Shown here piece by piece: positions 1 to 64,000 of a stretch of 64,000 nucleotides of DNA. This DNA is from a bacterium. GTDB lineage: Bacteria; Sumerlaeota; Sumerlaeia; SLMS01; JAHLLQ01. The translations under genes and the position numbers were made by a program. The notes under the pieces were generated by a model, which was given only the letters and a program-made list of their open reading frames with translations, did not search any database and had not been told where the DNA came from. Within the stretch, counting starts at the first letter, position 1. Every line of letters starts with the position of its first letter. The DNA lies in contig JAHLLQ010000007.1 in the NCBI GenBank assembly GCA_020444065.1, positions 1 to 64,000 of the forward strand, given 5' to 3'.

Positions 1-61
1 AGAGCATGCATCAAAAACAACCGCGCGTCCAGATGCAGTTCGTAGGACGGATACGTTTTTT

Positions 62-343
62 CTATTCCCTCTCGACTGGATTCTTTCTTGGCCGGCCCGG
101 TTTCTTGGGGGCCAGCGATCGGCCCAGCAGGCGCTCCAGCCACCGGACGAAGCCCCCGTCGCCCAGCGGACGGCCCGTGCGTGATGCCCACACGTCGAGG
201 CCTTCACGCTCGGCGCGCTCGCCGAGAATGCGCAGGTATTCGGTTCGATCCGCCTGGCGAAAGAACACCGGATCGCGCCGGTTGCCTCGATGCGTCAGGT
301 GGTACGGAAATCCGACGGCAATTGCGCGTGCCATTCGAGCCAT
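62..343 (-). pseudogene. RAYT (REP-associated tyrosine transposase) remnant, internally deleted
   Basis: The 93-residue frame joins two ends of a Y1-type RAYT transposase. Residues 1-53 contain the family's N-terminal YHLTHRGNRR motif. From about residue 54 the frame runs straight into the family's C-terminal tail (TGRPLGDGGF, LLGRSLAPKKPGRPRK). The middle, which normally carries the HUH metal site and the catalytic tyrosine, is missing, so this copy cannot be active. About 120 bp of its 3' part (62-180) is nearly identical to 3771-3889 in the second remnant. On its 5' side a GGGACAGCCACCTGT end sequence lies at 408-422 (read on the minus strand). RAYT proteins normally mobilise or maintain REP hairpins; here only a fossil remains. 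Confidence 0.75.
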
Positions 344-407
344 AGTGAATTCAGGAAGCGCCCGATTGTAGCGAGGAGCAAGGCGAAAGGGAATTGCGGG
401 GAGAAAA

Positions 408-422
408 ACAGGTGGCTGTCCC
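408..422 (-). repeat. RAYT element end sequence, copy 1
   Basis: On the minus strand this reads GGGACAGCCACCTGT. The same 15 bases occur on the plus strand at 3750-3764. Relative to the minus-strand RAYT frames, copy 1 lies 5' of the first frame and copy 2 lies 3' of the second, as expected for inverted ends of one element family. Confidence 0.6.
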
Positions 423-446
423 TTGATTTCCCGTCACTTGATTTCC

Positions 447-737
447 TCAGAATGATCGAACTCCATAGATGTCGCTCAACACCGGAATCCGCACCATCGC
501 GAGGAGCCAGATTAGGTACACGAGATTGAGGGGGATCAGAAACCAGTACCTGCGCAAGCAATGGAATCGAATGAGAGCCGCCACGGTGATAAGAATTCCG
601 CTTAAAAGTACTACACAATCATACGTTCCCGGCGGCTCTATGGGGGGCAAGAAGGCCGAGCAGAAGTAGAAGCCACAGAATGCGCACTCGGCGAGCGAGG
701 CCTTTGAGGATGTCTTCCCCGGTTGTGTGTCTTTCAT
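447..737 (-). CDS. Hypothetical small membrane protein (about 96 aa)
   Basis: I do not recognise a family. From the ATG at 737 the product starts MKDTQPGK and has two hydrophobic stretches (about residues 25-60 and 65-90, the second rich in LNLVYLIWLL), so it should sit in the inner membrane. The frame is open to 803, but the ATG at 737 has a GGAG about 15 bases upstream and the extra N-terminus looks non-coding. It is the last minus-strand gene of the accessory segment, directly before the RAYT remnant. Its base composition is more AT-rich than the core genes. Accessory immunity proteins for membrane-acting toxins can look like this, but nothing here proves that role. Confidence 0.5.
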   Translation of the reverse strand: MKDTQPGKTSSKASLAECAFCGFYFCSAFLPPIEPPGTYDCVVLLSGILITVAALIRFHCLRRYWFLIPLNLVYLIWLLAMVRIPVLSDIYGVRSF

Positions 738-835
738 CGTTCGAACTCCGATCTCCAGGGATCGCTGCTCGATGGGATCTGTTCTGCGCCACACCTCAGG
801 CACTTGGTGCTGGAAGCCAGCCTGACGAAGCTCTC

Positions 836-1330
836 CTAATTCCCCTCCGCCGCCATGTGGCCTGCCGTGCTTTCAAGAAGCCAATGCGTCCCTGTCCTTC
901 GCAGCTGCAGCGTGCTCACTTCGTCCGGCGTCAGTTTCCCCGATTCCTCCAGTTCCCGAATCGAGTCCGGCAGCCGACCATGGTCCAGGGCGAACTCCTG
1001 AATCGCGAGAACTGTCAGCACACGCTCCCTCGGCCACAGAGAATCGGCGTCATTGGCCGCACTCCAGTTCTTTTCCCAATTCGGGTCAGACTTCATAGCC
1101 TCCAACTGCTTGGTCAGATCCGAGATCAATGCTTCGCGGTTCTCTCGCGAAGAATTCTCCAGAATGTAGCTATGTGGCTGCGGGTGGTTCATACGAACGA
1201 ACCAGTACGAGACTACGCCCGCCGCGATGACCAAGAGCATGCACGTCGCAATCACAGCAACCCGCGGCAGCCGCGAGGGCCGCAACGCTCCTTCTGTTTC
1301 GCTTGGCGTGTCGTTCTGTTCTTGGCTCAA
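836..1330 (-). CDS. Hypothetical single-pass membrane protein, TTG start
   Basis: This 164-residue protein has a polar N-terminus of about 23 residues, one transmembrane segment (about 24-46, VAVIATCMLLVIAAGVVSYW) and a C-terminal domain of about 115 residues with ALDHGRLPDSIRELEESGKL. That last motif resembles the conserved stretch seen in small periplasmic proteins with secretin-pathway-like helices, but I cannot assign a family. The start codon is TTG. It is supported by a GGGGGAG ribosome binding site five bases upstream, and the next methionine lies inside the membrane segment. Probably anchored in the inner membrane with its C-terminus outside. Function unknown; its company suggests an accessory or immunity role. 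Confidence 0.55.
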   Translation of the reverse strand: MSQEQNDTPSETEGALRPSRLPRVAVIATCMLLVIAAGVVSYWFVRMNHPQPHSYILENSSRENREALISDLTKQLEAMKSDPNWEKNWSAANDADSLWPRERVLTVLAIQEFALDHGRLPDSIRELEESGKLTPDEVSTLQLRRTGTHWLLESTAGHMAAEGN

Positions 1331-1764
1331 GACAACTCCCCCGCTTCTCTCGCCACCAGGATGCCGACTTCATACCGATGTGTCGACCGATAATGTCTGT
1401 GGGTGCGGGGGCTATGACTGCGCCGAAAGGAGCACATCCAGACGGATCTGCAATGCGACGTACCCGGACAGGCCCTCTTCAGCGAAGGCGTATGATAACA
1501 TCCTTTCACCTCCATCACCTCCGCAGGTGAGAATGGCCCGTACTCCAGAAAGAAACACTTCTGAGGCTCGCAGTATTTGAAGCTGAGAGTATCGCTAAAT
1601 CTACTTCGAGTGATGTAGTGGGCTTCTTCAAGATGCGGGAGCATCTCGATCTGACCGGCCTGGAATCTGAAAGGCAAGATCATCAGATCATTCCACTTGA
1701 GAAGATACTGCTCAAATGAACGTAGGCCATTCTCTGACCAGACAAATGTAGCTTGGCTTCCCAT
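1327..1764 (-). CDS. Hypothetical protein with a likely frameshift near its C-terminus
   Basis: The ATG at 1764 follows a good GAGGAG site (about 1770-1775). Residues 1-85 (MGSQATFVWSENGLRSFEQY through GPFSPAEVMEVKG) look like a real soluble protein. The remaining residues in this frame are rich in Cys, His, Arg and Ser and look non-coding. In another frame from 1501 to 1412 the minus strand encodes MLSYAFAEEGLSGYVALQI..DVLLSAQS and stops, which looks like the natural end of the protein. The gene therefore probably suffered a frameshift around 1500-1510, or the assembly contains one. No family recognised; it neighbours a SUKH gene and may be another orphan immunity gene. Confidence 0.5.
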   Translation of the reverse strand: MGSQATFVWSENGLRSFEQYLLKWNDLMILPFRFQAGQIEMLPHLEEAHYITRSRFSDTLSFKYCEPQKCFFLEYGPFSPAEVMEVKGCYHTPSLKRACPGTSHCRSVWMCSFRRSHSPRTHRHYRSTHRYEVGILVAREAGELS

Positions 1765-1860
1765 GCGTTACTCCTCAATCTAGAGTGGATGCCGCAATCG
1801 ATTGGGCCAAGCATCTGCAAATGGCATTCTGAGCAGAAGTAGCATCTTTGCTCATCGCTC

Positions 1861-2514
1861 TCAGCCCAACTGATCAAGCTGCCTTTGGAGAGCTTCGATA
1901 TCTTCATCCGAAAAATAGACCTCGGCTCCCTCCGCCGTTCCTCGAAGACGGGCTGCATAGAATCCGTATCTTGCCATCATGCGACGCTCATCCATCTCTT
2001 GGAGATTGTCCAATTCCAAATTCCCACCGAGGCAGAGCAGTTGTTTGGGTACCAATCGCACTCCTCTCTGAAGTGGCCCAAATGCCTGCTGCCAGTCGCG
2101 AGCTGTTGGATAGCTTGTCCAATAGCAGAAATCATCCAGAACTGCGCGGGCCCATTCCTCAATTGAACTGCCCATCTGCTCATGCTCACCAATTTCGGGG
2201 TCTAAACGCAGAAATACGCCATCACAGACTCCAAACTGTCCGCCAATGATATCTTCGCCGAAAAAGCAGGTTTCCGATATCGGAGCCCCATACACATTTT
2301 TCCAGGAATCCATAGCATTCCATTGCTCCAAGCCTCTTGCTGAGGAGTTGGATCCGTATGGCCGGATCAATAAAGCCGACTCCAGAGCAAACATGCCATT
2401 GCGCCTCTTATAAAGCTCTTGAAGGGGTGCGGGCAGGGAGCCAAGTGCGGAATGCTGGCAGGGAGAGACTGGCTCTGAGGCTATTTCCAACAGCTTCTCC
2501 AGATACCTTCCCAT
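1861..2514 (-). CDS. SMI1/KNR4 (SUKH) family immunity protein
   Basis: The 217-residue product has the SUKH fold signature in order: LPAPLQELYKRRNGMF (about 28-43), then WNAMDSWKNVYG..FFGEDIIGGQFGVCDG..FLRLDPEIGEHEQMGSSIEEWARAVLDD (about 65-128). SUKH proteins usually neutralise secreted polymorphic or contact-dependent toxins in the cytoplasm, each binding its cognate toxin. No toxin, RHS or secretion gene is visible in the window, so this is an orphan immunity gene or the tail of a locus lying to the left. The frame stays open upstream of the ATG to about 2632 with no start codon, so a truncated longer protein cannot be excluded. Ribosome binding site weak. Confidence 0.75.
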   Translation of the reverse strand: MGRYLEKLLEIASEPVSPCQHSALGSLPAPLQELYKRRNGMFALESALLIRPYGSNSSARGLEQWNAMDSWKNVYGAPISETCFFGEDIIGGQFGVCDGVFLRLDPEIGEHEQMGSSIEEWARAVLDDFCYWTSYPTARDWQQAFGPLQRGVRLVPKQLLCLGGNLELDNLQEMDERRMMARYGFYAARLRGTAEGAEVYFSDEDIEALQRQLDQLG

Positions 2515-2935
2515 ATTCCCGATGCCTTCACGGAGTTGATCGCTCTTCCTACGTCTGTTGCTGGAGAGGACGCCGAATTCGGTCTTGCTCTGCTTTCGCG
2601 CTCTCCCCAGATCATTCTGTACTGCCGATTCTCATTGTGGAGATCGGCTGACAGCGATTGCCGCGATAAGGTACGCGATGCTAACTTCTGGCAAGACAAT
2701 GCTAGCAATCCGCGCTATGATAGGATGCCCCTAAATCACCTCCACGTGCAGAAAGAACACGCCCCGGCCGATGTCCGAATCAAGAGAGTAGCATCGAGGC
2801 ATCGAGGCCTTCTCGAATATCGAGTTCGTTCTGCGGTAAGCCCCGTTGAAGGGAGCTCTTGCCGCCCGGCCAAGGGGTAGCCGGTTCTTGGGGAATGTTC
2901 AGATCAGATCTTCCTTTGCGGGTCTGGACCAAGGG
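2515..2935. other. Intergenic stretch in the accessory island, no gene seen
   Basis: 421 bases without a convincing frame. A short string around 2763-2790 (GGCCGATGTCCGAATCAAGA) resembles 4242-4265 (GGCCGATGTCCGCGGCAAAA), each about 200-300 bases downstream of the start of a small orphan gene. This may be decayed duplicated sequence. No hairpin or promoter stands out. Confidence 0.4.
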
Positions 2936-3682
2936 TCATGCATTATTCTTGGCAGCATTGCCGTAGAGGATATCTCGCAGATCTTCCTGCACTCTCCTTT
3001 GTTCTCCTTCATCAGAATCGAATACACTGTAGGGAGTCGAGATCTTTAGGATACCGTTCGGTAGTTCCTCAAGATTCAGCCAAGATGCCTCCCGCAAAGC
3101 ATCGATTGAGAGTCCCACTTTTTCCATGAACATGGGACCGATCCACATAGTCCCACCGACTGCCTCTACATATCCGTTCCTGATTACCCGTCTTCCAGGA
3201 TTGTTTGATGTATCAATTATCCGCTGTTCGAGAGGAAAGGGAAGGCCATTCGACTTCATCGGAAGGTCATCAAAATTCCTTCCCTCGGATGTATACTGAA
3301 GTGGATCGAATGCGTTCTGCCAGTAACTGTAGACAGAATCGTAAACCCATGACTGCATAAATGTGGGCGAATCAAAGAATGGACTGACCCAAGATTCCGC
3401 ATCCGCTGGTGTGCCAACAAGTCCTTCCATCTCAATGAAGGAATGTGCGCGATTCCAAACATGGCTGTAACTAATCTCCCCCTCATCGACACTTAAATCG
3501 AAGTGTGATTTATTCCACTTCTCCAGCCTCGATGTGACCCTATTCAAAGCCACCTTTCTTCCTTCCAGTCTGACTACGGCATGTTCATCGAGTCGATTCG
3601 ACAGATTGTCCTGCAGTCTGCTCCAGACTTCCAGAAGTTGTAGACCCATGAAATCTGTTATGATATGAATCGAGTAGGTCAT
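2936..3682 (-). CDS. Hypothetical protein, possible orphan immunity protein
   Basis: From the ATG at 3682 (MTYSIHIITDF), which has GGAG about ten bases upstream, the product is about 248 residues, soluble, with no membrane segment or signal. The frame is open to 3760 but the extra part is RAYT-flank sequence. The central region has several aromatic stretches (ISYSHVWNRAHSFIEMEG, WVYDSVYSYWQNAFDPLQY) and the C-terminus is acidic (DSDEGEQRRVQEDLRD). I recognise no family. Size, AT-rich composition and position between a SUKH gene and transposase remnants fit an immunity protein of the polymorphic-toxin type, by context only. Confidence 0.55.
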   Translation of the reverse strand: MTYSIHIITDFMGLQLLEVWSRLQDNLSNRLDEHAVVRLEGRKVALNRVTSRLEKWNKSHFDLSVDEGEISYSHVWNRAHSFIEMEGLVGTPADAESWVSPFFDSPTFMQSWVYDSVYSYWQNAFDPLQYTSEGRNFDDLPMKSNGLPFPLEQRIIDTSNNPGRRVIRNGYVEAVGGTMWIGPMFMEKVGLSIDALREASWLNLEELPNGILKISTPYSVFDSDEGEQRRVQEDLRDILYGNAAKNNA

Positions 3683-3749
3683 GCTCAAAACTCCGTGATC
3701 TTTACTACAACGTTGCGCTCCGCGCCGTATGGAAAACCGGGGAAAACCG

Positions 3750-3764
3750 GGGACAGCCACCTGT
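3750..3764 (+). repeat. RAYT element end sequence, copy 2
   Basis: GGGACAGCCACCTGT on the plus strand, inverted relative to the copy at 408-422. It lies just 3' of the second RAYT remnant, which is read on the minus strand. Confidence 0.6.
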
Positions 3765-3769
3765 TGTTT

Positions 3770-4063
3770 CTATTCCCTCTCGACTGGTTTCTTTCTTGGC
3801 CGGCCCGGTTTCTTGGGGGCCAGCGATCGGCCCAGCAGGCGCTCCAGCCGCCGGACGAAGCCCTCGTCGCCCAGCGGACGGCCCGTGCGTGTGTGGCGGC
3901 GAAGCTCCTCCGCGTCCTCCGACGGGATGCCCGCCAGCCAGCCAGCCCAGTCTTCGGTCTCGCCGGGGAACGGGCTGGTCGGCGAAAGCAGCAAATCCAA
4001 CTCCGAAGCCGGCCGTTGATTCGACGTGGGCGAAGGAATTCGGGGACAGAATACTCTATTCAT
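3770..4063 (-). pseudogene. RAYT transposase remnant, C-terminal part only
   Basis: Only the last 70 or so residues of a RAYT transposase remain: DWAGWLAGIPSEDAEELRRH followed by TRTGRPLGDEGFVRRLERLLGR and the basic tail PKKPGRPRKKPVERE. The Y1 nuclease core is absent. The 3' 120 bp matches the first remnant at 62-180 with few changes. The apparent start is unrelated upstream sequence. Both remnants have lost different parts, so they decayed independently after insertion. Confidence 0.7.
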
Positions 4064-4145
4064 CGAACGTCATCTCAATCTGGCCGGGGGACTCCTCCTC
4101 TCTCGGCTTCAGCCCGCGCTTGTGGGGGGCGAAGGCGGGTGCCCC
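4035..4145 (+). repeat. Diverged intergenic repeat, copy 1
   Basis: The stretch beginning GGAATTCGGGGACAGAATAC aligns along about 110 bases with 4872-4985 (AAATTCGGGAACAGGAAAC): both continue CTCTATTCA-CGAACGTCA, then ATCTGGCCGGG-GACTC, then CCCG-GCT-GTGGGGGG. The GGGGACAG string also occurs at the RAYT ends, so this is probably another piece of the same element family. Confidence 0.55.
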
Positions 4146-4298
4146 GACATCCACGTGATGCGGAACGCCGGGCAAAACGATCCGAGCAAGTCAGGCCATG
4201 ATGGGATGTCCTCGAAAGGTACACACCGATGAAAGATATCGCGGCCGATGTCCGCGGCAAAAGAGAGTGACCTGCTCCCTGGTAGGCCATCATGCGTC

Positions 4299-4736
4299 TC
4301 AGATCTCTTCGCCAGTGATTTTCTCACGCAATTCCAATGCCTCAAAGAGTACCGGAAAACACCGCTTCACGGCCTCTCTCTCGAACTCGATGAAGCCAAT
4401 CTCCTTGAGGTCGCTTTTCATGAGTCCGATGATCTTCTCCAGATTCGCTGACAGCGCCTTGACAAGCTCATCTGTATCTTCCTCCTCTTTCACATCGATG
4501 CCTAGAAACTCGAGGGCTCTATCGAGAAGATGCCAATCATTCTGATTAGAGGGACTGACATCAATACCCACAGAGCCTCGATCGCGGCAGACTCGAAGAT
4601 CGAAGTCCACAGCGCTCGCAACGACCACTATGTTCCCAAAGGAATCATAGCGCTGCGCAAAGGTAATACGCATTCGTTGCTTGTCTACGAAAGCGTCCAG
4701 GGCCGGCGACATCTCGCTCAGCAATTCACATGACAT
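4299..4736 (-). CDS. Hypothetical small soluble protein (145 aa)
   Basis: The ATG at 4736 is preceded by GAGG with seven bases between, a good start. The protein has a beta-rich first half (FGNIVVVASAVDFDLRVCRDRGS, about 33-55), then a WHLLDRALEFLGIDV turn and an acidic helical end (DVKEEEDTDELVKALSANLEKIIGLM). No signal or membrane segment. No family recognised. Size, acidic character and island position fit an immunity-type protein, but this is context only. It is the first gene of the island in transcription order and is followed by the RAYT remnant. Confidence 0.6.
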   Translation of the reverse strand: MSCELLSEMSPALDAFVDKQRMRITFAQRYDSFGNIVVVASAVDFDLRVCRDRGSVGIDVSPSNQNDWHLLDRALEFLGIDVKEEEDTDELVKALSANLEKIIGLMKSDLKEIGFIEFEREAVKRCFPVLFEALELREKITGEEI

Positions 4737-5038
4737 TTCACTGCCTCACGGGGGTGGAATCGAGACCGCACCATCTTTGGGCAAAGTGAATCCCCTTTCA
4801 TCCATTAGCCTCTTCCGGTACATGAGCTCTTTCCAATGGGAACTGGGGACAGTCGCTTTCTTCTATGTGAAGCTCATAGGGAAATTCGGGAACAGGAAAC
4901 TCTATTCACCGAACGTCAGTTCCATCTGGCCGGGAGACTCTACCATTTTGGGTTTCCACCCGGGCTCGTGGGGGGGGGGGCACGGCGCCTCTCAAGATCT
5001 CACAGCGGTCGTCTCGTGCTCGACCTCGAAGGTGTGGC
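4737..5038. other. Intergenic stretch with repeat copy 2 and a G11 run
   Basis: About 300 bases without a gene. Bases 4872-4985 hold the second copy of the diverged repeat described at 4035. Bases 4970-4980 are eleven consecutive G residues, the longest homopolymer noticed in the window. A GGGGACAG string lies near 4846-4853. Confidence 0.55.
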
Positions 5039-5818
5039 TCAGTAACCCATCCCGCCATCGATGTTTGTGATCGAGCCGCTGATGAAATCCGCTTCCGGCG
5101 ATGCCAGGAACACCGCCAGTCGCGCCACTTCCTCCGGCGAAGCAAGGCGACCGAAAGGAACCATCGACGACATCGCGTTCCGCGTCTGCTCGCGCTCTTC
5201 CGGATCCTTGGTGCCGTGATAGAGCGACGGCGTGTCCGTCGGACCCGGCGCGATCGCGTTCACACGAACGCCGATATCCGCCAGCTCCTTCGCCAGCACC
5301 CGCGTCATTGTATTCACCGCGGCCTTCGTCGCTTCATAGATACCCATATCCATGTCGGCACGCGAACCGGCAACGGACGAAATGTTGATGATCGTGCCGC
5401 GTTCGCTCTTCTTCAGAAACTCGATCGCTGCTTTCGTCACGATGAAAATCCCGCGAACGTTCACACCGAACATAATGTCAAAATCTTCGTTCGACGTATC
5501 GACGATACGGCCGCGACGGAAGATGCCCGCGTTGTTCACCAGCACATCCAGCCCGCCGCTCCACGACGTGCCGATGAACTGCATCACGCGTTGCGCATCC
5601 GATTCAATCGACACGTCCGCCACGCAAGACTTCGCCTCGCCGCCATCCTCGCGGATCATCCGGACCGTTTCCTCCAGATACTCCGCCCGCCGCCCTGTCA
5701 CCAGGACGCGGCCGCCCTTCGCCGCCATCGCAATGGCAATAGCCCGTCCGATCCCCGTTCCGCCGCCCGTCACCAGTACGGTGCGATTCTCCAAGAACTT
5801 ACCGGTTTGATCCGACAT
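5039..5818 (-). CDS. SDR-family NAD(P)-dependent oxidoreductase, FabG-like
   Basis: A classical short-chain dehydrogenase/reductase of 259 residues, the normal length. It shows the nucleotide motif TGGGTGIG (17-24), NNAG (95-98), the catalytic serine in NISS (about 147-148) and the YxxxK pair at Y161/K165, followed by the usual substrate loop (PGPTDTPSLY) and the IDGG end. Such enzymes reduce keto groups or oxidise alcohols in the cytoplasm. FabG-like reductases and sugar or polyol dehydrogenases share these motifs, so the substrate stays open. It lies 23 bases downstream of the large membrane protein and on the same strand, so it could be the last gene of that operon. Confidence 0.9.
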   Translation of the reverse strand: MSDQTGKFLENRTVLVTGGGTGIGRAIAIAMAAKGGRVLVTGRRAEYLEETVRMIREDGGEAKSCVADVSIESDAQRVMQFIGTSWSGGLDVLVNNAGIFRRGRIVDTSNEDFDIMFGVNVRGIFIVTKAAIEFLKKSERGTIINISSVAGSRADMDMGIYEATKAAVNTMTRVLAKELADIGVRVNAIAPGPTDTPSLYHGTKDPEEREQTRNAMSSMVPFGRLASPEEVARLAVFLASPEADFISGSITNIDGGMGY

Positions 5819-5841
5819 GATCAGACACCCCTTTCGATGGG

Positions 5842-8688
5842 TCAGAAGGCTCCGATATCCTTACGAACGCAGAAGACATAATCGACCGACGAGATATCGG
5901 GCCACGGCGAATTGGCACGCTCGAACGTGCGCCGGTGCAGCAAGTAACCGAATAGCTTTTTCCATTCCTGTTTTGCATCGTACGCCGGTCCGGCCTGGGG
6001 AGATTGATCCAGGTAGTGCCCAGGAATCCACAACTTCCAGATGTCGTCTAAACGATCCCAATCCAGCGTTTTCGGCGTCCAGAACATCCGCGAGCGGCCA
6101 CGATAAATGTCGTATTCCTGCTCAAGCTTGGGATACTTCGATTGCATGTCGACGTCAAGAATGATGAACGGCCACTTCTCTTCGATCGCTTTATTCACAT
6201 CCACCCATTCGGTCCAATCCACATCCCGCAGATACCACCGAACCGGCCAGATCGTCGCGCCCTTAACCAGAACCTTGACGTCCTTCTCTTTGATCTTCTC
6301 GTTGTAACTCGAAATCCACTCCGGACCGTTTCCGATCCGCGTCGTTCGGACGCTCGCAACCTCCTGGTAACGCGTCACAAGTTCGCAGTGATGCTTCAGA
6401 TCGTCCGTCGTGTGACCATAGACCATCTTCTCGCGCACGTCCCAGTTATTCCGGAAGCTCAGATTAATCGCCGCCTTCGCATTCCACGCAAACGCGATTG
6501 CCACCAATGCCAGCAACGCCGGAGCGAACCGCCGCCACTTCTTGTCCGCCCAGATCTTCTGCGCGTAACTGCCCATCAGGATGATCAGCGGAATCGCCGC
6601 GTGAATCCCAACCCACGGCACCTTCTCGCGCGCGTAACTCGCCGCACCGAACGCCGTAATGGCCCACCAGATCAGGAAGCCATGGAACTTCTCGCCCTTA
6701 TCAATCGCATGCCACGTCAACACCGTCCCCACGATCACCAGGAACGCGATGATGAACAAGTGCATGCCACTCGTCAGACTCAGCAGATCGTCCAGATGCT
6801 TCTGACCCGAAACGAGCGAATCCTTCGCGTCTTTCACAGGCTCGCCCGCGATCTTCTGCAAACCGGCCCGCCCATCGACTTCGACCTTCTCGATCTTATT
6901 CAGGTTATGAGTGAGGTACCCGGACCACTCCGCAGAATTGAAGTACACGGCGGAATACAGAACAAACACGATGATCGCCAGCGGATACAGGTACTTCCCA
7001 AGATCCGGCTTCGCGATCAGCCCAATCGCCAGAATTCCGCCCCACATCGCAAGATTCTTGAAATACGGAACAAGAACGAATTGTTCGATTCCCCCCTCGT
7101 TCCACGACGCCCCTGAGCTGTGGAACACAAGAGCGTGGAACCCCGCCATCGCAATCGCCGCCAGCAGGATTCCCACCGGCGTCACACGCGACCAGTGAAT
7201 CCGCTTCACCGCAATCATCCAGCCGGCAAATAGCGTCAGCACCGCCGGCAATTCGTACACCAACAAATTCACACCATGCATGTGGAACGGCCCACGGATG
7301 CGATGCCATTCATTCTGCCCCACCCAGTACCCCAGCGTCCGATGATAGATGTTGAACGGCCCATCGGGGTGCTTGAAGAACGTCGTGAACATCGCCAGGT
7401 AGAACGCCAGCCCGGCCAACAACGCACCGTAGATGAAGAACTGGCTCTTGTTGATGTTCGACCAGAACGTCGTCAGGAACTGCCGATGCCCAATCCGCCG
7501 CTCGACGATCTGTTTCACAACCCACATTCCGACAAATGAACCGACGATCAGGGCGATGTAGAAGAAGCGCCAGAATATGGGTCTCGCAAGAAGCCCATCC
7601 TTGTCCTCGATTTGCCCCATCCAACTCAGCGCCATCGGGATCGAACGAATCTTGTTTAGTGGGAAGTCATGTCCGATTGCCTGAATCACATCGGCATCGA
7701 AGTGCATTCCCTCTAGGACCTGCGTCAGCGTCAGTATCACAAATGCGATCAGCACCAACCCTGCCACAGCAACCGGTGGGAAACGAGGAGTCTCCGCCGG
7801 TGGCGTGTCCGCCTCATTCGGCGAAGGATCCTTGCCATTAAGAAGGCGCGCAGCAAGGTCGTGCACCACCAGCATCGCAAAGAATGTCACGCCCGTGAAA
7901 TACACAAAGACGCTGCTTTCCTTGTTACAGAACAACACCACAACCGCCAGGATCAGGCTCGCCGCCCAACCCGGCCTCCGCGTTCGCCACCACCAAAGCG
8001 CCGAACACACAATCCACAACGTACTGAAGAGGAATAGCGCATCGTTTCGATAGAACCGTTGATAGAACATCATCATTGGCGAAATCGTATAGAACGCCAG
8101 CGCCACCCACGTTCCGATTTCACCGAGCCAACGCCTCATCCCCCAGATAAAGAAGAAGCCAAAGAATCCCAATGCGCCGACGCCGATTCGCATCGTGTAG
8201 TCGCTGACGCCGAAAATATGAAAGACCAGATTCTGCAAGTGCAACATCGCCGGCCCGTGCAGGATTGGCAGGTACGTGTAGTTGAACTCGCGGTGAAGCT
8301 GATACTCCGTATAATACACAAACAGCGATTCGTCGTGCATGATGGGCTTGTCGCCCAGATCATAGAATCGCGTGAAGAAACACATCACGACCAACGTCGC
8401 AAACAGCGCCACCCGCCACGGCGTCCACCAGCCTCGCGGTTCCACCGGACACGCCGCCACGACAGGCTCGTCCGCTGGAGGCTCCTGCACAGGAGGTTCT
8501 TCCTGCGCCGGCAGCTCGGATTCCACCTCCGCCTCCTCGGGCGCATCCGCGTCCACTTCGGCAAGCGGCTCGCTCGTCTCTTCCGGCGCTTCCGGTTCTT
8601 CTCGCAGCTCGTCCATAACTTCCTGCTGCTCCATCTTCTCCGGTTCGGAGTCCTGAGGATGCTGGTTCTTATTCTTCTTCCGGCTCAT
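5842..8688 (-). CDS. Agl23/TIGR03663-like membrane glycosyltransferase-family protein
   Basis: 948 residues. After an acidic, low-complexity cytoplasmic tail (1-85) come many membrane helices. The first external loop has the MHDES motif (H118-D119-E120-S121) followed by YLPILHGPAMLHLQ, which is characteristic of the TIGR03663 'flippase activity-associated Agl23' family and of GT39/ArnT-like enzymes, where the Asp-Glu pair is catalytic. The C-terminal 250 residues are a soluble external domain. Its ATG overlaps the stop of the upstream DUF2298 gene (ATGA at 8685-8688), so the two are translationally coupled. The likely role is transfer or handling of lipid-linked sugars at the membrane; the acceptor is unknown. 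Confidence 0.8.
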   Translation of the reverse strand: MSRKKNKNQHPQDSEPEKMEQQEVMDELREEPEAPEETSEPLAEVDADAPEEAEVESELPAQEEPPVQEPPADEPVVAACPVEPRGWWTPWRVALFATLVVMCFFTRFYDLGDKPIMHDESLFVYYTEYQLHREFNYTYLPILHGPAMLHLQNLVFHIFGVSDYTMRIGVGALGFFGFFFIWGMRRWLGEIGTWVALAFYTISPMMMFYQRFYRNDALFLFSTLWIVCSALWWWRTRRPGWAASLILAVVVLFCNKESSVFVYFTGVTFFAMLVVHDLAARLLNGKDPSPNEADTPPAETPRFPPVAVAGLVLIAFVILTLTQVLEGMHFDADVIQAIGHDFPLNKIRSIPMALSWMGQIEDKDGLLARPIFWRFFYIALIVGSFVGMWVVKQIVERRIGHRQFLTTFWSNINKSQFFIYGALLAGLAFYLAMFTTFFKHPDGPFNIYHRTLGYWVGQNEWHRIRGPFHMHGVNLLVYELPAVLTLFAGWMIAVKRIHWSRVTPVGILLAAIAMAGFHALVFHSSGASWNEGGIEQFVLVPYFKNLAMWGGILAIGLIAKPDLGKYLYPLAIIVFVLYSAVYFNSAEWSGYLTHNLNKIEKVEVDGRAGLQKIAGEPVKDAKDSLVSGQKHLDDLLSLTSGMHLFIIAFLVIVGTVLTWHAIDKGEKFHGFLIWWAITAFGAASYAREKVPWVGIHAAIPLIILMGSYAQKIWADKKWRRFAPALLALVAIAFAWNAKAAINLSFRNNWDVREKMVYGHTTDDLKHHCELVTRYQEVASVRTTRIGNGPEWISSYNEKIKEKDVKVLVKGATIWPVRWYLRDVDWTEWVDVNKAIEEKWPFIILDVDMQSKYPKLEQEYDIYRGRSRMFWTPKTLDWDRLDDIWKLWIPGHYLDQSPQAGPAYDAKQEWKKLFGYLLHRRTFERANSPWPDISSVDYVFCVRKDIGAF

Positions 8689-11600
8689 CGCTCAACCTCC
8701 TCTCCGCCCTTGAAGGAATCCGGCACGCGGTAGATCACTGTCCCTTGATCCTCCGGGACATCCTCTCCTTCAACGCTCGAGAACACCTTCTCCCAGTCCT
8801 TGAACTTCTCGAGTCCCGGACCGGCGTAGCGCTGTTTCTCAATGCTCCCGACAATCACATAGTCGATGTTGTAAAACTCGAACAACTCGCGGACTTGATC
8901 GAGCGTCGCCGCGTTGTACATTTCCTCCGCGTCGGCCTTCACCTTCTCGATCAGATCCATCGAAGAAATCGCCCCCGCCTTCGGATCCCGCAGAGCCTCC
9001 GCCAGTCGCTCCTTCCGATCCTTGGACATGTCCGGGAACGTCTCGTCAATTCGCGCTGCCAGATTCTTTTTCGGCGCCGTCGCCAGCAACTTCAGTTTCG
9101 CAATCTGATCCTTCTCGTTGGCCGAGAACAGCTGCGTTCCAATCTCGTGAATCTTCAATTGGGCAAGCGTGAACCGCTGGGCAAAACGCCAAGCCAACTT
9201 GCTCTCAACCGGCTTGCCCCATCCGCGCCACTGCATCTCATGATGCGTCCAACCAACCATCGTCGGCCGGCCGGTGTTCGATGCGAATCGGCCATTCGCG
9301 CGATAGGCTTCCGAGCCCGGCGCCTCCAGAATGCGGGCCTGCGGCTCCATATTTTCCAGTATCCAATCAATTGCCTCGGCGTCGCCCTTCATGCCGGGCA
9401 TTTCATCCATGTACGCGATCGCATCCAGCGTGCGAACTTTGTAAGTGTTTGGCTTCTTTTCATAGTAGCTCGGTAGCGGTTCAATAAACAGACTCCGCGT
9501 CCTCAACGCCGTCGACGAGTACGGATACAACATGCCGACCAGGAACAGCGCGACCGCCAGCACCGCCGCCGGCGACATCAGCGCCCACGTGCGGATCGTA
9601 TTCATCGTTTTCGGGACGTTTCCGAGAATCGGCAGCCCAACTGCGAACGGAATAACCAGCGTGACGACCAGAAGAATCAACAGAATCGCCAGGACCAATG
9701 CGAACCACGGATCCAGCAGCCCCCGCAGTCCCGCCAACTTCAGCATCCATGGAACGACAATAAAGACGCCAACCAGGTAAGCATAAACCACCGGGTCCGT
9801 CAGCGACTGCACCAATCCGCGCGGCTGTTCCTGTTCGCTCGGGCGGAACATCTCCGCAAATCGACTGACGGCAAATACCATCCCACCCGCCATGATGGCC
9901 CACAGCGGATAGTAAATCTTAAATGGCGTATTGTATCTTTCCAGGTAACCCGAGTACGTATCGTCGAAGTGCAAGACCTCGACAAACCATTGATAGAAGA
10001 ACGCGATCGACAGGAACACCCACACCGCGCCGTCCGCTTTGCGATGCCGAGCCGCCGCCAGAATGATCGATGTCGCCATCAATGAAATCGACAGCGGCCC
10101 CGCCCACTTCGTCATGTAGTTAATCGTAAATGCAAACAGTCCGACAAAAACCATCCAGTACGCAAACCCGCGCCCCTGGGTCCATCGCCGCGTTTGCTTG
10201 ATTCCAAACGCCAGCCACATGACCAGAATCGGAATCAGGAACAGACCCCAGTGGACAAAGAAATCGCGCAAGTCCGTCCGCAACTCCGGTGGGAACGGAT
10301 TAACGGGGGAACGACTCCAGAACTCCTTCCAGAAATCGCCCGACGTCTGCAGCAATGTCGGGCTCAAACGCGGAGGCAGCTTGCTGACGAGAAGTTGCTT
10401 TTCCTGCACCAGCGGCGAATGGAAATACAATTTGAACGGCAGAATCGTAAACAACGCCACAAACCCACAAACGGCATACGCCGAACCGACCGTAATCCAC
10501 CAACGCTTCAACGGGCTCGGCCGATACAACGCCCACCACGCCGCAATCGCCGCCAGAATCAGGAACGCAATCGAGTCTCGAAGAGCCACCAGTCCCGCCG
10601 ATGGCAACTCGAGGTCCTCGACCACGCTCTTGCTTGCCACAGCCGAATCTGTTGTTGTGACGACAAGATCCTGTCCTGACGCGAAGTAACCGCCCGCAAA
10701 GTTAAATCCAAGCGATAACACCACCGCAACGGCAGCACACGCTGCTCGCAATTCCCACCGTTGCACAAGAACCGCGCTCAGCCAGCTTCCCACCCAGAGC
10801 ACGACAATTCCGCCCAGCCAGAACTCCGGCTTGCCAAACATCACGACAACGCCGTGTTGCATATTATAGACAAACGCGGCGACCAACGTCAGAACGACAA
10901 GCATTCCCGCGAAGCCGATCCATCGCCAACCCATCCCGCATTTGACTTTTCGCAAAGCGATAATCAGCGCGATCAGCAACAACGGCGACATCACCACCGC
11001 GTCCCAGATATTCACCGGGAACACCATGCCGATTGTCACGCCCATCGCGATCAGGTCTGGCCAGACGCGCTCGAACCAGCGCCGATCCGTGCGAACCATT
11101 CGCATCGAACGGCGCAGCAACGAAAGCACCGAACATAAAATCAGCAAACTGTACGGAATTGCCATATGGTGCGGATGCAAATCGCCCAGGATCGCAGTGA
11201 AGTACGGAAACTCCGTAATCGTCCCCGAACTCTTCTGCCCTGGCGGCGAACTCTTAATCGCACGACTCGATCGCCAGAAATCGACCTTCGCAAGATTCTC
11301 CGGACTGAAACGCAGGTATCCCGGAGACGCCAAGATGTCCTTCAACCTGCGATCCCGTTCCCCACGAAGCTTATCTCTTTCCGGTTGCGAGAGATCAGCG
11401 AAGATCGCATCCGCGATCCCGCCCATCACAGCCAACTCCTCGCCGCGCACATCGACGACAGGCTTTGGTTTTTCTTCCTCTGTCTTGTCCTCGGATTCTT
11501 GGCCTTCTTCTTCTTTCTCTTGTTTCGCTTTCTCGAGGGCCGCTTTGGCTTTCTCTTCCGCTGCCTGCGCCTTGGAGATGTTCTCTTCGGTCCAGAGATC

Positions 11601-12650
11601 GTTATCCTCCAACACGGCGATCTTCAGCGGGACCTCCAGCCGCTCCCTCACCGCTCCGGCGACAGCCTGCGGATCGCGCGTTGCCAATTGTTGCCACGCA
11701 TCCAGATTGCCGAAGAATGCAATCGCAAACGCGCCCAGCAATCCCCACACGATCCCGCGCGGCAATGACACCGGACCCACGCGGCTGCGCCTCGGAAACA
11801 ACTGCACCAGGTTGAACACAAACGCGAATCCCATCGCGAAGCTCAACCCAAACACCGTTGCCAATCCGAAGTTGAACGCGTACCGCCCCTGCATGCCGAT
11901 CATCTTCGCCAGCGTCGCAACCGTCAGGTGCCCACCATAATAGTAATTCGTCGGCTCGCCCAGGAACCATGCGTCCGAAGGCGGCATCGACGATGACTGC
12001 ATGATCGAATTCAGATGATTAAAATTCCCGAACTTCTCCGCCGCCGACATTCCCGTGTCGTACGTAGCATAAGGAATATAAGACCGAACATTCAGAAAGA
12101 AAACAAACGCGAACAGAAAGCACAACTGCGCCGCTAGAAACGGAATCGCAATGTTCCGCAGGCGGCGCTTCAACTGGCCGTACTCCCCTGCCCAGGCCAG
12201 CGCCGACGACACCGCAATCAACAAAACGGCAAACCACGCCGTCACGCCCCAGTGAGGCAGATGAACCAGTCCCAGAAATACAAACAATCCCGCAGGCCAG
12301 TACAGCCGAACAAGCCCCAGCAGATCGCGCTCTTTGCGCGCCCGCTTCTCCACCATCACGCGCCAGCCGCCGATGCCCACAAACACAACCCCTGCCATCA
12401 GCATCGCCGCGCGGAACACGAACGCCTGCGGGTCGCTCAGGAACCACCGCATCGAGAGCGCCCATGTGACAAACACCGTCAGCGCGATCCCCGCGCCCAT
12501 CGCAATCCCGGCGCCGCGGTCGGCAAGTCCGCGGAAGAAACGCATCACAAGCGGCAACGCAGCCAGCGAGATGACAACGCACGTCAGCCACCAGCCGAAC
12601 CCGGTCATGAGACCATCCCGCCACCAGGAAATATTCGTCATGAAGTACAT
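8685..12650 (-). CDS. DUF2298 (chlor_Arch_YYY) giant membrane protein, predicted glycosyltransferase
   Basis: About 1321 residues from the ATG at 12650 (MYFMTNISWW); the frame is open to 12728 but the extra 26 residues are Pro/Gly/Arg-rich and unlikely. It has more than fifteen membrane helices. The family signature is present: LVMRFFRGLADRGAGIA near the start, then MPPSDAWFLGEPTNYYYGGHL and YFTAILGDLHPHHMAIPY, the conserved loops of the DUF2298/TIGR03662 family found in Chloroflexi and Archaea. A charged helical insert of about 45 residues (AEEKAKAALEKAKQEKEEEG) is unusual. It overlaps the Agl23-like gene by four bases. The two probably form one surface-glycosylation module. Confidence 0.82.
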   Translation of the reverse strand: MYFMTNISWWRDGLMTGFGWWLTCVVISLAALPLVMRFFRGLADRGAGIAMGAGIALTVFVTWALSMRWFLSDPQAFVFRAAMLMAGVVFVGIGGWRVMVEKRARKERDLLGLVRLYWPAGLFVFLGLVHLPHWGVTAWFAVLLIAVSSALAWAGEYGQLKRRLRNIAIPFLAAQLCFLFAFVFFLNVRSYIPYATYDTGMSAAEKFGNFNHLNSIMQSSSMPPSDAWFLGEPTNYYYGGHLTVATLAKMIGMQGRYAFNFGLATVFGLSFAMGFAFVFNLVQLFPRRSRVGPVSLPRGIVWGLLGAFAIAFFGNLDAWQQLATRDPQAVAGAVRERLEVPLKIAVLEDNDLWTEENISKAQAAEEKAKAALEKAKQEKEEEGQESEDKTEEEKPKPVVDVRGEELAVMGGIADAIFADLSQPERDKLRGERDRRLKDILASPGYLRFSPENLAKVDFWRSSRAIKSSPPGQKSSGTITEFPYFTAILGDLHPHHMAIPYSLLILCSVLSLLRRSMRMVRTDRRWFERVWPDLIAMGVTIGMVFPVNIWDAVVMSPLLLIALIIALRKVKCGMGWRWIGFAGMLVVLTLVAAFVYNMQHGVVVMFGKPEFWLGGIVVLWVGSWLSAVLVQRWELRAACAAVAVVLSLGFNFAGGYFASGQDLVVTTTDSAVASKSVVEDLELPSAGLVALRDSIAFLILAAIAAWWALYRPSPLKRWWITVGSAYAVCGFVALFTILPFKLYFHSPLVQEKQLLVSKLPPRLSPTLLQTSGDFWKEFWSRSPVNPFPPELRTDLRDFFVHWGLFLIPILVMWLAFGIKQTRRWTQGRGFAYWMVFVGLFAFTINYMTKWAGPLSISLMATSIILAAARHRKADGAVWVFLSIAFFYQWFVEVLHFDDTYSGYLERYNTPFKIYYPLWAIMAGGMVFAVSRFAEMFRPSEQEQPRGLVQSLTDPVVYAYLVGVFIVVPWMLKLAGLRGLLDPWFALVLAILLILLVVTLVIPFAVGLPILGNVPKTMNTIRTWALMSPAAVLAVALFLVGMLYPYSSTALRTRSLFIEPLPSYYEKKPNTYKVRTLDAIAYMDEMPGMKGDAEAIDWILENMEPQARILEAPGSEAYRANGRFASNTGRPTMVGWTHHEMQWRGWGKPVESKLAWRFAQRFTLAQLKIHEIGTQLFSANEKDQIAKLKLLATAPKKNLAARIDETFPDMSKDRKERLAEALRDPKAGAISSMDLIEKVKADAEEMYNAATLDQVRELFEFYNIDYVIVGSIEKQRYAGPGLEKFKDWEKVFSSVEGEDVPEDQGTVIYRVPDSFKGGEEVER

Positions 12651-12835
12651 CGAAATCCGACCCCTTCCGGGGGATTCAGGACCCGGCCGGCCACAACTCA
12701 CCGCCGGGCGCGGACCGTATCCTGCCACAAAGCGCCAGAGGACCGGATCGCGCCCACGACGTCAAGCGCAGTAGTGTCAAAGGTCGAGAACCCCAGAGCC
12801 GCCCGCAGCCGATCGAAACCCGCGACCATCGAAAC

Positions 12836-13957
12836 TCAGTCGCCGAACGTCGTTCCCACCAGCTTTGCCGACTGCACCCAGCGATGGTCCGGAGGGACCA
12901 GTTTCTTGTTCCCCGCCACCTCTTCGAGAGGAATCAGCGCCGTCTCGTTGTTCCGCAGCGCCACCATGTTTCCATACTCCCCGCGGTGGATCGCTTCGGC
13001 GCATGCCGTACCCAGCTGCGTCGCCAGGATCCGGTCCGCCGCCGAAGGTGTTCCCCCACGCTGCAGATGTCCCAGAATCGTCAGCCGCGACTCCTGCCCC
13101 GTCAGCTCCTCCAGCTTCTTCGTCAGCTTCATCGTGTGATGAACGTGCTGTTCGTGAAACTTCTGTAGCTTCTCCGAGGCAGCCTTCTGCGCCTCCTTGT
13201 CCCCGGCCTCATCGCGCTCACGGACGAGTTTCGCGATCTTCTGCGAGTCCTTCACTGAAACAGCGCCCTCCGCCACGGCCACGATGCTGAATCGCTTGCC
13301 CCTGCGGGTACGTCCGCGGATTGCCGCCGCCACCTTCTTCACGTCGTACGGGATTTCCGGAATCAGGATCACGTCCGCTCCCCCGGCGATCCCGGCGCCC
13401 AGCGCCAACCACCCCGCGCGGTGCCCCATGATCTCCACCACGATGATGCGGTGGTGGCTCGTTGCCGTGGAATGCAGCCGATCGATCGCCTCCGTCGCGA
13501 TCCCCAGCGCCGTGTCGAACCCGAACGTAATGTCCGTTCCGCCCACGTCATTATCGATCGTCTTGGGCAATGTCACCACGTTCAGACCCGCCTTGTGCAG
13601 GCGGAACGCGTTCTTTTGCGTCCCTCCCCCGCCAAGACATACCAGGCAATCCAGGTGGTGCTTATTGTAGGTATCGATGATCGCGCCGGTCATATCTTGT
13701 ACCCGGCCGCCGACATTCATTCGATGAGGCTTGTCTCGCGAAGTCCCCAGAATCGTTCCGCCATCCGTCAGAATTCCCGACAGCAAACGAATATCCAACG
13801 CCATCGTCCGGTCATGAACCAGCCCCCGAAACCCCTCTCGGAATCCTGTGAACTGCATGCCGAACTTCTCGTGGCCGGCCTTGCCGATGCCTCGAATGGC
13901 AGCGTTCAGCCCGGGACAATCGCCCCCACTGGTCAGGATTCCAACGTGTTTCGTCAT
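12836..13957 (-). CDS. pfkA: 6-phosphofructokinase
   Basis: 373 residues, soluble. It phosphorylates fructose 6-phosphate in glycolysis. It carries the phosphate-donor loop [12 protein letters not shown] (7-18), PKTIDND (131-137) with the catalytic Asp, MGHRAGWLA (177-185) and the late GHLQRGG motif. The donor-specificity positions are informative. The site that is Gly in ATP enzymes and Asp in pyrophosphate enzymes reads Gly here (GGGGT, 109-113), while the PKTIDND lysine is a residue more typical of the pyrophosphate and mixed group. ATP use is more likely but not certain. Enolase and aldolase lie downstream in the window, so glycolytic genes are loosely grouped. The upstream gap to the ClC gene is 83 bases. 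Confidence 0.92.
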
Positions 13958-14040
13958 GGTGTTCTCCGCATGGGGGATTGCGACTCAAGCGGAGCATCTC
14001 CGCACCCATGGGAGAAGGCAAGGATGGAGTGCCAGACGCC

Positions 14041-15876
14041 TTATTCCCGTATGACCTTCCGATAAGCCTTCAACACCTGGCCGCGATAGACCACGCCCAC
14101 CACCCGGCGTTCCTCCAGGTTGTTCACGATCGCGATGCCTTCGCTGTCGCTCGAACCGAAAATCTCAATCGCCTGGCTCGCCGGTGAATCCGGCAGCAGG
14201 TACGGCGGATTCGGATCTGCCACATCCTGAGCGATCAGCACCGCTTCGCCTAACTCGCCGAGATTCAGCACTGTACGGAGGTCCGTGGTCGAGACGATGC
14301 CTTGCAGAACGCCCTTCGAGTTCGTCACCACGAACGCATCGTCATCCGTCGACCCCAGCAGATCCAGGATGTGATCCAGCGTATTCTCCTGGCGCAGATT
14401 CACGAACTCCTTCTTCATGATATCGCCGATGGGAATTCGCAGCAACGGATCGCGTCGGACGCTCGTTTCCTCCACGTCGAACCCATCGCGCAGCAATGAC
14501 AGCGTGTACACCGAGCCCTTTCGCAGGCTCGACGTCACCAGCGAGCTGATCGCCACCGTGATCATCAGCGGCAGCACCAGTTGATAGTGCGCGCCGGCCA
14601 CCTCGTACAGAATCAGCATCGCTGCCAGGGGTGTCCCGATCGCGCTGCTCACAACTCCCGCCATGCCCACCATCGCGAACACGCGGAAGTCCGGCGACCA
14701 CGTCGGCATCATCTTGTCCACCACAAGACCGAACGCCCCGCCCAGGAACGCGCCCGCGATCATCGCCGGAGCAAACGAACCGCCCGTACCGCCGCTACCC
14801 AGCGTCAGGCTCGTCGCCACGATCTTCAGCCCACAGATCAGAATCAGCGACAGGACCACTGTCCGGACGATCTCCGGGCGCGAACTCGACGCCAGCACCA
14901 GCTTGTTTACCGTTTCGTAGCCCTCACCCAACACTCCCGGCGCCTGCAGGCCGATGATGCCGACCAGCAATCCACCGATGGCCGGCTTCGCCCACAGTGG
15001 GACCTTAATCGCCGAGAACACGTCGTGCATCCAATACAGCGCCGTCGTCAGCAGCGCCCCCACGATTCCACAGATCACGCCCAGAACGGCGAACTGCAGC
15101 ACCAGCAGCAGGCTTGGCTGAATCGTCTCCAGGCTGTTCCGGCTCAGTTGCTCGAACGCCGGATCATTCGGCATCAGCGCGCTCGAAACGACCGACGCCA
15201 CAACAGCCGCCACGACCACCGGGGCGAACTTCCGCACGTTGAAGTCCCGCATGATCAGCTCGAGGGAGAAGATCACCCCCCCGATCGGCGCATTGAACAC
15301 GGCCGCCAGCCCCGCCGCCGACCCGCATCCGATCAACGTCCCAACCTGCTCTTTGCGCACATGGCCCCGTGTTCCGACCAGCGACCCCACCACCGATCCG
15401 ATCTCGATGATCGGACCCTCAGGCCCGGCCGAACCCCCTGAAGCGATCGTCAGCGGCGACGTTGCCGACTTGATCGCCATCGATGGCTGCAGGTTGATCT
15501 GACCCGTCGCCACCGCCTTCATCACGCTCGGCACGCCGTGCCCGCCGCGTAGATGCAGGAGCTTGTAAATCAGCAGCCCCACAACCAGGCCGCCAATTGC
15601 CGGCAGTGCCGCCTGGAGCAGTACCTCCCCGCGATGCGCCCCGAAATCCTTGAAACGGAACAGCGAGGCATCGTCCCCGAAGAAGAACTCGTGGCTTTGC
15701 AGCAGCACCCAACGGAAAATCGTCGATACCACACCCATCAGAAGACCGACCACCACCGACAGCATCAGCAGATAGCCGCCCTCCGACGTCTGGGTCCAAT
15801 GACGAAGGAAAACCTTCAGATCGGACCACGATCTGATGGCAAGAATAGGAAAACGCTTGGTCATGATTACGGGCAT
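14041..15876 (-). CDS. ClC-family chloride channel/transporter with CBS pair
   Basis: 611 residues: a ClC membrane core (about 30-450) followed by two CBS domains (about 480-611) that usually bind adenine nucleotides and gate transport. The external gating glutamate is in GPEGP (E153). The GGxFAP-type motif appears as GSGGTGGSFAPAM. In FNAPIGGVIFSLELIM the position of the E. coli proton glutamate E203 is a leucine, which suggests a channel or a loosely coupled transporter. The first ion-binding loop reads GGHGVP rather than GSGIP. Start 15876 or the ATG at 15864 are both possible. Located in the inner membrane, same strand as pfkA and the histidine kinase. Confidence 0.9.
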   Translation of the reverse strand: MPVIMTKRFPILAIRSWSDLKVFLRHWTQTSEGGYLLMLSVVVGLLMGVVSTIFRWVLLQSHEFFFGDDASLFRFKDFGAHRGEVLLQAALPAIGGLVVGLLIYKLLHLRGGHGVPSVMKAVATGQINLQPSMAIKSATSPLTIASGGSAGPEGPIIEIGSVVGSLVGTRGHVRKEQVGTLIGCGSAAGLAAVFNAPIGGVIFSLELIMRDFNVRKFAPVVVAAVVASVVSSALMPNDPAFEQLSRNSLETIQPSLLLVLQFAVLGVICGIVGALLTTALYWMHDVFSAIKVPLWAKPAIGGLLVGIIGLQAPGVLGEGYETVNKLVLASSSRPEIVRTVVLSLILICGLKIVATSLTLGSGGTGGSFAPAMIAGAFLGGAFGLVVDKMMPTWSPDFRVFAMVGMAGVVSSAIGTPLAAMLILYEVAGAHYQLVLPLMITVAISSLVTSSLRKGSVYTLSLLRDGFDVEETSVRRDPLLRIPIGDIMKKEFVNLRQENTLDHILDLLGSTDDDAFVVTNSKGVLQGIVSTTDLRTVLNLGELGEAVLIAQDVADPNPPYLLPDSPASQAIEIFGSSDSEGIAIVNNLEERRVVGVVYRGQVLKAYRKVIRE

Positions 15877-15931
15877 TCAGTTCTCGGTGAGGCGGATCGG
15901 GATATCGGGGAAATTCTGGAACAGGCACCTA

Positions 15932-18586
15932 TCATCCGATAATGATCTTCTTCCCACGCCTCCGGATGGCTTGCTCGGGCGAACCGGCTCCCGCCTGCGG
16001 GCTCTCCGATTCCTCCTGCTCGTCCGCCGGGGTCAAGGGAAGCATCAGTCTCATCGTCGTTCCAACGCCGACTTTGCTCTCCGCCTCCAGCGTACCTCCC
16101 ATGGTTTGCGCCAGGCCGAAGGACACAGACAAGCCCAGACCCGTCCCCTTCCCCTCGGTCTTTGTCGTAAAGAACGGATCGAAGATCATGCCCAGATTCT
16201 CCTCCGGAATGCCCATCCCGCTATCGATCACTTCCACGCAGAACAACTGCTCGTGTTCCAACCCAGCCCTTGTCCGAATAACGATCTTCCCGCCGCTGTC
16301 CAGCGCATCGATCGAGTTGCGTATCAGGTTGATCATGATCTGGCGGAAGTAGTCGCTGCACAACCGCACCTCCACCAGCGCCGGGTCTTCCTCAAAATCG
16401 ATCGAAACCGAGTGCTTCTTCAGCGTCCCGTAGAACAGCTCGATCAACGTCCGAATCTCCTGGCGGATGTCCACCGTGGCATACCGCGGCCGGCTGGGTG
16501 TGCTGACTTGTCGCAGTTGCGAGACAATTCGCGCGATCCGATCGATCTCCTCCGTGATCACATCCAGAGTCGACTGCACCCCGGGGCCTTCGTCCAATTC
16601 GCTCGACACGCGCGCAATCTGTCCCCGCAGGATCTTGATATAATTCTTGATGATCGAGAGCGGGTTATTCACCTCGTGCGCGATGTTCGCTGCCATCGAG
16701 CCCGCCGCCGCAAACTTCTCCGTCTGCAGCAACTTCGCCTGGGCCTTCTTCAGCTCCTGGGTCCGCTCTTCGACCGTCTCCTCCAACTCCGTCGCAAACC
16801 GGCTGACCCGCGTGTAGAGCCGTGAATGCTCGATCGCGATCGCCAGGTTCTCGCCGATGCGTTCCAGCATTCGCACCTCGCCCTTCGTGAAACGCCCCTC
16901 GTCCGAGCTGGCCAGGTTCAGCGACCCGATCGGCCCCGCCCCGCCCATCAACGGCACAACGCAAAGCGACTTCATCCCCAATGGAATCAGCGTGTTATCC
17001 TCGAAGTACGGCTTCTCCATTCGCAGGCGCCGCACCGTCACCAGCCGGTCCGTGATGGCCTTCGCGATCACGCTGCGCTCCCACGGGACTTCCGTTCCCA
17101 GCGGCAAATCCTCGCGCATCTCCGGATAAACATATGCCAGTGCCAGCGCCCCGGTATCTTCCTGAATCAGGCTCAGCGACAGCCGATCGCACGGGATCTG
17201 CTCCAGGATTTCCTTCGTCACGCGCAGGAACAACTCGTCCAGCTCCAACGCCTGGTTCACCGACTGGCTGATCGAGTGAATCAGCTCCAATTGGCGAGCC
17301 TTCTCGTCCAACTCCAACAGCCGCCGGCCCAGATCCTGGTACGACCGCAGCAGCGACGCCGCCATGTCGTTAGCCGCATCCGCCAGCACCTCGATCTCGT
17401 CCCCCGAACGCACGTCCAGGCGATAGTCGAGCTCGCCCATCGCGAACCGCTGAACCCCCTGCGTGACCCGCATCAGCGGTCTCACCAACCTATCCGACAG
17501 CCAGTACGCCAATACGATCGCCAGCACCGTCATCACCAGCGCCATCAGAACCATCATCCACAGCGCCTGGTTGACCGGCGACGCAACTTCATCCAAATCA
17601 ACAATCTGCAAAACGGCCCACTTCACCTGCGGCAACGGATCCGGCGCTAGCTTCTGGAATGATCGTAACTGGCTGAACGCCACGCCCAGGCGCCGAGTCC
17701 CGACCGCAGGTGTCTCGAAACCGTCCATCATCCCGCCGAAAAACGTGTCCCGCATCTCGCCGATCGACTCCTCCAGCTCCTCCTCCCGGACCGGCGAATA
17801 CACGACGCCACGCGTTTCCGACAGCACGATCAGCCGCTGGCCGAGACTCGGGTTCACGTCCTCTATTTCTTCCAGAACCGGCGCCAATGGGAACGACGCG
17901 ACCAGGTAGAAGTGTGTCGCCGGCTCTCCCTCTTCCCCATTCTCCTCCACCAGCGTCTCCCGCGGCGGAGTCAGCTCCTGCCCCACCAGCAGCCGCACAT
18001 CGCCCTGTGTCGACCCCAGCACCTCGCCGGCAAACAACGAATCCGGCGACGTCGAGGCCATCGCCGACAGCAGTGGCGCACCCGCCAGACCCGGCGGAAT
18101 CTCTGTCGCAGAAATGATGCGATTGCCCGCAAGTTCGCCGATAATTCGCCCGCCGCTGGCCAACAGGAAAAACCGCGCCGTATCCAGCGGAGACTCCTCG
18201 GCGGACAGCCCGCGGCCCAATTCATAGACCGTCCCCGGCAGCGCCTCCTGGCCTTCCCCCTCCGCAAAATCGACCAGATTCTCCGCCAACTCTGGATCGC
18301 TCGCCGCAACGCGCAGCGCATCCACACGCGCATTCACCTCACGATCCAGCGCACCGGCCATCCGTTCTGCCATCGCCGTCGATTGATTGCGAACCGTGTA
18401 ACGCACCGCCCCGGATGCCGCGAACCACGACAAAGTCAGCGCCAGCAGCATCGGAATCGTCGTCAGCGCCAGAACGATCGCCATCATCCGACGGCGCATG
18501 CTTCCCCGTGCCGGCGACTTGCGCTCGGCAGGCGTTGCCTCGACCGCAGACGGATCGAAAGGCGGATATTCGTTTTCAGAAGCCAT
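15932..18586 (-). CDS. Hybrid-free sensor histidine kinase: external sensor, HAMP, GAF, HisKA, HATPase
   Basis: About 884 residues from the ATG at 18586 (MASENEYPPF); the frame is open to 18634. Order: a membrane helix (about 32-55), an external sensor domain of nearly 280 residues, a second helix (about 340-362), HAMP (YWLSDRLVRPLMRVTQGVQRF), a GAF domain (about 440-590), a coiled segment, HisKA with the phospho-acceptor in ANIAHEVNNPL, and an ATPase domain with N, G1 (DSGMGIPEE) and G2 (KGTGLGLSV) boxes. The tail is acidic then basic (RRRGKKIIIG). No response regulator is adjacent, so it is an orphan kinase. It lies just beyond the enolase terminator. Confidence 0.9.
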   Translation of the reverse strand: MASENEYPPFDPSAVEATPAERKSPARGSMRRRMMAIVLALTTIPMLLALTLSWFAASGAVRYTVRNQSTAMAERMAGALDREVNARVDALRVAASDPELAENLVDFAEGEGQEALPGTVYELGRGLSAEESPLDTARFFLLASGGRIIGELAGNRIISATEIPPGLAGAPLLSAMASTSPDSLFAGEVLGSTQGDVRLLVGQELTPPRETLVEENGEEGEPATHFYLVASFPLAPVLEEIEDVNPSLGQRLIVLSETRGVVYSPVREEELEESIGEMRDTFFGGMMDGFETPAVGTRRLGVAFSQLRSFQKLAPDPLPQVKWAVLQIVDLDEVASPVNQALWMMVLMALVMTVLAIVLAYWLSDRLVRPLMRVTQGVQRFAMGELDYRLDVRSGDEIEVLADAANDMAASLLRSYQDLGRRLLELDEKARQLELIHSISQSVNQALELDELFLRVTKEILEQIPCDRLSLSLIQEDTGALALAYVYPEMREDLPLGTEVPWERSVIAKAITDRLVTVRRLRMEKPYFEDNTLIPLGMKSLCVVPLMGGAGPIGSLNLASSDEGRFTKGEVRMLERIGENLAIAIEHSRLYTRVSRFATELEETVEERTQELKKAQAKLLQTEKFAAAGSMAANIAHEVNNPLSIIKNYIKILRGQIARVSSELDEGPGVQSTLDVITEEIDRIARIVSQLRQVSTPSRPRYATVDIRQEIRTLIELFYGTLKKHSVSIDFEEDPALVEVRLCSDYFRQIMINLIRNSIDALDSGGKIVIRTRAGLEHEQLFCVEVIDSGMGIPEENLGMIFDPFFTTKTEGKGTGLGLSVSFGLAQTMGGTLEAESKVGVGTTMRLMLPLTPADEQEESESPQAGAGSPEQAIRRRGKKIIIG

Positions 18587-18675
18587 GCTCTTGTCCCACG
18601 AGAGTGCGCACCCCCCATCCTCCCCAAATCCCAAGAAACGTCAAGGTCACAGGACGCCCCCCTCGGCGCTCCCCC

Positions 18676-18715
18676 AAAAAAGAAAACCGCCCGCACCGTT
18701 TCCGATGCGAGCGGT
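18676..18715 (-). terminator. Rho-independent terminator after enolase
   Basis: On the minus strand an ACCGC-CGCA stem with one mismatch (18686-18695 with 18706-18715, ten-base loop) is followed by a TTTTCTTTTTT run. It lies 29 bases past the enolase stop and separates it from the histidine kinase. Confidence 0.8.
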
Positions 18716-18744
18716 CCTTCACTCCGTCTCCCCACTCAGCCTGC

Positions 18745-20181
<1,437 letters not shown>

Positions 20182-20198
20182 TCAGAGCTCCGCCCCAG

Positions 20199-20243
20199 AA
20201 AAAACGGGCCGGTCGGACCCGATTCACGGATCCAACCAGCCCG
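20199..20243 (-). terminator. Rho-independent terminator after aldolase
   Basis: A 16-bp stem (20205-20220 with 20228-20243, seven-base loop) with only G-U type exceptions is followed on the minus strand by six T residues. It lies about 43 bases past the aldolase stop. Confidence 0.9.
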
Positions 20244-20285
20244 AGTAGTCTATCAGCCATCAGTCACTGGCCACTTGCCACTTTC

Positions 20286-21329
20286 TCAGTACTTCGCAGC
20301 CATGTCCTCGATGGTCATGGGCGCGTAGTCGCCGCCGTGACCGGCCTGGCCGAAGTCGTTGATCTTGCCCTTGATGAGCTCGTAAAGGGACTCGCGGGCG
20401 GGCTTCAGCCAATCGCGCGGGTCGAACTTGTCCGGCGTCTCCATGAACACCTTGCGGACCGCGGCGGTCATCGCCAGGCGGCCGTCCGTGTCCACGTTGA
20501 TCTTGCGCACGCCGCGCTTGATGCCGAACTGGATGTCCGTCATCGGGATGCCCATGGCGGCCTTCATCTTGCCACCGTACTTGTTGATCGCGGCGATCAG
20601 TTCCTGCGGAACCGAGGAACTGCCGTGCATGACCAGCGGGTAGCTCGGATAGCCGGCGGCCTCGAGGTTCTTCTCGATCTGCTCGATGCGGTCCAGCGCC
20701 AGGCGCGGGGGAAGAGCATTGCCGTCCTTGTCGTAGCGCATCGTCTTGTAAGCGCCGTGGCTCGTGCCGATCGCGACCGCGAGGCAGTCGATGCCCGTCT
20801 TCTGGACAAATTCGACGGCCTGGTTCGGATCCGTCAGGTGAGACTCATCTTCGATATCGATGCCTGCGCCGTGGCCGTCTTCGATGCCGCCCAGGCAACC
20901 AAGCTCGCCCTCGACCGTCACGCCGTGCTTGTGAGCCATCTCGACCACTTCCGCGGTCGTTTCGACATTATATTCATAGGATGCCACGGACTTGCCGTCT
21001 GGCATCAGCGAACCGTCCATCATCACGGACGTGAAACCCAGTTCGATCGCCTGCTTGCAGGTCTCGGGAGAGTTGCCGTGGTCCAGGTGAAGGGCAACCT
21101 TGACGTCCGGGTGCCGGATCACGGCGCCTTCCATCAGCTTCTTCAGATAGATCATGTCGGCGTACTTCAGAGCACCGCGGCTGGCCTGAAGGATCACCGG
21201 CGCGTTCAGCTCTTCAGCCGCGCGCATGATCGCCTGGATCTGCTCCATGTTGTTCACGTTGAATGCCCCGACGCCATAGCCTCCCTTGGCGGCCTCGTCG
21301 AGAATCTGCTTCATCGGTACCATCGGCAT
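20286..21329 (-). CDS. fba: Class II fructose-bisphosphate aldolase
   Basis: 347 residues. It cleaves fructose 1,6-bisphosphate with a zinc-bound enediolate. The zinc and substrate motifs are visible: YGVGAFNVNNMEQ (18-30), ALHLDHG with the metal histidines (about 99-105), SVMMDGS, GELGCLGGIEDG, GTSHGAYK and MHGSSSVPQ. The length matches the longer class II type. The start ATG at 21329 has AAAGGA about eleven bases upstream. It is divergent from the FHA-kinase gene, with a 236-base shared promoter region, and is closed by its own terminator. Confidence 0.97.
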   Translation of the reverse strand: MPMVPMKQILDEAAKGGYGVGAFNVNNMEQIQAIMRAAEELNAPVILQASRGALKYADMIYLKKLMEGAVIRHPDVKVALHLDHGNSPETCKQAIELGFTSVMMDGSLMPDGKSVASYEYNVETTAEVVEMAHKHGVTVEGELGCLGGIEDGHGAGIDIEDESHLTDPNQAVEFVQKTGIDCLAVAIGTSHGAYKTMRYDKDGNALPPRLALDRIEQIEKNLEAAGYPSYPLVMHGSSSVPQELIAAINKYGGKMKAAMGIPMTDIQFGIKRGVRKINVDTDGRLAMTAAVRKVFMETPDKFDPRDWLKPARESLYELIKGKINDFGQAGHGGDYAPMTIEDMAAKY

Positions 21330-21565
21330 GGCCCATCATCCTTTCGCCGGGGAATCCGGCTTACTGAGTTTGCGGCAGTCGAAAGCCTCTCCCCCGCCTG
21401 CCGAGCGGCAAGACGGTTGATCTGCACCCCCCCATGGTCAAGGCAAACCCCGCGGAATGACCCAGTTAGAGCGATTGGACCGCTCCAGAATCCAGCAAAC
21501 ACGGCGGCTTAACCGCTTTCTCTTCTGCTTGCCATCAAGATCGCTTCGGACAAAGATTCGGAGCC

Positions 21566-22906
21566 ATGGACACACCGGAACAAGTTCCCAAGATGATCGA
21601 TTCAAGACCACCCATCTGTATAACCATATTGCAGATGTCTGGAGAACCCTTGTCGCTCGTCCTCGACCAGGATGAGGTCACCATCGGCCGCTCCCTGTCT
21701 TGCGACGTTCCATTCGACCCCGCCAACCACCCGCACATTTCTCGCATCCACGGCAAGCTCGTCCGCGGGGACGATGGCCGCTGGATGTACGAAGATGCCG
21801 GCAGCAAGCATGGCTCCTATATCAACGGCAACCTGGTCCACGAACCGGCGCAACTCGACCGCGGGGATAAGATCTCCCTCGGCTCGCCCAACTCCTGCGT
21901 CGTCATTACCTGGCCGACCCCGCGTGTCACCGGCAGCGAAGCCACCTACCTGAAGTTTCATAAGAAAGAATCCACCCACTTCCCGCTCGCCTTCTCCGAG
22001 CCCTTCCTCGGAACCTACAGGCGATACAAGAAGATCGGCGCGGGCGGGTACGGCGAAGTCTGGCGCGCCTCCCCCATCGACGAGGAGAAGGATGCCGTAG
22101 CGGTAAAACTGCTACACCCCGATCTTCTCACGCTCGGGAATCTGGAAATTGAAGAACGCCTGAAGCTCATCCGTCGCTTCCGCCGCGAGGCGAAGTTGAT
22201 GCACCTTCTCAGCGAAGCGGATATTCCAGGCGTTGTGAAGGTTTACGATTGGGGCGACGATCCCGACCGCGATTATCTCTTTCTCGTAATGGACTATATT
22301 GACGGCGGATCGCTCGAACGTTTTATATTTCGCAATCAGATGATTGAGCCTCAGCCCGCGCTGAAGTACTTATATCAAATCGCGCGTACGCTGCAATACG
22401 CCCACGAATTCAAATGGACCGACGACGACGGCACAGAACGCCACGGAATTATACATCGCGACATCAAGCCGGCGAATATATTAATTGATGAACACAAAGA
22501 CGAAACGTGGATTGTAGATTTCGGAATTGCCGCAATTGAAGAAGGCGGCGAACGACTGACGGCGACTAATACGGCATTGGGGAGTATTCGTTTTCTTCCG
22601 CCGGAAGCCCTGTTCTCCAGTTCTACTTCCGGTGCGGTTGACCTGTGGGCATTTGCCGTCACGGCGTATGTCTTGTTATCGAGAGGACACTTTCCATACT
22701 CCGGATCAAAGATTACAGAACTCTATCAAAACATGCGCGAGGGCAAAATCACACCGCTCACATACTACCGTTTTGATATAGAGAAATCCTTCTGCGATGC
22801 CCTGCACTCGGCGCTCGATCCTAATCCTGAATCGCGCATTCAGACCGCCGCCGAATGGGTCGATCTCCTCGATTCAATGGCAGGGGCAGACTTCGAGACG
22901 ATCTGA
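21566..22906 (+). CDS. FHA domain - Ser/Thr protein kinase
   Basis: 446 residues, cytoplasmic, no membrane segment. The N-terminal FHA domain (about 15-115; VTIGRSLSCD, HISRIHGKL, SKHGSYINGN) should bind phosphothreonine. The Hanks-type kinase domain follows (about 152-440) with GAGGYGEVW, the AVK lysine, HRDIKPANIL and VDFG in place of DFG's usual context. An FHA-then-kinase order in one soluble chain suggests it is recruited to phosphorylated partners or to itself. The second half of the gene is more AT-rich than the first. A second start, the ATG at 21593, is possible. It converges on tonB with 17 bases between. Confidence 0.9.
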   Translation: MDTPEQVPKMIDSRPPICITILQMSGEPLSLVLDQDEVTIGRSLSCDVPFDPANHPHISRIHGKLVRGDDGRWMYEDAGSKHGSYINGNLVHEPAQLDRGDKISLGSPNSCVVITWPTPRVTGSEATYLKFHKKESTHFPLAFSEPFLGTYRRYKKIGAGGYGEVWRASPIDEEKDAVAVKLLHPDLLTLGNLEIEERLKLIRRFRREAKLMHLLSEADIPGVVKVYDWGDDPDRDYLFLVMDYIDGGSLERFIFRNQMIEPQPALKYLYQIARTLQYAHEFKWTDDDGTERHGIIHRDIKPANILIDEHKDETWIVDFGIAAIEEGGERLTATNTALGSIRFLPPEALFSSSTSGAVDLWAFAVTAYVLLSRGHFPYSGSKITELYQNMREGKITPLTYYRFDIEKSFCDALHSALDPNPESRIQTAAEWVDLLDSMAGADFETI

Positions 22907-22923
22907 TTGTTTCGGGAAGCGCG

Positions 22924-23799
22924 CTAGCGCGTAAATGAAAAGACAATTTCCGTGTCGACGCGGTCTTTGCGGATACTATCCGGCAGGGGCGAGAACCGCT
23001 TGGCCGACTTCAAGGCCTTCAGCGCAAGGGCGTCCAAGTTCGCATTCCCGGAACTCTTCCGCACCTTGATGTTCGTCAACTCGCCGGATCGCAGGATTGT
23101 AAACTGAACGATCGCTGTGGCATCCCGGCGCTGCTCCGGCGGGACAACGAAATACCGCCCGACATGCGCCAACGCGCCCTTCGCGTAGCTGTCCGGAAGC
23201 CCCGCGCCTCGCAACGTCGCTTGCCCGACTGTCGTTTCATCGGGGTCCGCGTCCTTGGTTGGTTTGGCTGTTGGCTTCGGCTCAGACTTCTGCTGGGTCG
23301 TGCTCTTCGTGCCCTTCTCGATGTTCCACTTGTCGTACAACTTCTGGAAATCCTCGCGCGAGAGTTCCTCTTCCCTCTTGGGCTCCGGCGTCTTCGCGGG
23401 AGTCGGCCTCGGAGTCTTTCGTGGGGTCGGCTCAGGCCTCGGAGTCCTCTTCGGCGTCGGCTTCGGCGTTTTCTTCGGAGTCGGGCGCGGTGTGGGCTGG
23501 GGAGTTGCCTTGGGGGTCTCCTTAGGCACTTCGATCTTCTTCTCCGGTTGAGGCTTGGGTGGCTCCGGCTTTGGCGTGGCTCTCGGAGTCGGCTTTGGCT
23601 TCGGAGGGTCGGCCCGCTTTGGTTCAGGTTTGGGAGCGGGGGGATCCTTCAGGAGCGCGACCTCCACGGGCTTCGAGTCGGGGCTTCCAAGGAGAGACTT
23701 CGGCTTGTTGTGGATCGCAAAGAAGGCAATCGCCACAATGATGATTGTGTGGAGAAGCAGCGTTCCCGCCAAGCCAAACAACTTGTCGCCAAAGCCCAT
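22924..23799 (-). CDS. TonB-family energy transducer
   Basis: 291 residues in the classic TonB layout: an N-terminal membrane anchor (about 8-28, [18 protein letters not shown]), a long Pro/Lys/Arg/Thr-rich rigid spacer across the periplasm (about 45-150, repeats of [12 protein letters not shown] type) and a C-terminal TonB domain (about 195-291; [44 protein letters not shown]). With ExbB and ExbD upstream it passes proton-motive force to outer-membrane receptors. A Tol-Pal-type role is the alternative, but no tolB or pal is in view. It starts 6 bases after exbD. Confidence 0.88.
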
Positions 23800-23805
23800 G
23801 ATTCG

Positions 23806-24219
23806 TCAGTCCAAAGGATCTGTGACGATTCCGATGTTTCCCACAGAACCGTTCTGGAGTGCCGCTACAACGCGGGTCATCTGCTCCCAATCGACGCCGC
23901 GATCAGCCTCGATCGCAACCGGGCGGTCTGGATCATCGGTACGGAGCCGCTCAATGTCGCCTACGAGGTCGTCAAGCGATGAAACTTGTCCGTTCACCCG
24001 GATGTCCGGCCCCAGCGCTCCCTGGGTTATCGAAAGCGTAATCGGCTGGTTTTGTTTGAGTTGGGGAGCTTTTTCTACCTTAGGTAGTTCCAACTCCACA
24101 CCGTACTTCAGCGCGGGAGCCACGATCATGAACGCGATCAGCAGCACGAACACAATATCCAGCAGGGACGTAATATTGATGTTTGCCTGTGGCTTCGAGA
24201 CCACGCGATGACGTCTCAT
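23806..24219 (-). CDS. ExbD/TolR biopolymer transport protein
   Basis: 137 residues: a short cytoplasmic start, one membrane helix (about 18-40) with the essential aspartate in LLDIVFVLLIAFMI (D21), and a periplasmic domain (about 45-137). This matches the ExbD/TolR family in length and layout. It works as part of the proton-driven motor with the ExbB-like channel encoded immediately upstream (three bases apart) and the TonB-like protein downstream. Confidence 0.92.
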   Translation of the reverse strand: MRRHRVVSKPQANINITSLLDIVFVLLIAFMIVAPALKYGVELELPKVEKAPQLKQNQPITLSITQGALGPDIRVNGQVSSLDDLVGDIERLRTDDPDRPVAIEADRGVDWEQMTRVVAALQNGSVGNIGIVTDPLD

Positions 24220-24222
24220 TGG

Positions 24223-24957
24223 TTACTCCCTCTGAAGGAAGTGTTTCTGGAAGACGTTGGTCAGCTCGTGGGCAAAAGAGTCCATTTGGCTGGCCAAGTG
24301 AGCGATGCTCGATGACAAGTAATTGTACATGGCAGCAGACGGAATCGCGACCACCAGGCCGAATACCGTCGTGATCAGCGCCGTCGAAATTCCCGGAGCC
24401 AGAGTCGCCAGTGCTGCGTTTCCCTCGCGGCCTAGAGCCTGGAAGGACCCCAGGACGCCCCACACAGTTCCGAACAACCCAATGAAAGGAGCCAGTGATG
24501 ATGCCGTCGCCAGAGTGACCAGACGGTCCTCGAGCCGGCGCATCTCCGCTGCAATCGTCCGCTCCAGCGCGCTCTCCACGCTGGTCTTCCCCAGTTGGAT
24601 TCGGTGCTCGAGAGACAAGCCGGCCGAGATCGTGTTCTTGGTCTCGACCTCATACTCATAGTAGGATTCGCGCAAGAGAGCCGCCAGCGGGCTGTGTTTG
24701 TACTCCTGGGCAAGGCGGTAAATCTCCTGGAGAGACTTGTGGCCCTCCATACATTCGGAGATGAATTCCTCCGATTCCAGCTTGGCGATTCGGATCTGCC
24801 GGAACTTGGAGAAGATGTAGTAGCCGCTCCACAGGGACAGAATGAAGAGGATCAGCAGGCAGCCCATTCCGATCAGGTCGCTCTCTGCGATGGCTTCGCC
24901 GAGATTGACGCCGATTTCGAAACGGGCGAGGAGCAGGGACGGGACGATTACGGACAC
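24223..24957 (-). CDS. MotA/TolQ/ExbB proton channel family protein
   Basis: 244 residues with three membrane segments: about 28-48 (GMGCLLILFILSLWSGYY), and two later helices (SLAPFIGLFGTVWGVLGSF and ISTALITTVFGLVVAIPSAAMYNYL, about 150-220) that form the conserved TolQ/ExbB pore. The start is a GTG with a GAGGG upstream. It forms the proton channel of the TonB system. Gene order exbB-exbD-tonB with gaps of three and six bases indicates one operon, possibly running on from parA-parB 54 bases upstream. Confidence 0.92.
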   Translation of the reverse strand: MSVIVPSLLLARFEIGVNLGEAIAESDLIGMGCLLILFILSLWSGYYIFSKFRQIRIAKLESEEFISECMEGHKSLQEIYRLAQEYKHSPLAALLRESYYEYEVETKNTISAGLSLEHRIQLGKTSVESALERTIAAEMRRLEDRLVTLATASSLAPFIGLFGTVWGVLGSFQALGREGNAALATLAPGISTALITTVFGLVVAIPSAAMYNYLSSSIAHLASQMDSFAHELTNVFQKHFLQRE

Positions 24958-25011
24958 AGCGGTTGCCCTCGCGTTGAGCGATAAGTCGCGGGGCGCCCAA
25001 GTCCTGAGAGA

Positions 25012-25965
25012 TCAGTCGTCTATGCGAACTTCTAGAATGTCCAGGATGCGATCCAGGTCGTCGAGGTTCTCATAGCGGATCGTGATCGACCCGCTCTTGG
25101 CAGACGTCTGACGGAGGTGGACTTTGCACCCCAATCGCACGAGTAATTTCTCCTGAAGCTGAAGAACGTCAAGACTTTGCTGTTCGCCGTCGGAAGATTT
25201 CTTCCCTTGTCCGCCCCCAGTTGCCACGCCTTTCAACAGGCGTTTAGCACGGCTCTCGGCCTCACGAACGGACAGCCCTTTGGCATTGATGTCCTTCCTC
25301 AACTGCTCCTGCTGGGTTGGATGGGCAAGCATCAGGATCGCCCGAGCATGCCCCGCCGTGATGGCCCCCGTGTGGAGATCTTGAAGGCAGGGCTCCGGTA
25401 ACTTCAGCAATCTCAATGAGTTGGCGATTGCTACGCGCGACTTGCCGACTCTCTTGGACGTCTCTTCCTGCGTGTAACCAAAGGAGTTTGCCAGGGATTG
25501 GTAGGCGAGCGCCTCTTCAACCGGATTCAGATCGTCGCGATGGACATTCTCAATGATGGCCAATTCCAGCTTCTTCGATTCGTCAGCCTGAACGAGGCGG
25601 GCCGGAACTTGTTCGAGGCCTGCGAGCTCCGCCGCCCGCAGCCGTCTCTCCCCCGCCAGGAGGGTGTACTTCGAATCTTCATCACCCAGGATCACCAGGA
25701 CGGGCTGGAGAATGCCATGATGGTGAATCGAATCAGCCAGCTCCTGAAGTTTCTCTTGGTCGAAGTTCTTTCTGGGCTGGCGAGGGTTGGGGACGATATC
25801 CGACGGGTTGAGCATCAGGAGGGATTCTCCTCCGGCTTTCTCCGTCGGTTCGGTGTCTTCGGCGGAGGCCAGGGATTCCATCAACTCCGGCGCCTCCGTA
25901 TGGCGGGCTGAGCCGAGCAGGGCTCCAAGGCCCTTTCCAAGGGCTTGTTTTCGGCGACTGGACAT
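25012..25965 (-). CDS. parB: ParB/Spo0J chromosome partition protein
   Basis: 317 residues with the standard ParB parts: NPRQPRKNFDQEKLQELADS (about 59-78), the CTP-binding box GERRLRAA with HHGILQPVLV, ENVHRDDLNPVEEALAY, a helix-turn-helix (YTQEETSKRVGKSRVAIANSLRLLKLP) that reads parS, and a C-terminal dimerisation domain. It loads on parS sites and spreads as a clamp to segregate the origin region. The ATG lies four bases after the parA stop and has AGGAGG inside parA, so the two are co-translated. Two parS sites lie in parA itself. Confidence 0.95.
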   Translation of the reverse strand: MSSRRKQALGKGLGALLGSARHTEAPELMESLASAEDTEPTEKAGGESLLMLNPSDIVPNPRQPRKNFDQEKLQELADSIHHHGILQPVLVILGDEDSKYTLLAGERRLRAAELAGLEQVPARLVQADESKKLELAIIENVHRDDLNPVEEALAYQSLANSFGYTQEETSKRVGKSRVAIANSLRLLKLPEPCLQDLHTGAITAGHARAILMLAHPTQQEQLRKDINAKGLSVREAESRAKRLLKGVATGGGQGKKSSDGEQQSLDVLQLQEKLLVRLGCKVHLRQTSAKSGSITIRYENLDDLDRILDILEVRIDD

Positions 25966-25969
25966 GGGA

Positions 25970-26824
25970 TCAGGCCTCCTCTTCTTGTCTCAACGGCATT
26001 CCGAGGCGCTTCAAGACCTCGTTTGTGAGGTTTTCGTAGGCCCTGGAGCCAATCCCCCACCGTTCGTACTGGAAGATCGTCTGCCCGTGGGAGGGGCATT
26101 CGCTCAGGCGGACCGTTCGTGGAATCATGGTATCAAACACCAGGTCGCCCAGGTGCTGGCGGACATCCGCGACAACTTGCTGCGAGAGATTCGTCCGCAG
26201 ATCCGTCATGGTGATCAGACAACCAAGAATCTTGAGGGCGGGATGGTGCGCCTCGCGGATTTCCGAGAGAGTATCCAGAAGCATCGAAAGACCCTCGAGG
26301 GCTAGATACTCGGACTGGATCGGAATCAGGACGGAGTCACTGGCCAGGAGAATGTTCAGCGTCACCAGGCCAAGGGATGGTGGCGAATCGAAGATCACGA
26401 CGTCATATTGCTTGGAAACGGGCTCCAGGGCCCGTTTCAGCATCGATTCACGGTCTTCTCCGTGGTTCAGAAGATCTAAGTCAGCCCGAATCAGGGCGAT
26501 ATTGCCCGGAAACAGGTGGGGGAGAGGGGGGGCGAGGGGCATGGGCCTGTGACTGTTGCCGGGCTCGAAGAGGAGCTCGTAGGAGGTCGTCAAGTCTTCC
26601 TGGTATCGATCGACTCCAAGGGCGGTGGTTGCATTGCCCTGAGGGTCCAGGTCGATCAGAAGGACTTTGTAGCCCCGGCCGATCAGATCGGAGGCCAGGC
26701 TGACGGCCGTTGTTGTCTTGCCGACACCCCCCTTTTGGTTAATGACGGCGATTCGGTGTGTTTCACGTGAAACACCTGCCGTCGGGGTGGGCAATGTTTC
26801 ACGTGAAACATTCTCTGGTTCCAT
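25970..26824 (-). CDS. parA: ParA/Soj partition ATPase
   Basis: About 284 residues from the ATG at 26824 (MEPENVSRET); the frame is open to 26917. The deviant Walker A motif KGGVGKTT follows RIAVINQ at about residue 25, with later FDSPPSLG and the ParA switch regions. It forms ATP-dependent gradients on the nucleoid that move ParB-parS complexes. The first 25 residues precede the usual start of Soj-type proteins and are partly dictated by two parS palindromes, which encode the repeated VSRET peptides. parB follows directly. Confidence 0.95.
   Translation of the reverse strand: MEPENVSRETLPTPTAGVSRETHRIAVINQKGGVGKTTTAVSLASDLIGRGYKVLLIDLDPQGNATTALGVDRYQEDLTTSYELLFEPGNSHRPMPLAPPLPHLFPGNIALIRADLDLLNHGEDRESMLKRALEPVSKQYDVVIFDSPPSLGLVTLNILLASDSVLIPIQSEYLALEGLSMLLDTLSEIREAHHPALKILGCLITMTDLRTNLSQQVVADVRQHLGDLVFDTMIPRTVRLSECPSHGQTIFQYERWGIGSRAYENLTNEVLKRLGMPLRQEEEA
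26759..26774. promoter_or_regulatory. parS: parS site 1
   Basis: TGTTTCACGTGAAACA, a perfect 16-base palindrome identical to the bacterial parS consensus. It lies inside the parA coding sequence and encodes VSRET on the minus strand. Confidence 0.95.
26795..26810. promoter_or_regulatory. parS: parS site 2
   Basis: A second exact TGTTTCACGTGAAACA, 20 bases from the first, also inside the parA N-terminal coding region (encoding NVSRET). Confidence 0.95.
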
Positions 26825-27007
26825 AGCGTCTATCCCGCGAGTTTCGTTCACTTCCGTCTCATCCACTTGCGGAACGTGTTGGAACGTCAAGCGCAAAGCC
26901 GTTGCGCCGACCCTCAAAGCGACTTTCTCTTGCCGTTCCCGGGCGATTAAAGCACCCTCTATTGCTTCGCACGGCGCCCCGTCGCCAGTTCACGCAAGGA
27001 AGCTGCT

Positions 27008-27562
27008 ATGATCTACTTCCAACTCTTCTGGGCATTTCTAAAGGTCGGAATCTTCGGGTGGGGAGGTGGGTCTGCCCTTTACCCTTTGATCGAAGATCAA
27101 TGCATGAACAACGGCTGGCTCGGCGGCGACCAGCAGAAGATCGCTGAATTATTTGCAGTTACGAACGCTGTGCCGGGCGTCACAGCAGTCAAGATGGCCG
27201 TCTACATCGGCTGGCAGGAGGCCGGCCTGCTCGGGGCGCTGCTGGCCGCGGCAGGGATTTCCCTTCCTGGAATCGGTCTCCTGATGGGCTTCTACAGCGC
27301 GATCATCAATATCCAAAACAACGAGGAAATCTCGCCTGTTCTGCGACGGTCTTTCATTGGCCTTATCAACGGCCTCAGGTTTGGCGCCGCCGGGTTCATT
27401 CTCTATTCACTGATACGAGTAGTTCCGACAGATCTAAGCTCTGCCCATATGAGCATCGGAATCTCGGTCGCCCTGGTGGCAGCGGTGCTTCTCTACTTCA
27501 ACGTCAATCCGATCCCCGTCATTCTCTGCTGCGGAATCATCGGGGCATTGATTCTATTCTGA
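27008..27562 (+). CDS. Chromate transporter family protein, single CHR domain
   Basis: 184 residues, one CHR domain with about five or six membrane helices. The family motif FGWGGGSALYPLIED (16-30) and the LFAVTNAVPGVTAVKMAVYIG stretch are present. CHR proteins export chromate or related anions. Short monodomain versions normally come as adjacent pairs that form one transporter; no partner is in this window. The ATG has AAGGAAG seven bases upstream. It is divergent from parA with a 183-base spacer. Substrate uncertain. Confidence 0.85.
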   Translation: MIYFQLFWAFLKVGIFGWGGGSALYPLIEDQCMNNGWLGGDQQKIAELFAVTNAVPGVTAVKMAVYIGWQEAGLLGALLAAAGISLPGIGLLMGFYSAIINIQNNEEISPVLRRSFIGLINGLRFGAAGFILYSLIRVVPTDLSSAHMSIGISVALVAAVLLYFNVNPIPVILCCGIIGALILF

Positions 27563-27595
27563 CACAGACCACTGAAAATGCTTGGCTTGGCTGCG

Positions 27596-27615
27596 GTCAA
27601 GCAGGGTTGCTTGAC
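27596..27615. other. Eight-bp-stem hairpin between the CHR gene and the secreted protein gene
   Basis: GTCAAGCA-GGGT-TGCTTGAC is a perfect stem-loop, 34 bases after the CHR stop. It lacks a T run on the plus strand, so it may be a processing signal or a weak terminator. Confidence 0.4.
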
Positions 27616-27690
27616 TGGCCTGAGCGCGAAATCTCACCCATTCTGGAGGATGACGTTGACCCCTCGCTCGAATCGCCCTTCACTTCTTTC

Positions 27691-28803
27691 ATGATGACTC
27701 GGGGCCGACACAATACCCCGCTCCTGATGCTCTGGCTGCTGCTGGGGGCGGTGGCACTTGGCCAGGCGCCAGAGGCGCCAACCAGCCCCACACTGGCGAT
27801 CTCCGCAAACAACTTCGATGGCGCTCCGCTCGAGGGCGTACGGTTCTCCGTCACGCTTGAAAAAGGAGGGACGGAGAGTGTTCGCTCGAACGACCTCGGG
27901 CAAGCATTTGTTGCGCTAAACGATCCGGACGAGATCGTTGTTGTGATGATGGAAGACCCGGATTTTCAGGCCGTCGATTCGGAGCAGGTTTCGACGGTGG
28001 AGGAGCGGGCGCTGTTCTTTCGATTGTTCCATTCCGACGAGTCGCAAATGTCGGCGGGGGAGAGGCAGGAGTATGCGCGTTTCCTTCCCAGCCAAATGAC
28101 AAGTCAGGCCGAGCGAAATTATAATTCAGACACCGCCGCCTATGAGGCGAATGGCAATCCCGCTCCGACTCCTTTGCGGTTTCTTGCATTTATGAATGAC
28201 TATCGCCGAGAGATTCGCGGCGAATTGGAAAAGGGCATTTTTCCCAGCGAAGGCGATGCGGTTGTCAGTGCTCGTGTTGTTGACGAATTCGGTCAGCCAC
28301 AAAGAGATCTTCTTGTTTATCTTTATGAATACGACGAGGAATCAGGAAAGATAAAACTCGTCGGGTACGAACGGACCGACAGTGGCGGCGTTGTTGTTTT
28401 TGATAGTCTTGAACCGAATCGTTTCTACCGGGCCGAGACAATCAGCTCCTCGGATCAAGTTGCGCGTTCTACAATTCGTTTGGCAGATAAGAACTCGGCG
28501 ACCGTTCTGCCGCCAATGGTATTAAGAAAGAGCGGCGAGTCGGTCTCCGGTTTTGTATTTCTCGACGAGGATCCCGCGATTGGAACAATGGTTTCTGCCA
28601 TTCCGATTCATGGTGGACCCACGCTGAAAACAACAACGGACAAGATGGGTTATTTCTCTCTGGCGCCGCTGCCGGATGGCGATGTGGAACTTGTATTCGA
28701 ACGCAGCGCAATCCCCCTTCCGCTTCGAGGCACGATGTTGCTCACCGATCGCGGCGGAGAACTCTTTGTTCCTTTGGGTCTGCTTTCCGAAGACGCAAAA
28801 TAG
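27691..28803 (+). CDS. Secreted protein with carboxypeptidase-regulatory/Ig-like domains
   Basis: About 370 residues from the double ATG at 27691/27694, which starts a signal peptide (TPLLMLWLLLGAVALGQA); the frame is open to 27607 but the extra part lacks such features. After the signal comes a beta-rich domain (PLEGVRFSVTLEKGG..SNDLGQAFVAL), a linker, then two more Ig-like repeats (AVVSARVVDEFGQPQRDLLVYLYEY..; SVSGFVFLDEDPAIG..TTDKMGYFSLAPLPDG..). These resemble CarboxypepD_reg-like folds that act as adhesive or structural modules. It is probably exported to the periplasm or surface. It converges on the symporter gene with three bases between. Confidence 0.7.
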   Translation: MMTRGRHNTPLLMLWLLLGAVALGQAPEAPTSPTLAISANNFDGAPLEGVRFSVTLEKGGTESVRSNDLGQAFVALNDPDEIVVVMMEDPDFQAVDSEQVSTVEERALFFRLFHSDESQMSAGERQEYARFLPSQMTSQAERNYNSDTAAYEANGNPAPTPLRFLAFMNDYRREIRGELEKGIFPSEGDAVVSARVVDEFGQPQRDLLVYLYEYDEESGKIKLVGYERTDSGGVVVFDSLEPNRFYRAETISSSDQVARSTIRLADKNSATVLPPMVLRKSGESVSGFVFLDEDPAIGTMVSAIPIHGGPTLKTTTDKMGYFSLAPLPDGDVELVFERSAIPLPLRGTMLLTDRGGELFVPLGLLSEDAK

Positions 28804-28806
28804 AAA

Positions 28807-30948
28807 TCAGGCGATGTTCTCCTGATCGGCCAGAGCTTCATCCGAGACGACCTCGACGAGGTCGTCTCGTTTGTTAAGGGATCGGACCAGCCAGAAGGTC
28901 AGAACGCCTCCCAGGAGCAGAAGGAGCAGGCCAATTGCTCGTTGCGGTATCTCGTAATCCTGGCCGGGGATATTGCCGATGACGAGTTTCCCGATGCCGA
29001 CGAGGAAACTATAAATCGCAACAACGGACATTCCCCAGTTCAGGAAATTGCGCCTGGTCAAGGGACTGGCGGCGACGAAGCTCGGTCGCCCGACCATGAT
29101 TTCCCTCTCGATTGCCCGCCACCCGGGACCGCCAGGTTGGACTCGGAGGTAGAAGTCACGGAGCTTCTCGCGCGCAACCGGCCGCGTCAGGATGGTCACA
29201 AGTAGCGCCACCGAGATGCAGATGGGCAGCGAATAGAGCAAAGTGAAGGGGAAGACCATGTAGCGCTCGATCCCAGCCAGGGCATTCGGATCATCCAGTA
29301 TCCCGCGAACGAATGGGACAAAGCGTGAGGAGAAGACTGTGAGTGGAGAGAGGGCGATCAGGGCCCCCAAGCAGGCGATTTCGCTCCAGGCGCTGATCCG
29401 CCACCAGTACCACCGGAGGATGTAAATCACGCCGATGCCGGCGTTCATCGCCCCGAGCAACAGCCAGGCATCGGCGATGGAGCTGAGGAAGAGGCTGACG
29501 AAGATCCCCGCCAGGGCCATCACGGCTGTCATCGCCATACCGACGCGAAGATAGTGGCGGTCACTGCGGCCGCGAGCGACGAAGGGCTTGTAGAAATCGT
29601 TCACCAGGTAGCTGGCGCCGAGATTCAGTTGGGTGGAGATGGTGGACATGTAGGCGCTGAAGAACGTGGCGACCAGGAGGCCGAGCCAACCGGGGCCGAG
29701 GACCTGGAGCATGACCTTCACGAATCCGGCCTCTGCGTCGGTCTCGCCGGGGATGTAGGGGAAGAGGACCGCGGCCGCGATTCCGACCAGAATCCACGGC
29801 CACATGCGCAGGGCGTAGTTGGCAATCCCGAACCAGAAGTATCCGAGGGCTGCGTGGCGCCCATTCTTGGCCGCGAGAAGTCGTTGCGCATGATACGATC
29901 CGCCATCCGTGAATCCAACAGCCCACCAACCAACCATTGTATAGAGAAGGAAGCGCGCAAGGGCGTAGAACCAATCGTCTCCGCTCAACGGAGGGAGAAT
30001 GGCTGTCATGGAAAGAGCCTTGTCGGGCCCATAGATCTCGGCCAGCCGGGTCATCATGGACTCCATCCCTCCGCAAGCCATGATCGCCTTCACCGCCAGA
30101 AACACGCAGCCACCCATGGCGATCCAGAACTGGAAGAAATCTGTCACCACGACGCCCCAAAGGCCTGATATTACTGTATATAGCAGGCAGAGCAAGAACA
30201 GGGCGAAGAGGATCTTGTACTCGTTGACGGAGTGGCGAATGGTTGTGAGTTCCTCCGAGGTCTCGGATGAGATGGCGCCATTCTGTAAGGTTAGTCCACT
30301 TGTCGGTGTTTCGACGACAACGAGCGGATCGACCTGGCCAGTATCGATGAGAGCGCGGGTCTCGGGCGAGATGCCGCTGGAGAGCGGTGTGCCGAGAAAC
30401 AGCGCGAGAATCAGGGAGTCGACAATCGGGATGTGCGGAATGTCGGGAAAGACGAGGCCGAGGACTTTGGCCATGGCTTTGTTGACCCAACCCATGACGA
30501 GGCACCCGTAGGGGAGGGCGAGGTAGAGGGCCTTGAACCCGCGCAGGAAGCCGGCCTCGCGTCCGGAGTAGCGCTGGTCGATCAGTTCCATGTCTGTCAT
30601 GGGGTTCGCGCGGCGCCACAGGTGGGCGAAGAAGAACACGCCGGCCATGACCATGGGGACCTGGCACCACCAGAACCAGTTGGCGCTGTTGCCGTCGGTG
30701 GCGACGAAGCCGCTGATCGCGAGCGGCGTATCGGCGGCAAACGTGGTCGCGACGATCGAGGTGCCGAGCAACCACCAGGGGAGCCCGCTGCCGGTCTTGA
30801 AGTAGGACTCGGTGGATTGCCGGGCGCGGCGGCTATAGAAGACGCCGATGCCGAGCGTGATGAGCAGGATCGCGGCGATGACGGCGAGATCGATGCTGTG
30901 CAATTCGCCGATCGCGGCAAGTGTGAGGGCAGGGGCGGGCAGGGACAT
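28807..30948 (-). CDS. Sodium:solute symporter (SSS family)
   Basis: 713 residues with about 13-14 membrane helices, at the long end for the family. The first helix region (IDLAVIAAILLITLGIGVFYSRR), SYFKTGSGLPWWLLGTSIVATTFAADTPLAISG and the GFTDGGSYHAQRLLAAKN loop match SSS transporters, which couple sodium entry to sugar, amino-acid or other solute uptake. The central loop 185-245 is longer than usual. The substrate cannot be read from sequence. The gene's last codons contain a perfect inverted repeat that probably terminates the convergent gene. Upstream, the 252-base spacer carries hairpin element copy A. Confidence 0.9.
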   Translation of the reverse strand: MSLPAPALTLAAIGELHSIDLAVIAAILLITLGIGVFYSRRARQSTESYFKTGSGLPWWLLGTSIVATTFAADTPLAISGFVATDGNSANWFWWCQVPMVMAGVFFFAHLWRRANPMTDMELIDQRYSGREAGFLRGFKALYLALPYGCLVMGWVNKAMAKVLGLVFPDIPHIPIVDSLILALFLGTPLSSGISPETRALIDTGQVDPLVVVETPTSGLTLQNGAISSETSEELTTIRHSVNEYKILFALFLLCLLYTVISGLWGVVVTDFFQFWIAMGGCVFLAVKAIMACGGMESMMTRLAEIYGPDKALSMTAILPPLSGDDWFYALARFLLYTMVGWWAVGFTDGGSYHAQRLLAAKNGRHAALGYFWFGIANYALRMWPWILVGIAAAVLFPYIPGETDAEAGFVKVMLQVLGPGWLGLLVATFFSAYMSTISTQLNLGASYLVNDFYKPFVARGRSDRHYLRVGMAMTAVMALAGIFVSLFLSSIADAWLLLGAMNAGIGVIYILRWYWWRISAWSEIACLGALIALSPLTVFSSRFVPFVRGILDDPNALAGIERYMVFPFTLLYSLPICISVALLVTILTRPVAREKLRDFYLRVQPGGPGWRAIEREIMVGRPSFVAASPLTRRNFLNWGMSVVAIYSFLVGIGKLVIGNIPGQDYEIPQRAIGLLLLLLGGVLTFWLVRSLNKRDDLVEVVSDEALADQENIA
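28843..28876 (+). terminator. Probable terminator for the plus-strand secreted-protein gene, inside the symporter coding end
   Basis: CGAGACGACCTCG-A-CGAGGTCGTCTCG is a perfect 13-bp inverted repeat (28843-28869), followed on the plus strand by TTTGTT. It starts 40 bases past the plus-strand stop. On the minus strand no T run follows. Confidence 0.55.
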
Positions 30949-31028
30949 GGGGAGCTTTCTGGAGGAGGGTCTGTTCCAGGGTGTGCGGAGGGGGGGAGAA
31001 GAGCATCAAGCGGAAGTTGGCCGGACGC

Positions 31029-31159
31029 TCGCCGGGCGCTCTCATTGTCCCAATCTCTTCGTTGCGCGGCGATCGAGAGCCTCGGTCACGTACCGGAGTA
31101 CGCTCCCTCGCCTGCCGCCTTGCGCGCCTCGATCTTGAAACAAGCACAGCGCCCGGCGA
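31029..31159. repeat. Intergenic hairpin element, copy A
   Basis: 131 bases. Outer arms TCGCCGGGCGCT (31029-31040) and AGCGCCCGGCGA (31148-31159) pair perfectly. The core reads CTCTTCGTTGCGCGGCG, then CGGTCACGTACCGGAGTACG, then CCGCCTTGCGCGCCTCGATC. It shares the core with copies at 33817, 54226 and 56145. It lies between the symporter and the DUF4203-like gene. Confidence 0.85.
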
Positions 31160-31200
31160 CGGGGAGGCTGGCTGGAAGCCGGCGGTCTCAGGGTATTTGT

Positions 31201-31794
31201 TCAATCCTCGTCTTCGTCGCGGCGTTCCCAGGGGCGGCCGAAGGCGAGTTGGATGACCAAGCCGAAGAGGAAGACGGGAATTGCCAGCCAGCCTCCGTAG
31301 GGCCAGCCGAGGGCGCCCATGATGAGGAAGGTGCCAGCAGCAGCGGAGGCGAAGGCGATGACGTATTTGCTGAGCGGAACGGCGAGCAGGCCGAGGACCA
31401 GCGCGACGACGGGAATGCTGAATGCAAAGATCAGGTCGTTCTGTGCAAAGGCAACCTGGTGCTCGCGAAGAAGGCGGAAGATCTCGATGGTCCCCCACGA
31501 GCCGATCGCGGCGCCGGATAGAAAGAACGCCAGCGCGTGCAGGAATTGGAAGAGCAAAACTCCAACGATGATGCCGAGCACGGCGAGTCCGGCGACGAGA
31601 ACGATTTCGGAAGTTCCCTGGGCATCGAAGAGCTCGGCGAATAACTGGCCGACACCGACGCCGATTGCTCCGCCCAGGATTCCTCCGGCCAGGACGAGGA
31701 TGACTCTGTACAACAACCATCCGAATAGAAGACAGATCGTTCCGATCGCGAAAGGAACGTAGAATCCGAATTGGTCGATATCGGGAAGTTGCAT
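31201..31794 (-). CDS. Multi-pass membrane protein, DUF4203/TMEM198-like
   Basis: 197 residues, almost entirely hydrophobic, with about seven helices and glycine-rich faces (LAGGILGGAIGVGVGQ, FFLSGAAIGSWG, FASAAAGTFLIMGALG), ending in an acidic RRDEDED tail. This layout resembles the DUF4203 (TMEM198-like) family, whose function is unknown; I hold the name loosely. It starts one base after the glycosyltransferase stop and is the third gene of the methyltransferase-GT2 operon. Confidence 0.65.
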   Translation of the reverse strand: MQLPDIDQFGFYVPFAIGTICLLFGWLLYRVILVLAGGILGGAIGVGVGQLFAELFDAQGTSEIVLVAGLAVLGIIVGVLLFQFLHALAFFLSGAAIGSWGTIEIFRLLREHQVAFAQNDLIFAFSIPVVALVLGLLAVPLSKYVIAFASAAAGTFLIMGALGWPYGGWLAIPVFLFGLVIQLAFGRPWERRDEDED

Positions 31795-31795
31795 T

Positions 31796-32806
31796 TCAGT
31801 GCTCTGCTTGCTTGTCGGGCGACTTTCTATTAGAAATAGGATCTCGGGGAACGGCGTTCATATCCATGACAATGGCTTGCAGGAGAAGTTCGAATCCCAT
31901 CAGCAATGGAAGAACGGAAATCATCACGGTTCCAGTAGATTGCACAATTCCCGTCTGCCACGAGAGGTACCAACGCCAGGCACCGAAGATCGCACCAAAG
32001 AGAAATGTTAAAAGGCCGGCGAGAAAGAAGAGGCCCTGGGGGGCGAACTCCAGCATAAAGTATCGCCAGTAAATGCGATTAATTAAACCACGAAACAGGT
32101 TAATGGGAAATTCCCAAAGGACACGGCGTATTCTCAGGGAACTGGCTTCATCCCCATACCGGGCGGGAATAGGAACATCCGAGACGACTGCGCGGAGAAT
32201 ATTTAAATGGATCAACATGCTGCTTTCGAAGAAGTAGCGTCGATGAATGCGGGAGAAATCAATGAGCCTGAGCGCTTCTGCGCGGATAGCAGTATATCCA
32301 TTATTGGGATCGCAGACGCCCCAATAGCCGGAAGCGGCTTTTGTCAAGAAGGTCAGTCCGGTATTTCCTATACGGCGGAGGAGTGGCATCTGGCGCAGCA
32401 TCATCAGGTCAAGGAAGCGATTGCCCTTGGCATAATCTGCGATACCTGAAATGAGCGGCTCAATGAGACGAGGAAGATAGGACTGGTCCATCTGGTCGTC
32501 CCCATCCATCTTGACAACGATGTCGACGTCAAGCTTCAGCGCGGCTCGATAACCGGTGGTCATGGCGCCTCCGACTCCGCGGTTCTTTGGGTGGCGCAGG
32601 AGGGTTACACGCGGATCTTTCAATTCTGCAACGCGTTTTGCCGTTTCGTCCGGGCTCGCATCGTCGACGACTACAATATACGAAACATAATCCGGCAGGC
32701 CCTTGATCACATCGCAAATGTGGTTTTCGACGCGATAGGCGGGGATCACGACGGCGATCTTATGATCGGTGGGGGAGGGGGACGACTTACCATTCTTTCG
32801 CGTCAC
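31796..32806 (-). CDS. Family 2 glycosyltransferase with C-terminal membrane helices
   Basis: 336 residues. The GT-A domain (about 15-230) has VVIPAYRVE, VVVDDASPD and the metal motif MDGDDQMD, as in polyprenyl-phosphate mannose/glucose synthases (DPM1 type). Two membrane helices near 255-310 anchor it. It likely moves a nucleotide sugar to a lipid carrier or a surface glycan. The start is a GTG whose GTGA overlaps the stop of the upstream methyltransferase gene, so the two are coupled. The C-terminus is more AT-rich than neighbouring genes. Confidence 0.9.
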   Translation of the reverse strand: MTRKNGKSSPSPTDHKIAVVIPAYRVENHICDVIKGLPDYVSYIVVVDDASPDETAKRVAELKDPRVTLLRHPKNRGVGGAMTTGYRAALKLDVDIVVKMDGDDQMDQSYLPRLIEPLISGIADYAKGNRFLDLMMLRQMPLLRRIGNTGLTFLTKAASGYWGVCDPNNGYTAIRAEALRLIDFSRIHRRYFFESSMLIHLNILRAVVSDVPIPARYGDEASSLRIRRVLWEFPINLFRGLINRIYWRYFMLEFAPQGLFFLAGLLTFLFGAIFGAWRWYLSWQTGIVQSTGTVMISVLPLLMGFELLLQAIVMDMNAVPRDPISNRKSPDKQAEH

Positions 32807-33735
32807 GATGGTTTCCTCCGCTTCTCCGGTCGGCGAGAAATCAAGACGGCAATATCATGGGCGCCTGTCAAGTTCGCAGCCATCACGCAGGCTGTCAGTC
32901 CTGCGCGGTAGAGTGGCACAAGTCCGCGCGAAAGGGCGCTGCCGGTTGCTGCGATGTAGTCCATCCTCGACTTGATGGAGCCAAGCGTCACGATCGGTTC
33001 GACGTCGCTGAGGATGGGCTGGAACCCTGCACGACGGACAGTGCGCCGCAAGGTGCGCGGATCGAAGTACCATGTATGTGGGTATGGGAAGTCCATCTGC
33101 CACAGTCGCCAACTCGGAAGGTCGAGCATGCCGGCGCTGAGCACGTGCGCGACGCGGGCCGTGCGATAGATGATTCCTTCGCGATTGGGGACTTTGAGAA
33201 TCAGCAAGCCGCCCGGGCGAAGAATCCGGCGGATCTGCGCGAGGACCTCGACGCCGTGGGGCAGATGTTCGAGGACATCCATCATGATGACGGCGTCGAA
33301 TTTCTGGTCAGCGTGCTGTTGTTCCGGGAACGTTCCGTGGAGAACGTCGTGGCCGGCCTCGATGGCTTGGCGCACGGCGATGTCGCTGGGCTCGATGCCG
33401 AAGGTCTCCCAGCCGCGCCGACGGGCCTCGTCCAGGAACCAGCCGAAGGAGCAGCCAATATCGAGAATCTTGCCGGGTGCGATGTGCTGTTCGATCTGCT
33501 CCAGCAGGCGGCGGGACGATTCGCGGCGGATTGGGGCCATGGCCTCGAAGTAAGTATCCAGATCGAGGCCGGCGAATTCGTCCGGCGAGGCAGCCTTGTG
33601 GCCTTCCGGGTTATAGGCGAGCAGGCGGCATTTGCCGCAGCGCCAGATCTGGAGGCCGCGAAGGCGGAATGCGGGGCGCCACTTCTCGGAGGCACAGGAA
33701 GGGCAGGCAGTGGGGCGAGCTGGAGGCATAGTCAT
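32803..33735 (-). CDS. Class I SAM-dependent methyltransferase with N-terminal zinc ribbon
   Basis: About 310 residues from the ATG at 33735 (MTMPPARPTACPSC); the frame is open to 33804. A CPSC...WRCGKC zinc ribbon (about 10-35) is followed by a Rossmann methyltransferase domain with ILDIGCSFGWFLDEARRRGW (motif I) and FDAVIMMDVLEHLPHGVEVL. This is the layout of Methyltransf_11/23 proteins found in polysaccharide clusters, where they methylate sugars or lipid-linked intermediates. It is coupled to the GT2 gene downstream. The ribosome binding site is weak, so the exact start is uncertain. Confidence 0.87.
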   Translation of the reverse strand: MTMPPARPTACPSCASEKWRPAFRLRGLQIWRCGKCRLLAYNPEGHKAASPDEFAGLDLDTYFEAMAPIRRESSRRLLEQIEQHIAPGKILDIGCSFGWFLDEARRRGWETFGIEPSDIAVRQAIEAGHDVLHGTFPEQQHADQKFDAVIMMDVLEHLPHGVEVLAQIRRILRPGGLLILKVPNREGIIYRTARVAHVLSAGMLDLPSWRLWQMDFPYPHTWYFDPRTLRRTVRRAGFQPILSDVEPIVTLGSIKSRMDYIAATGSALSRGLVPLYRAGLTACVMAANLTGAHDIAVLISRRPEKRRKPS

Positions 33736-33816
33736 TTCCGACCGGGCGACGCGCGTCCGGGCAAGGATTGGCTTGAGGGTTTTTCGCAACGGGCAGAAGG
33801 TCAAGCCTCAAGCCCG

Positions 33817-33946
33817 GGAAGGACGATCTCATTGTCCCAGGCTCTTCGTTGCGCTGCGGTCGGCTGCCTCGGTCACGTACTTCAGTACGCTCCCGTCGGC
33901 CGCCTCATTGCGCGCCTCGATCTTGGAACAAGCAGAACGCCCTTCC
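33817..33946. repeat. Intergenic hairpin element, copy B
   Basis: 130 bases. Outer arms GGAAGGACG (33817-33825) and CGCCCTTCC (33938-33946) pair with one mismatch, then TTGTCCCA pairs with TGGAACAA. The centre is GTACT-TC-AGTAC. It shares the CTCTTCGTTGCGC and GCGCGCCTCGATC core with the other copies. It fills most of the 305-base spacer upstream of the methyltransferase gene. Confidence 0.85.
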
Positions 33947-34040
33947 ACTTCGAGTACATCCTGCACCTGTGACGCAGTTGCCTTGGATGGATGGCACGAA
34001 ACTGTCTCGAAGAGAAGCAATCCGACCCAGGAGGCTGGAT

Positions 34041-34325
34041 ATGTCTGAAAGACTGTTGAATACACGCAACTTGTTGCTGCTGGTGGCGGTTCTGCTGGCG
34101 GCGAACCTGGCGGTGGCGCTGTTTCGCGAGGAGCAGCCGCCGATGCCGCCGTACCGGGTGTTGCCCGAGGCGCGCGCCGGCGAGGTGCTTAAGCTCGAGG
34201 GACAGATCCTGATCACGACGAACGAGCACGGCGATCGGCTGACCGTCTGGAAGCTGGGGCGGTATGTCGGCGACAAGTACGAGTCGATCGACTCTAACAG
34301 CTACTTCGCGGACATTTCGCGCTAA
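34041..34325 (+). CDS. Small membrane-anchored periplasmic protein (94 aa)
   Basis: The ATG at 34041 has a GGAGG seven bases upstream, which decides the start; the longer frame from 33849 crosses the hairpin element. Product: a polar start, one membrane helix (about 10-28, NLLLLVAVLLAANLAVALF) and a soluble end of about 65 residues with a beta pattern (GEVLKLEGQILITTNEHGDRLTVWKLG). I recognise no family. It precedes the YhiN-like gene by nine bases and is probably co-transcribed with it. Confidence 0.65.
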   Translation: MSERLLNTRNLLLLVAVLLAANLAVALFREEQPPMPPYRVLPEARAGEVLKLEGQILITTNEHGDRLTVWKLGRYVGDKYESIDSNSYFADISR

Positions 34326-34334
34326 GGCGAGGCG

Positions 34335-35591
34335 ATGAACGTCGACATTGCGATCATCGGAGCCGGCGCAGCGGGGCTGGCGGCGGCGGTGTTTGGTGGG
34401 CCGCCGGCCCGCGAGGCCGGGCTGTCGCTGGCGGTGCTGGACGGGGCCAGGCGGCCGGGGGCGAAGATCTTGGTCAGCGGCGGTGGCCGTTGCAATGTGA
34501 CGAACGAGCGCGTCACCCCGGACGACTACTGGGGTGGGCCTCGACCATTGATTCGAAAGGCTTTGCGGGCATTCGACCAGGACCGGACGATCGAGTGGAT
34601 GCGCGAACTGGGCGTGGACTTGAAGCTGGAGCCGACGGGGAAGTACTTCCCGGCGACGGACCAGGCGCGGACGGTTCTGGATGCGCTGATGCGGGGGGCC
34701 ACGCGCGGGGGCACGAAGCTGATGCCCGGCGTGCGAGTTACGAAGCTGCGGCGGGATGACGAGGGGTTTCGAATCGAATGTCGTGGAGGCGATCCAATTC
34801 GGGCGCGGCGAGTGATTCTGGCAACGGGCGGGCTTTCGCTGCCGAAGTCGGGGAGCGACGGCTGGGGGCTGGGGGCGGCGCGGCGGCTCGGGCATACGAT
34901 TGTGGAGCCGGTGCCGGCGCTGGTGCCGCTGGTGCTTGGCGGCGGGGGAGAGTTAGGCCGGTGGTTCGCGGATCTGAGCGGCCTGGCCACAGATGTTCGG
35001 CTAAGGCTGGAGAGTAGCAACGGCCGAGGTCTGGAGGAGTGCGCGGGCGCGATGCTGTTCACTCATTTCGGGATCAGCGGACCGGCTGCGTTGGACTTGT
35101 CGCGCCACTGGGAGCGCGCCCGGGCCGAGGGCGCGGAGGGGCTGCGTGTGACGATGGGGCTGTCGGCGTTCGAAGGGCCGGAGAAGGCGGATGCATGGCT
35201 GGTCGACCAGGCGGCGGCGCATCCGAAGCGATCACCGGCGGCCGTGCTGGGCGAACTGGTACCGGAGCGAATGGCCCGGGCGCTTGCGGATGGCGTGGAT
35301 GGGACGCTCGGCGAGTTGACTCGGGAAAGGCGGAAGACGCTTGCCAAAAGACTGACACGGCTGGAGTTAGATGTCCGCGGGCAGCGAGGTTGGGCGTTCG
35401 CGGAGACGACGGCCGGGGGAGTGGACCTGCGGGAGGTGGACATGCGGACGATGGAATCGCGGGTCGTGCCAGGGCTTCATTTGTGCGGCGAGATGCTGGA
35501 CGTGGATGGGCGGCTGGGTGGATTCAATTTCCAGTGGGCCTGGGCGACGGGGTACCTGGCGGGGTCGGGGGCTGTGCGGGCTTTCTTGTGA
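34335..35591 (+). CDS. HI0933/YhiN-family FAD-dependent oxidoreductase
   Basis: 418 residues, standard for this family. The dinucleotide motif IIGAGAAGLAAA (7-18), SGGGRCNVTN (about 48-57), ATGGLSLPKSGSDGWG and the C-terminal TAGGVDLREVD..TMESR..GLHLCGEMLDVDGRLGGFNFQWAWATG block are diagnostic for HI0933/YhiN flavoproteins. The E. coli and gut-clostridial members (BaiN) suggest reductase activity on various substrates, but most are uncharacterised. The FAD motif is followed by an unusual GGPPAREAG insertion. Cytoplasmic. SD AAGGCGAGG lies just upstream of the ATG. Confidence 0.92.
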   Translation: MNVDIAIIGAGAAGLAAAVFGGPPAREAGLSLAVLDGARRPGAKILVSGGGRCNVTNERVTPDDYWGGPRPLIRKALRAFDQDRTIEWMRELGVDLKLEPTGKYFPATDQARTVLDALMRGATRGGTKLMPGVRVTKLRRDDEGFRIECRGGDPIRARRVILATGGLSLPKSGSDGWGLGAARRLGHTIVEPVPALVPLVLGGGGELGRWFADLSGLATDVRLRLESSNGRGLEECAGAMLFTHFGISGPAALDLSRHWERARAEGAEGLRVTMGLSAFEGPEKADAWLVDQAAAHPKRSPAAVLGELVPERMARALADGVDGTLGELTRERRKTLAKRLTRLELDVRGQRGWAFAETTAGGVDLREVDMRTMESRVVPGLHLCGEMLDVDGRLGGFNFQWAWATGYLAGSGAVRAFL

Positions 35592-35624
35592 ACCGGCGGG
35601 CGGTTGGAACGACGGAATAGTGAA

Positions 35625-36194
35625 ATGGCCCGAAAAAGAGAACACATCTACAGCGAACTGCTGGTCCTGCGGGCGCAGGGCGGGTCGCGAGACGCCTTTC
35701 GCGAGCTGGTGGAGCTGTGGCAGGGGCGGCTGTTGGGCCACGCCGTGACGCTGCTGAAGGGCGAGCAGGACGCCGCCCAGGATGCTGTTCAGGAGGCGTG
35801 GGTGGCGGCGGTGCGAGGGCTGCGGCGTCTGGACGATCCGGCGAGATTCCCTTCCTGGATCTTCCGAATCGTCTCGAACAAGTGCGCCGATGAGATTCGA
35901 CGCCGACAGCGAAACCGCCGGGCGCAGGAGCGCCTCGAGGAGGAGGGGCCCGCGGTTGAGAAGGCTCCCGAGCCGTTTGATGCGCCGGACGAGGATGCCC
36001 TGTTGGCCGAGGGGTTGGCGGCGTTGCCAGCGGAGCGGCGGGCGATTCTGCGGCTGCATTATGTGGATGGGCTCAGCATGGCGCAGATCGGCGAAGTGCT
36101 GGGAATTCCGGCGGGGACGGTGAAGTCGCGCCTGTTTCATGCGCGGGAAGAGTTGCGAAAGGCGGTGAACCGATTGGGGCGCGGGACGACCTAA
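35625..36194 (+). CDS. ECF-type RNA polymerase sigma factor
   Basis: About 189 residues from the ATG at 35625 (MARKREHIY); an upstream in-frame start at 35604 is less likely. Region sigma2 (about 20-90, with DAVQEAWVAAVRGLRRLD and FPSWIFRIVSNKCADEIRRRQR) and sigma4 (about 125-185; LPAERRAILRLHYVDGLSMAQIGEVLGIPAGTVKSRLFHAREELRK) are both present. It directs RNA polymerase to a small regulon. The next gene, a small membrane protein starting 29 bases on, is the likely partner or anti-sigma. Confidence 0.92.
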   Translation: MARKREHIYSELLVLRAQGGSRDAFRELVELWQGRLLGHAVTLLKGEQDAAQDAVQEAWVAAVRGLRRLDDPARFPSWIFRIVSNKCADEIRRRQRNRRAQERLEEEGPAVEKAPEPFDAPDEDALLAEGLAALPAERRAILRLHYVDGLSMAQIGEVLGIPAGTVKSRLFHAREELRKAVNRLGRGTT

Positions 36195-36223
36195 TTGCAG
36201 AGGCCACGAAAAGGAGACGGATC

Positions 36224-36598
36224 ATGGAAAACCTCGATGAGAAGATCGCGAAGGCACTGAAGGCCGAAGACGCACAGATCAGGGATCTCCTGAAGGATGA
36301 GCCGTCGATCTTCGAGCTGATGGCAGACACGTATCGCGGCAGGAATCGCTTTCTGGTGTACTTGGGCACGGTGTGGGGAATCGTCGTCATGATCTTTGGG
36401 ATTTACTGCCTCTTGCAGTTCCTGAAGGCCGACGATGCAGTCGCGACGGTGCGATGGACGGTGGGGATCTTCTTTGCGCTGATGATGATTCTGGGCATGA
36501 AGATCTGGTACTGGATGGAACTGAACAGGAACGCGATGTTGCGCGAGATCAAGCGGGTGGAGCTGCAGGTCGCGCAGTTACAGGCGAAATCCAAGTAG
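36224..36598 (+). CDS. DUF6768-like membrane protein, probable sigma partner
   Basis: 124 residues: an acidic N-terminal helix (LDEKIAKALKAEDAQIRDLL, 4-23), two membrane helices (about 47-66 and 74-94) and a helical cytoplasmic end (MLREIKRVELQVAQLQ). The layout and the KxxYWMELNRNAMLREIKRVELQ ending match the DUF6768 family, which is often encoded next to ECF sigma factors. That makes it a candidate anti-sigma or signal relay. SD AAGGAGA lies six bases before the ATG. Confidence 0.7.
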   Translation: MENLDEKIAKALKAEDAQIRDLLKDEPSIFELMADTYRGRNRFLVYLGTVWGIVVMIFGIYCLLQFLKADDAVATVRWTVGIFFALMMILGMKIWYWMELNRNAMLREIKRVELQVAQLQAKSK

Positions 36599-36668
36599 CA
36601 AAGGTCCTTGCGGTGGGTCGGGGGCGGGCTCCAGGATTCGGCAATTCATTGCCCGGAGTTCCCGCCTC

Positions 36669-39600
36669 ATGGCCCGCAAGAGGAAGCAGCGCTCGACCAC
36701 GCCGGAGCAGGCCGCATCGCCTCCTCCTTCTCCCACACAAACGACCGATAGTGAAAAGCGGTCGCGCAGAAGTCGGCGCAGCGGCCGTGGCGAGCCGGTG
36801 GGGCTGGTTGCGGAATGGCGCATGTGGAAGACGCTGGCTAGCGAGCTTCGGCAGAACTGGGTCATCATCGTTGTGCCGCTGGCGATCGCGCTGCTGCTGC
36901 GGCTGATCAAGCTGGGGAATTCGGATCTCTGGATCGACGAGATCATGGTGTACTACGATGCGCTGCACGGAACGTTCGAATCCGTCAGTCGCGCGCATCG
37001 GGTTCACTTGGGCGCGGTGGGTTGGATTCTCAATCACCTTTCGGACTCTCCGTTTGGGTTGCGATTGTGGGGCGCGCTGTTGGGAGGATTTGCGGCCGGC
37101 GCGATGGGGATCGCCGGGACGTGGTTTGCCGGCCGACGCAATGGTTTGATCTGGGGAGTTCTGGCCGCGCTGAATCCTTATTTGATTTTCTACAGCCAGG
37201 ATGGAAATTACTACGGGCCGATGTCGTTCTTCGCGGCGACGCAGTTGATGTTGTATATTGCGTTCTTCCGCGGGGCGCCGTTGGGGTCGCTTCTCGGAAT
37301 TGTGATCGTCGGCGGCATCTCATTCTTCAATCACCCCTTTGGGGCCTTGATGACCGTTGTTGCGTTGGGTGGTTGTTTGCTTGGGAGCCTGATCTACGGT
37401 AAGATTCGCCGGGAGATGTATTCGATCAACCCTAAGGATTGGCTACAGCGACCCGGCTTGATTGTGTTATTTCTGATTCCATTCGTTTTGGGTCCGAAGT
37501 TGGCCAAAGCGTTTGTTGCCTCGTATGCGAAGCTGACATCGATTATCGACCTCGGGTCTGGTCTTCGCCAGGTAGAGTTCAGTTTCCGCTTCTTCCGCGA
37601 CGCCTATACATCCTTCGGCGTGACGCATTTTCATCCCGGAAATATGGCGCATTTCCTTGCGTATGTTGTCTTTGCAATGGCGGTCGGCGGAATGGTCTGG
37701 ATGATCGTTCGTTGTCGGAAGACGATTCCCTATCTGCCGGTTGCCGGGCTGATGCTTCTGACGCCGGTGATTTCTTATCTCGTTGTTTTGAATATCGACG
37801 CTCCGATTCTCTTCCGACTTCGGTATTTTACATTCCATTCACCTTTGTTCCTTGGAGCAGTGGGCTTCTTCTGTTTTGCGGTGGGGGAGGTGCTCGGGGG
37901 GAAAGAACAGAAACGAACCGTCGCTGTTTCTTATGCTGCCTTGGCGGTGGTGTGTCTGATCTGGCTGCCGTATCTGGGGAAATGGTATTTCACGGACCGA
38001 TCAAATTTCCGTTCACTGAGCGAACAACTAGCGGAGCAGCGTTCGCCGTCGGACAATATCTATATTCCACTCTATCACGACGTTGCGCAGGCGGAGTACT
38101 ACTTCCCGCTGATGGATCCGCCAATCGATCTGGGTGCGATTCGCGAAACGCACGCGCTTTCCCAGGCATCGAGACTGGCAAAGAGCTACTTGCTCTATCA
38201 GTTGTATGGGGAGAAGACGGCCTGGGTGATTTCGGCATGGCGTGAGGTGCCGACGCCGGCGCTTTGGAATTTCATGGAGAAGGCGGTGCCGACCCCTTAT
38301 CGCGGGCATTCAGCGACCTACAAGTTTGGCGATGCGCGCCTTTACAAATGGACTTATGGCGACCGGGCGTTGTTGCCACATACCGCGGCGGAGTTTGAGG
38401 TTGGGGACAAGGATGCGCCGCTGCTAGTGGCTGAGGCGGGCACCTGGAGGATCACAAATGCGCAAGGCGGAGAGACTCCAGAAGACTTGTCGGTCCGAGT
38501 TGAGGGAGCGGAAACAGAATTCGACGATGCCGGCAACTTGATTCTGACGAGCAGAGGCGTGCTCCAAACCACCATTGCGGCTTCGGGCAAAGCGAGACTG
38601 ATCGCGGCGCCGGTTTATGATGAAGATGTTGAGATTCCGGCGACCGATTCGGTCATCTATGTGGAAGACGAGCGCATCAGCGAGAGGAAGGCGAAGGGTG
38701 GCATCCCTACGGTGCGTCGGCCCTTCGATGGGCAGTACAGCTATGTGCTGTGGGTCGATCCGGACGAAGAGCGGCAGTTGGTGCTGCGCCCGGTGCAGCG
38801 TTCGAAGAAGTATGAAGAGTCCGCGAGGAAGAACTCGTCGCAATGCTCGAGCGGCGAGCTTTGGCTCGAGGTCGCGTGCGATGGAAAGCACATGGGAATG
38901 TGGCGCGTGCCGGTTGCGGAGGAGGAATCCGTCATTTCTGTGCCGACGGGAATCACTCTGCCACCGGGGAATCACTTGATCAATGTGTATGGTTTCACGC
39001 CGCGGCTGGGATACTCGCCGTACAATTATTGGAATTGGGCGGGGCTTGAGTGGAATGAAAACGGACAGCCGGCCGTGCCTTCGCTGGAAGAGGCCGGAGC
39101 TCCATTTGTCGTATTTCCGCGCGCCGTTTATGATTGGGGTCCAGCAGGCGCGGAGCAGTTACCGGCGAATTACGGTGAGGCTGGCGCAGGCTATTTCCGC
39201 AAGGTGAGCGATAGCGTGGTTGGCCCATCCGGCAGGCCGGCGCTGGTTGTCGATCTGGAAGAGAAGGCAACACAGAAGGAAGCATACCACACGATTTTCA
39301 CGCAGCCGATGCCGGTTCAGCCGGGGCAACTACTGGCGTTCTCGACATGGCTCTGGGTGGATGGAACGACAACACACGATGCGATGCTGGCGACGCTCTT
39401 CTTCGATTCAAACGGACAGATGATCAGTCGGCAGCTCGGTTCGCAACAGAAGATGACCGGAAAACTAAGCCTGGGTTGGCGCCGTTTTGTAGAAGTGGTC
39501 CCGGTGCCGCAGAATGCGGCATTGGCAGCGCCGGCCGTAATGGTTTTCCCGCCCGACCCGAAGAAGGCGGAGTTGGTCGGCAAAGTGTATTTTGATGCGA

Positions 39601-39683
39601 TCTGCTCGCTGCAGGACGGACCGGCGGTCGAGCGCATTCCGAACTTGGAAGACTCATTGTTCTTCGACGTTGATGGCGAATAG
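36669..39683 (+). CDS. GT39/ArnT-like membrane glycosyltransferase with C-terminal beta domain
   Basis: 1004 residues. After a basic, Pro/Ser-rich tail (1-50) come about eleven membrane helices (60-450). The first external loop has LWIDEI with the Asp-Glu pair (D90/E91), and a later loop reads LIFYSQDGNYYGP (about 172-184), both typical of GT39-type enzymes that use lipid-linked sugars. Residues 460-1004 are external and beta-rich. The last 150 (QPMPVQPGQLLAFSTWLWVDG ... GKVYFDAICSLQD) look like a carbohydrate-binding jelly roll. A membrane transferase fused to such a long external part is uncommon. Start 36669; uridine kinase follows after 29 bases. Confidence 0.8.
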   Translation: MARKRKQRSTTPEQAASPPPSPTQTTDSEKRSRRSRRSGRGEPVGLVAEWRMWKTLASELRQNWVIIVVPLAIALLLRLIKLGNSDLWIDEIMVYYDALHGTFESVSRAHRVHLGAVGWILNHLSDSPFGLRLWGALLGGFAAGAMGIAGTWFAGRRNGLIWGVLAALNPYLIFYSQDGNYYGPMSFFAATQLMLYIAFFRGAPLGSLLGIVIVGGISFFNHPFGALMTVVALGGCLLGSLIYGKIRREMYSINPKDWLQRPGLIVLFLIPFVLGPKLAKAFVASYAKLTSIIDLGSGLRQVEFSFRFFRDAYTSFGVTHFHPGNMAHFLAYVVFAMAVGGMVWMIVRCRKTIPYLPVAGLMLLTPVISYLVVLNIDAPILFRLRYFTFHSPLFLGAVGFFCFAVGEVLGGKEQKRTVAVSYAALAVVCLIWLPYLGKWYFTDRSNFRSLSEQLAEQRSPSDNIYIPLYHDVAQAEYYFPLMDPPIDLGAIRETHALSQASRLAKSYLLYQLYGEKTAWVISAWREVPTPALWNFMEKAVPTPYRGHSATYKFGDARLYKWTYGDRALLPHTAAEFEVGDKDAPLLVAEAGTWRITNAQGGETPEDLSVRVEGAETEFDDAGNLILTSRGVLQTTIAASGKARLIAAPVYDEDVEIPATDSVIYVEDERISERKAKGGIPTVRRPFDGQYSYVLWVDPDEERQLVLRPVQRSKKYEESARKNSSQCSSGELWLEVACDGKHMGMWRVPVAEEESVISVPTGITLPPGNHLINVYGFTPRLGYSPYNYWNWAGLEWNENGQPAVPSLEEAGAPFVVFPRAVYDWGPAGAEQLPANYGEAGAGYFRKVSDSVVGPSGRPALVVDLEEKATQKEAYHTIFTQPMPVQPGQLLAFSTWLWVDGTTTHDAMLATLFFDSNGQMISRQLGSQQKMTGKLSLGWRRFVEVVPVPQNAALAAPAVMVFPPDPKKAELVGKVYFDAICSLQDGPAVERIPNLEDSLFFDVDGE

Positions 39684-39712
39684 CTGAAGCCCTTGGAAGG
39701 AAAGGACGCGTC

Positions 39713-40336
39713 ATGACGAAGCCTACTGTTGTGATTGGAATTGCCGGAGGTTCGGGGTCGGGAAAAACGACCGTGGCGCGGCGAATTCTGGAACGGACAC
39801 CGGCGCCGAATGTGGCCATTCTGAGTCAGGACAATTACTACAGAGACTATGCCAACTTGCCTCTGGCTGAACGCGAGAAGATTAACTTCGACCATCCGGA
39901 TTCGCTCGATAATGAGTTGTTGGCGAAACATGTGGACGATCTGCGCGAATGGCGTCCGGTTGCGCAGCCGATTTATGATTACAGAATGCACCGGCCAAAG
40001 GAAGAGACGACGAGTGTCGAGCCGGCGCGCATTATTGTTGTGGAAGGTATTCTCGTACTGGTGGATGAACGTCTGCGCGATCGAATGGATATTAAGTTGT
40101 TCGTCGATTGCGATGCGGACGTGCGGTTTATCCGCCGTATGAAACGTGACGTCCAGGAGCGCGGCCGTACGCTGGAATCCGTCATTGAACAGTACCTTGC
40201 GACGGTTCGGCCGATGCACCTGGAGTTTGTGGAGCCAAGCAAGCGCTACGCGGATGTGATCATCCCGGAGGGCGGCCACAACGAGATCGCGATCGACATG
40301 ATCGGCGCGAAGATCACTTCAATTCTCAGTAGCTAG
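39713..40336 (+). CDS. udk: Uridine kinase
   Basis: 207 residues, the normal length. The P-loop GGSGSGKTT (12-20), LSQDNYY (37-43), NFDHPDSLD (about 58-66), YDYRMHRP and VVEGILVL are the uridine/cytidine kinase signature. It phosphorylates uridine and cytidine in pyrimidine salvage. SD AAGGA lies upstream of the ATG. Its stop nearly touches the stop of the convergent lipoprotein gene (three bases apart). Confidence 0.96.
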   Translation: MTKPTVVIGIAGGSGSGKTTVARRILERTPAPNVAILSQDNYYRDYANLPLAEREKINFDHPDSLDNELLAKHVDDLREWRPVAQPIYDYRMHRPKEETTSVEPARIIVVEGILVLVDERLRDRMDIKLFVDCDADVRFIRRMKRDVQERGRTLESVIEQYLATVRPMHLEFVEPSKRYADVIIPEGGHNEIAIDMIGAKITSILSS

Positions 40337-40339
40337 TGG

Positions 40340-40714
40340 TTACTCCGTGTCCGACCACGGCACGGGAGAAATCAGAGAGAAGCGTTTTGGCGGATCGACT
40401 TTTGTAATCTCACGAACGCGCCCATCCTCACAGACGACCACAAGGTCGTAACCATCGTAGATGCCGAGGAGAATGATGTACATATTCTCCCGGACCTTGT
40501 AGGTGTAAATCTTCTGGTCTTCGACGAATGTTGTGAAAGTCGGCGTGCCGTAGGATTGGAGCATCGCCAATTCGTCCATGCCCTGGTGCGGCGCGGGGCG
40601 GAAGAGTTCGGAGTTATCGTAAATCCCAATGCAGCCGGTGAGCGAAATCGCGAGAACCGCGGCTGCAATCAATTGAATCGTGCGGCGAGCAAACGGTGTG
40701 AAACGAGAAGCCAT
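40340..40714 (-). CDS. Small lipoprotein, SmpA/OmlA-like shape
   Basis: 124 residues with a lipoprotein signal: basic start, hydrophobic stretch and lipobox LTGC (Cys28), so the mature protein is lipid-anchored in the outer or inner membrane. The rest (MDELAMLQSYGTPTFTTFVEDQKIYTYKVRENMYIILL, CEDGRVREITKV) has the helix-then-strands pattern of SmpA/BamE-type domains, in which a 'GxP' motif precedes the strands. I infer the fold only from pattern. It lies 21 bases downstream of the Ser/Thr kinase gene on the same strand. Confidence 0.7.
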   Translation of the reverse strand: MASRFTPFARRTIQLIAAAVLAISLTGCIGIYDNSELFRPAPHQGMDELAMLQSYGTPTFTTFVEDQKIYTYKVRENMYIILLGIYDGYDLVVVCEDGRVREITKVDPPKRFSLISPVPWSDTE

Positions 40715-40735
40715 CGGGGAGATTCCTCCAGGTGG

Positions 40736-42538
40736 TTATCGATTGGCTTTTGGGACTTCACCAGTCAGGCTGGTGAGCTTCCAACCATCTTCGGTGAGAA
40801 CCACGCGGGCGGCAAGGGGTTCCTCGGTCTTGAGGATTGAGCGCCGGTAAGAGCGATCGCGAATGGTCTTGGGACGGCCGTAGATGTTGACGTCGAGACG
40901 AATGGCGGCGCGTTCCTCCCAATAGACGGAATCCGGCGCGGCGCGGAATTTCGCGAAGAGTTCGGCGTAGTCGGGATAGACGGATTTGACTTCGCGGAGG
41001 ATCTGCGCGGCAGTTTCGCCATCCAGGCGGGCCAGGGCGTTGTCGGCGGCGTCGAAGTGGCCCTCGGACATGGGATCCCCGATCTGTGCGGCGAACATAG
41101 CGTCGATTGCTTCCTGGTTCTTGCGATGGGCGAAGTAGTCGATGTCCGGCGGGAAGAGCTCTGGATCCCAGATGTCGGGCTCGTCGGCCGTTGGGGCCAT
41201 GGTTAGGGCTGGCGTGGGCGCGGGTGTCTTCCTGGCTGGCCGAGGTGTCGCTGTGGGCCGGGGCGTGGCGGCCGGGGTGGGCTCTGGCCGCGAGGTTGGT
41301 GTGGCCTCTGGGGCAGGCTTTGGCGGGATTGCCGTGGGCTCGGGAACTGGGGTTGGTTCTGCAGAGGCAACGACTGCGGGTCCATCCGTTGACTGGGGGG
41401 CAGGCTTTTCGTCGCCTGAGAGCCGGGCGAGTCCGAGAGCGAGGATGAGAAGGCCCGCTGCACCGCCGGCAATCAGGGCCAGGGGGCGACGGAACCAGGG
41501 CGGAGGGAGCTCGGCGGGGCTGGGAATGGCGGTTTCGTCGGTCTGAGTGACTTCGAGATCGGCGCAGATGGAAGCATGCGCCAGGAGGTCGGCGAGCTGG
41601 CGGCCCTGGGTTGGTTCGAGGGCGCGCTCGACGGCCTGGATGAGAGCGAGGGCATCCTCGTGACGATCGGCCGGGTCCTTGGCTAGGGCTTTCTGCATTA
41701 CCGTGTCGAAGGCGCGCGGCAGGCCGGGGTTCCGAGCGGAGGGATCGATCGCCTTTTCTGAAACGTGAGCGAAGAGCAGCGCAGATGACGTCGTGGCGTC
41801 GTAGGGGAGCGCACGCGTCAGGAGCCGGTAGATCATGACGGCGAAAGCATATAGGTCCGCCGCGGGGGTGACGTCTTTGCCTTGAACCTGCTCCGGCGCC
41901 ATGTAGGCGGGCGTGCCGATGGCCTTGCTCTCGGTGGTTTCAAAGGCGTCCTCGAGGGCGAGCTTGGCGACGCCGAAATCCATGATCTTCGGCACGCGCT
42001 GCGGCATGGTGATGACGATGTTGCTGGGCTTGATGTCGCGATGGACGATGCCACGTTCGTGGGCGACGTCGAGGCCCTGGGCAATCTGGCGGAAGATTTC
42101 GAGCAGCGCGGCCACGGTCAGATCGCGTTCCTGCGAGCGGATGAACTTCTCAAGCTCCACACCCTCGACGTATTCCATGACGATGAAGGTGGGCTCGTCG
42201 GGATCGTCGGAAACGCAGACGTCAAAGACCTGGACGATGTTTTGGTGGACGAGGCGCGCCATGGAGAGGGCTTCGCGCTCGAAGCGGCCGACGAACTCCG
42301 GCATGGTGCAGAGCTCGGGCTTGGGGACCTTGAGGGCGACGGTGCGGCGGAGACGTGTCTGGCGCGCGCGAAAGACGGCGCCCATCGCGCCCTGGCCAAT
42401 AAGTTCATCGACGATGTAGCGCTCGTCCAGCGTGCGGCCGACGAGATTCTCGAGGACCACGCGGGCACCGCCGGAGACGCGCTGGGAATCGTCATCGCCG
42501 CTGTCCATCAGCCGGGTGTCGTCGCGGGATTCGGACAT
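40736..42538 (-). CDS. Membrane Ser/Thr protein kinase, PknB-like
   Basis: 600 residues. The cytoplasmic Hanks-type kinase domain (about 41-300) has IGQGAMGAVFRAR, the ALKV lysine, HRDIKPSNIVI, MDFGVAKL and GTPAYMAPEQ. One membrane helix follows (about 350-372). Outside lies a Pro/Thr-rich spacer of about 80 residues (TPRPTATPRP type) and a C-terminal domain of about 130 residues (residues 470-600) with no recognised family. No PASTA repeats are present. The gene is divergent from the GHKL-ATPase gene with 232 bases between, and the lipoprotein follows. Confidence 0.9.
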   Translation of the reverse strand: MSESRDDTRLMDSGDDDSQRVSGGARVVLENLVGRTLDERYIVDELIGQGAMGAVFRARQTRLRRTVALKVPKPELCTMPEFVGRFEREALSMARLVHQNIVQVFDVCVSDDPDEPTFIVMEYVEGVELEKFIRSQERDLTVAALLEIFRQIAQGLDVAHERGIVHRDIKPSNIVITMPQRVPKIMDFGVAKLALEDAFETTESKAIGTPAYMAPEQVQGKDVTPAADLYAFAVMIYRLLTRALPYDATTSSALLFAHVSEKAIDPSARNPGLPRAFDTVMQKALAKDPADRHEDALALIQAVERALEPTQGRQLADLLAHASICADLEVTQTDETAIPSPAELPPPWFRRPLALIAGGAAGLLILALGLARLSGDEKPAPQSTDGPAVVASAEPTPVPEPTAIPPKPAPEATPTSRPEPTPAATPRPTATPRPARKTPAPTPALTMAPTADEPDIWDPELFPPDIDYFAHRKNQEAIDAMFAAQIGDPMSEGHFDAADNALARLDGETAAQILREVKSVYPDYAELFAKFRAAPDSVYWEERAAIRLDVNIYGRPKTIRDRSYRRSILKTEEPLAARVVLTEDGWKLTSLTGEVPKANR

Positions 42539-42770
42539 GGTTCATAGCGGCCCAAGTGAAATAGATGCACCGCAAATCCTGCCCCCTGTTTCCCTGGCGA
42601 AGCAAGCCCCGTTCCGAGATCACACTGCGGGCCAGTGGTTTTTGAGAACACTTGAGAAATCCATTGCGACGAACACCAGCTTGTTGCAAATAACACCAAA
42701 CACTCGGGATTTGGTTGATTCCACTGTGGTTTGTTAGTATCCATCGCGGTCTCAAAACGGAGAATCCACA

Positions 42771-44465
42771 ATGATGACGCCATTTACGATCACCCCCCAG
42801 GTTGATGAAACTCAAGAGTTCATAGAAATCGCCAATGATTTCTCCAACCCTCTGGACTTGGTCAGAGAGGCCATAAGCAATTCGTATGATGCGGGCGCTT
42901 CCTGCATCAAGATCGCGTTCGATGTGGTAAACGAGTATGGAGAGTCTATTCTCAGAATAGCTCTGCTCGATGACGGCTCCGGGATGAACAAAGATACTCT
43001 GAAGAGTTTCTTTGACCTGGGCAACTCCAGCAGAAGAAGCGATAATGCTAGCATCGGTGAGAAGGGGCATGGGACCAAGGTGTACTTCAACAGCAGGAGA
43101 ATAGAAGTTGAAACATCCATGAATGGTGAGGAGGGTCTTCATGCAAGAATGGAGGAGCCGTTCAGGAAACTCTTTGATAGAAAGATTCCACAGGTCAGTG
43201 TAACACCCGAAAAGGGAATCCAAAAGGGAACCAAGATTACAATCTACGGCTACAACAACAATCGCCGAGACAGGTTTATACAGCCCATCCTAAAAGACCA
43301 CATACTCTGGTTTTCCAAGCACGGTTCTGTCGAAGACCAATTTGCGGAGAATCGGGCTCCAGTTAAGCTTGAGCTCAAAGGATTGGATCAAGAGAGTTAC
43401 GAGGAAATCTTGCAGGGACACCCCTTTCCCCCGGACAGCAAGAACATAAACAAACTCTTCGAGGAGCACCTGACAAGAGCTCCGAATTTTTATGCGAAGA
43501 AGATTGTCAAGACAGGATTCCTTCGGAATCACCCCGAAATACCCTTCCAGGCTGTCTTCTGTATCGAAGGGCGTAATGTCAAGTACGCCTATAATCCCAT
43601 GGTCAGGCGACAGGGGTATGCCGCTCCAGAAGGAGCCTACACCATTCAAGACAGATATGGGGTCTGGATATGCAAGGACTTCATGCCGATTCAACAAAAG
43701 AATGAGTGGATTATCTCCAAGGGCTCCGAGTATACAAAGCTCCACGCCTTCGTCAACTGCCAAGCACTGCGACTAACCGCCAACAGGGGCTCCGTAGACA
43801 ATACCCCATCGGAAGTCTTGAATGATCTGAGAGAAGAAGTGCGGAAGATCTACGAGAACATCATCAAGAGCGATGAGTGGCTTTCAATGGAGTGGCTGGA
43901 AGATGAAGCGGCAGCTTACCAGACCACGGAAAAAGAAGCCAAGAATTTCGAATGGAGGATCAAGAAGATAAACCGCGCCAATGTTGCTATGCATGGTGGT
44001 ATCCATCTGATTGAACCTGAACGAGAAAGCGGCGTCTTCTCCATATTCCTACTGCTCTCACAGGCAGAACCAGACCTCTTCCCGTTCTGCGTGGTTGACT
44101 ACGATACACATGAGGGGATCGATGTCATAGCGAAGGGGGACAACAACACGCCCATTGCCAGCGCGAAGCTCTTCTATGTTGAATTCAAAAGGACGCTATC
44201 CAAGGGCTTGAATCATTCATTCGCCAATATCCACACAATTGTCTGTTGGGAGACAGGAATCAAGCATGATGAAATAGTGAGTGACATCAATGGCGAAGAG
44301 CGCAAAATGCAAATAGCATCACCCTCAAAAGAGACAGACTATACCAAGTTCTTCCTGGACAATCCGACAAAAGCCCACAAGATCGAAGTCATCTGCCTGA
44401 GACAGTACTTGAAGGAAAGACTTGGTCTCGAATTCAAACCAAGGACGGCCGACGCTGTTATCTAG
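42771..44465 (+). CDS. GHKL (Bergerat-fold) ATPase with C-terminal nuclease-like region; candidate defence protein
   Basis: 564 residues, soluble. The N-terminal GHKL domain has all ATP motifs: REAISNSYDAG (32-42, with N37 for Mg), LLDDGSGM (65-72) and IGEKGHGTKVYF (95-106). This MutL/MORC/Hsp90-like set is followed by a middle domain (about 190-400). The C-terminal part (430-545) has THEGIDVIAKGD (D451) then YVEFKRTL (E471-F-K473) and FANIHTIVCWE, the D...ExK spacing of PD-(D/E)XK nucleases. Predicted bacterial MORC-like ATPases linked to restriction systems have this kind of layout. The gene is clearly more AT-rich than both neighbours, stands alone, and has GGAGA before its ATG. A DNA-acting immune protein is the best guess, unproven. 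Confidence 0.75.
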   Translation: MMTPFTITPQVDETQEFIEIANDFSNPLDLVREAISNSYDAGASCIKIAFDVVNEYGESILRIALLDDGSGMNKDTLKSFFDLGNSSRRSDNASIGEKGHGTKVYFNSRRIEVETSMNGEEGLHARMEEPFRKLFDRKIPQVSVTPEKGIQKGTKITIYGYNNNRRDRFIQPILKDHILWFSKHGSVEDQFAENRAPVKLELKGLDQESYEEILQGHPFPPDSKNINKLFEEHLTRAPNFYAKKIVKTGFLRNHPEIPFQAVFCIEGRNVKYAYNPMVRRQGYAAPEGAYTIQDRYGVWICKDFMPIQQKNEWIISKGSEYTKLHAFVNCQALRLTANRGSVDNTPSEVLNDLREEVRKIYENIIKSDEWLSMEWLEDEAAAYQTTEKEAKNFEWRIKKINRANVAMHGGIHLIEPERESGVFSIFLLLSQAEPDLFPFCVVDYDTHEGIDVIAKGDNNTPIASAKLFYVEFKRTLSKGLNHSFANIHTIVCWETGIKHDEIVSDINGEERKMQIASPSKETDYTKFFLDNPTKAHKIEVICLRQYLKERLGLEFKPRTADAVI

Positions 44466-44555
44466 CGTTTCCGGCATTCCCCTCTTCTTTCGGGAATTTG
44501 GATCAGTTGTACCGATGACTCAATGCGAATCCGCTGCGGGCCTCGGCTCGGCGAT

Positions 44556-44585
44556 TTGACAATCTTTTTACAATCTTTCTACGTT
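44556..44585 (+). promoter_or_regulatory. Possible sigma-70 promoter of the VWA-kinase-regulator operon
   Basis: TTGACA (44556-44561) is separated by 18 bases of T-rich spacer from TACGTT (44580-44585). The VWA gene starts at 44697, giving a leader of about 105 bases. Only the -35 box is consensus. Confidence 0.45.
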
Positions 44586-44696
44586 CGGCTGACCACATTG
44601 TCGGCGGGGTGTTGTCGAATGAGTGTGCGCGGTGGCGGATCGGTCTTGCTTGATTCCGCGGCGCCGCGCTTCATTCTCAGACGGAGGACCCGAAAG

Positions 44697-46061
44697 ATGA
44701 CTCCAAGGCGCAGTTTCCTGAATCCGATGTTGTGCATCATGGCGCTGCTGTTGTGCTCGCTGGCGACGGCGGCTGACAGAGCTCCTGCAAACGAGCCGGC
44801 GAAGATCGAGTTTACGATCAGCCCGGCGAACCCTGTCTTGCGATCCTGCCAGAGTCCGCAGATCGCGTACTTGAAGGTTGGACTGCGCGGCGAATCGAAG
44901 GCGCTGGAGGTCGAACGCGCGCCGGTGAATGTGGCGATTGTGCTGGATCGGTCTGGTTCGATGTCGGGCGAGAAGATTCAGCAGGCGCGCCAGGCGGCGA
45001 AGATGTTCGTCGATCGGCTCGGGCCAGAGGATATCGTTGCGATCGTGTCGTATTCGGACACGGTGGAAGTTGTTGTACCGGCGCAGCCGCTGAGAAATCC
45101 CGGTGCGGCGAAAGCAGCCATCAATGGAATTCGAAGCGGAGGCAATACGGCGCTGTTTGCCGGAGTCAGTCATGGCGCAGCGATGGTGCGCAGTCACTTG
45201 TCGGACGACCGCGTGAATCGTGTGTTGTTGTTGTCCGACGGTTTGGCAAATCAAGGTCCGTCGACGCCGCAGGAGCTGGGGCAATTGGGTGAAAGCCTGG
45301 CGATGGAAGGCATCACGGTTTCGACAATTGGGTTGGGTCTGGATTACAACGAGGACCTAATGAATTTGCTCGCCGCAAAGGGCGACGGTTCGCCAGCGTT
45401 TGCGCAGGAGCCGCAAGACCTGGCGAAGTTCTTCGATCGCGAGTTGCGCACGATCACCAATGTGATCGCGCAAGATGTGGATGTCACAGTTTCGTTCCCG
45501 GACGGTGTGCGGCCGATCCGTGTGCTGGGCGACCGCGGCAGTGTCGTTGATGGCGAGGTGCATTTCGGCGTCGCGGCGCTTTATCAGAATTGGGAAGATT
45601 CATTCGTCGTTGAGGTGGAACTCCCCGATACCGCGGTTGGCGCGGTGTTGCCGGTTGCGGCGGGCAGTGCCAACTGGCGCGATATGGCGACGGTGACGCG
45701 GCAGAACGCGAGCGCAAAGGCCTCGATCAAGTTCGCGGCGACCGAAGAGGATGTTGCGAAGGCGCTCGACGAAGACGCAATGGGCGCGGTCGTTGAGTTG
45801 CTTGCCTCTGAGAGAAGTCTGGAAGCCGTTCGACTGCGCGACCAGGGATTGATTGCGGAAGCGCGCGCGGCGATTCAGCAGAACATCGACTTTATTCAGC
45901 AGAATGCCGCGCAGATGCCGAGCCAGCAGGGGTTGACGGAGGAGTTGTTGAACTACAATCAGCAAGACATGCAGCAAATCGATCAGGACGAAGAATGGGG
46001 CGCATCCCGCAAGGAAATGAAGACTCGCTCGCAAGGCGATATCTGGCGCGTTAAGCAGTAA
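44697..46061 (+). CDS. Secreted VWA-domain protein
   Basis: 454 residues from the ATG at 44697, chosen because GGAGG lies eight to twelve bases upstream and a signal peptide starts there (MLCIMALLLCSLATAADRA); the frame is open to 44523. The VWA domain (about 70-260) has the metal site DRSGSMSG (DxSxS), NTALFAGV and LLSDGLANQGPS, so it should bind a protein partner through a divalent ion. A beta-rich part follows (FPDGVRPIRVLG...DSFVVEVELPD) and a Gln-rich helical tail. It resembles batA/TerD-free stand-alone VWA proteins with VIT-like parts. The histidine kinase starts 21 bases later. Confidence 0.85.
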   Translation: MTPRRSFLNPMLCIMALLLCSLATAADRAPANEPAKIEFTISPANPVLRSCQSPQIAYLKVGLRGESKALEVERAPVNVAIVLDRSGSMSGEKIQQARQAAKMFVDRLGPEDIVAIVSYSDTVEVVVPAQPLRNPGAAKAAINGIRSGGNTALFAGVSHGAAMVRSHLSDDRVNRVLLLSDGLANQGPSTPQELGQLGESLAMEGITVSTIGLGLDYNEDLMNLLAAKGDGSPAFAQEPQDLAKFFDRELRTITNVIAQDVDVTVSFPDGVRPIRVLGDRGSVVDGEVHFGVAALYQNWEDSFVVEVELPDTAVGAVLPVAAGSANWRDMATVTRQNASAKASIKFAATEEDVAKALDEDAMGAVVELLASERSLEAVRLRDQGLIAEARAAIQQNIDFIQQNAAQMPSQQGLTEELLNYNQQDMQQIDQDEEWGASRKEMKTRSQGDIWRVKQ

Positions 46062-46082
46062 GGAGACCTTGGACGATCATTC

Positions 46083-47630
46083 ATGAGAGCGCGCTTAGCC
46101 ATACTGCTTGTTGTTGTGATCGTCGGGCCGTTGATCGTGCTCGGACTTCTGGGAGTGCGCCTGGTGCAGGCCGAACGAATGGCCGTCCAGGCGCGCTTCC
46201 AGGAGTTGCTGAGCTCGCGTGTAATCGATGCGGCGTCGCGCATTCGTGATGCGGTCGAGCGGGAAACGGGCACTGTTGATGATGCGCTGTGGAGTTCGAA
46301 GAAAGCAGGGACGGAATTGGGGCATCCGCTGCTGTTGCAGCGATTCGAGTATGCGACGAACGGCCGAATGGTATTCCCGAATGTGTTTTTCGAAATGGAC
46401 GACGCAGCGCGGGACTATCTCGATTGGGCGTGGGAGACCATGCCGGCCGCGATGATGGCAAACGAGTCCGACGATGCAGGTGGTGCGTCGCAGTGGACGA
46501 CATTGCAGACGCGGACGGGCAAGAAGCTGGTGCGTTGGAGGCGAACGGAAGAGGGTTCTTTGGTTGGTGCGGAGGTGAACCGCACGGCATGGCTGGCGCG
46601 GTTGCTGGCGGATCTGCCAACGACGGGTGCACCGGAACGAGCGGCGGAGGATTGCTTTCGGCTTGTCGATGACGATGGGGCCTTGATCTACCAGTGGGGG
46701 CAGTTCTTGCCTGGCGACGGTACGTTGCCTGACGCGGGCGTGACTCTTGGGGCGCCGTTGAATGGGTGGCGGCTCGAGCTGTTTGTGCCGGCGGCGGCAT
46801 CGGGGCCACTCGCTGGAAGTACTCCGATGATTGTGTTTGGCGTTTTGATCGTGCTGGCGATCTTTCTGGGTGGGATTGGTGTCTGGTTAGCAACGGAGGT
46901 GCGTCGCGACTTGCGCGAGGCGTCGCAACGCGTTCGATTCGTGAGCCAGGTCTCGCATGAACTGAAAACCCCGCTGACCAACATTCGATTGTACGCGGAG
47001 TTGCTGGATGAATCGCTGGACGAAGATGCCGAGGATGATCGGAAGCGACTGGGCGTGATCGTTTCGGAGAGTCGGCGTTTGAGTCGTTTGATCGACAATG
47101 TGCTGACGTTCAGCCGCGAACGCCAGGGGCGTTTGAAGTTGCATGTTCGTGGGGGAGACGTGGCCGCAAAGGTGCACGAAGTCGTCGAGCAGTTCCGTCC
47201 TGCACTTGAAGCGGCTGGTGTAGAGGCGACGTTTGAATGCGAACTCGCAGCGGATGTCGAGACGTTGTTCGACCCGGATGGGCTGGAGCAGATTGTCGGC
47301 AACCTTCTGAGCAATGTGGAAAAGTATGCATCGGAAGGCGGGCGCGTCCTTGTGCATGTTGACAGAGAGAATGCGTTTGCCGTTTGTCGCGTATGCGATT
47401 CCGGGCCGGGCATTCCGGGGAGTGAACGCGAGCGTGTTTTCGCTCCATTTCATCGATTGGACAATCGACTGACGGCGCGCGCTTCGGGCGCGGGGTTGGG
47501 GTTGTCGCTGGCAAGAACGTTAGCGCGCGAAATGGGAGGCGAGTTGCAACTGGAACCACGAAGCGAGGCGGGCGCTTGCTTCATTCTCCGTCTTCCGATC
47601 AGCGAACAAGGAGGAAACGCGGAGCGATGA
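46083..47630 (+). CDS. Membrane sensor histidine kinase
   Basis: 515 residues. Two membrane helices (about 5-27 and 240-262) flank a periplasmic sensor domain of about 210 residues. Then come HisKA with the phospho-acceptor in VSQVSHELKTPLTNIRLY (about 292-309) and an ATPase domain with N box (NLLSNVEKYASEG), G1 (DSGPGIPGSE) and G2 (GAGLGLSLARTLA). No HAMP is evident. The stop overlaps the start of the response regulator (ATGA, 47627-47630), so this is a cognate pair. The upstream VWA protein is a likely signal source or output. Confidence 0.92.
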   Translation: MRARLAILLVVVIVGPLIVLGLLGVRLVQAERMAVQARFQELLSSRVIDAASRIRDAVERETGTVDDALWSSKKAGTELGHPLLLQRFEYATNGRMVFPNVFFEMDDAARDYLDWAWETMPAAMMANESDDAGGASQWTTLQTRTGKKLVRWRRTEEGSLVGAEVNRTAWLARLLADLPTTGAPERAAEDCFRLVDDDGALIYQWGQFLPGDGTLPDAGVTLGAPLNGWRLELFVPAAASGPLAGSTPMIVFGVLIVLAIFLGGIGVWLATEVRRDLREASQRVRFVSQVSHELKTPLTNIRLYAELLDESLDEDAEDDRKRLGVIVSESRRLSRLIDNVLTFSRERQGRLKLHVRGGDVAAKVHEVVEQFRPALEAAGVEATFECELAADVETLFDPDGLEQIVGNLLSNVEKYASEGGRVLVHVDRENAFAVCRVCDSGPGIPGSERERVFAPFHRLDNRLTARASGAGLGLSLARTLAREMGGELQLEPRSEAGACFILRLPISEQGGNAER

Positions 47631-48337
47631 AAGTTCTGATTGCCGAAGACGACACGTACATTCGCGAAGGGCTGGCGGAGATTCTGACGCGCGAGGGGTT
47701 CACTCCGTTGCATGCGCGGGATGGGCAGGAGGCCATCGAGGTGTGGACGAAGGAACGGCCAGACTTCGTTTGTCTCGATGTGATGATGCCGCACAAGAGC
47801 GGCTACTCCGTTTGTGAAGCGATTCGCGGAGATGATCCGGATGTACCCATCATCTTCATCAGTGCGAAGACGGAAGAGATCGATAAGGTTGTTGGTTTCG
47901 ATCGCGGTTGCGACGATTACATTACGAAGCCCTTCGGCGTGCGCGAGGTTGTTGCGCGAATTCGTGCGGTGACGCGGAGGGCTCTCGCGAATCAATCGCG
48001 AAATGCGGAGTCGACGAATCACCTTGAACTGGCGCCGTTCCGCATGGGCGACTTGGAAGTCCACCCGGCGGAACTACGAGCTGTGCGGGAAGGAGAGGCG
48101 GCGATCGACTTGTCGTTGAGGGAAGTGCGGTTGTTGGCGCTGTTCCACCGCAATGCAGGAAAGGCGTTGGATCGCTGGACGATTTTCAGTGACGTGTGGG
48201 GCGTTGATACAATTCCAAACAGTCGCACGCTGGATCAGACGATTTCGCAACTGCGCAAACGCATCGAGAAGGATGCGAAGAATCCGCAGATCATTCGTAC
48301 GGTTCACGGCGTTGGCTATCGGTGGGAAGGCGAGTAG
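47627..48337 (+). CDS. OmpR/PhoB-family response regulator
   Basis: 236 residues from the ATG at 47627 (MKVLIAEDDTYI), which overlaps the kinase stop; SD AAGGAGG and GGAG lie upstream. The receiver domain (1-120) has the acidic pair ED at 7-8, the phospho-Asp in CLDVMMP (about 53) and a C-terminal KPF. The winged-helix DNA-binding domain (about 140-235) has the LSLREVRLLALF and RTVHGVGYRWEGE signature. It is the transcriptional output of the VWA-kinase-regulator operon and converges on coaX six bases later. Confidence 0.95.
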   Translation: MKVLIAEDDTYIREGLAEILTREGFTPLHARDGQEAIEVWTKERPDFVCLDVMMPHKSGYSVCEAIRGDDPDVPIIFISAKTEEIDKVVGFDRGCDDYITKPFGVREVVARIRAVTRRALANQSRNAESTNHLELAPFRMGDLEVHPAELRAVREGEAAIDLSLREVRLLALFHRNAGKALDRWTIFSDVWGVDTIPNSRTLDQTISQLRKRIEKDAKNPQIIRTVHGVGYRWEGE

Positions 48338-48343
48338 GGGCAG

Positions 48344-49111
48344 CTACTTCCAGTTTCGACGCCAGAGTTTCTCGATGCCGAGGAGCGTGAGATTCGGCTC
48401 GACGGCGGCGAGGCGTGTCATGTCCGGGCCGAGCACGTTTGCCAGTCCGCCCGTCGCGATCAGTTTCAGTTCGTAGCCCAGTTCGCTTTCGATTCGACGC
48501 ACGCAGCCTTCCACGCCATCGATGGATCCAAAGAACAATCCGGCCAGCATCGACTGCACGGTGGTGCGGCCGACGGCTCCGCGTGGACGTTCGATGCGAA
48601 CGCGCGGAAGTTTCGATGTGCGAATGTGCAGCGCATCGGCGGTCGCTTCGAGTCCCGGCATAATGACGCCGCCGAGGTAATTGCCTTCGCGCGAGATGAC
48701 GTCGATCGTTGTGGCGGTTCCGAAATCAACGATGGCGAGGCCTGGACCATGCAGGTCGATGCCTGCGACGGCGTTGGCGAGTCGATCCATGCCGACTTCT
48801 TCGGGATGTTCGTATTCGTTCTTCAAGCCGAGGTCCATCTTGTTGCTGAGAACCACGCAATCGATGCCGATGACTTCTTTGACGCTACGCGCGAAGATCG
48901 TGTTGATGGACGGCACGACGGAGCAAAGTGCGGCGCCGCGCCATTCTTCGGCGGGAACCTGGTCGATTCCGCCGAGGAAGCGCAGCGTGATCTGCAGTTC
49001 ATCCGCGGTCTGATGTCGCGAAGTTGTGATGCGCCATTCGCGCAGGACTTTCGTGTCGTCCATCAGGCCGAGTGTTGTGTGCGTATTCCCAACGTCGATG
49101 GCGAGAAACAT
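48344..49111 (-). CDS. coaX: Type III pantothenate kinase
   Basis: 255 residues, normal length. It catalyses the first step of coenzyme A synthesis. Motifs: the phosphate-binding MFLAIDVGNTHTTLGL (1-16), GxDRxANAVAG in VGMDRLANAVAG (about 107-118), VDFGTATTIDVI (about 128-139) and GGVIMPGLEATADALHIRTSKLP. Type III enzymes are not inhibited by CoA and need a monovalent cation. It follows the M14/amidohydrolase gene by 12 bases on the same strand. Confidence 0.97.
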   Translation of the reverse strand: MFLAIDVGNTHTTLGLMDDTKVLREWRITTSRHQTADELQITLRFLGGIDQVPAEEWRGAALCSVVPSINTIFARSVKEVIGIDCVVLSNKMDLGLKNEYEHPEEVGMDRLANAVAGIDLHGPGLAIVDFGTATTIDVISREGNYLGGVIMPGLEATADALHIRTSKLPRVRIERPRGAVGRTTVQSMLAGLFFGSIDGVEGCVRRIESELGYELKLIATGGLANVLGPDMTRLAAVEPNLTLLGIEKLWRRNWK

Positions 49112-49123
49112 AGTCGGTACTTT

Positions 49124-51163
49124 CTAGTCGGAGGCCAGGTTCCACAAACCGACGCCAGGGCGTTCGAGGTTGCGTTCGCGATCGATGACGACCTGGCCAT
49201 TGAGAACGACGATCTCGGGTTGTATGCCCTCGATCGTTGTTGGATCGAGAATCGATTCGGGCAAGACAACGAAGTCCGCGCGGTAGCCAACCCGGATCAG
49301 GCCGACGCTCTTCATGCGCCAGGACTTTGCGCTCTGATAGGTCAGCAGACTGATGAGCGTGCTGATGGCGCCTTCATCTTCCGCGTGGGCGCGATCGATG
49401 GCGTGCGCCAGGAAATTCGGTGGCGGCGCGTAGTCACGTCGGCTGCCTGCGCGGCTGAGAACAAGCGGCTGGCCGTGCCAGTCGGGTTCGAGGATGTCGG
49501 TGCTGAAGAAGAGCTGGTTCGGGTGGCGAAGGAACTCGTCGGCGATGCGTTTCAGCATCAAAGGATCCACGGGGCGCGTTTTTTTCGCTTCTTCTTCGTT
49601 TAGCGAGTGGAAATTCAGATGGAATCGCGTCTGGCGATTCGACGCGGCGCCCTGGAAGATGATGTTCAGACCAATGAGGCGATCGGCTTCGTCCTCGGGC
49701 ACGGCGGAGTGATGCGCGGGGTGGTAGACGTGCGTGAAGTCGATGAGTTGTTGGGGCGTGATCGTGAGGCCGGAAACAACCATGCCGGAGAGATCGGTCA
49801 TGCCATGGCGGCGGATGATCTCTTCGAGGCTCTGGACGCGCTCCAGCGGAAGCATGTGAATGGGCGGCGGCGTGTTTGCCAATGTTGCAGCGAAGGCATC
49901 GCAATCGCGATCGTCCGCGAATGGGCCGAATGCGGCGGCCAGCGTCGTGACGCCGGCGCGCAGGTACGGCATGACGGCTTCGGGCTTGGGAATTTCGGTG
50001 CCGAAGTTCAACGCCGGCGCGAGTCCAACGATGCCCGGCAGAACAACCTTGCCATTGATCTGGCGACGTGACTTCGCGAGACGATCCTGGAGATCGCCGA
50101 CGCCTTCGAAGGCCCCGATGCTGAGTTTCGAATCTTCAACGCGGCGCGTGCGGCGCTCCAGATTCACGGCGATGTCGCCGTCGAACATGTTGAGCGCGCC
50201 GCCTTCGAACACGCGGGCGCCTTCGTAGATTTCATCGGCGAAGGCTTTGCCACTGTCGAACGGAAGGCGGTCGTATTCCTTGCCGCTTGGTTTTGCGTCT
50301 TCGCCGTTTGCGATCGCGTGCAGTCCGCGGATCAGCGACATCGCGAAGAGGCGAATGACAAACTCATCGCCGCCCTTTTCGGGGAACCAGCCGCCGGACT
50401 CGACCAGGATCGTCGACACTCCCCAGCGCATCATCGAATCGCCGAACGCGGTGTGCATGTAGTCGGCGGTGTAGCGCGCCAGGTTTCTCGGAGCGCGCGT
50501 GCGTGCGGCTTCCGCCATCAGGCCAATGATGTGTTTGCCCTTCAGGCGCACTTCGTTGTCGGTGTCGCCGGGTTCGAATGGGCCGGCCTGGAAGGCCAAC
50601 GCGACGAGGTCCTTATTGCCCGTCGACTTGCGGGCGCTCATGTCGTGCAGGTTAAAGGCGTACTCCGGCTGGAAGTCGTCCTTCAACGCGATGAGGGCCT
50701 TGGATTCGGGGGTGGTTTGCGCAACGGCGTCGCGATTCAAATCGATGCCCTGTGCGTTTTGGCGCGTGAAGCGGTAGACCCCGTCGGGGTTCACCATCGG
50801 GAAGATACAGAAAGAGATCTTGTCGAGCAGCAGCTTGAAGAGCGGCTCTTCGTGGCGCGTGATCAGGTTGTAGAGGAAGAGGCAGAGAGCGGCGGTGCAG
50901 TCCGGCTCGTCGCCGTGCTGGCGCGCCCAGATCATGACCCGGCGTTCCCCGCGACCAAAACGCATCGAGACGAGTTGGCGGCCTTCGATGGATGTGCCGG
51001 CCTGTTTGAGGTTCAGGTCGAACGGCGACTCCTTGACGAGTCGATGCAGGAATTTCTCCTGCTCCTCGTGGCGGAATCGGAACCAGTCGCCGGACCATGC
51101 GGCGGCGAGATCGAGGCTCTCCCAGAGGGCGTCTGGAGAGAATACGGAAGCGGTATCAGGCAT
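49124..51163 (-). CDS. M14 zinc carboxypeptidase fused to a degenerate amidohydrolase-like domain
   Basis: About 679 residues from the ATG at 51163 (MPDTASVFSP); the frame is open to 51319. The M14 peptidase domain (about 25-290) has the zinc set H83/E86 (RQHGDEP), the NPDGV and DLNRD substrate motifs, H173 (NLHDMS) and the catalytic glutamate E255 (VESGGW). No signal peptide, so it is cytoplasmic. Residues 300-679 look like an amidohydrolase: an EGARVFEGG start, VVLPGIVGLAP where PGxIDxHxH is normal, and an ADFVVLPE...VVLNGQVV end. The metal HxH is absent, so this half is probably inactive or regulatory. Confidence 0.82.
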   Translation of the reverse strand: MPDTASVFSPDALWESLDLAAAWSGDWFRFRHEEQEKFLHRLVKESPFDLNLKQAGTSIEGRQLVSMRFGRGERRVMIWARQHGDEPDCTAALCLFLYNLITRHEEPLFKLLLDKISFCIFPMVNPDGVYRFTRQNAQGIDLNRDAVAQTTPESKALIALKDDFQPEYAFNLHDMSARKSTGNKDLVALAFQAGPFEPGDTDNEVRLKGKHIIGLMAEAARTRAPRNLARYTADYMHTAFGDSMMRWGVSTILVESGGWFPEKGGDEFVIRLFAMSLIRGLHAIANGEDAKPSGKEYDRLPFDSGKAFADEIYEGARVFEGGALNMFDGDIAVNLERRTRRVEDSKLSIGAFEGVGDLQDRLAKSRRQINGKVVLPGIVGLAPALNFGTEIPKPEAVMPYLRAGVTTLAAAFGPFADDRDCDAFAATLANTPPPIHMLPLERVQSLEEIIRRHGMTDLSGMVVSGLTITPQQLIDFTHVYHPAHHSAVPEDEADRLIGLNIIFQGAASNRQTRFHLNFHSLNEEEAKKTRPVDPLMLKRIADEFLRHPNQLFFSTDILEPDWHGQPLVLSRAGSRRDYAPPPNFLAHAIDRAHAEDEGAISTLISLLTYQSAKSWRMKSVGLIRVGYRADFVVLPESILDPTTIEGIQPEIVVLNGQVVIDRERNLERPGVGLWNLASD

Positions 51164-51281
51164 ATTGTTTCGCTTTACGTGGTCTGGGCGACGCACTGTT
51201 CCCCCCCGGGACCAGCGCCATCTTGGGCGTAGCAGGGGGGGAGAAGTGGGGCAAGGGAGAGTTGATTTGAGGCGGCCTGAG

Positions 51282-54134
51282 TCAGCGGAACTGCCTCCAC
51301 TCTGTGACTCCGGTGGCAAGGACGTTGAAAGAAACGGACTCGGTCGTCATGTTCCCGGCCCGATCGGCGGCGATGACCTCGACGGTGTGTGCGCCGGGGG
51401 GGGGAGCGAGGGGAGGCTCGGTGCGTTGGCCGTCGAGCAGGATGCAAACGACGGCCGCGTTCGTGTCCAGATTATCGGCGACAGTTGCCGTTACGGGAAT
51501 ATCGATCCCCGCGTCATAGTCCGTGGCTGTGGGTGAGACGATGGTCAGGGTCGGCGATGTATTGTCGACCATTACGTCGATCGAATCGGAGACGAGCCCA
51601 AGCGCCGTATCGGCATATTGGATACCGACCGCCACAGTGTGCGAGCCTTCAGTTTCGAGGGTCGTATCCCACGGAACCGGGAAGTCGGCTCCGACCGGGT
51701 TGCCATCGATGGTGATGGCGAGAATCGTGGGAACCATACTCCATTCTTTGTCAGGTTCCTTGTCCCAGATTTCCGCGTCGATGTCGATGGTTCCGCGGGC
51801 CCATCCGTCTTTGCGCGGGTTGGTCAGCGCGATGTACATGTAGCCGTCGGGAAGCGCGCCGTGGATCTCTTCCGGGAAGTCTTCCGCTGTCTCGCGAGGA
51901 TAGGCGGCGAGGTCGAGACTGGCGGAGGTCACAATGTCGGATGCGACCTGGCTTGTCGCGATGTCATCGATCTCGGTTTGTGTCATGCCGTGATCGAGCA
52001 TCGCCTGGTTGATCTCTGTCGGAAATCCGTTCAGCAGCAGGTCGTCGATGTGCGATTGGACTTCGGCTTCGGGCGTCGAGGCAAACAGCGGGTGGGCGGC
52101 TTCAAAGGCATCGCCGATGACGAGCAACTCGTCGCGATACCAGGCGGAGAAGCGGAGTGCTTCGGTTCCCTGCGAATGCGTGGCGATGGGGTCCATACCT
52201 TCGATGGCGCCCATCATTTTCGAGCCGGCTTCGTAGTAGGCGTTTCCGGCGAGCACGGCGAGATCGCTGTGCGCGTTGAGTTCATAGAGGGCAGCCGTTT
52301 CGGGTGCGGCGCTCGGGCCGGCGATCTGAGGCGGCTCATCGGGCCATGCGACGGAAACGGCTGTCTGGAAATCATTGTCCTCCCAGAATGGATCGTGGGC
52401 GATAATAGCGTGGCTAATCCAGGAGCTTTGGAGATGAGCACGCGATGCGGCCAATTCAGCGATTGGTGGTGTCGTTATGTAGGCAAGCCAGTGGCTGTAG
52501 GCCACCATGTAAGACGGCGTCTTGCGCGGGCCGGGGATTTCCAGCCACAACTCGTAGGATTCTCCCGCCGGGTAATCGCCCGGTACCATATAGGCAAAAT
52601 CCCAACCGGCTTCATCCGTGCCGGTGACCTCGAACCGGACTTCGTGCAATTCGGCACCATTCCGGAATTCGGGGTAGGAACTGGGACCGGGCTTTGGTCT
52701 GGGCGTCGTGCACATGGTCACGTCCCACTCTTTGAAGAAGGAGTATTTGAAGAGGTGTTCCTTCATCATCTTGTTGTGAATGTCGCCCAGCGAGACGTTC
52801 GTGGGGGCGGGGATGCTTTGGGCGGGATTCACGTACATGCTGACGCGAACGTTGTCGAGATCGAGAGCGTCGGCCTTGACGCGGAAGTTGAGTTGCGTGC
52901 GGCCCTTGAAGGTTCCGACCAGTTCGTTCGTTGAAAAGAGACTCCGGAAGTCGGGATCTTCAGCCACGTAGAGCTCCGTCATTGCTTCGGCGGATTCGAC
53001 GCCCTGGTCGTTGACGACCTTGAAGTAGATTTTGTGTTTGCCGGTTCTGAGCGTTCGGGGATCGATATCGACATCTTCCGTTGTGCCCAGGATTCCATCT
53101 CGGCTGGAGCGCCATTGGTAGGAGGAAATCGTGTACGTGGTATCGGCTCCCGTGCCGCGGAGATCGATCTCATCGTCGCAACTTTGGTGGATCTTGGTGA
53201 TCGGATTCAGGCCGAAGAGGATGTTGTCGATGGTTGCCGTCGGCGCATGCAGGAGAACTTCAATGCGAACCGTGTCGTCGTCGTTTTCGAATTCATCGTC
53301 GGTGACTGTGAGTTCCGCCTGATAGGTTCCCACGCTGAGGTTCGTGAATGTGGGGCTGACGCCGGTGAGCGTGCCTTCTCCCGGGATGTACCACGAGTAG
53401 GTCAGGGTGCCTCCATCGGGATCTTCGGATTCGGAACCGTCGAGCGTGACGTTCGTTGTGCTACCCGCGGTGGGGACTTCGATGACGATGTCCGCGCCGG
53501 CGTTGGCGATCGGGGGACGATACTGCAACGGTCCATCGGCTGGTTCGACGTGAACGGCCTCGTGGTCGAAGTAGTATCCGACATGCGGCTGCCATAGTCC
53601 ATTCCCGTCATCGACATCGAACCCTTCGTCGCGTTCGACACGGACTTTCAACTCCCCGTCCTGGCTGACGAGGTTTCCGGAAGTCGTGATTTCGGCCGAT
53701 GTGCGATAGCCGTAGCCGTAGGTGTTGGCGGGGGTGGTGTTTGCAATGATCGCCGGGGGAGGAGCCATGCTGACTGTCGTCACACCGGGAAGCGTGTTCT
53801 GCAGCCAGACGGGGTTGAACTCCTCGTCGCCGCCATCCGGATTGATGACGTACACCCGGACGGCCGTGCTGTAGCCGGAGCCACCGCCGCGCTGGTTGGT
53901 GACATCGAGCTCAAGAGTGACCTTGACGCCGGCATCGAAGGCCTCTCGCTCGAGATTGGTGAAACACCATTCGAGATAGGTGGCGTCGCTGGGGCGCATC
54001 CATTTGCCGTCGCCTTCGACGCGTTCCGGCCCGGCGTTCCACTCGGCGCTCCATGCGGTTGCTCCGAGCAGCATGAGAAGTACTGCGAGCAGCCCAACAC
54101 GTACTGTCCACGGGGTGTAGTGCCATATACCCAT
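51282..54134 (-). CDS. Large secreted protein with PKD and Ig-like domains
   Basis: About 950 residues from the ATG at 54134, fixed by an AGGAGGG site nine bases upstream and a following signal peptide (VRVGLLAVLLMLLGATAWSA). Order: a beta domain (about 25-165), a PKD domain (about 180-275; DGSESEDPDGGTLTYSWYIPGEG, YQAELTVTDDEFENDDD), a further Ig/PKD-like region to about 380, a long central part of unknown fold (390-780) rich in Trp and Pro, and a C-terminal Ig-like domain (DNTSPTLTIVSPTATDYDAG...TVEVIAADRAGN). No sorting tail or anchor seen. It is probably an extracellular or surface protein. A C9 run codes PPP near the C-terminus. Confidence 0.75.
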   Translation of the reverse strand: MGIWHYTPWTVRVGLLAVLLMLLGATAWSAEWNAGPERVEGDGKWMRPSDATYLEWCFTNLEREAFDAGVKVTLELDVTNQRGGGSGYSTAVRVYVINPDGGDEEFNPVWLQNTLPGVTTVSMAPPPAIIANTTPANTYGYGYRTSAEITTSGNLVSQDGELKVRVERDEGFDVDDGNGLWQPHVGYYFDHEAVHVEPADGPLQYRPPIANAGADIVIEVPTAGSTTNVTLDGSESEDPDGGTLTYSWYIPGEGTLTGVSPTFTNLSVGTYQAELTVTDDEFENDDDTVRIEVLLHAPTATIDNILFGLNPITKIHQSCDDEIDLRGTGADTTYTISSYQWRSSRDGILGTTEDVDIDPRTLRTGKHKIYFKVVNDQGVESAEAMTELYVAEDPDFRSLFSTNELVGTFKGRTQLNFRVKADALDLDNVRVSMYVNPAQSIPAPTNVSLGDIHNKMMKEHLFKYSFFKEWDVTMCTTPRPKPGPSSYPEFRNGAELHEVRFEVTGTDEAGWDFAYMVPGDYPAGESYELWLEIPGPRKTPSYMVAYSHWLAYITTPPIAELAASRAHLQSSWISHAIIAHDPFWEDNDFQTAVSVAWPDEPPQIAGPSAAPETAALYELNAHSDLAVLAGNAYYEAGSKMMGAIEGMDPIATHSQGTEALRFSAWYRDELLVIGDAFEAAHPLFASTPEAEVQSHIDDLLLNGFPTEINQAMLDHGMTQTEIDDIATSQVASDIVTSASLDLAAYPRETAEDFPEEIHGALPDGYMYIALTNPRKDGWARGTIDIDAEIWDKEPDKEWSMVPTILAITIDGNPVGADFPVPWDTTLETEGSHTVAVGIQYADTALGLVSDSIDVMVDNTSPTLTIVSPTATDYDAGIDIPVTATVADNLDTNAAVVCILLDGQRTEPPLAPPPGAHTVEVIAADRAGNMTTESVSFNVLATGVTEWRQFR

Positions 54135-54143
54135 GGTAGAAGC

Positions 54144-54157
54144 CCTCCTTTCGGAGG
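54144..54157 (-). promoter_or_regulatory. Hairpin that buries the ribosome binding site of the PKD protein gene
   Basis: On the minus strand CCTCC-GAAA-GGAGG forms a five-bp stem with a GNRA tetraloop. Its 3' strand is the Shine-Dalgarno sequence, nine bases before the ATG at 54134. The fold would block ribosome entry until melted. Confidence 0.6.
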
Positions 54158-54225
54158 ATTCGTGAAATGTATTTGGAGAACATATCGCACAGGAGGGGGC
54201 GTAGGTCAATATGAAGGCGACCCAG

Positions 54226-54352
54226 CCAGGGCGTCCTGGTTACGCCAATCTCTTCGTTGCGCGGCGGTCGGCTGGTTCGGTCACGTACTGAAGTACGCTC
54301 CCTCTCCATCCGCCTTGCGCGCCTCGATCTTGACGAAACCAGAACGCCCTGG
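54226..54352. repeat. Intergenic hairpin element, copy C
   Basis: 127 bases. Arms CCAGGGCGTCCTGGTT (54226-54241) and AACCAGAACGCCCTGG (54337-54352) pair with one mismatch, continuing through ACGCCAA/TTGACG. The centre is GTACT-GA-AGTAC. Core shared with copies A, B and D. It lies in the 477-base spacer between the PKD gene and gatB. Confidence 0.88.
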
Positions 54353-54409
54353 GGGGGCGGGGGAGGGGTTTGGGTCGCGCCTTCAGCGCTTTGTGAGGGG
54401 GCGATGAAC

Positions 54410-54429
54410 CCCAGGGCTTGCGCCCTGGG
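54410..54429. repeat. CCCAGGGC-TTGC-GCCCTGGG hairpin
   Basis: A perfect 8-bp stem with a TTGC loop, in the same spacer as element copy C. No T run follows, so it is probably a small palindromic repeat rather than a terminator. Confidence 0.6.
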
Positions 54430-54500
54430 CTGATATGGGGCGGGGCGTTGCCCCTTCTGGATTGCCGGTTGGAAGCCGGTGGTCCCCGCGATGTGCCGTG

Positions 54501-54579
54501 CTCGTGCTCAGCGGAGCTCGTACTCGTAATCGGTCTCTTAGTCTTCGAGTACGAGATCGATAACGCCCACGAGCACGAG
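54501..54579. repeat. GAGTACGAG-type palindrome, copy 1
   Basis: Outer arms CTCGTGCTC (54501-54509) and GAGCACGAG (54571-54579), inner arms CTCGTACTCG (54517-54526) and CGAGTACGAG (54546-54555). It resembles 56309-56378 and 56521-56602. Confidence 0.75.
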
Positions 54580-54611
54580 GGGGAAACGGTGTGCGATTCC
54601 TTTTCCCGCGA

Positions 54612-56069
54612 TCAGTCTTCGGGTTCGACGCCGAGTTCTTTGTGGAGGAGTTCCTGGACCTTCTGGGGGTCGGCTTTGCCGCGGGAGGCGCGCATGACCT
54701 GGCCCATGAGGCCTTTGATGGCTTTCAGTTTTCCGCCGCGCACGTCGTCCGCCATTTTCGTATTTTCTTCGATGACTTGGCGAACGAGCGGTTCGAGGCT
54801 GGTGTCGTCGAGGGGCTTGAGGCCTTTTTCTTCGACGATGACCGCGGGGGCCTTTCCGGTTTCGAGCATCAGCGGGAAGACTTGCTTGGCGATCTTGCCG
54901 GTGATGGTGTTGTCATCGATCATGCGGATCAGATCGGCGAGCGAACCGGCTTTGATCGGAAAGTCGGTGGCGCGTGCGTCTTCGCCCATTTCGTTCAGAC
55001 GACGAATGACCTCGGTCATGACCCAGTTGGAAATGGCTTTCGGATTGTTGTGCGCGCCGACGGCTTCTTCGTAGTATTCGGCGAGGCTGCGGTCGGCGGT
55101 CAGGACGCCGGCGTCGTAGTCGGGGAGTTCGTACTGCTGGACGAAGCGTGCCTTTCGTGCGTGCGGAAGTTCAGGGATTTTCTCGCGAACTTCGTCGCGC
55201 CATTTGTCGTCGATGTCGATGTCGACGAGATCGGGCTCGGGGAAGTAGCGATAGTCGTGGGCGGTCTCTTTGCTGCGCATCGCGCGCGTTTCCATCGCGA
55301 CCTCGTCCCACAGGCGCGTTTCGGGAATGACGCGGCCGCCTTCTTCGAGGAGCTCGGTCTGGCGTTCGATTTCGGCGTCGATGCATTTCAGGACGACACT
55401 GATCGAGTTGAGGTTTTTAATTTCAACTTTTTGGCCAAGGACATCGCTGCCCTTCTCGCGCATCGAAATGTTGAGTTCAAAACGCAGGCGGCCTTCCTGC
55501 ATCTTGCAGTCGGACGCGTCGAGATACTCGAGCAGCGTCTTCATGGAGCGCATGAAGGCGTCGGCTTCTTCTTTCGAACGCAGGTCGGGCTTCGTGACGA
55601 TCTCGAGCAGTGGCGTGCCGGCGCGGTTCAGGTCGACGAGTGAGTAGTCGACGTGCGCGCGGCCTTCGGGGTGGATGTTCTTGCCGGCGTCTTCTTCGAG
55701 GTGAATGTTGTCGATGCCGACTTCTTTCATTTCGCCATCGGGCATTTCGAAGGCGATGACGCCGTCGCGGCCGAGCGGGGCGTACTGCTGGCTGACCTGG
55801 TAGTTCTTCGGGAGATCGGGGTAGTAGTAGTTTTTCCGATCAAAATACGTGCGATCGGGGATCTCGCAGCCAAGCGCCAGAGCAACGCGGAGGGAAATTT
55901 CGAAGGCTTCGCGATTCAGAACGGGGAGCGAGCCGGGCATGCCGAGGCACACGGGACAGACCTGGGTGTTCGGCGGTTGGCCGAATTCGGTGGAGCAGCC
56001 GCACCAGACTTTCGTGTGGGTCTTGAGTTCCGTGTGAACTTCAAATCCAATAACCGGTTCGAATGGCAT
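54612..56069 (-). CDS. gatB: Asp-tRNA(Asn)/Glu-tRNA(Gln) amidotransferase subunit B
   Basis: 485 residues, standard. GatB presents the misacylated tRNA and, with GatA and GatC, converts Glu-tRNA(Gln) or Asp-tRNA(Asn) to the correct amide. Diagnostic stretches: IGFEVHTELKTHTKVWCGC (7-25) with zinc cysteines, CPVCLGMPGSLPVLN (about 38-52), FDRKNYYYPDLPKNYQVSQ (about 76-94), HLEEDAGKN, DLNRAGTPLLEIVTKPDL, and the YqeY/GatB tail domain at the C-terminus. gatA and gatC are not in the window. Repeat-rich spacers lie on both sides. Confidence 0.98.
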   Translation of the reverse strand: MPFEPVIGFEVHTELKTHTKVWCGCSTEFGQPPNTQVCPVCLGMPGSLPVLNREAFEISLRVALALGCEIPDRTYFDRKNYYYPDLPKNYQVSQQYAPLGRDGVIAFEMPDGEMKEVGIDNIHLEEDAGKNIHPEGRAHVDYSLVDLNRAGTPLLEIVTKPDLRSKEEADAFMRSMKTLLEYLDASDCKMQEGRLRFELNISMREKGSDVLGQKVEIKNLNSISVVLKCIDAEIERQTELLEEGGRVIPETRLWDEVAMETRAMRSKETAHDYRYFPEPDLVDIDIDDKWRDEVREKIPELPHARKARFVQQYELPDYDAGVLTADRSLAEYYEEAVGAHNNPKAISNWVMTEVIRRLNEMGEDARATDFPIKAGSLADLIRMIDDNTITGKIAKQVFPLMLETGKAPAVIVEEKGLKPLDDTSLEPLVRQVIEENTKMADDVRGGKLKAIKGLMGQVMRASRGKADPQKVQELLHKELGVEPED

Positions 56070-56144
56070 GACAACGAGCCCCTTGCAGATTAGCAGCGGG
56101 GTCGATATGCCGGGCTGGTGGGGGGGAGGTCAAGGAGAGTGCCT

Positions 56145-56276
56145 CCAGGGCGTCCTGGTTGCGCCAATCTCTTCGTTGCGCGGCGGTCGGCTGGTTCGGT
56201 TCGGTCACGTACTGGAGTACGCTCCCTCTCCATCCGCCTTGCGCGCCTCTATCTTGACGAAACCAGAACGCCCTGG
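56145..56276. repeat. Intergenic hairpin element, copy D
   Basis: 132 bases. Arms CCAGGGCGTCCTGGTTGCG and the complementary end ACGAAACCAGAACGCCCTGG pair as in copy C. The centre is GTACT-GG-AGTAC, and a TTCGG duplication (56197-56206) lengthens one arm. It lies upstream of gatB in the 547-base spacer. Confidence 0.88.
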
Positions 56277-56308
56277 GGGCGAGGGGGAGGGGGATGTCTG
56301 GCGCGCGT

Positions 56309-56378
56309 GCTCGTGCTCAGCGGAGCGATTCTCGTAATCGGTGTCGAGTACGAGTTCGAGTACGTGTACGAGTACGAA
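56309..56378. repeat. GAGTACGAG-type palindrome, copy 2
   Basis: CTCGTGCTC near 56310-56318 faces GTACGAGTACGA at the other end, with an inner GAGTACGAG run (56346-56354). Related to 54501-54579. Confidence 0.65.
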
Positions 56379-56520
56379 ATGGGAAGGGAGCGTGAATCGA
56401 GGTGACTTGAGCATCTCTGCTCAAGCCCCAGGGGCGTTTGCCGGTCGGATGGGTTTTGGGACGTCTTCGATTACGATGACGCGCACGAGCACGGGGATTG
56501 GCGGTCTCAGCGATCTGGCG

Positions 56521-56602
56521 TACTCGTGCTCAGCGAAGCGGCACTCGTACTCGCACTCGGTCTTTGGGCTATCGAGTACGAGTACGAGTACGTGTACGAG
56601 TA
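56521..56602. repeat. GAGTACGAG-type palindrome, copy 3
   Basis: TACTCGTGCTC (56521-56531) faces GTGTACGAGTA (56592-56602). Inner CACTCGTACTCG (56542-56553) faces CGAGTACGAGTACG (56573-56586). It ends 15 bases before the stop of the ABC permease gene. Confidence 0.7.
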
Positions 56603-56616
56603 TGGAAGGGCTGTTC

Positions 56617-57477
56617 TTAGTCCGTGCTATAGATACACTGTTTTCTTGTCATCATCCAGAAGCTGAAGGCGAGGGAGGCGATGAGGACAGTGGCAAGGAC
56701 GATGGTGGTCTGGATGGCGCCGGGCGGTTCGGCGAGGATCTCAAAGGTGGCCGTGCGGCGGGCGGCTTGCTGAGGCAGCAAGTGAGTGAAGTAGAACGTG
56801 AGCGAGAAGTTCTTCAGCACGGTCGGTAGCAGGCTGGACGCCGTTTCCCATCCGTAGATGAACAGCGCGTCGAAGACGTTCTTGAACACGGTGCTGAGTG
56901 CCAGGAACAGCGCTGAGAACACGGCGAGGGAAAGGCCGATGACAAAGAACTCTCGTACGAGTGCCAGGAGTCGACCGCGCTCGATCAGGACCGAGTACAT
57001 TCCATCGAGGCCGAAGGGGAGGACGGCGAGGATTTGCGCGGTGGTGAGAGCGAGCATGAAGATCGGCCACGCGATGATCAGGAAGCCAAGGTATTTGCCG
57101 GCAAGAATCAACCATCGCGGGATCGGTTGCAGGAACAGATAGTGGAGCGTTTGCTCGTTGAATTCTTCGCGTAGAGCGGACTTGCCAAACATGATGGCCG
57201 CAAAGATCACGGAGAAGTGCATGTAGCCGACGACGAGCATGTACTGCATGCTGTCGATTGTTTCGGAGGAGTGCGCGCTCTCGCCGCCAATCAGTGGGAG
57301 CGGATCGGCAAAGGAGAGCCGCGACAGAACGAGCAGGACGATCGTTCTTGCCAGGATGATCATGACGGGAAGTCCAGCGAGGATGAGCGTGCCCCAGAAG
57401 AAGCGTCCGCGCATGCCGCGGCGGATTGTCAGCCGCAGCAGGGCGAGGAGCTGGCGAGAGCGGGACACGCCCTCCAT
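56617..57477 (-). CDS. ABC exporter permease, module B
   Basis: About 286 residues from the ATG at 57477 (MEGVSRSRQLL), one base after the ATPase stop; the frame is open to 57639. About six membrane helices (first at 28-50, LILAGLPVMIILARTIVLL) and the ABC2-type layout with the EFNEQTLHYLFLQPIPRWLILAGKYLG coupling region. It works with the ATPase encoded just upstream. Substrate unknown; such gene pairs often export lipids, antibiotics or gliding-type components. Confidence 0.88.
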   Translation of the reverse strand: MEGVSRSRQLLALLRLTIRRGMRGRFFWGTLILAGLPVMIILARTIVLLVLSRLSFADPLPLIGGESAHSSETIDSMQYMLVVGYMHFSVIFAAIMFGKSALREEFNEQTLHYLFLQPIPRWLILAGKYLGFLIIAWPIFMLALTTAQILAVLPFGLDGMYSVLIERGRLLALVREFFVIGLSLAVFSALFLALSTVFKNVFDALFIYGWETASSLLPTVLKNFSLTFYFTHLLPQQAARRTATFEILAEPPGAIQTTIVLATVLIASLAFSFWMMTRKQCIYSTD

Positions 57478-57478
57478 G

Positions 57479-58426
57479 TTATTCTGATTTTCCACCGCTT
57501 GCACTGAGGTACCCGAAGATGCTGGAGATGTTCTCGTCGGCGACGGAGACGTAGCTGATCCCCAGTCCGCGGTCGAGGACAAGGGTGTTGAGTTGATCGT
57601 AGAATCGATCGACGTCGCGAGTCTCGACGATGACGGCATGATCTAGCTCCTCTACGCGGGCGCTCAAGGTGGATTCTTGTTCCAGGAAGAAAACGGCCGC
57701 TTGGCGTGGGTTTGTGCAACGAATGAGAATCTGGTGGGGGTGGCTCTTGAGGCCCTGGCGGACTTCGCGGATGTCGCCTTCGGCAAGCAGGTATCCGCCG
57801 CTCATCATCAGGATATTGTTCGTCATCGCGCCGATTTCGTGCAGGACGTGGCTGCTGATGATGACGTTGCGGCCTTCTTTGCCGAACTGGCGGATCAGTC
57901 CCATCATCTCGTGCCGGCCGACCGCATCGAGTCCGTTGAGCGGTTCGTCCAGGACGAGAATCTCGGGATTGTGCGCGAGTGCCAGAGCGACTTTGACGCG
58001 CTGGCGCATGCCCTTGCTGTAGCTCTGGATTCGGCGGTTCATGTACTGGGCCATGCCGAGCTGTTCGAGTGAGTGAATGGCGGCGGCTCGGGCACGGGAC
58101 TTCATCCAGCCGCGCAGAAGAAGCAGCGATTCGATGAAGTCGCGCGCGCTGAATTTCTCGTAGAAGGAATCCGTCTGCGCGCAGTAGCCGAGCCGGTGCA
58201 TCATCGCAGCGTTCCCCCACACGGGTTCGCCGTACATGAGGACGGTTCCCTGGCTGGGATGAATCATCCCGGTCAGCAGGTTCATCAGAGTCGATTTGCC
58301 GGCGCCGTTCGGTCCGAGCAGTCCCGTGATGCCGGGGCGCAGGGTCGCCGTGACGCGGTTGACGCCGATGACTTCGCCGTACCAGCGAGAGACGTCGTTC
58401 AGTTCGATCATTGCAGATGCGCTCAC
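57479..58426 (-). CDS. ABC exporter ATP-binding protein, module B
   Basis: 315 residues. Walker A GPNGAGKST (38-46), Q-loop GYCAQTD, signature YSKGMRQRVK (about 137-146), Walker B ILVLDEPLNGLD (about 157-168) and the switch histidine in SSHVLHE. The C-terminal 100 residues form an extra regulatory region. The start is GTG at 58426 with GGGGGT six bases upstream. It follows the module A permease by four bases. Confidence 0.94.
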   Translation of the reverse strand: MSASAMIELNDVSRWYGEVIGVNRVTATLRPGITGLLGPNGAGKSTLMNLLTGMIHPSQGTVLMYGEPVWGNAAMMHRLGYCAQTDSFYEKFSARDFIESLLLLRGWMKSRARAAAIHSLEQLGMAQYMNRRIQSYSKGMRQRVKVALALAHNPEILVLDEPLNGLDAVGRHEMMGLIRQFGKEGRNVIISSHVLHEIGAMTNNILMMSGGYLLAEGDIREVRQGLKSHPHQILIRCTNPRQAAVFFLEQESTLSARVEELDHAVIVETRDVDRFYDQLNTLVLDRGLGISYVSVADENISSIFGYLSASGGKSE

Positions 58427-58430
58427 GTGG

Positions 58431-59300
58431 TTACCCCCTATGGACTTCGACGGGACGCAGCCGCCAGTGCAGGAATACGAGCGAAATGACCCACCAGATT
58501 GCGATGCCGAAGACGACCCAGAACGGAGAACGATCGGAATCGCCTAGAATGAAGACAGCGGGCAGGTCATAAAGGGTATCAACAAGTCCGAAGTACATGC
58601 GATCGTTGTGGAAAATCTCGCCGGCGAACGCGGACAGTGCTCCGGAGCCGAAGTAGACGGTAAGGAAAAGGATGCCTGCAAAGGCGCGATTCTTTGTGGC
58701 GGCAGAACATGCTAATCCAATCAGTGAGATCGTGATCGCAATTGCCAGCCCGGAAAGAACGGCGGCGAAGACCGTTGGGATTGTGTCGCCGAGAATGCTG
58801 TCGAAGATCTCCGCGGTATTCGGATAGATGAACATCATAAGGATTGCGAGGATGATGACCTGGAACCATGTGAGGAAGCTCAGCATGCCGGCGGAGGCGG
58901 AGACTTTGCCCAGGATGTAGCCGGTTCGCGTGATCGGTCGACTGTAGATGATGGGAAGTGCGTGGTGCGCGAGTTCGGGCGCGATCATGCGTGGCGCCGT
59001 CAGGACGGTGATAAAGATGCAGGGCCAGATTTGAATGTAGAGCAGGCGCGCGATGAGGTTCTTCCAATCGACCAGCGGCATGTTGGAAAGATTCAAGGTC
59101 TGGCGCAGCAGGAAGTTGTTTGTCACGTACAAGTAGCACGTCATGCCGATCAGGGCGACGACGCCGAGGCCAAACAGGACCGTCGCGACGTACTTCGTGA
59201 AGACCGCACGGAAGGAGTACGTGGGAACAGCGGCCAGGCGAAGAACCTGGGGCAGGAGCGGGCCTTCGTAGGCGCGATATCGTATCTCATGTACGGGCAT
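58431..59300 (-). CDS. ABC exporter permease, module A
   Basis: About 289 residues from the ATG at 59300 (MPVHEIRYRAYEG), overlapping the end of the module A ATPase by 14 bases; the frame is open to 59447. About six membrane helices (first near 33-52, VATVLFGLGVVALIGMTCYLY) and an APELAHHALPIIYSRPITRTGYILGK coupling stretch typical of ABC2 permeases. Four genes (ATPase A, permease A, ATPase B, permease B) are tightly packed and form one operon, perhaps one exporter with two half units. Confidence 0.88.
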   Translation of the reverse strand: MPVHEIRYRAYEGPLLPQVLRLAAVPTYSFRAVFTKYVATVLFGLGVVALIGMTCYLYVTNNFLLRQTLNLSNMPLVDWKNLIARLLYIQIWPCIFITVLTAPRMIAPELAHHALPIIYSRPITRTGYILGKVSASAGMLSFLTWFQVIILAILMMFIYPNTAEIFDSILGDTIPTVFAAVLSGLAIAITISLIGLACSAATKNRAFAGILFLTVYFGSGALSAFAGEIFHNDRMYFGLVDTLYDLPAVFILGDSDRSPFWVVFGIAIWWVISLVFLHWRLRPVEVHRG

Positions 59301-60222
59301 TGGCGACGCTTTCCGATTCCTCGATGGCGCTGACGAAAATGTCCTCGAGCGAATCCTTCTTGAAGTGGAAGTGGCGAATCTGAACGTCGAGATCGCGCGC
59401 AATCTGGAAGAGCGATCGCGTTCCTTCGCCTTCGGGCAGATGCACACGAATTACGCCCGTAACGTCTTCGTTGCAGTTCCAGCCCATGGATGCGACGGCG
59501 CCCATGAAGCGTTCGGAGTCTCCTTCGAGCCGCACGTCGTAGGTGTTGAGGTATTCCTTGCGAAGTTCCGCGATCTTGCCGTTCAGGACGACGTGGCCCT
59601 TGTTGATGACCGTGACGGAATCGCAGCAGAATTCGATGTCGTGCAGAATGTGCGAGCACATGATGACGTGACTGCCGGAGATCTCGCCGATGTCGCGAAT
59701 CAGGCGCAGCATTTCGTCGCGGCCTTCCGGATCGAGCGCGTTCGTCGGTTCGTCGAGCACAAGGACCTTCGGGCCATGCACGAGGGCCTGGGCGAGTTTA
59801 ACGCGTTGCTGGTTACCGAGCGACAGTGTCTCGACGGAACGGTAACGTTGTTCGCCCATGCCGACATAGTAGAGCACTTCGTGCGCGCGCTCCATGGCGG
59901 CGCGCGGAGGCAGCCCGGCAAGTTCGCCGACGTAGCGCAACAATCGCACGGCGGACAGGCCGTGGATGTAGGCTTCGTGTTCGGGCATGTAGCCGATGTT
60001 CTGCCGAATCTTCATTGCCTGCGTGCGAACGTCGTAGCCGAGCACGCGCGCGCTGCCACGAGTCGGTTTGATAAACCCCATCAGGGTCTTGATGAGGGTC
60101 GACTTGCCCGCGCCGTTAGGCCCGAGCAAGCCGACTGACTTTCCATCCAGAACGGTGGTCATGCCGCGCAGGACTTCGTTGCTGCCGTATTTGACGACGA
60201 GGTTGTCGAGTTCTACAAACAC
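59287..60222 (-). CDS. ABC exporter ATP-binding protein, module A
   Basis: 311 residues. Walker A GPNGAGKST (35-43), Q-loop IGYMPEHEAY, signature LSLGNQQRVKLAQALVHGP, with LGNQQ in place of the canonical LSGGQ, Walker B VLVLDEPTNALDP and CSHILHD. A C-terminal region of about 90 residues ends in FKKDSLEDIFVSAIEESE, typical of heterodimeric exporters. The start is GTG with GGAG six bases upstream. First gene of the exporter operon; a large hairpin lies just before it. Confidence 0.94.
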   Translation of the reverse strand: MFVELDNLVVKYGSNEVLRGMTTVLDGKSVGLLGPNGAGKSTLIKTLMGFIKPTRGSARVLGYDVRTQAMKIRQNIGYMPEHEAYIHGLSAVRLLRYVGELAGLPPRAAMERAHEVLYYVGMGEQRYRSVETLSLGNQQRVKLAQALVHGPKVLVLDEPTNALDPEGRDEMLRLIRDIGEISGSHVIMCSHILHDIEFCCDSVTVINKGHVVLNGKIAELRKEYLNTYDVRLEGDSERFMGAVASMGWNCNEDVTGVIRVHLPEGEGTRSLFQIARDLDVQIRHFHFKKDSLEDIFVSAIEESESVANART

Positions 60223-60242
60223 GGTGTTCTCCTATTCGGAAT

Positions 60243-60344
60243 CACCACGAAGGCACGAAGTGCACGAAGAAGTACTAACTGGAGTTCGCTGGTGTTCGAT
60301 TTCCATCACTTCTCATTCCTTCTCATCTTCGTGCCTTCGTGGTG
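60243..60344. repeat. Long inverted repeat between the anti-sigma gene and the ABC operon
   Basis: CACCACGAAGGCACGAAG (60243-60260) and CTTCGTGCCTTCGTGGTG (60327-60344) are perfect 18-base inverted arms around a 66-base loop. It begins 21 bases before the ABC start and ends eight bases from the anti-sigma stop. Confidence 0.8.
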
Positions 60345-60351
60345 CATTCTG

Positions 60352-62892
60352 TTACTCGATGGGTTTGTACCAATCGGCGACGGCGGGGATCCAGCCGGTC
60401 ATTTCGAGGTCGCCGACGCGGAAGCCTTCGACGAAGAAGTCGACGCTGTTGTCTTCAGCGATGGCGTAGGCGACGAGCGCTTCGTTCTCACTTCCTTCCG
60501 CCAGGTCGACGAGGTCTTCGATTCCCTGGACGCCGAGTTTCTGGAGCAACGGCGCGACTTCCTTGGCCGACTTCGAGAACGGTTGGTAGAGCAGCATGGA
60601 AACGTGCGAACCGCTCTTGGCGGGCAGGCTGCTCGTGAATGCATACTCGTTTTCGAGCGACCGGCCGTCTTCAGACATTTCGATCGTGTTCTTCACGAAG
60701 GCCGCGCCGGGGCCGAAGATGACGTAGTCGTCGATGACGGCGTAGCTGATACCGAACGGGGCACCGGGATATTCAAAGGACACGACGAGATGGCCGCGGT
60801 AGCTCTCGGAGCGTACTTGCACCTTCTCGAGCTGCGAATCGCCGGAGGTTGCCATCAGGTCGATCAGGTCCAGCATCGCGTTGTGGAAGGCGATCGGGTC
60901 GAGCACTTCGATGGCGACCTTGACGTTGGGAATCGGCAGCAGCGGGTTGTCGAGGCCGATGGCAGCTTCGTTTCCGAGCGTTGCGGCGACCATGCGGAGG
61001 AGTTCGGCTTCGGCGGACTGGTCGACCGCGTCGAAGTTCTTGTTTTCGCTGCGAAGCCAACCGAAGACTTCCTCAAGCATAACTTCTGGCGATTGGACTT
61101 TCATAGCAAGCAGCGCGTGCGTATCGGGCGAGAAGAATTGGATGGACCCCATCGCCCCCGGTTCGTCCAGCCAACCCACCATGCCGTGGCGTTCACCATC
61201 GAAGGTCACGCGAACGGCCTGGTTGTCTGCCTGATCGCCGAAGTCGGTGGCGCCGATGATGGCGCGCATGTTGTCGAGACCGAAGCGCTGCATGGCGACC
61301 GCGGCGCGATCGCCGTAGGTCCTGTCGTGTTCGAGCATCAGCTGATTGATACCCGCGACGTTGACTGCTCCCGTGATGGTGCTGTGCGGCGACGTATTGC
61401 GAAGATCGAGCACGAAGGGCGAGTAGGCGAAGTCGGTCGGCGTGTCGGTGCGGATGGCTTCGAGGCTTTCGAGGAACGCGGCGTTCTGGATAGCGATGAT
61501 CAGGAAGCCGTTCTCAACGCGCGCGCTGACTTGTTCGTTTCCCATCTGCAGCAGGCTCAGAAGGGGCACGAGCTTGCCGTTGATGACTTCTTCAACAGCA
61601 GCCGCATCGGAGCGCACATCGGTGATCAGGACGGCGCCGTTTTCGCCCACGCCGAGACTGACGGAGCCTTTGAGTGCTTTCAGAACCGTCTGCACATCGG
61701 GACTGCGAAGAGCGGTCCCCAATCCCGTTGCGAATTGCTCGGCGGATTCTTCGTCGATTTCAACTTCGCTGAGGCGATCGATGAAGGTGCGGATAGTTTC
61801 TTCGGTGATGACGTCCGCGAGAGACTCGGTGCCGGTCGGACCGATGAGATGCGCGATGCTCGGAATCTCGACCAGCACGATCGTGTCTTCCGGCAGATAG
61901 TCGGTTGTGAGAGCAACGCCTTGGCCGTAGGGCGAGACGATCTCATCGATCGAACTCATCGTGGCAGCAGACGTTGTGGCAGCGGCATCGGCGTCGGGCA
62001 GTTCTGCGACGAGCGTCGGCTCGTCCGCGTTCATGGCGGTTGCGCCGGCGGATGTCCATGCAATGCGTCGATCGACGGGAATCGGGCGGGCTTTCTCGCT
62101 GCTGTAGGATTCACCCGCGCCGAGTTTTTTCACGACGCCGGCCTGGATGACTTCGACGTTTCCGCTGGCGACGGCGACTTCGGCACCGCGAAGGCCGCGG
62201 ACGACACTGAAGGTTCCGCCGTCGGATTCGACGCGGAATTCGCGCGTATCGACGCGCACCGGACGGGCAGACTCTTTCGCGGCGTTATTCGCGACGAAGA
62301 GTTCGCCGCGCTCGAGTTCGAACTGCGGCTTGTTCTTCGAGCCGGCAAGACGGACGAGGGAATTAGCGTTGAGCTCGACGCTGCCGGTGTTGTTGGCGAG
62401 GGCCAACTGCAGGTAGCCGTCGTTGGCGGTCTTCAGGCGCTGCGTTGTGGCCGGCAGGCGATCCTCTCCGGCAAGGGAGCGAATGCCCTCGGCCTCGAAT
62501 GCCTGCACGGTTCCTTGGGATGCCAGGACGCGTTCGACGGCGCCGCCGTTACCCCAGGGCAGAATCACGTATGTGCCGACGGCGATCAGAAGTGCCGCAC
62601 ATGCGGCGATCGCCATCCAGCGTGAAATCGGGCGAACCTTCGCGGGTTCGCGCGTGGTGCGTGCGACGGGAAGCGCAGAGAGATCGGGCCGGTCGGCCGA
62701 CTCGGCCAGCGTTTCTTCCGCGGCGCCAAAGAACGCGGCCAGTTCTCGATCCTGGCGGCGGTATTGTTCGAGCAGGTCTTTGTATTCTTCGTTGGCCTCG
62801 ACTTCGGCCATGAGTTCGCGTTCCTCGTCGGGCGTGAGTTCGCCTTCGAGGAATTCGAGGATTCGGTTTTCGGCTTCGTTACGAGTCATCAT
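60352..62892 (-). CDS. Giant FecR-type anti-sigma factor with long external domain
   Basis: About 846 residues from the double ATG at 62892/62889, which has GGGAG upstream; the frame is open to 63066. An N-terminal acidic sigma-binding helix bundle (1-60, EFLEGELTPDEERELMAEV), one membrane helix (about 92-112), a FecR-like beta domain (about 150-260; FELERGELFVAN, EVAVASGNVEVIQAGV) and then nearly 550 external residues built of DUF3352-like repeats (TIVLVEIPSIAHL, VSLGVGENGAVLITDV, GYVE-free). The sigma gene stops 25 bases upstream. The external part is far larger than in ordinary anti-sigmas and may sense surface state or act as a substrate-sensing module. Confidence 0.75.
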   Translation of the reverse strand: MMTRNEAENRILEFLEGELTPDEERELMAEVEANEEYKDLLEQYRRQDRELAAFFGAAEETLAESADRPDLSALPVARTTREPAKVRPISRWMAIAACAALLIAVGTYVILPWGNGGAVERVLASQGTVQAFEAEGIRSLAGEDRLPATTQRLKTANDGYLQLALANNTGSVELNANSLVRLAGSKNKPQFELERGELFVANNAAKESARPVRVDTREFRVESDGGTFSVVRGLRGAEVAVASGNVEVIQAGVVKKLGAGESYSSEKARPIPVDRRIAWTSAGATAMNADEPTLVAELPDADAAATTSAATMSSIDEIVSPYGQGVALTTDYLPEDTIVLVEIPSIAHLIGPTGTESLADVITEETIRTFIDRLSEVEIDEESAEQFATGLGTALRSPDVQTVLKALKGSVSLGVGENGAVLITDVRSDAAAVEEVINGKLVPLLSLLQMGNEQVSARVENGFLIIAIQNAAFLESLEAIRTDTPTDFAYSPFVLDLRNTSPHSTITGAVNVAGINQLMLEHDRTYGDRAAVAMQRFGLDNMRAIIGATDFGDQADNQAVRVTFDGERHGMVGWLDEPGAMGSIQFFSPDTHALLAMKVQSPEVMLEEVFGWLRSENKNFDAVDQSAEAELLRMVAATLGNEAAIGLDNPLLPIPNVKVAIEVLDPIAFHNAMLDLIDLMATSGDSQLEKVQVRSESYRGHLVVSFEYPGAPFGISYAVIDDYVIFGPGAAFVKNTIEMSEDGRSLENEYAFTSSLPAKSGSHVSMLLYQPFSKSAKEVAPLLQKLGVQGIEDLVDLAEGSENEALVAYAIAEDNSVDFFVEGFRVGDLEMTGWIPAVADWYKPIE

Positions 62893-62917
62893 TGGAGAAA
62901 CTCCCCGGCGAGCGTCA

Positions 62918-63532
62918 TCACCCGCCGTTGCCTTTCTGTACGCCGCGCGTGTGTTGCGCGGGATCGGTGGCGGCCGTTCGATCGGCGGCCTCCATGCGCG
63001 CCCGCAAGACTTTGCGGGCTTCGAACAGGCGGGATTTGGCGGCTTCGAGGCCGATGTCGAGTGCATCGGCGATTTCCCGGCAGGACATGTTGTTCATGTA
63101 CTTCAGGCCAAGAACGACGCGGTGGGGCTCGGGGAGGCTGTGGAGGGCTTCTTCGAGCTGTCGGAGACGTTCCTTTTCCACGAGCATCTCTGGCACGGAG
63201 ATGACCTCCGGCGCGGGCTGATTGGCCAGGGCGCGGCGGCCGCGTTCGGCTTTGCGCAGGTGCTCGTGGGCGATGTTGCGGGCCATGGAGTAGAGCCAAC
63301 TGGAAAGGCGCGATTCGGATCGCAGATTTCCCAGAGTCGAGAAGGCGCGGACGAAGGTGTCATGCGCGATGTCTCGGGTCATCTCCGGATCCCCGGTAAC
63401 GCCGTATGCGACCGCGTGAATGGTGCGTTCGCAGGGGCGGACGAGCTTCCAGAAGGCTTTGGTGTCGCCTTCGACGGCGCGGGCCAGGAGCTGCTTCCGG
63501 CTTTGCTCGTCCGTTGTTGGGGATTTGGCCAT
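62918..63532 (-). CDS. ECF-type RNA polymerase sigma factor
   Basis: 204 residues. Sigma2 (about 22-95; PEMTRDIAHDTFVRAFSTL, RSESRLSSWLYSMARNIAHEHLRK) and sigma4 (about 120-175; LRQLEEALHSLPEPHRVVLGLKYMNNMSCREIADALDIGLEAAKSRLFEARKVL). The ATG at 63532 begins MAKSPTTDEQ. It is followed by its probable anti-sigma, and the exporter operon behind may belong to its regulon. A strong hairpin and a T8 run lie in its leader. Confidence 0.93.
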   Translation of the reverse strand: MAKSPTTDEQSRKQLLARAVEGDTKAFWKLVRPCERTIHAVAYGVTGDPEMTRDIAHDTFVRAFSTLGNLRSESRLSSWLYSMARNIAHEHLRKAERGRRALANQPAPEVISVPEMLVEKERLRQLEEALHSLPEPHRVVLGLKYMNNMSCREIADALDIGLEAAKSRLFEARKVLRARMEAADRTAATDPAQHTRGVQKGNGG

Positions 63533-63922
63533 GGTACGGTGTCCTGTTTCGGGACTTCTGCCGCTATTTTTGTCCCGTTCACCATGTAAGTGTTCGAGCG
63601 GGACGTTTGGTTGGAAAGTTTCTCCGTTTTTTTTACGAGGAACCGAGCGGAGCCTTCATGAGGGCAGAAGGTCGAGAAGAAACAGCGGCCCGTCGTGGTG
63701 ACGGGCCGCTCCATTGATATTAGGGGAATTGCGAGTTTACTGTATGGCCAGTCAAGGAAGCCAATTCCGGGCCTGATCCGGGCATTATTGCACATTTTCT
63801 GTGACAGAAGTGCCGCCGTCCGCCGAGCACAAGGATTGACAACCAACACCGAAGCGTCTTGAGTGGAACGTAGGGAGACCGAATGGGGAAGCACGACACT
63901 TCTACCGAGGCGGCGGACGATC
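63533..63922. other. Divergent regulatory spacer with a strong hairpin
   Basis: 390 bases between the minus-strand sigma gene and the plus-strand regulator. It holds AGCGGCCCGTC-GTGGT-GACGGGCCGCT (63684-63710), a perfect 11-bp stem that on the minus strand is followed by GTTTCTTCT, like a weak attenuator. A run of eight or more T lies near 63627-63634. No frame looks coding. Confidence 0.6.
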
Positions 63923-64000
63923 ATGGCGCAGCGCTATCGCATTCTGGCCGTTGATGATAACGAAGACACCCTCGAACTGATCCGACTGACGTTGATGGAG
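63923..64000 (+). CDS. Response regulator, receiver domain, cut by the window edge
   Basis: Only the first 26 residues are present: MAQRYRILAVDDNEDTLELI and a little more. The pattern of a hydrophobic strand, then the acidic pocket VDDNED, then a helix is the start of a CheY-like receiver domain. The ATG at 63923 is chosen because it is in frame and directly upstream of this motif. The rest lies outside the window, so its output domain is unknown. Confidence 0.75.
   Translation, partial: MAQRYRILAVDDNEDTLELIRLTLME

Follow-up and report, generated by a model that had tools for sequence, protein, structure and literature searches.

A GHKL ATPase with a nuclease-like C-terminal domain as a candidate single-gene defence effector

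The gene at positions 42771..44465 (+ strand) of the window, the stretch of 64,000 nucleotides analysed here, encodes a protein of 564 aa (complete ORF) that combines a GHKL ATPase domain with a nuclease-like C-terminus. On balance, we lean towards a laterally transferred single-gene effector against phages or mobile elements, i.e. an ATP-gated nuclease that would work like VcSduA. The protein is composed of distinct domains with conserved residues, and its gene is mobile and has no fixed partner. The genomic contexts and the experimentally tested analogue VcSduA make a role in defence, as proposed in the initial annotation, plausible, but the window gene and several of its homologues are located among ordinary genes.

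Gene and protein architecture

A GGAG sequence is located about 10 bases upstream of the gene start. Translation possibly starts at 42774, as homologues begin at the second Met. Judged by its sequence, the protein is a member of the GHKL ATPase superfamily: Residues 31-122 match Pfam HATPase_c_3 (PF13589) above the cut-off (1.4e-11), and the N, DxGxG and G-box motifs are conserved. In this respect, the initial annotation was right. The Pfam model HATPase_c remains just under its cut-off, and the GHKL segment retrieved MutL, MORC2 and MORC3 from the PDB in a profile search. The GHKL (Bergerat) domain comprises residues 24-166 (42840..43268; all features are on the + strand). It contains the N-box Asn N37 (ATP-Mg; 42879..42881), which is invariant in 14 aligned sequences, the G1 box D67-D-G-S-G71 (42969..42983) with invariant G69 and G71 and an N instead of D67 in one sequence, and the G2 box GEKGHGTK at residues 96-103 (43056..43079), in which G96, K98, G99, H100, G101 and K103 do not vary. 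An S5-like transducer region (residues ~200-345; 43368..43805) was indicated by Foldseek with the low-confidence full-length model (pLDDT 60.8). This weak model matched the N-terminal parts of Hsp90, TopoVI-B, MORC3 and MutL/PMS1, as is expected for a GHKL domain followed by an S5-like transducer. K302, invariant in the 14 sequences and present in the haloarchaeal relatives too, is a candidate ATP-contacting Lys. According to DSSP of the model, a helical linker (residues 347-402; 43809..43976) connects this part to the C-terminal domain.

The C-terminal domain

The candidate PD-(D/E)XK-like domain encompasses residues 404-564 (43980..44462) in the AlphaFold2 model. D451 lies in the context THEGIDVIAKGD, E471 and K473 in YVEFKRTL, and HTIVCWE follows at 488-494. 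Each motif quoted in the initial annotation, from N37, D67xGxG71 and GEKGHGTK to D451, ExK and HTIVCWE, was recovered at its residue. A D..ExK motif by itself is not significant because the pattern D-x(10-30)-[DE]xK occurs in 21 of the 37 proteins with 200 aa or more that the window encodes. Conservation of the E-D-ExK set across homologues says more than its presence. For this purpose, 14 sequences from several phyla were aligned: the window protein and L001-L008, L010 (Caballeronia plasmid copy), L024 and L025 (viral-contig copies) as well as the distant L037 and L043. The homologues are 26-72% identical to the window protein, and 73 of 564 positions are invariant. Among them are E415, E419, D443, D451, E471 and K473, unvarying in 14/14 sequences, and likewise N481, H482, F484 and C492. 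E419 (44025..44027), the candidate first E of the set, is found at the start of helix 1, D451 (44121..44123) at the start of strand 2 and E471-F-K473 (44181..44189) in strand 3. N481-H-S-F484 (44211..44222) is located between strands 3 and 4. This means that the acidic residue and the (D/E)xK motif of PD-(D/E)XK proteins have invariant counterparts in E419, D451, E471 and K473.

Loss of the D and ExK residues across homologues, named beforehand as an argument against a nuclease, was not found in the 14 aligned sequences, but the haloarchaeal relatives L011 and L012 have kept the D and lost ExK. L033 carries ExE in place of ExK, and L034 and L035 do not have such a C-terminal domain. The more divergent GHKL fusion L082 retains D and ExK when aligned by eye (GISIDAM..LEYKLAF..FNHPL..YIVCWE).

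Structure prediction, recommended in the initial annotation with ATP and DNA and performed here with the C-terminal part of the protein, gave a divided answer. AlphaFold2 with residues 385-564 and 11 sequences yielded a confident model (pLDDT 90.5, pTM 0.85), although the five C-terminal models were uneven, with pLDDT values from 90.5 down to 70.7. The predicted order is helix 419-432 followed by strands 440-445, 451-455 (with D451), 468-476 (with E471 and K473) and 487-495. The canonical PD-(D/E)XK core has the order alpha-beta-beta-beta-alpha-beta with a helix between strands 3 and 4. The model agrees with it as far as strand 3; the helix between strands 3 and 4 was not seen. Foldseek searches with the C-terminal model against PDB and BFVD returned nothing significant and no nuclease. 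Because even this confident model found no nuclease, the PD-(D/E)XK fold is unproven. Similarly, comparison of the domain with Pfam, NCBIfam, PADLOC and PDB families gave no match.

The profile-profile comparison, also recommended there, yielded signals above the null at low probabilities. Local hhalign was performed with a 17-member family profile and a column-shuffle null of 150 shuffles. NOV_C scored 22.4 (null 11.0 +/- 2.0, 0/150; probability 4%) and SduA_C 17.9 (null 11.8 +/- 2.1, 1/150; probability 0.85%), and GID..ExK was in register with both families. Genuine segments from elsewhere in the protein reached at most 14.4 with NOV_C and 13.5 with SduA_C; with the C-terminal profile reversed, the scores were 13.5 and 14.3, respectively. 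The low absolute probabilities (1-4%) are not evidence against a relationship because NOV_C and SduA_C, two accepted PD-(D/E)XK families, score 17.9 with each other, a probability of 0.85% at the same depth. From these results, it is likely but unproven that the C-terminal domain is a nuclease. The invariant E-D-ExK set and the weak similarity to two PD-(D/E)XK families speak for this part of the initial annotation, whereas the missing library and Foldseek matches and the ExK loss in haloarchaea speak against it.

Distribution and lateral transfer

Acquisition by transfer, suggested earlier, is supported by the distribution of homologues. The nearest ones belong to other phyla (67-72% identity), and four genomes of the same family, the closest examined, do not contain the gene. 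Relatives at 55-72% were found in Exilibacterium, Marinobacterium, Chlorobaculum, Desulfaltia and Microscilla, in a Bacteroidetes MAG, a Zixiibacteriota MAG and UBP11 and on a Caballeronia plasmid. A search of 40 genomes of the phylum uncovered, beyond the window's own genome, only one relative with 27% identity (L037), and samples of about 400 genomes from two other phyla added no new relative in one phylum and a single one in the other. No homologue was detected in phage records, and further scans of viral contigs with divergent relatives as queries found nothing. These data support, at the level of sequence comparison, a rare, patchy and laterally transferred gene. The gene was also described as AT-richer than its neighbours. 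This holds for its overall GC content (47.9% vs 58.9 +/- 3.8% in the 36 other window ORFs of at least 200 aa), but GC3 deviates downwards by no more than about 1 SD. Beside the gene, only weak imperfect direct repeats and no tRNA were found as marks of insertion. An exact empty site was not recovered because the upstream genes differ among family-mates, which share the downstream block only.

Genomic neighbourhoods

The lack of an operon partner was confirmed: The upstream kinase gene is divergently oriented, and the downstream block is present without the GHKL gene in two same-family genomes. This conserved three-gene block (44523-48337) encodes a VWA-domain protein, a sensor histidine kinase and a response regulator. 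In most homologues, too, the gene stands alone, as initially claimed.

The survey of homologue neighbourhoods, another of the proposed checks, revealed plasmid, viral, prophage, defence and methylase settings for some copies, but ordinary or uninformative surroundings for the window gene, L002, L003, L005, L006 and L007. L008 has an HsdS gene nearby, and immediately upstream of L008 lie a candidate defence pair (PDC-M62A/B) and a gene with weak similarity to SIR2, a combination suggestive of a defence island. An N6/N4 DNA methylase gene is located 224 bp downstream of L004. L010 resides on a mobilizable plasmid with toxin-antitoxin, antirestriction and methylase genes within ~7 kb (methylase ~6 kb away). 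The annotation of the plasmid copies gives nothing more specific than 'ATP-binding protein'. On viral contigs, an integrase and an HTH gene adjoin L025, and L024 (L024:5965-7698; IMG/VR) sits between two tail genes. L043 is found at a prophage edge beside ERF and ArdC-like genes, and a reverse transcriptase of the group II intron type is encoded downstream of L001.

Some observations concern individual copies. The position of L024 between phage tail genes is an unusual place for cargo. Two copies look broken: L008 (L008:7986-9688) has a premature stop or a frameshift around residue 27 and L006 (L006:4673-6364) an in-frame TAG near its end.

Comparison with known systems

MORC and paraMORC GHKL ATPases are found in restriction systems (Iyer et al., 2008, PMC2292703). 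Among them, paraMORC3 has a C-terminal E-D-ExK domain and is sometimes encoded stand-alone (PMC2292703). VcSduA, a GHKL-Shedu protein of the paraMORC3 type described in 2025, is a one-gene anti-phage system that requires both ATPase and nuclease residues: Either exchange, E27A in the ATPase or K557A in the nuclease, is enough to abolish defence (PMC12137116). The window protein resembles VcSduA/paraMORC3 (Shedu type I-D: GHKL plus DUF4263 PD-(D/E)XK) in being the product of a single, mobile and often stand-alone gene and in combining an N-terminal GHKL ATPase with a candidate C-terminal nuclease carrying an E-D-ExK set. It differs in that it does not have a DUF4263/SduA_C signal and contains NHSF and VCW motifs of its own. 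SduA_C (DUF4263, PF14082) was not matched in 11 homologues, in the C-terminal domains or in the window's genome. Membership in Shedu was rejected, since PF14082 did not match and the hhalign probability was ~1% with only the ExK strand aligned. With the paraMORC3-like L047, 126 GHKL columns align, whereas the middle and C-terminal parts do not. By its anatomy, the protein follows the same plan as VcSduA, yet it is not detectably of the same family and is thus set apart as a variant.

Other candidates were tried, too. MORC and paraMORC1-5 share the GHKL and S5 ATPase modules, the mobile restriction or defence settings and the frequent vicinity of helicases (here L035). Membership in prokaryotic MORC was rejected because the S5 motif GhXhhpXXRhl (PMC2292703) is absent; the equivalent stretch, GVWICKDFMPIQ at residues 297-308, has no R at the motif place. 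The likeness to the restriction enzymes BbrUII/HgiDII (NF050001) is confined to the GHKL segment (residues 24-166, E 2.5e-8), and membership was rejected: 32.9 bits vs a cut-off of 550, with nothing beyond the ATPase segment. With NOV_C/DUF3883 (PF13020), the G-x-D..ExK strand pair aligns above the null, but there is no hmmscan match and the remainder of the domain does not align. The family appears to have been neither named nor tested so far, with the paraMORC3-like L047 as the representative of the paraMORC subgroups in the sequence comparison.

A tentative extension of this comparison is that the protein might represent a one-protein immune family, so far without a name, whose GHKL clamp controls a nuclease distinct from Shedu, either a divergent PD-(D/E)XK branch or a new fold. 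In haloarchaea, the ATPase would have been re-used beside a TGT/DpdA-like gene after loss of the nuclease site. If this were true, fusion of GHKL ATPases with nuclease effectors would have occurred more than once and would have produced self-contained, methylase-free immune proteins. The effector half is covered by no PADLOC, Pfam or NCBIfam model among those searched. With this protein, it could be tested in a compact format how a clamp of the Hsp90/MutL type permits cutting.

Proposed mode of action and alternatives

In the reading we lean towards, the GHKL-S5 part would dimerise and close on ATP, probably around DNA or on a phage-derived trigger. Closure would then allow cleavage of nucleic acid by the fused C-terminal domain, whose putative active site consists of E419, D451, E471 and K473 plus a metal. 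Self-harm would be avoided by the ATP gate and the trigger requirement instead of a cognate methylase.

The same ATPase gate could serve abortive infection, with the C-terminal domain attacking host tRNA, rRNA or the chromosome to kill or stall the infected cell. This would fit a single gene with neither methylase nor immunity partner, its carriage by prophage-like and plasmid elements, and the GHKL-only relative L035, whose gene immediately precedes PsyrTA, a system of the toxin-antitoxin type. However, VcSduA, the closest tested analogue, protects at all MOIs with no apparent host loss (PMC12137116), and no RNase family matched the C-terminal domain. We regard abortive infection as rather unlikely.

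Quite improbable is a component of restriction-modification or modification-dependent restriction with unlinked or variable partners, for which the presence or absence of a base modification would decide whether DNA is cut. It would agree with the weak GHKL match to BbrUII/HgiDII, the methylase genes near L004 and L010 and the haloarchaeal relatives, which abut a TGT/DpdA-like gene and in one case lie in a cluster that also encodes helicases and a DpdK-like PLD protein. On the other hand, there is no constant methylase partner, DpdA did not exceed its cut-off in the window's genome or in ten other homologue genomes, and it is precisely the TGT-linked forms of haloarchaea that do not have the C-terminal ExK. 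A DNA repair or housekeeping ATPase of the MutL/MORC type, to which the GHKL homology and the location of the window gene among conserved genes could point, is highly improbable for a rare, patchy, laterally transferred gene that is absent from the four closest genomes examined and found in plasmid and prophage settings elsewhere.

Divergent relatives

Four further observations concern other GHKL proteins. At L035:5989-10496, the gene for a GHKL relative lacking the C-terminal domain runs into the start of a PsyrT-like helicase gene, and a PsyrA-like DprA gene comes next; this locus is possibly a three-gene form of PsyrTA. On two haloarchaeal plasmids (L011:8946-11548 and L012:8932-11548), a TGT gene (TgtA/DpdA-like, below the cut-offs) adjoins an ExK-less GHKL relative. 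L012 additionally encodes a DpdK-like PLD protein as well as DEAD/DEAH helicases, which suggests a Dpd-type cluster for DNA modification in archaea that includes a GHKL partner. For bacteria, a Dpd link was rejected on account of the DpdA search described above. A Rhizobium plasmid (L050:2911-6316) encodes a GHKL ATPase and, directly downstream, a Shedu nuclease in two separate genes, a split version of the VcSduA fusion. Finally, a genome of the window's class (G018) encodes a GHKL-SduA_C protein of the paraMORC3/VcSduA-like type (L047:163-1992).

Follow-up and report, generated by a model that had tools for sequence, protein, structure and literature searches.

The window, a stretch of 64,000 nucleotides from a Candidatus Sumerlaeota genome, carries on its minus strand a gene for a two-domain polypeptide, in which an M14 zinc carboxypeptidase domain whose active site is complete precedes an amidohydrolase-fold domain with no recognised site of its own. 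Conservation is given below over a fusion family of 116 rows (113 different M14 sequences, at least eight phyla), which were kept after removal of known duplicate loci and of rows with fewer than 190 M14-domain residues, and among which three pairs are still identical over that domain.

49124..51163, minus strand: fusion gene of an M14 peptidase and a putative pseudo-amidohydrolase, 679 aa, stop codon included (ATG start, no internal stop)
50279..51106, minus strand: M14 zinc carboxypeptidase domain, residues ~20-295 (Pfam PF00246, AlphaFold2 model, fold match)
50906..50917, minus strand: H83 and E86, HxxE zinc ligands (each in 116 of 116 rows)
50732..50734, minus strand: R144 of the NRD motif (116 of 116 rows)
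50645..50647, minus strand: H173, third zinc ligand (115 of 116 rows)
50399..50401, minus strand: E255, catalytic glutamate (116 of 116 rows)
50036..50257, minus strand: first part of the beta-sandwich subdomain, residues 303-376, with the GDL motif at 356-358 (conserved residues; aligns to the D-aminoacylase N-terminus)
49319..50035, minus strand: compacted barrel without a recognisable metal site, residues ~377-615 (DSSP of the models; VIA Z of ~24 to D-aminoacylase and PpOngB)
49127..49318, minus strand: last part of the beta-sandwich subdomain, residues ~616-679, G..ADFVV...NG (Amidohydro_3 match, 591-660; second stretch aligned to D-aminoacylase)
48344..49111, minus strand: type III pantothenate kinase CoaX, 12 bases downstream of the fusion gene (Pfam Pan_kinase, 1.8e-60)

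The first-pass annotation of this DNA had read the gene as a zinc peptidase fused to an amidohydrolase-fold half, and the single open reading frame bears this out. Pfam Peptidase_M14 matches residues 36-145 with 65.9 bits against a cut-off of 21.6 (6e-18), and Amidohydro_3 scores 31.8 bits against 29.7, in a match confined to residues 591-660. An M14 domain and an amidohydrolase-type tail also share one reading frame in 10 other genomes of the phylum Sumerlaeota, which rules out an assembly accident. One of these rows (L007), located close to the end of a contig, is missing its N-terminal part, the barrels of three (L008, L010, L011) are shortened, and fragments from two further genomes (G002 and G005) were left out. 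No relative was seen in which the fusion is split into two genes; three Bacteroidetes loci (L042:4664-5929, also L045 and L078) carry a different, stand-alone amidohydrolase gene with an intact HIH, which overlaps or abuts the start of an M14 gene that keeps its own tail.

Structure prediction and comparison with the PDB back both folds. An AlphaFold2 model of the whole protein, based on 46 aligned family rows, reached a pLDDT of 93.7 and a pTM of 0.90, the latter suggesting that the two halves are held in a fixed arrangement. Since fold searches with this model returned M14 chains in all 50 matches listed, the second half was also folded separately, which gave a pLDDT of 90.4 and a confidently folded barrel. 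No signal peptide was seen by eye at the N-terminus of the window protein, MPDTASVFSPDALWESLD, and the cytoplasmic location proposed in the first-pass annotation would fit this protein and the members of its order. That location does not extend to the whole family: hydrophobic, signal-like N-termini occur in the Sumerlaeota forms L009, L010 and L011 and in relatives elsewhere, so the compartment is, judging from these termini, not a family trait.

The M14 peptidase half

All catalytic residues were said to be kept in the M14 half, and the five listed above are indeed present and found in 115 to 116 of the 116 rows. R144 presumably holds the C-terminal carboxylate of the substrate, as its counterpart does in carboxypeptidase A. 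A single row (L151) has Asn in place of the His that provides the third zinc ligand. The closest solved chain to the M14 model (residues 20-290) is 7eqx_C, with a Z of 28.1 over 249 aligned residues and an rmsd of 2.5. Foldseek alignments to 1uwy, 2nsm and 1qmu extend beyond the M14 domain, yet with an rmsd above 20. Among NCBIfam models, that of MpaA (NF007897) is the commonest match in the family (39 of 46 rows at E<=0.01); the window protein scores 27 bits, far under the equivalog cut-off of 157, and does not qualify as an MpaA equivalog. On the strength of the conserved site and the fold, the first half is predicted to be a working M14 metallocarboxypeptidase.

The amidohydrolase-derived half

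The second half combines the beta-sandwich and the (beta/alpha) barrel that characterise the amidohydrolase superfamily. Its top structural match is PpOngB (9kb4; Z 24.5, 290 aligned, rmsd 4.1, model residues 5-377); D-aminoacylase (1rjq, Z 24.3, 298 aligned; 1m7j, Z 24.1) and N-acyl-D-glutamate deacylase (3gip, Z 23.0) score close to it, and the matches extend over the entire model. At the sequence level, a profile of 21 rows finds its best PDB match in D-aminoacylase 1m7j (E 1.7e-25), in an alignment that omits about 200 barrel residues. The barrel comprises about 240 residues, versus about 350 in PpOngB (63-415, as given in an excerpt of PMC12017989). The second-half positions conserved in 90% or more of the 46 rows of alignment A3 (D310, D330, G356 and D357) belong to the sandwich, and a GD-type motif, sought with a permissive pattern, occurs in 112 of the 116 tails. 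A generic amidohydrolase origin was considered and rejected, as the D-aminoacylase group ranks first among amidohydrolases by both sequence and VIA Z; the Foldseek E-value order mixes D-aminoacylase with other amidohydrolases (9kb1 first, 1m7j seventh). Architecture, together with kinship in sequence and modelled structure, thus points to a captured D-aminoacylase-type domain.

The first-pass annotation had declared this half dead for want of the HxH motif. Its verdict stands, in that no catalytic site was recognised, and its reasoning is incomplete: in subtype V enzymes, the D-aminoacylase type, the metal sits on Cys/His/His and the catalytic residue is Asp (PMC12017989, same excerpt), so that an absent HxH is by itself no proof of inactivity. 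In the window protein, the conserved PG (376-377) is followed by IVGLAPALN, and no HxH is present. Only two of the 116 rows (L062 and L063) have an HxH near PG, in both cases at the end of a short Luteimonas tail with no room for a barrel. The pattern G[NQDSAT]C[GA] was found in none of the 116 family tails, and SD[SG]G-like patterns only in rows L006 and L060. An active member of the fusion family was sought by motif among the 116 rows and none was recognised; the searches were seeded with the family's own profile, which a more distant active fusion could escape.

The four key residues were followed by aligning nine Sumerlaeota second halves (A6) with four stand-alone D-aminoacylase-type proteins (A7), three of them from Sumerlaeota genomes (L181, L182 and L183, with GNCG, SHMR, ISH and SDSG) and one, without the Cys, from a Calditrichota genome (L178). 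Nine loci had been fetched for A7, five of which have a protein with P(G/R).(I/V/L)D.H.H; L180, which shows no GNCG, was omitted. The two alignments are joined by hhalign with a probability of 99.4 over 357 columns. GNCG is placed opposite an AFGPF stretch, gaps stand at both His positions, and R571 takes the place of the Asp of SDSG, or A572 in the alignment to 1m7j. None of the four D-aminoacylase residues is therefore retained in the profile alignment, and a search of the domain alignments for lost metal ligands, as the first-pass annotation had recommended, found no complete metal site in the second half. No His or Cys is invariant across the nine Sumerlaeota second halves. Alignment is poor in the stretch that contains both His positions, with H481 of VYHPAHH close to one of the gaps and H515 and H519 located on a barrel strand; the second half may contain a displaced His. 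In L002, L003, L007 and L009, a Cys stands about three residues ahead of the position of the metal Cys, where the window protein has Ala. Loss of the catalytic site is, on these alignments, well supported, though short of proof.

A stand-alone D-aminoacylase was also sought with A7 in the genome of the window, and the three partial matches obtained (E<=1e-5) are all of other types. Judged by reading, two of them carry HVH, one resembling a hydantoinase and the other a dihydroorotase. The third (L187:3565-5010, contig C8) is dihydroorotase-like, lacks HxH after PG and adjoins an AccA-like gene.

Spread of the family and length of the tail

By profile search, 14 of 40 genomes of the phylum Sumerlaeota contain members (E<=1e-20). 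At E<=1e-40, members were found in 92 of 296 sampled Bacteroidota genomes (the phylum of the Cyclobacteriaceae locus L048), in 32 of 199 Acidobacteriota genomes (that of the Pyrinomonadaceae locus L043), in 4 of 40 genomes from the phylum of the Calditrichia locus L032 and in 3 of 149 from that of the Marinimicrobia locus L033. Further family loci belong to Lysobacteraceae, Alteromonadaceae, Gemmatimonadota and Ignavibacteria. A triple fusion of GHL10, M14 and an amidohydrolase-derived tail occurs in Calditrichia and Marinimicrobia (L032:4180-7602, L033:4297-7566 and L036:2371-5616).

The tail, counted as the residues after position 300, is graded in length. It measures 235-384 residues in ten Sumerlaeota rows and 248-283 in nine others, eight from Marinimicrobia, Calditrichia, KSB1, Deferribacteres or Bacteroidetes and one from the phylum of the Pyrinomonadaceae locus. 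Tails of 150-200 residues (47 rows) and of 73-136 residues (50 rows) make up the remainder, such that 97 of the 116 tails do not exceed 200 residues and are too short for a full barrel. In the 101-residue tail of Flavobacterium L069, the first strands run almost directly into the apparent last motif (KADFFL...NG), and the shortest tails seem, from their sequences, to keep parts of the beta-sandwich only. A profile of 20 short tails (A8), drawn from these 97 rows, ranks PpOngB and D-aminoacylase first, albeit weakly (E 0.013-0.024); its eight PDB matches at E<=1 are all amidohydrolases, and hhalign aligns it to A7 with a probability of 94.8.

When the M14 domains are arranged in a tree, the rows from Sumerlaeota form one clade (SH-aLRT 99) beside the middle-sized forms, and tail size classes require 12 changes versus a mean of 52.8 after shuffling, near-copies included. 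Rooting on two distant M14 proteins places the short forms near the root, contrary to a change from long to short; the outgroup branches carry about 5 changes per column, and we do not trust this root. What speaks for the direction from long to short is instead that the long form is homologous to D-aminoacylases of full length.

Neighbours, possible roles and known systems

CoaX lies directly downstream of the fusion gene, on the same strand, in seven of the eight loci examined from the window's order (the window, L021, L022, L023, L026, L027 and L028), a count that excludes the fragments in G002 and G005; the CoaX proteins of L021-L023 are divergent, with 26-32% identity to that of the window. 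Among the window neighbours from ~38 to 62 kb, read by eye, no peptidoglycan gene was seen. Elsewhere such genes recur, as raw counts within 6 kb that include near-copy loci (L066/L068 and L062/L063). MurQ and NamZ occur in six of seven Alteromonadales-type loci, some of which also have a GH3 enzyme, an FAD-linked dehydrogenase, an RpiR regulator or alanine racemase, and S66 LdcA, an LD-carboxypeptidase, is encoded on the opposite strand in eight of ten Lysobacteraceae loci. The Gemmatimonadota locus L049 has NamZ and a GH3-like protein. A gene for an S13 D-Ala-D-Ala carboxypeptidase immediately precedes the M14 gene, in the same orientation, in the signal-bearing Sumerlaeota loci L029 and L030, and immediately follows it in Lentimicrobium L044. 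In L026 an S13 gene is found on the opposite strand at a distance of about 4 kb, and in L047 a partial one about 1.8 kb downstream; in L031, the gene after the family member is of the beta-lactamase family. In L032, L033 and L036, the domain fused in front of M14 is GHL10, the group to which we take Escherichia coli DigH to belong. DigH hydrolyses denuded peptidoglycan glycans (PMC12288456).

Other neighbours recur by lineage. Marine gammaproteobacterial clusters for N-acetylmuramate salvage that include a family member (L051, L053, L065, L066, L068 and L071) contain MurQ and NamZ and, variously, RpiR, GH3, an SSF transporter, alanine racemase or an FAD-linked dehydrogenase. One protein family is common to all eight Flavobacteriaceae loci (L060, L067, L069, L070, L073, L074, L076 and L077); its copy in L060, just downstream of the M14 gene, is of the Lrp/AsnC type by Pfam. 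An NhaC-type Na+/H+ antiporter is encoded near the M14 gene in Sumerlaeota (L025:8075-9484) and in Alteromonadaceae (L051:10430-11803 and L066).

We hold, with moderate confidence, that the window protein is a working M14 metallocarboxypeptidase whose captured, D-aminoacylase-type C-terminal half has lost deacylase catalysis. Across phyla, conservation lies, as far as the sequences tell, in the beta-sandwich and not in the former catalytic barrel. The sandwich would be packed against the peptidase, as a module that supports its structure and presents substrate, much like the unrelated transthyretin-like sandwich of carboxypeptidases D, M and N. Most likely, the peptidase depends on the sandwich to fold or to be presented with its substrate, and puts up with variation in the barrel; where Sumerlaeota retain the barrel, it could serve as a scaffold that is not strictly needed or offer a new surface for ligands. 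Peptidoglycan neighbours and fusions outside the window's order make a cell-wall peptide the best guess for the substrate. More tentatively, the M14 domain would act much as MpaA does in cell-wall recycling, cleaving a stem peptide of peptidoglycan that bears a free carboxylate. A role in peptidoglycan metabolism is slightly favoured for the family and is rated lower for the window protein itself.

Other readings of the protein are less probable. It is unlikely, for instance, that the barrel keeps a non-metal function of its own, binding a sugar, peptide or nucleotide around GPF 413-415, E441 and H453. The confident fold of the barrel and the invariance of G413, P414, F415, E441, H453 and G454 in the seven rows of A2, which represent the window's order, would agree with such a function, but L008, from the window's own family, has lost this stretch, and L009-L011 have replaced H453, with E441 kept as Glu in L010 and L011 and changed to Asp in L009. 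A binding barrel would moreover have no room in the 97 short tails, and it fits poorly with second halves that are at most 33% identical between relatives and the window protein, versus 44% for the whole protein. Fast divergence, along with tail lengths graded by lineage, is what a passive vestige, lost by drift and neutral for the peptidase, would leave behind; drift would not, however, keep the four sandwich residues and the GD-type motif so widely, and we regard this possibility as quite improbable. About equally improbable is an activity in coenzyme A or pantothenate metabolism, such as cleavage of the amide of a pantothenate derivative with a free carboxylate. M14-like enzymes can act on N-acyl amino acids, and the recurrent position of CoaX would suit a shared pathway; the pair was nevertheless not found in L024, in the signal-bearing L025, L029 and L030, or in the 48 named loci outside Sumerlaeota, and in the latter peptidoglycan neighbours recur.

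If the preferred reading of a live peptidase with a silenced deacylase half is extended to the family, a tentative scenario, to which we give somewhat less than even weight, can be outlined. A multi-phylum family of cell-wall-recycling peptidases would have captured a D-aminoacylase, silenced it and cut out its barrel stepwise. In many Bacteroidota, Acidobacteriota, Gemmatimonadota and Lysobacteraceae, only the sandwich would remain, as an accessory domain that the peptidase cannot do without, and Sumerlaeota would represent the earliest surviving stage. A dead enzyme domain fused to a live enzyme is, as a rule, known in one state only. Here, one family presents apparently the same dead domain at several sizes beside a conserved peptidase, a natural truncation series that allows comparison of what the dead domain is kept for. 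A widespread and poorly named M14 family is also flagged as a possible player in cell-wall recycling.

With M14 metallocarboxypeptidases (carboxypeptidases A, B and T; bacterial 4b6z and 3l2n), the window protein shares the fold, the zinc site, the NR motif and the catalytic Glu; the amidohydrolase-derived C-terminal domain is its own. In carboxypeptidases M, N and D (M14B), the M14 domain is followed by a transthyretin-like beta-sandwich unrelated to amidohydrolases. Foldseek matches the model of the window protein to 1uwy, 2nsm, 1qmu and 3mn8 from this group, and the sequence of the tail points to an amidohydrolase origin. The murein tripeptide amidase MpaA, an M14 enzyme and the commonest named family match, possibly acts on the same kind of substrate; it cuts gamma-D-Glu-mDAP in the murein tripeptide (PMC9928106, excerpt), and its NCBIfam model of 237 positions leaves no room for a second domain, unlike the window protein. 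D-aminoacylase, N-acyl-D-glutamate deacylase and PpOngB, all of subtype V, share the sandwich and barrel fold with the second half and are its best match in both sequence and structure, but their Cys, His, His and Asp are not retained in the alignments and the barrel of the window protein is smaller.

Both parts of the protein are of known kinds. The open-access literature searched yielded no description of such a fusion of M14 with a dead D-aminoacylase, of its spread or of the gradation in its tail, and PMC8092238, a paper on Sumerlaeota, uses neither 'amidohydrolase' nor 'carboxypeptidase' in its main text. That a partner enzyme can depend on a dead chain of the amidohydrolase fold has a precedent in the aspartate transcarbamoylase (ATCase) of Pseudomonas aeruginosa, for whose activity an inactive dihydroorotase homologue is required, according to an excerpt of PMC7053772. 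That pseudo-dihydroorotase differs from the second half described here in being a separate, dihydroorotase-like chain whose partner is a transcarbamoylase.
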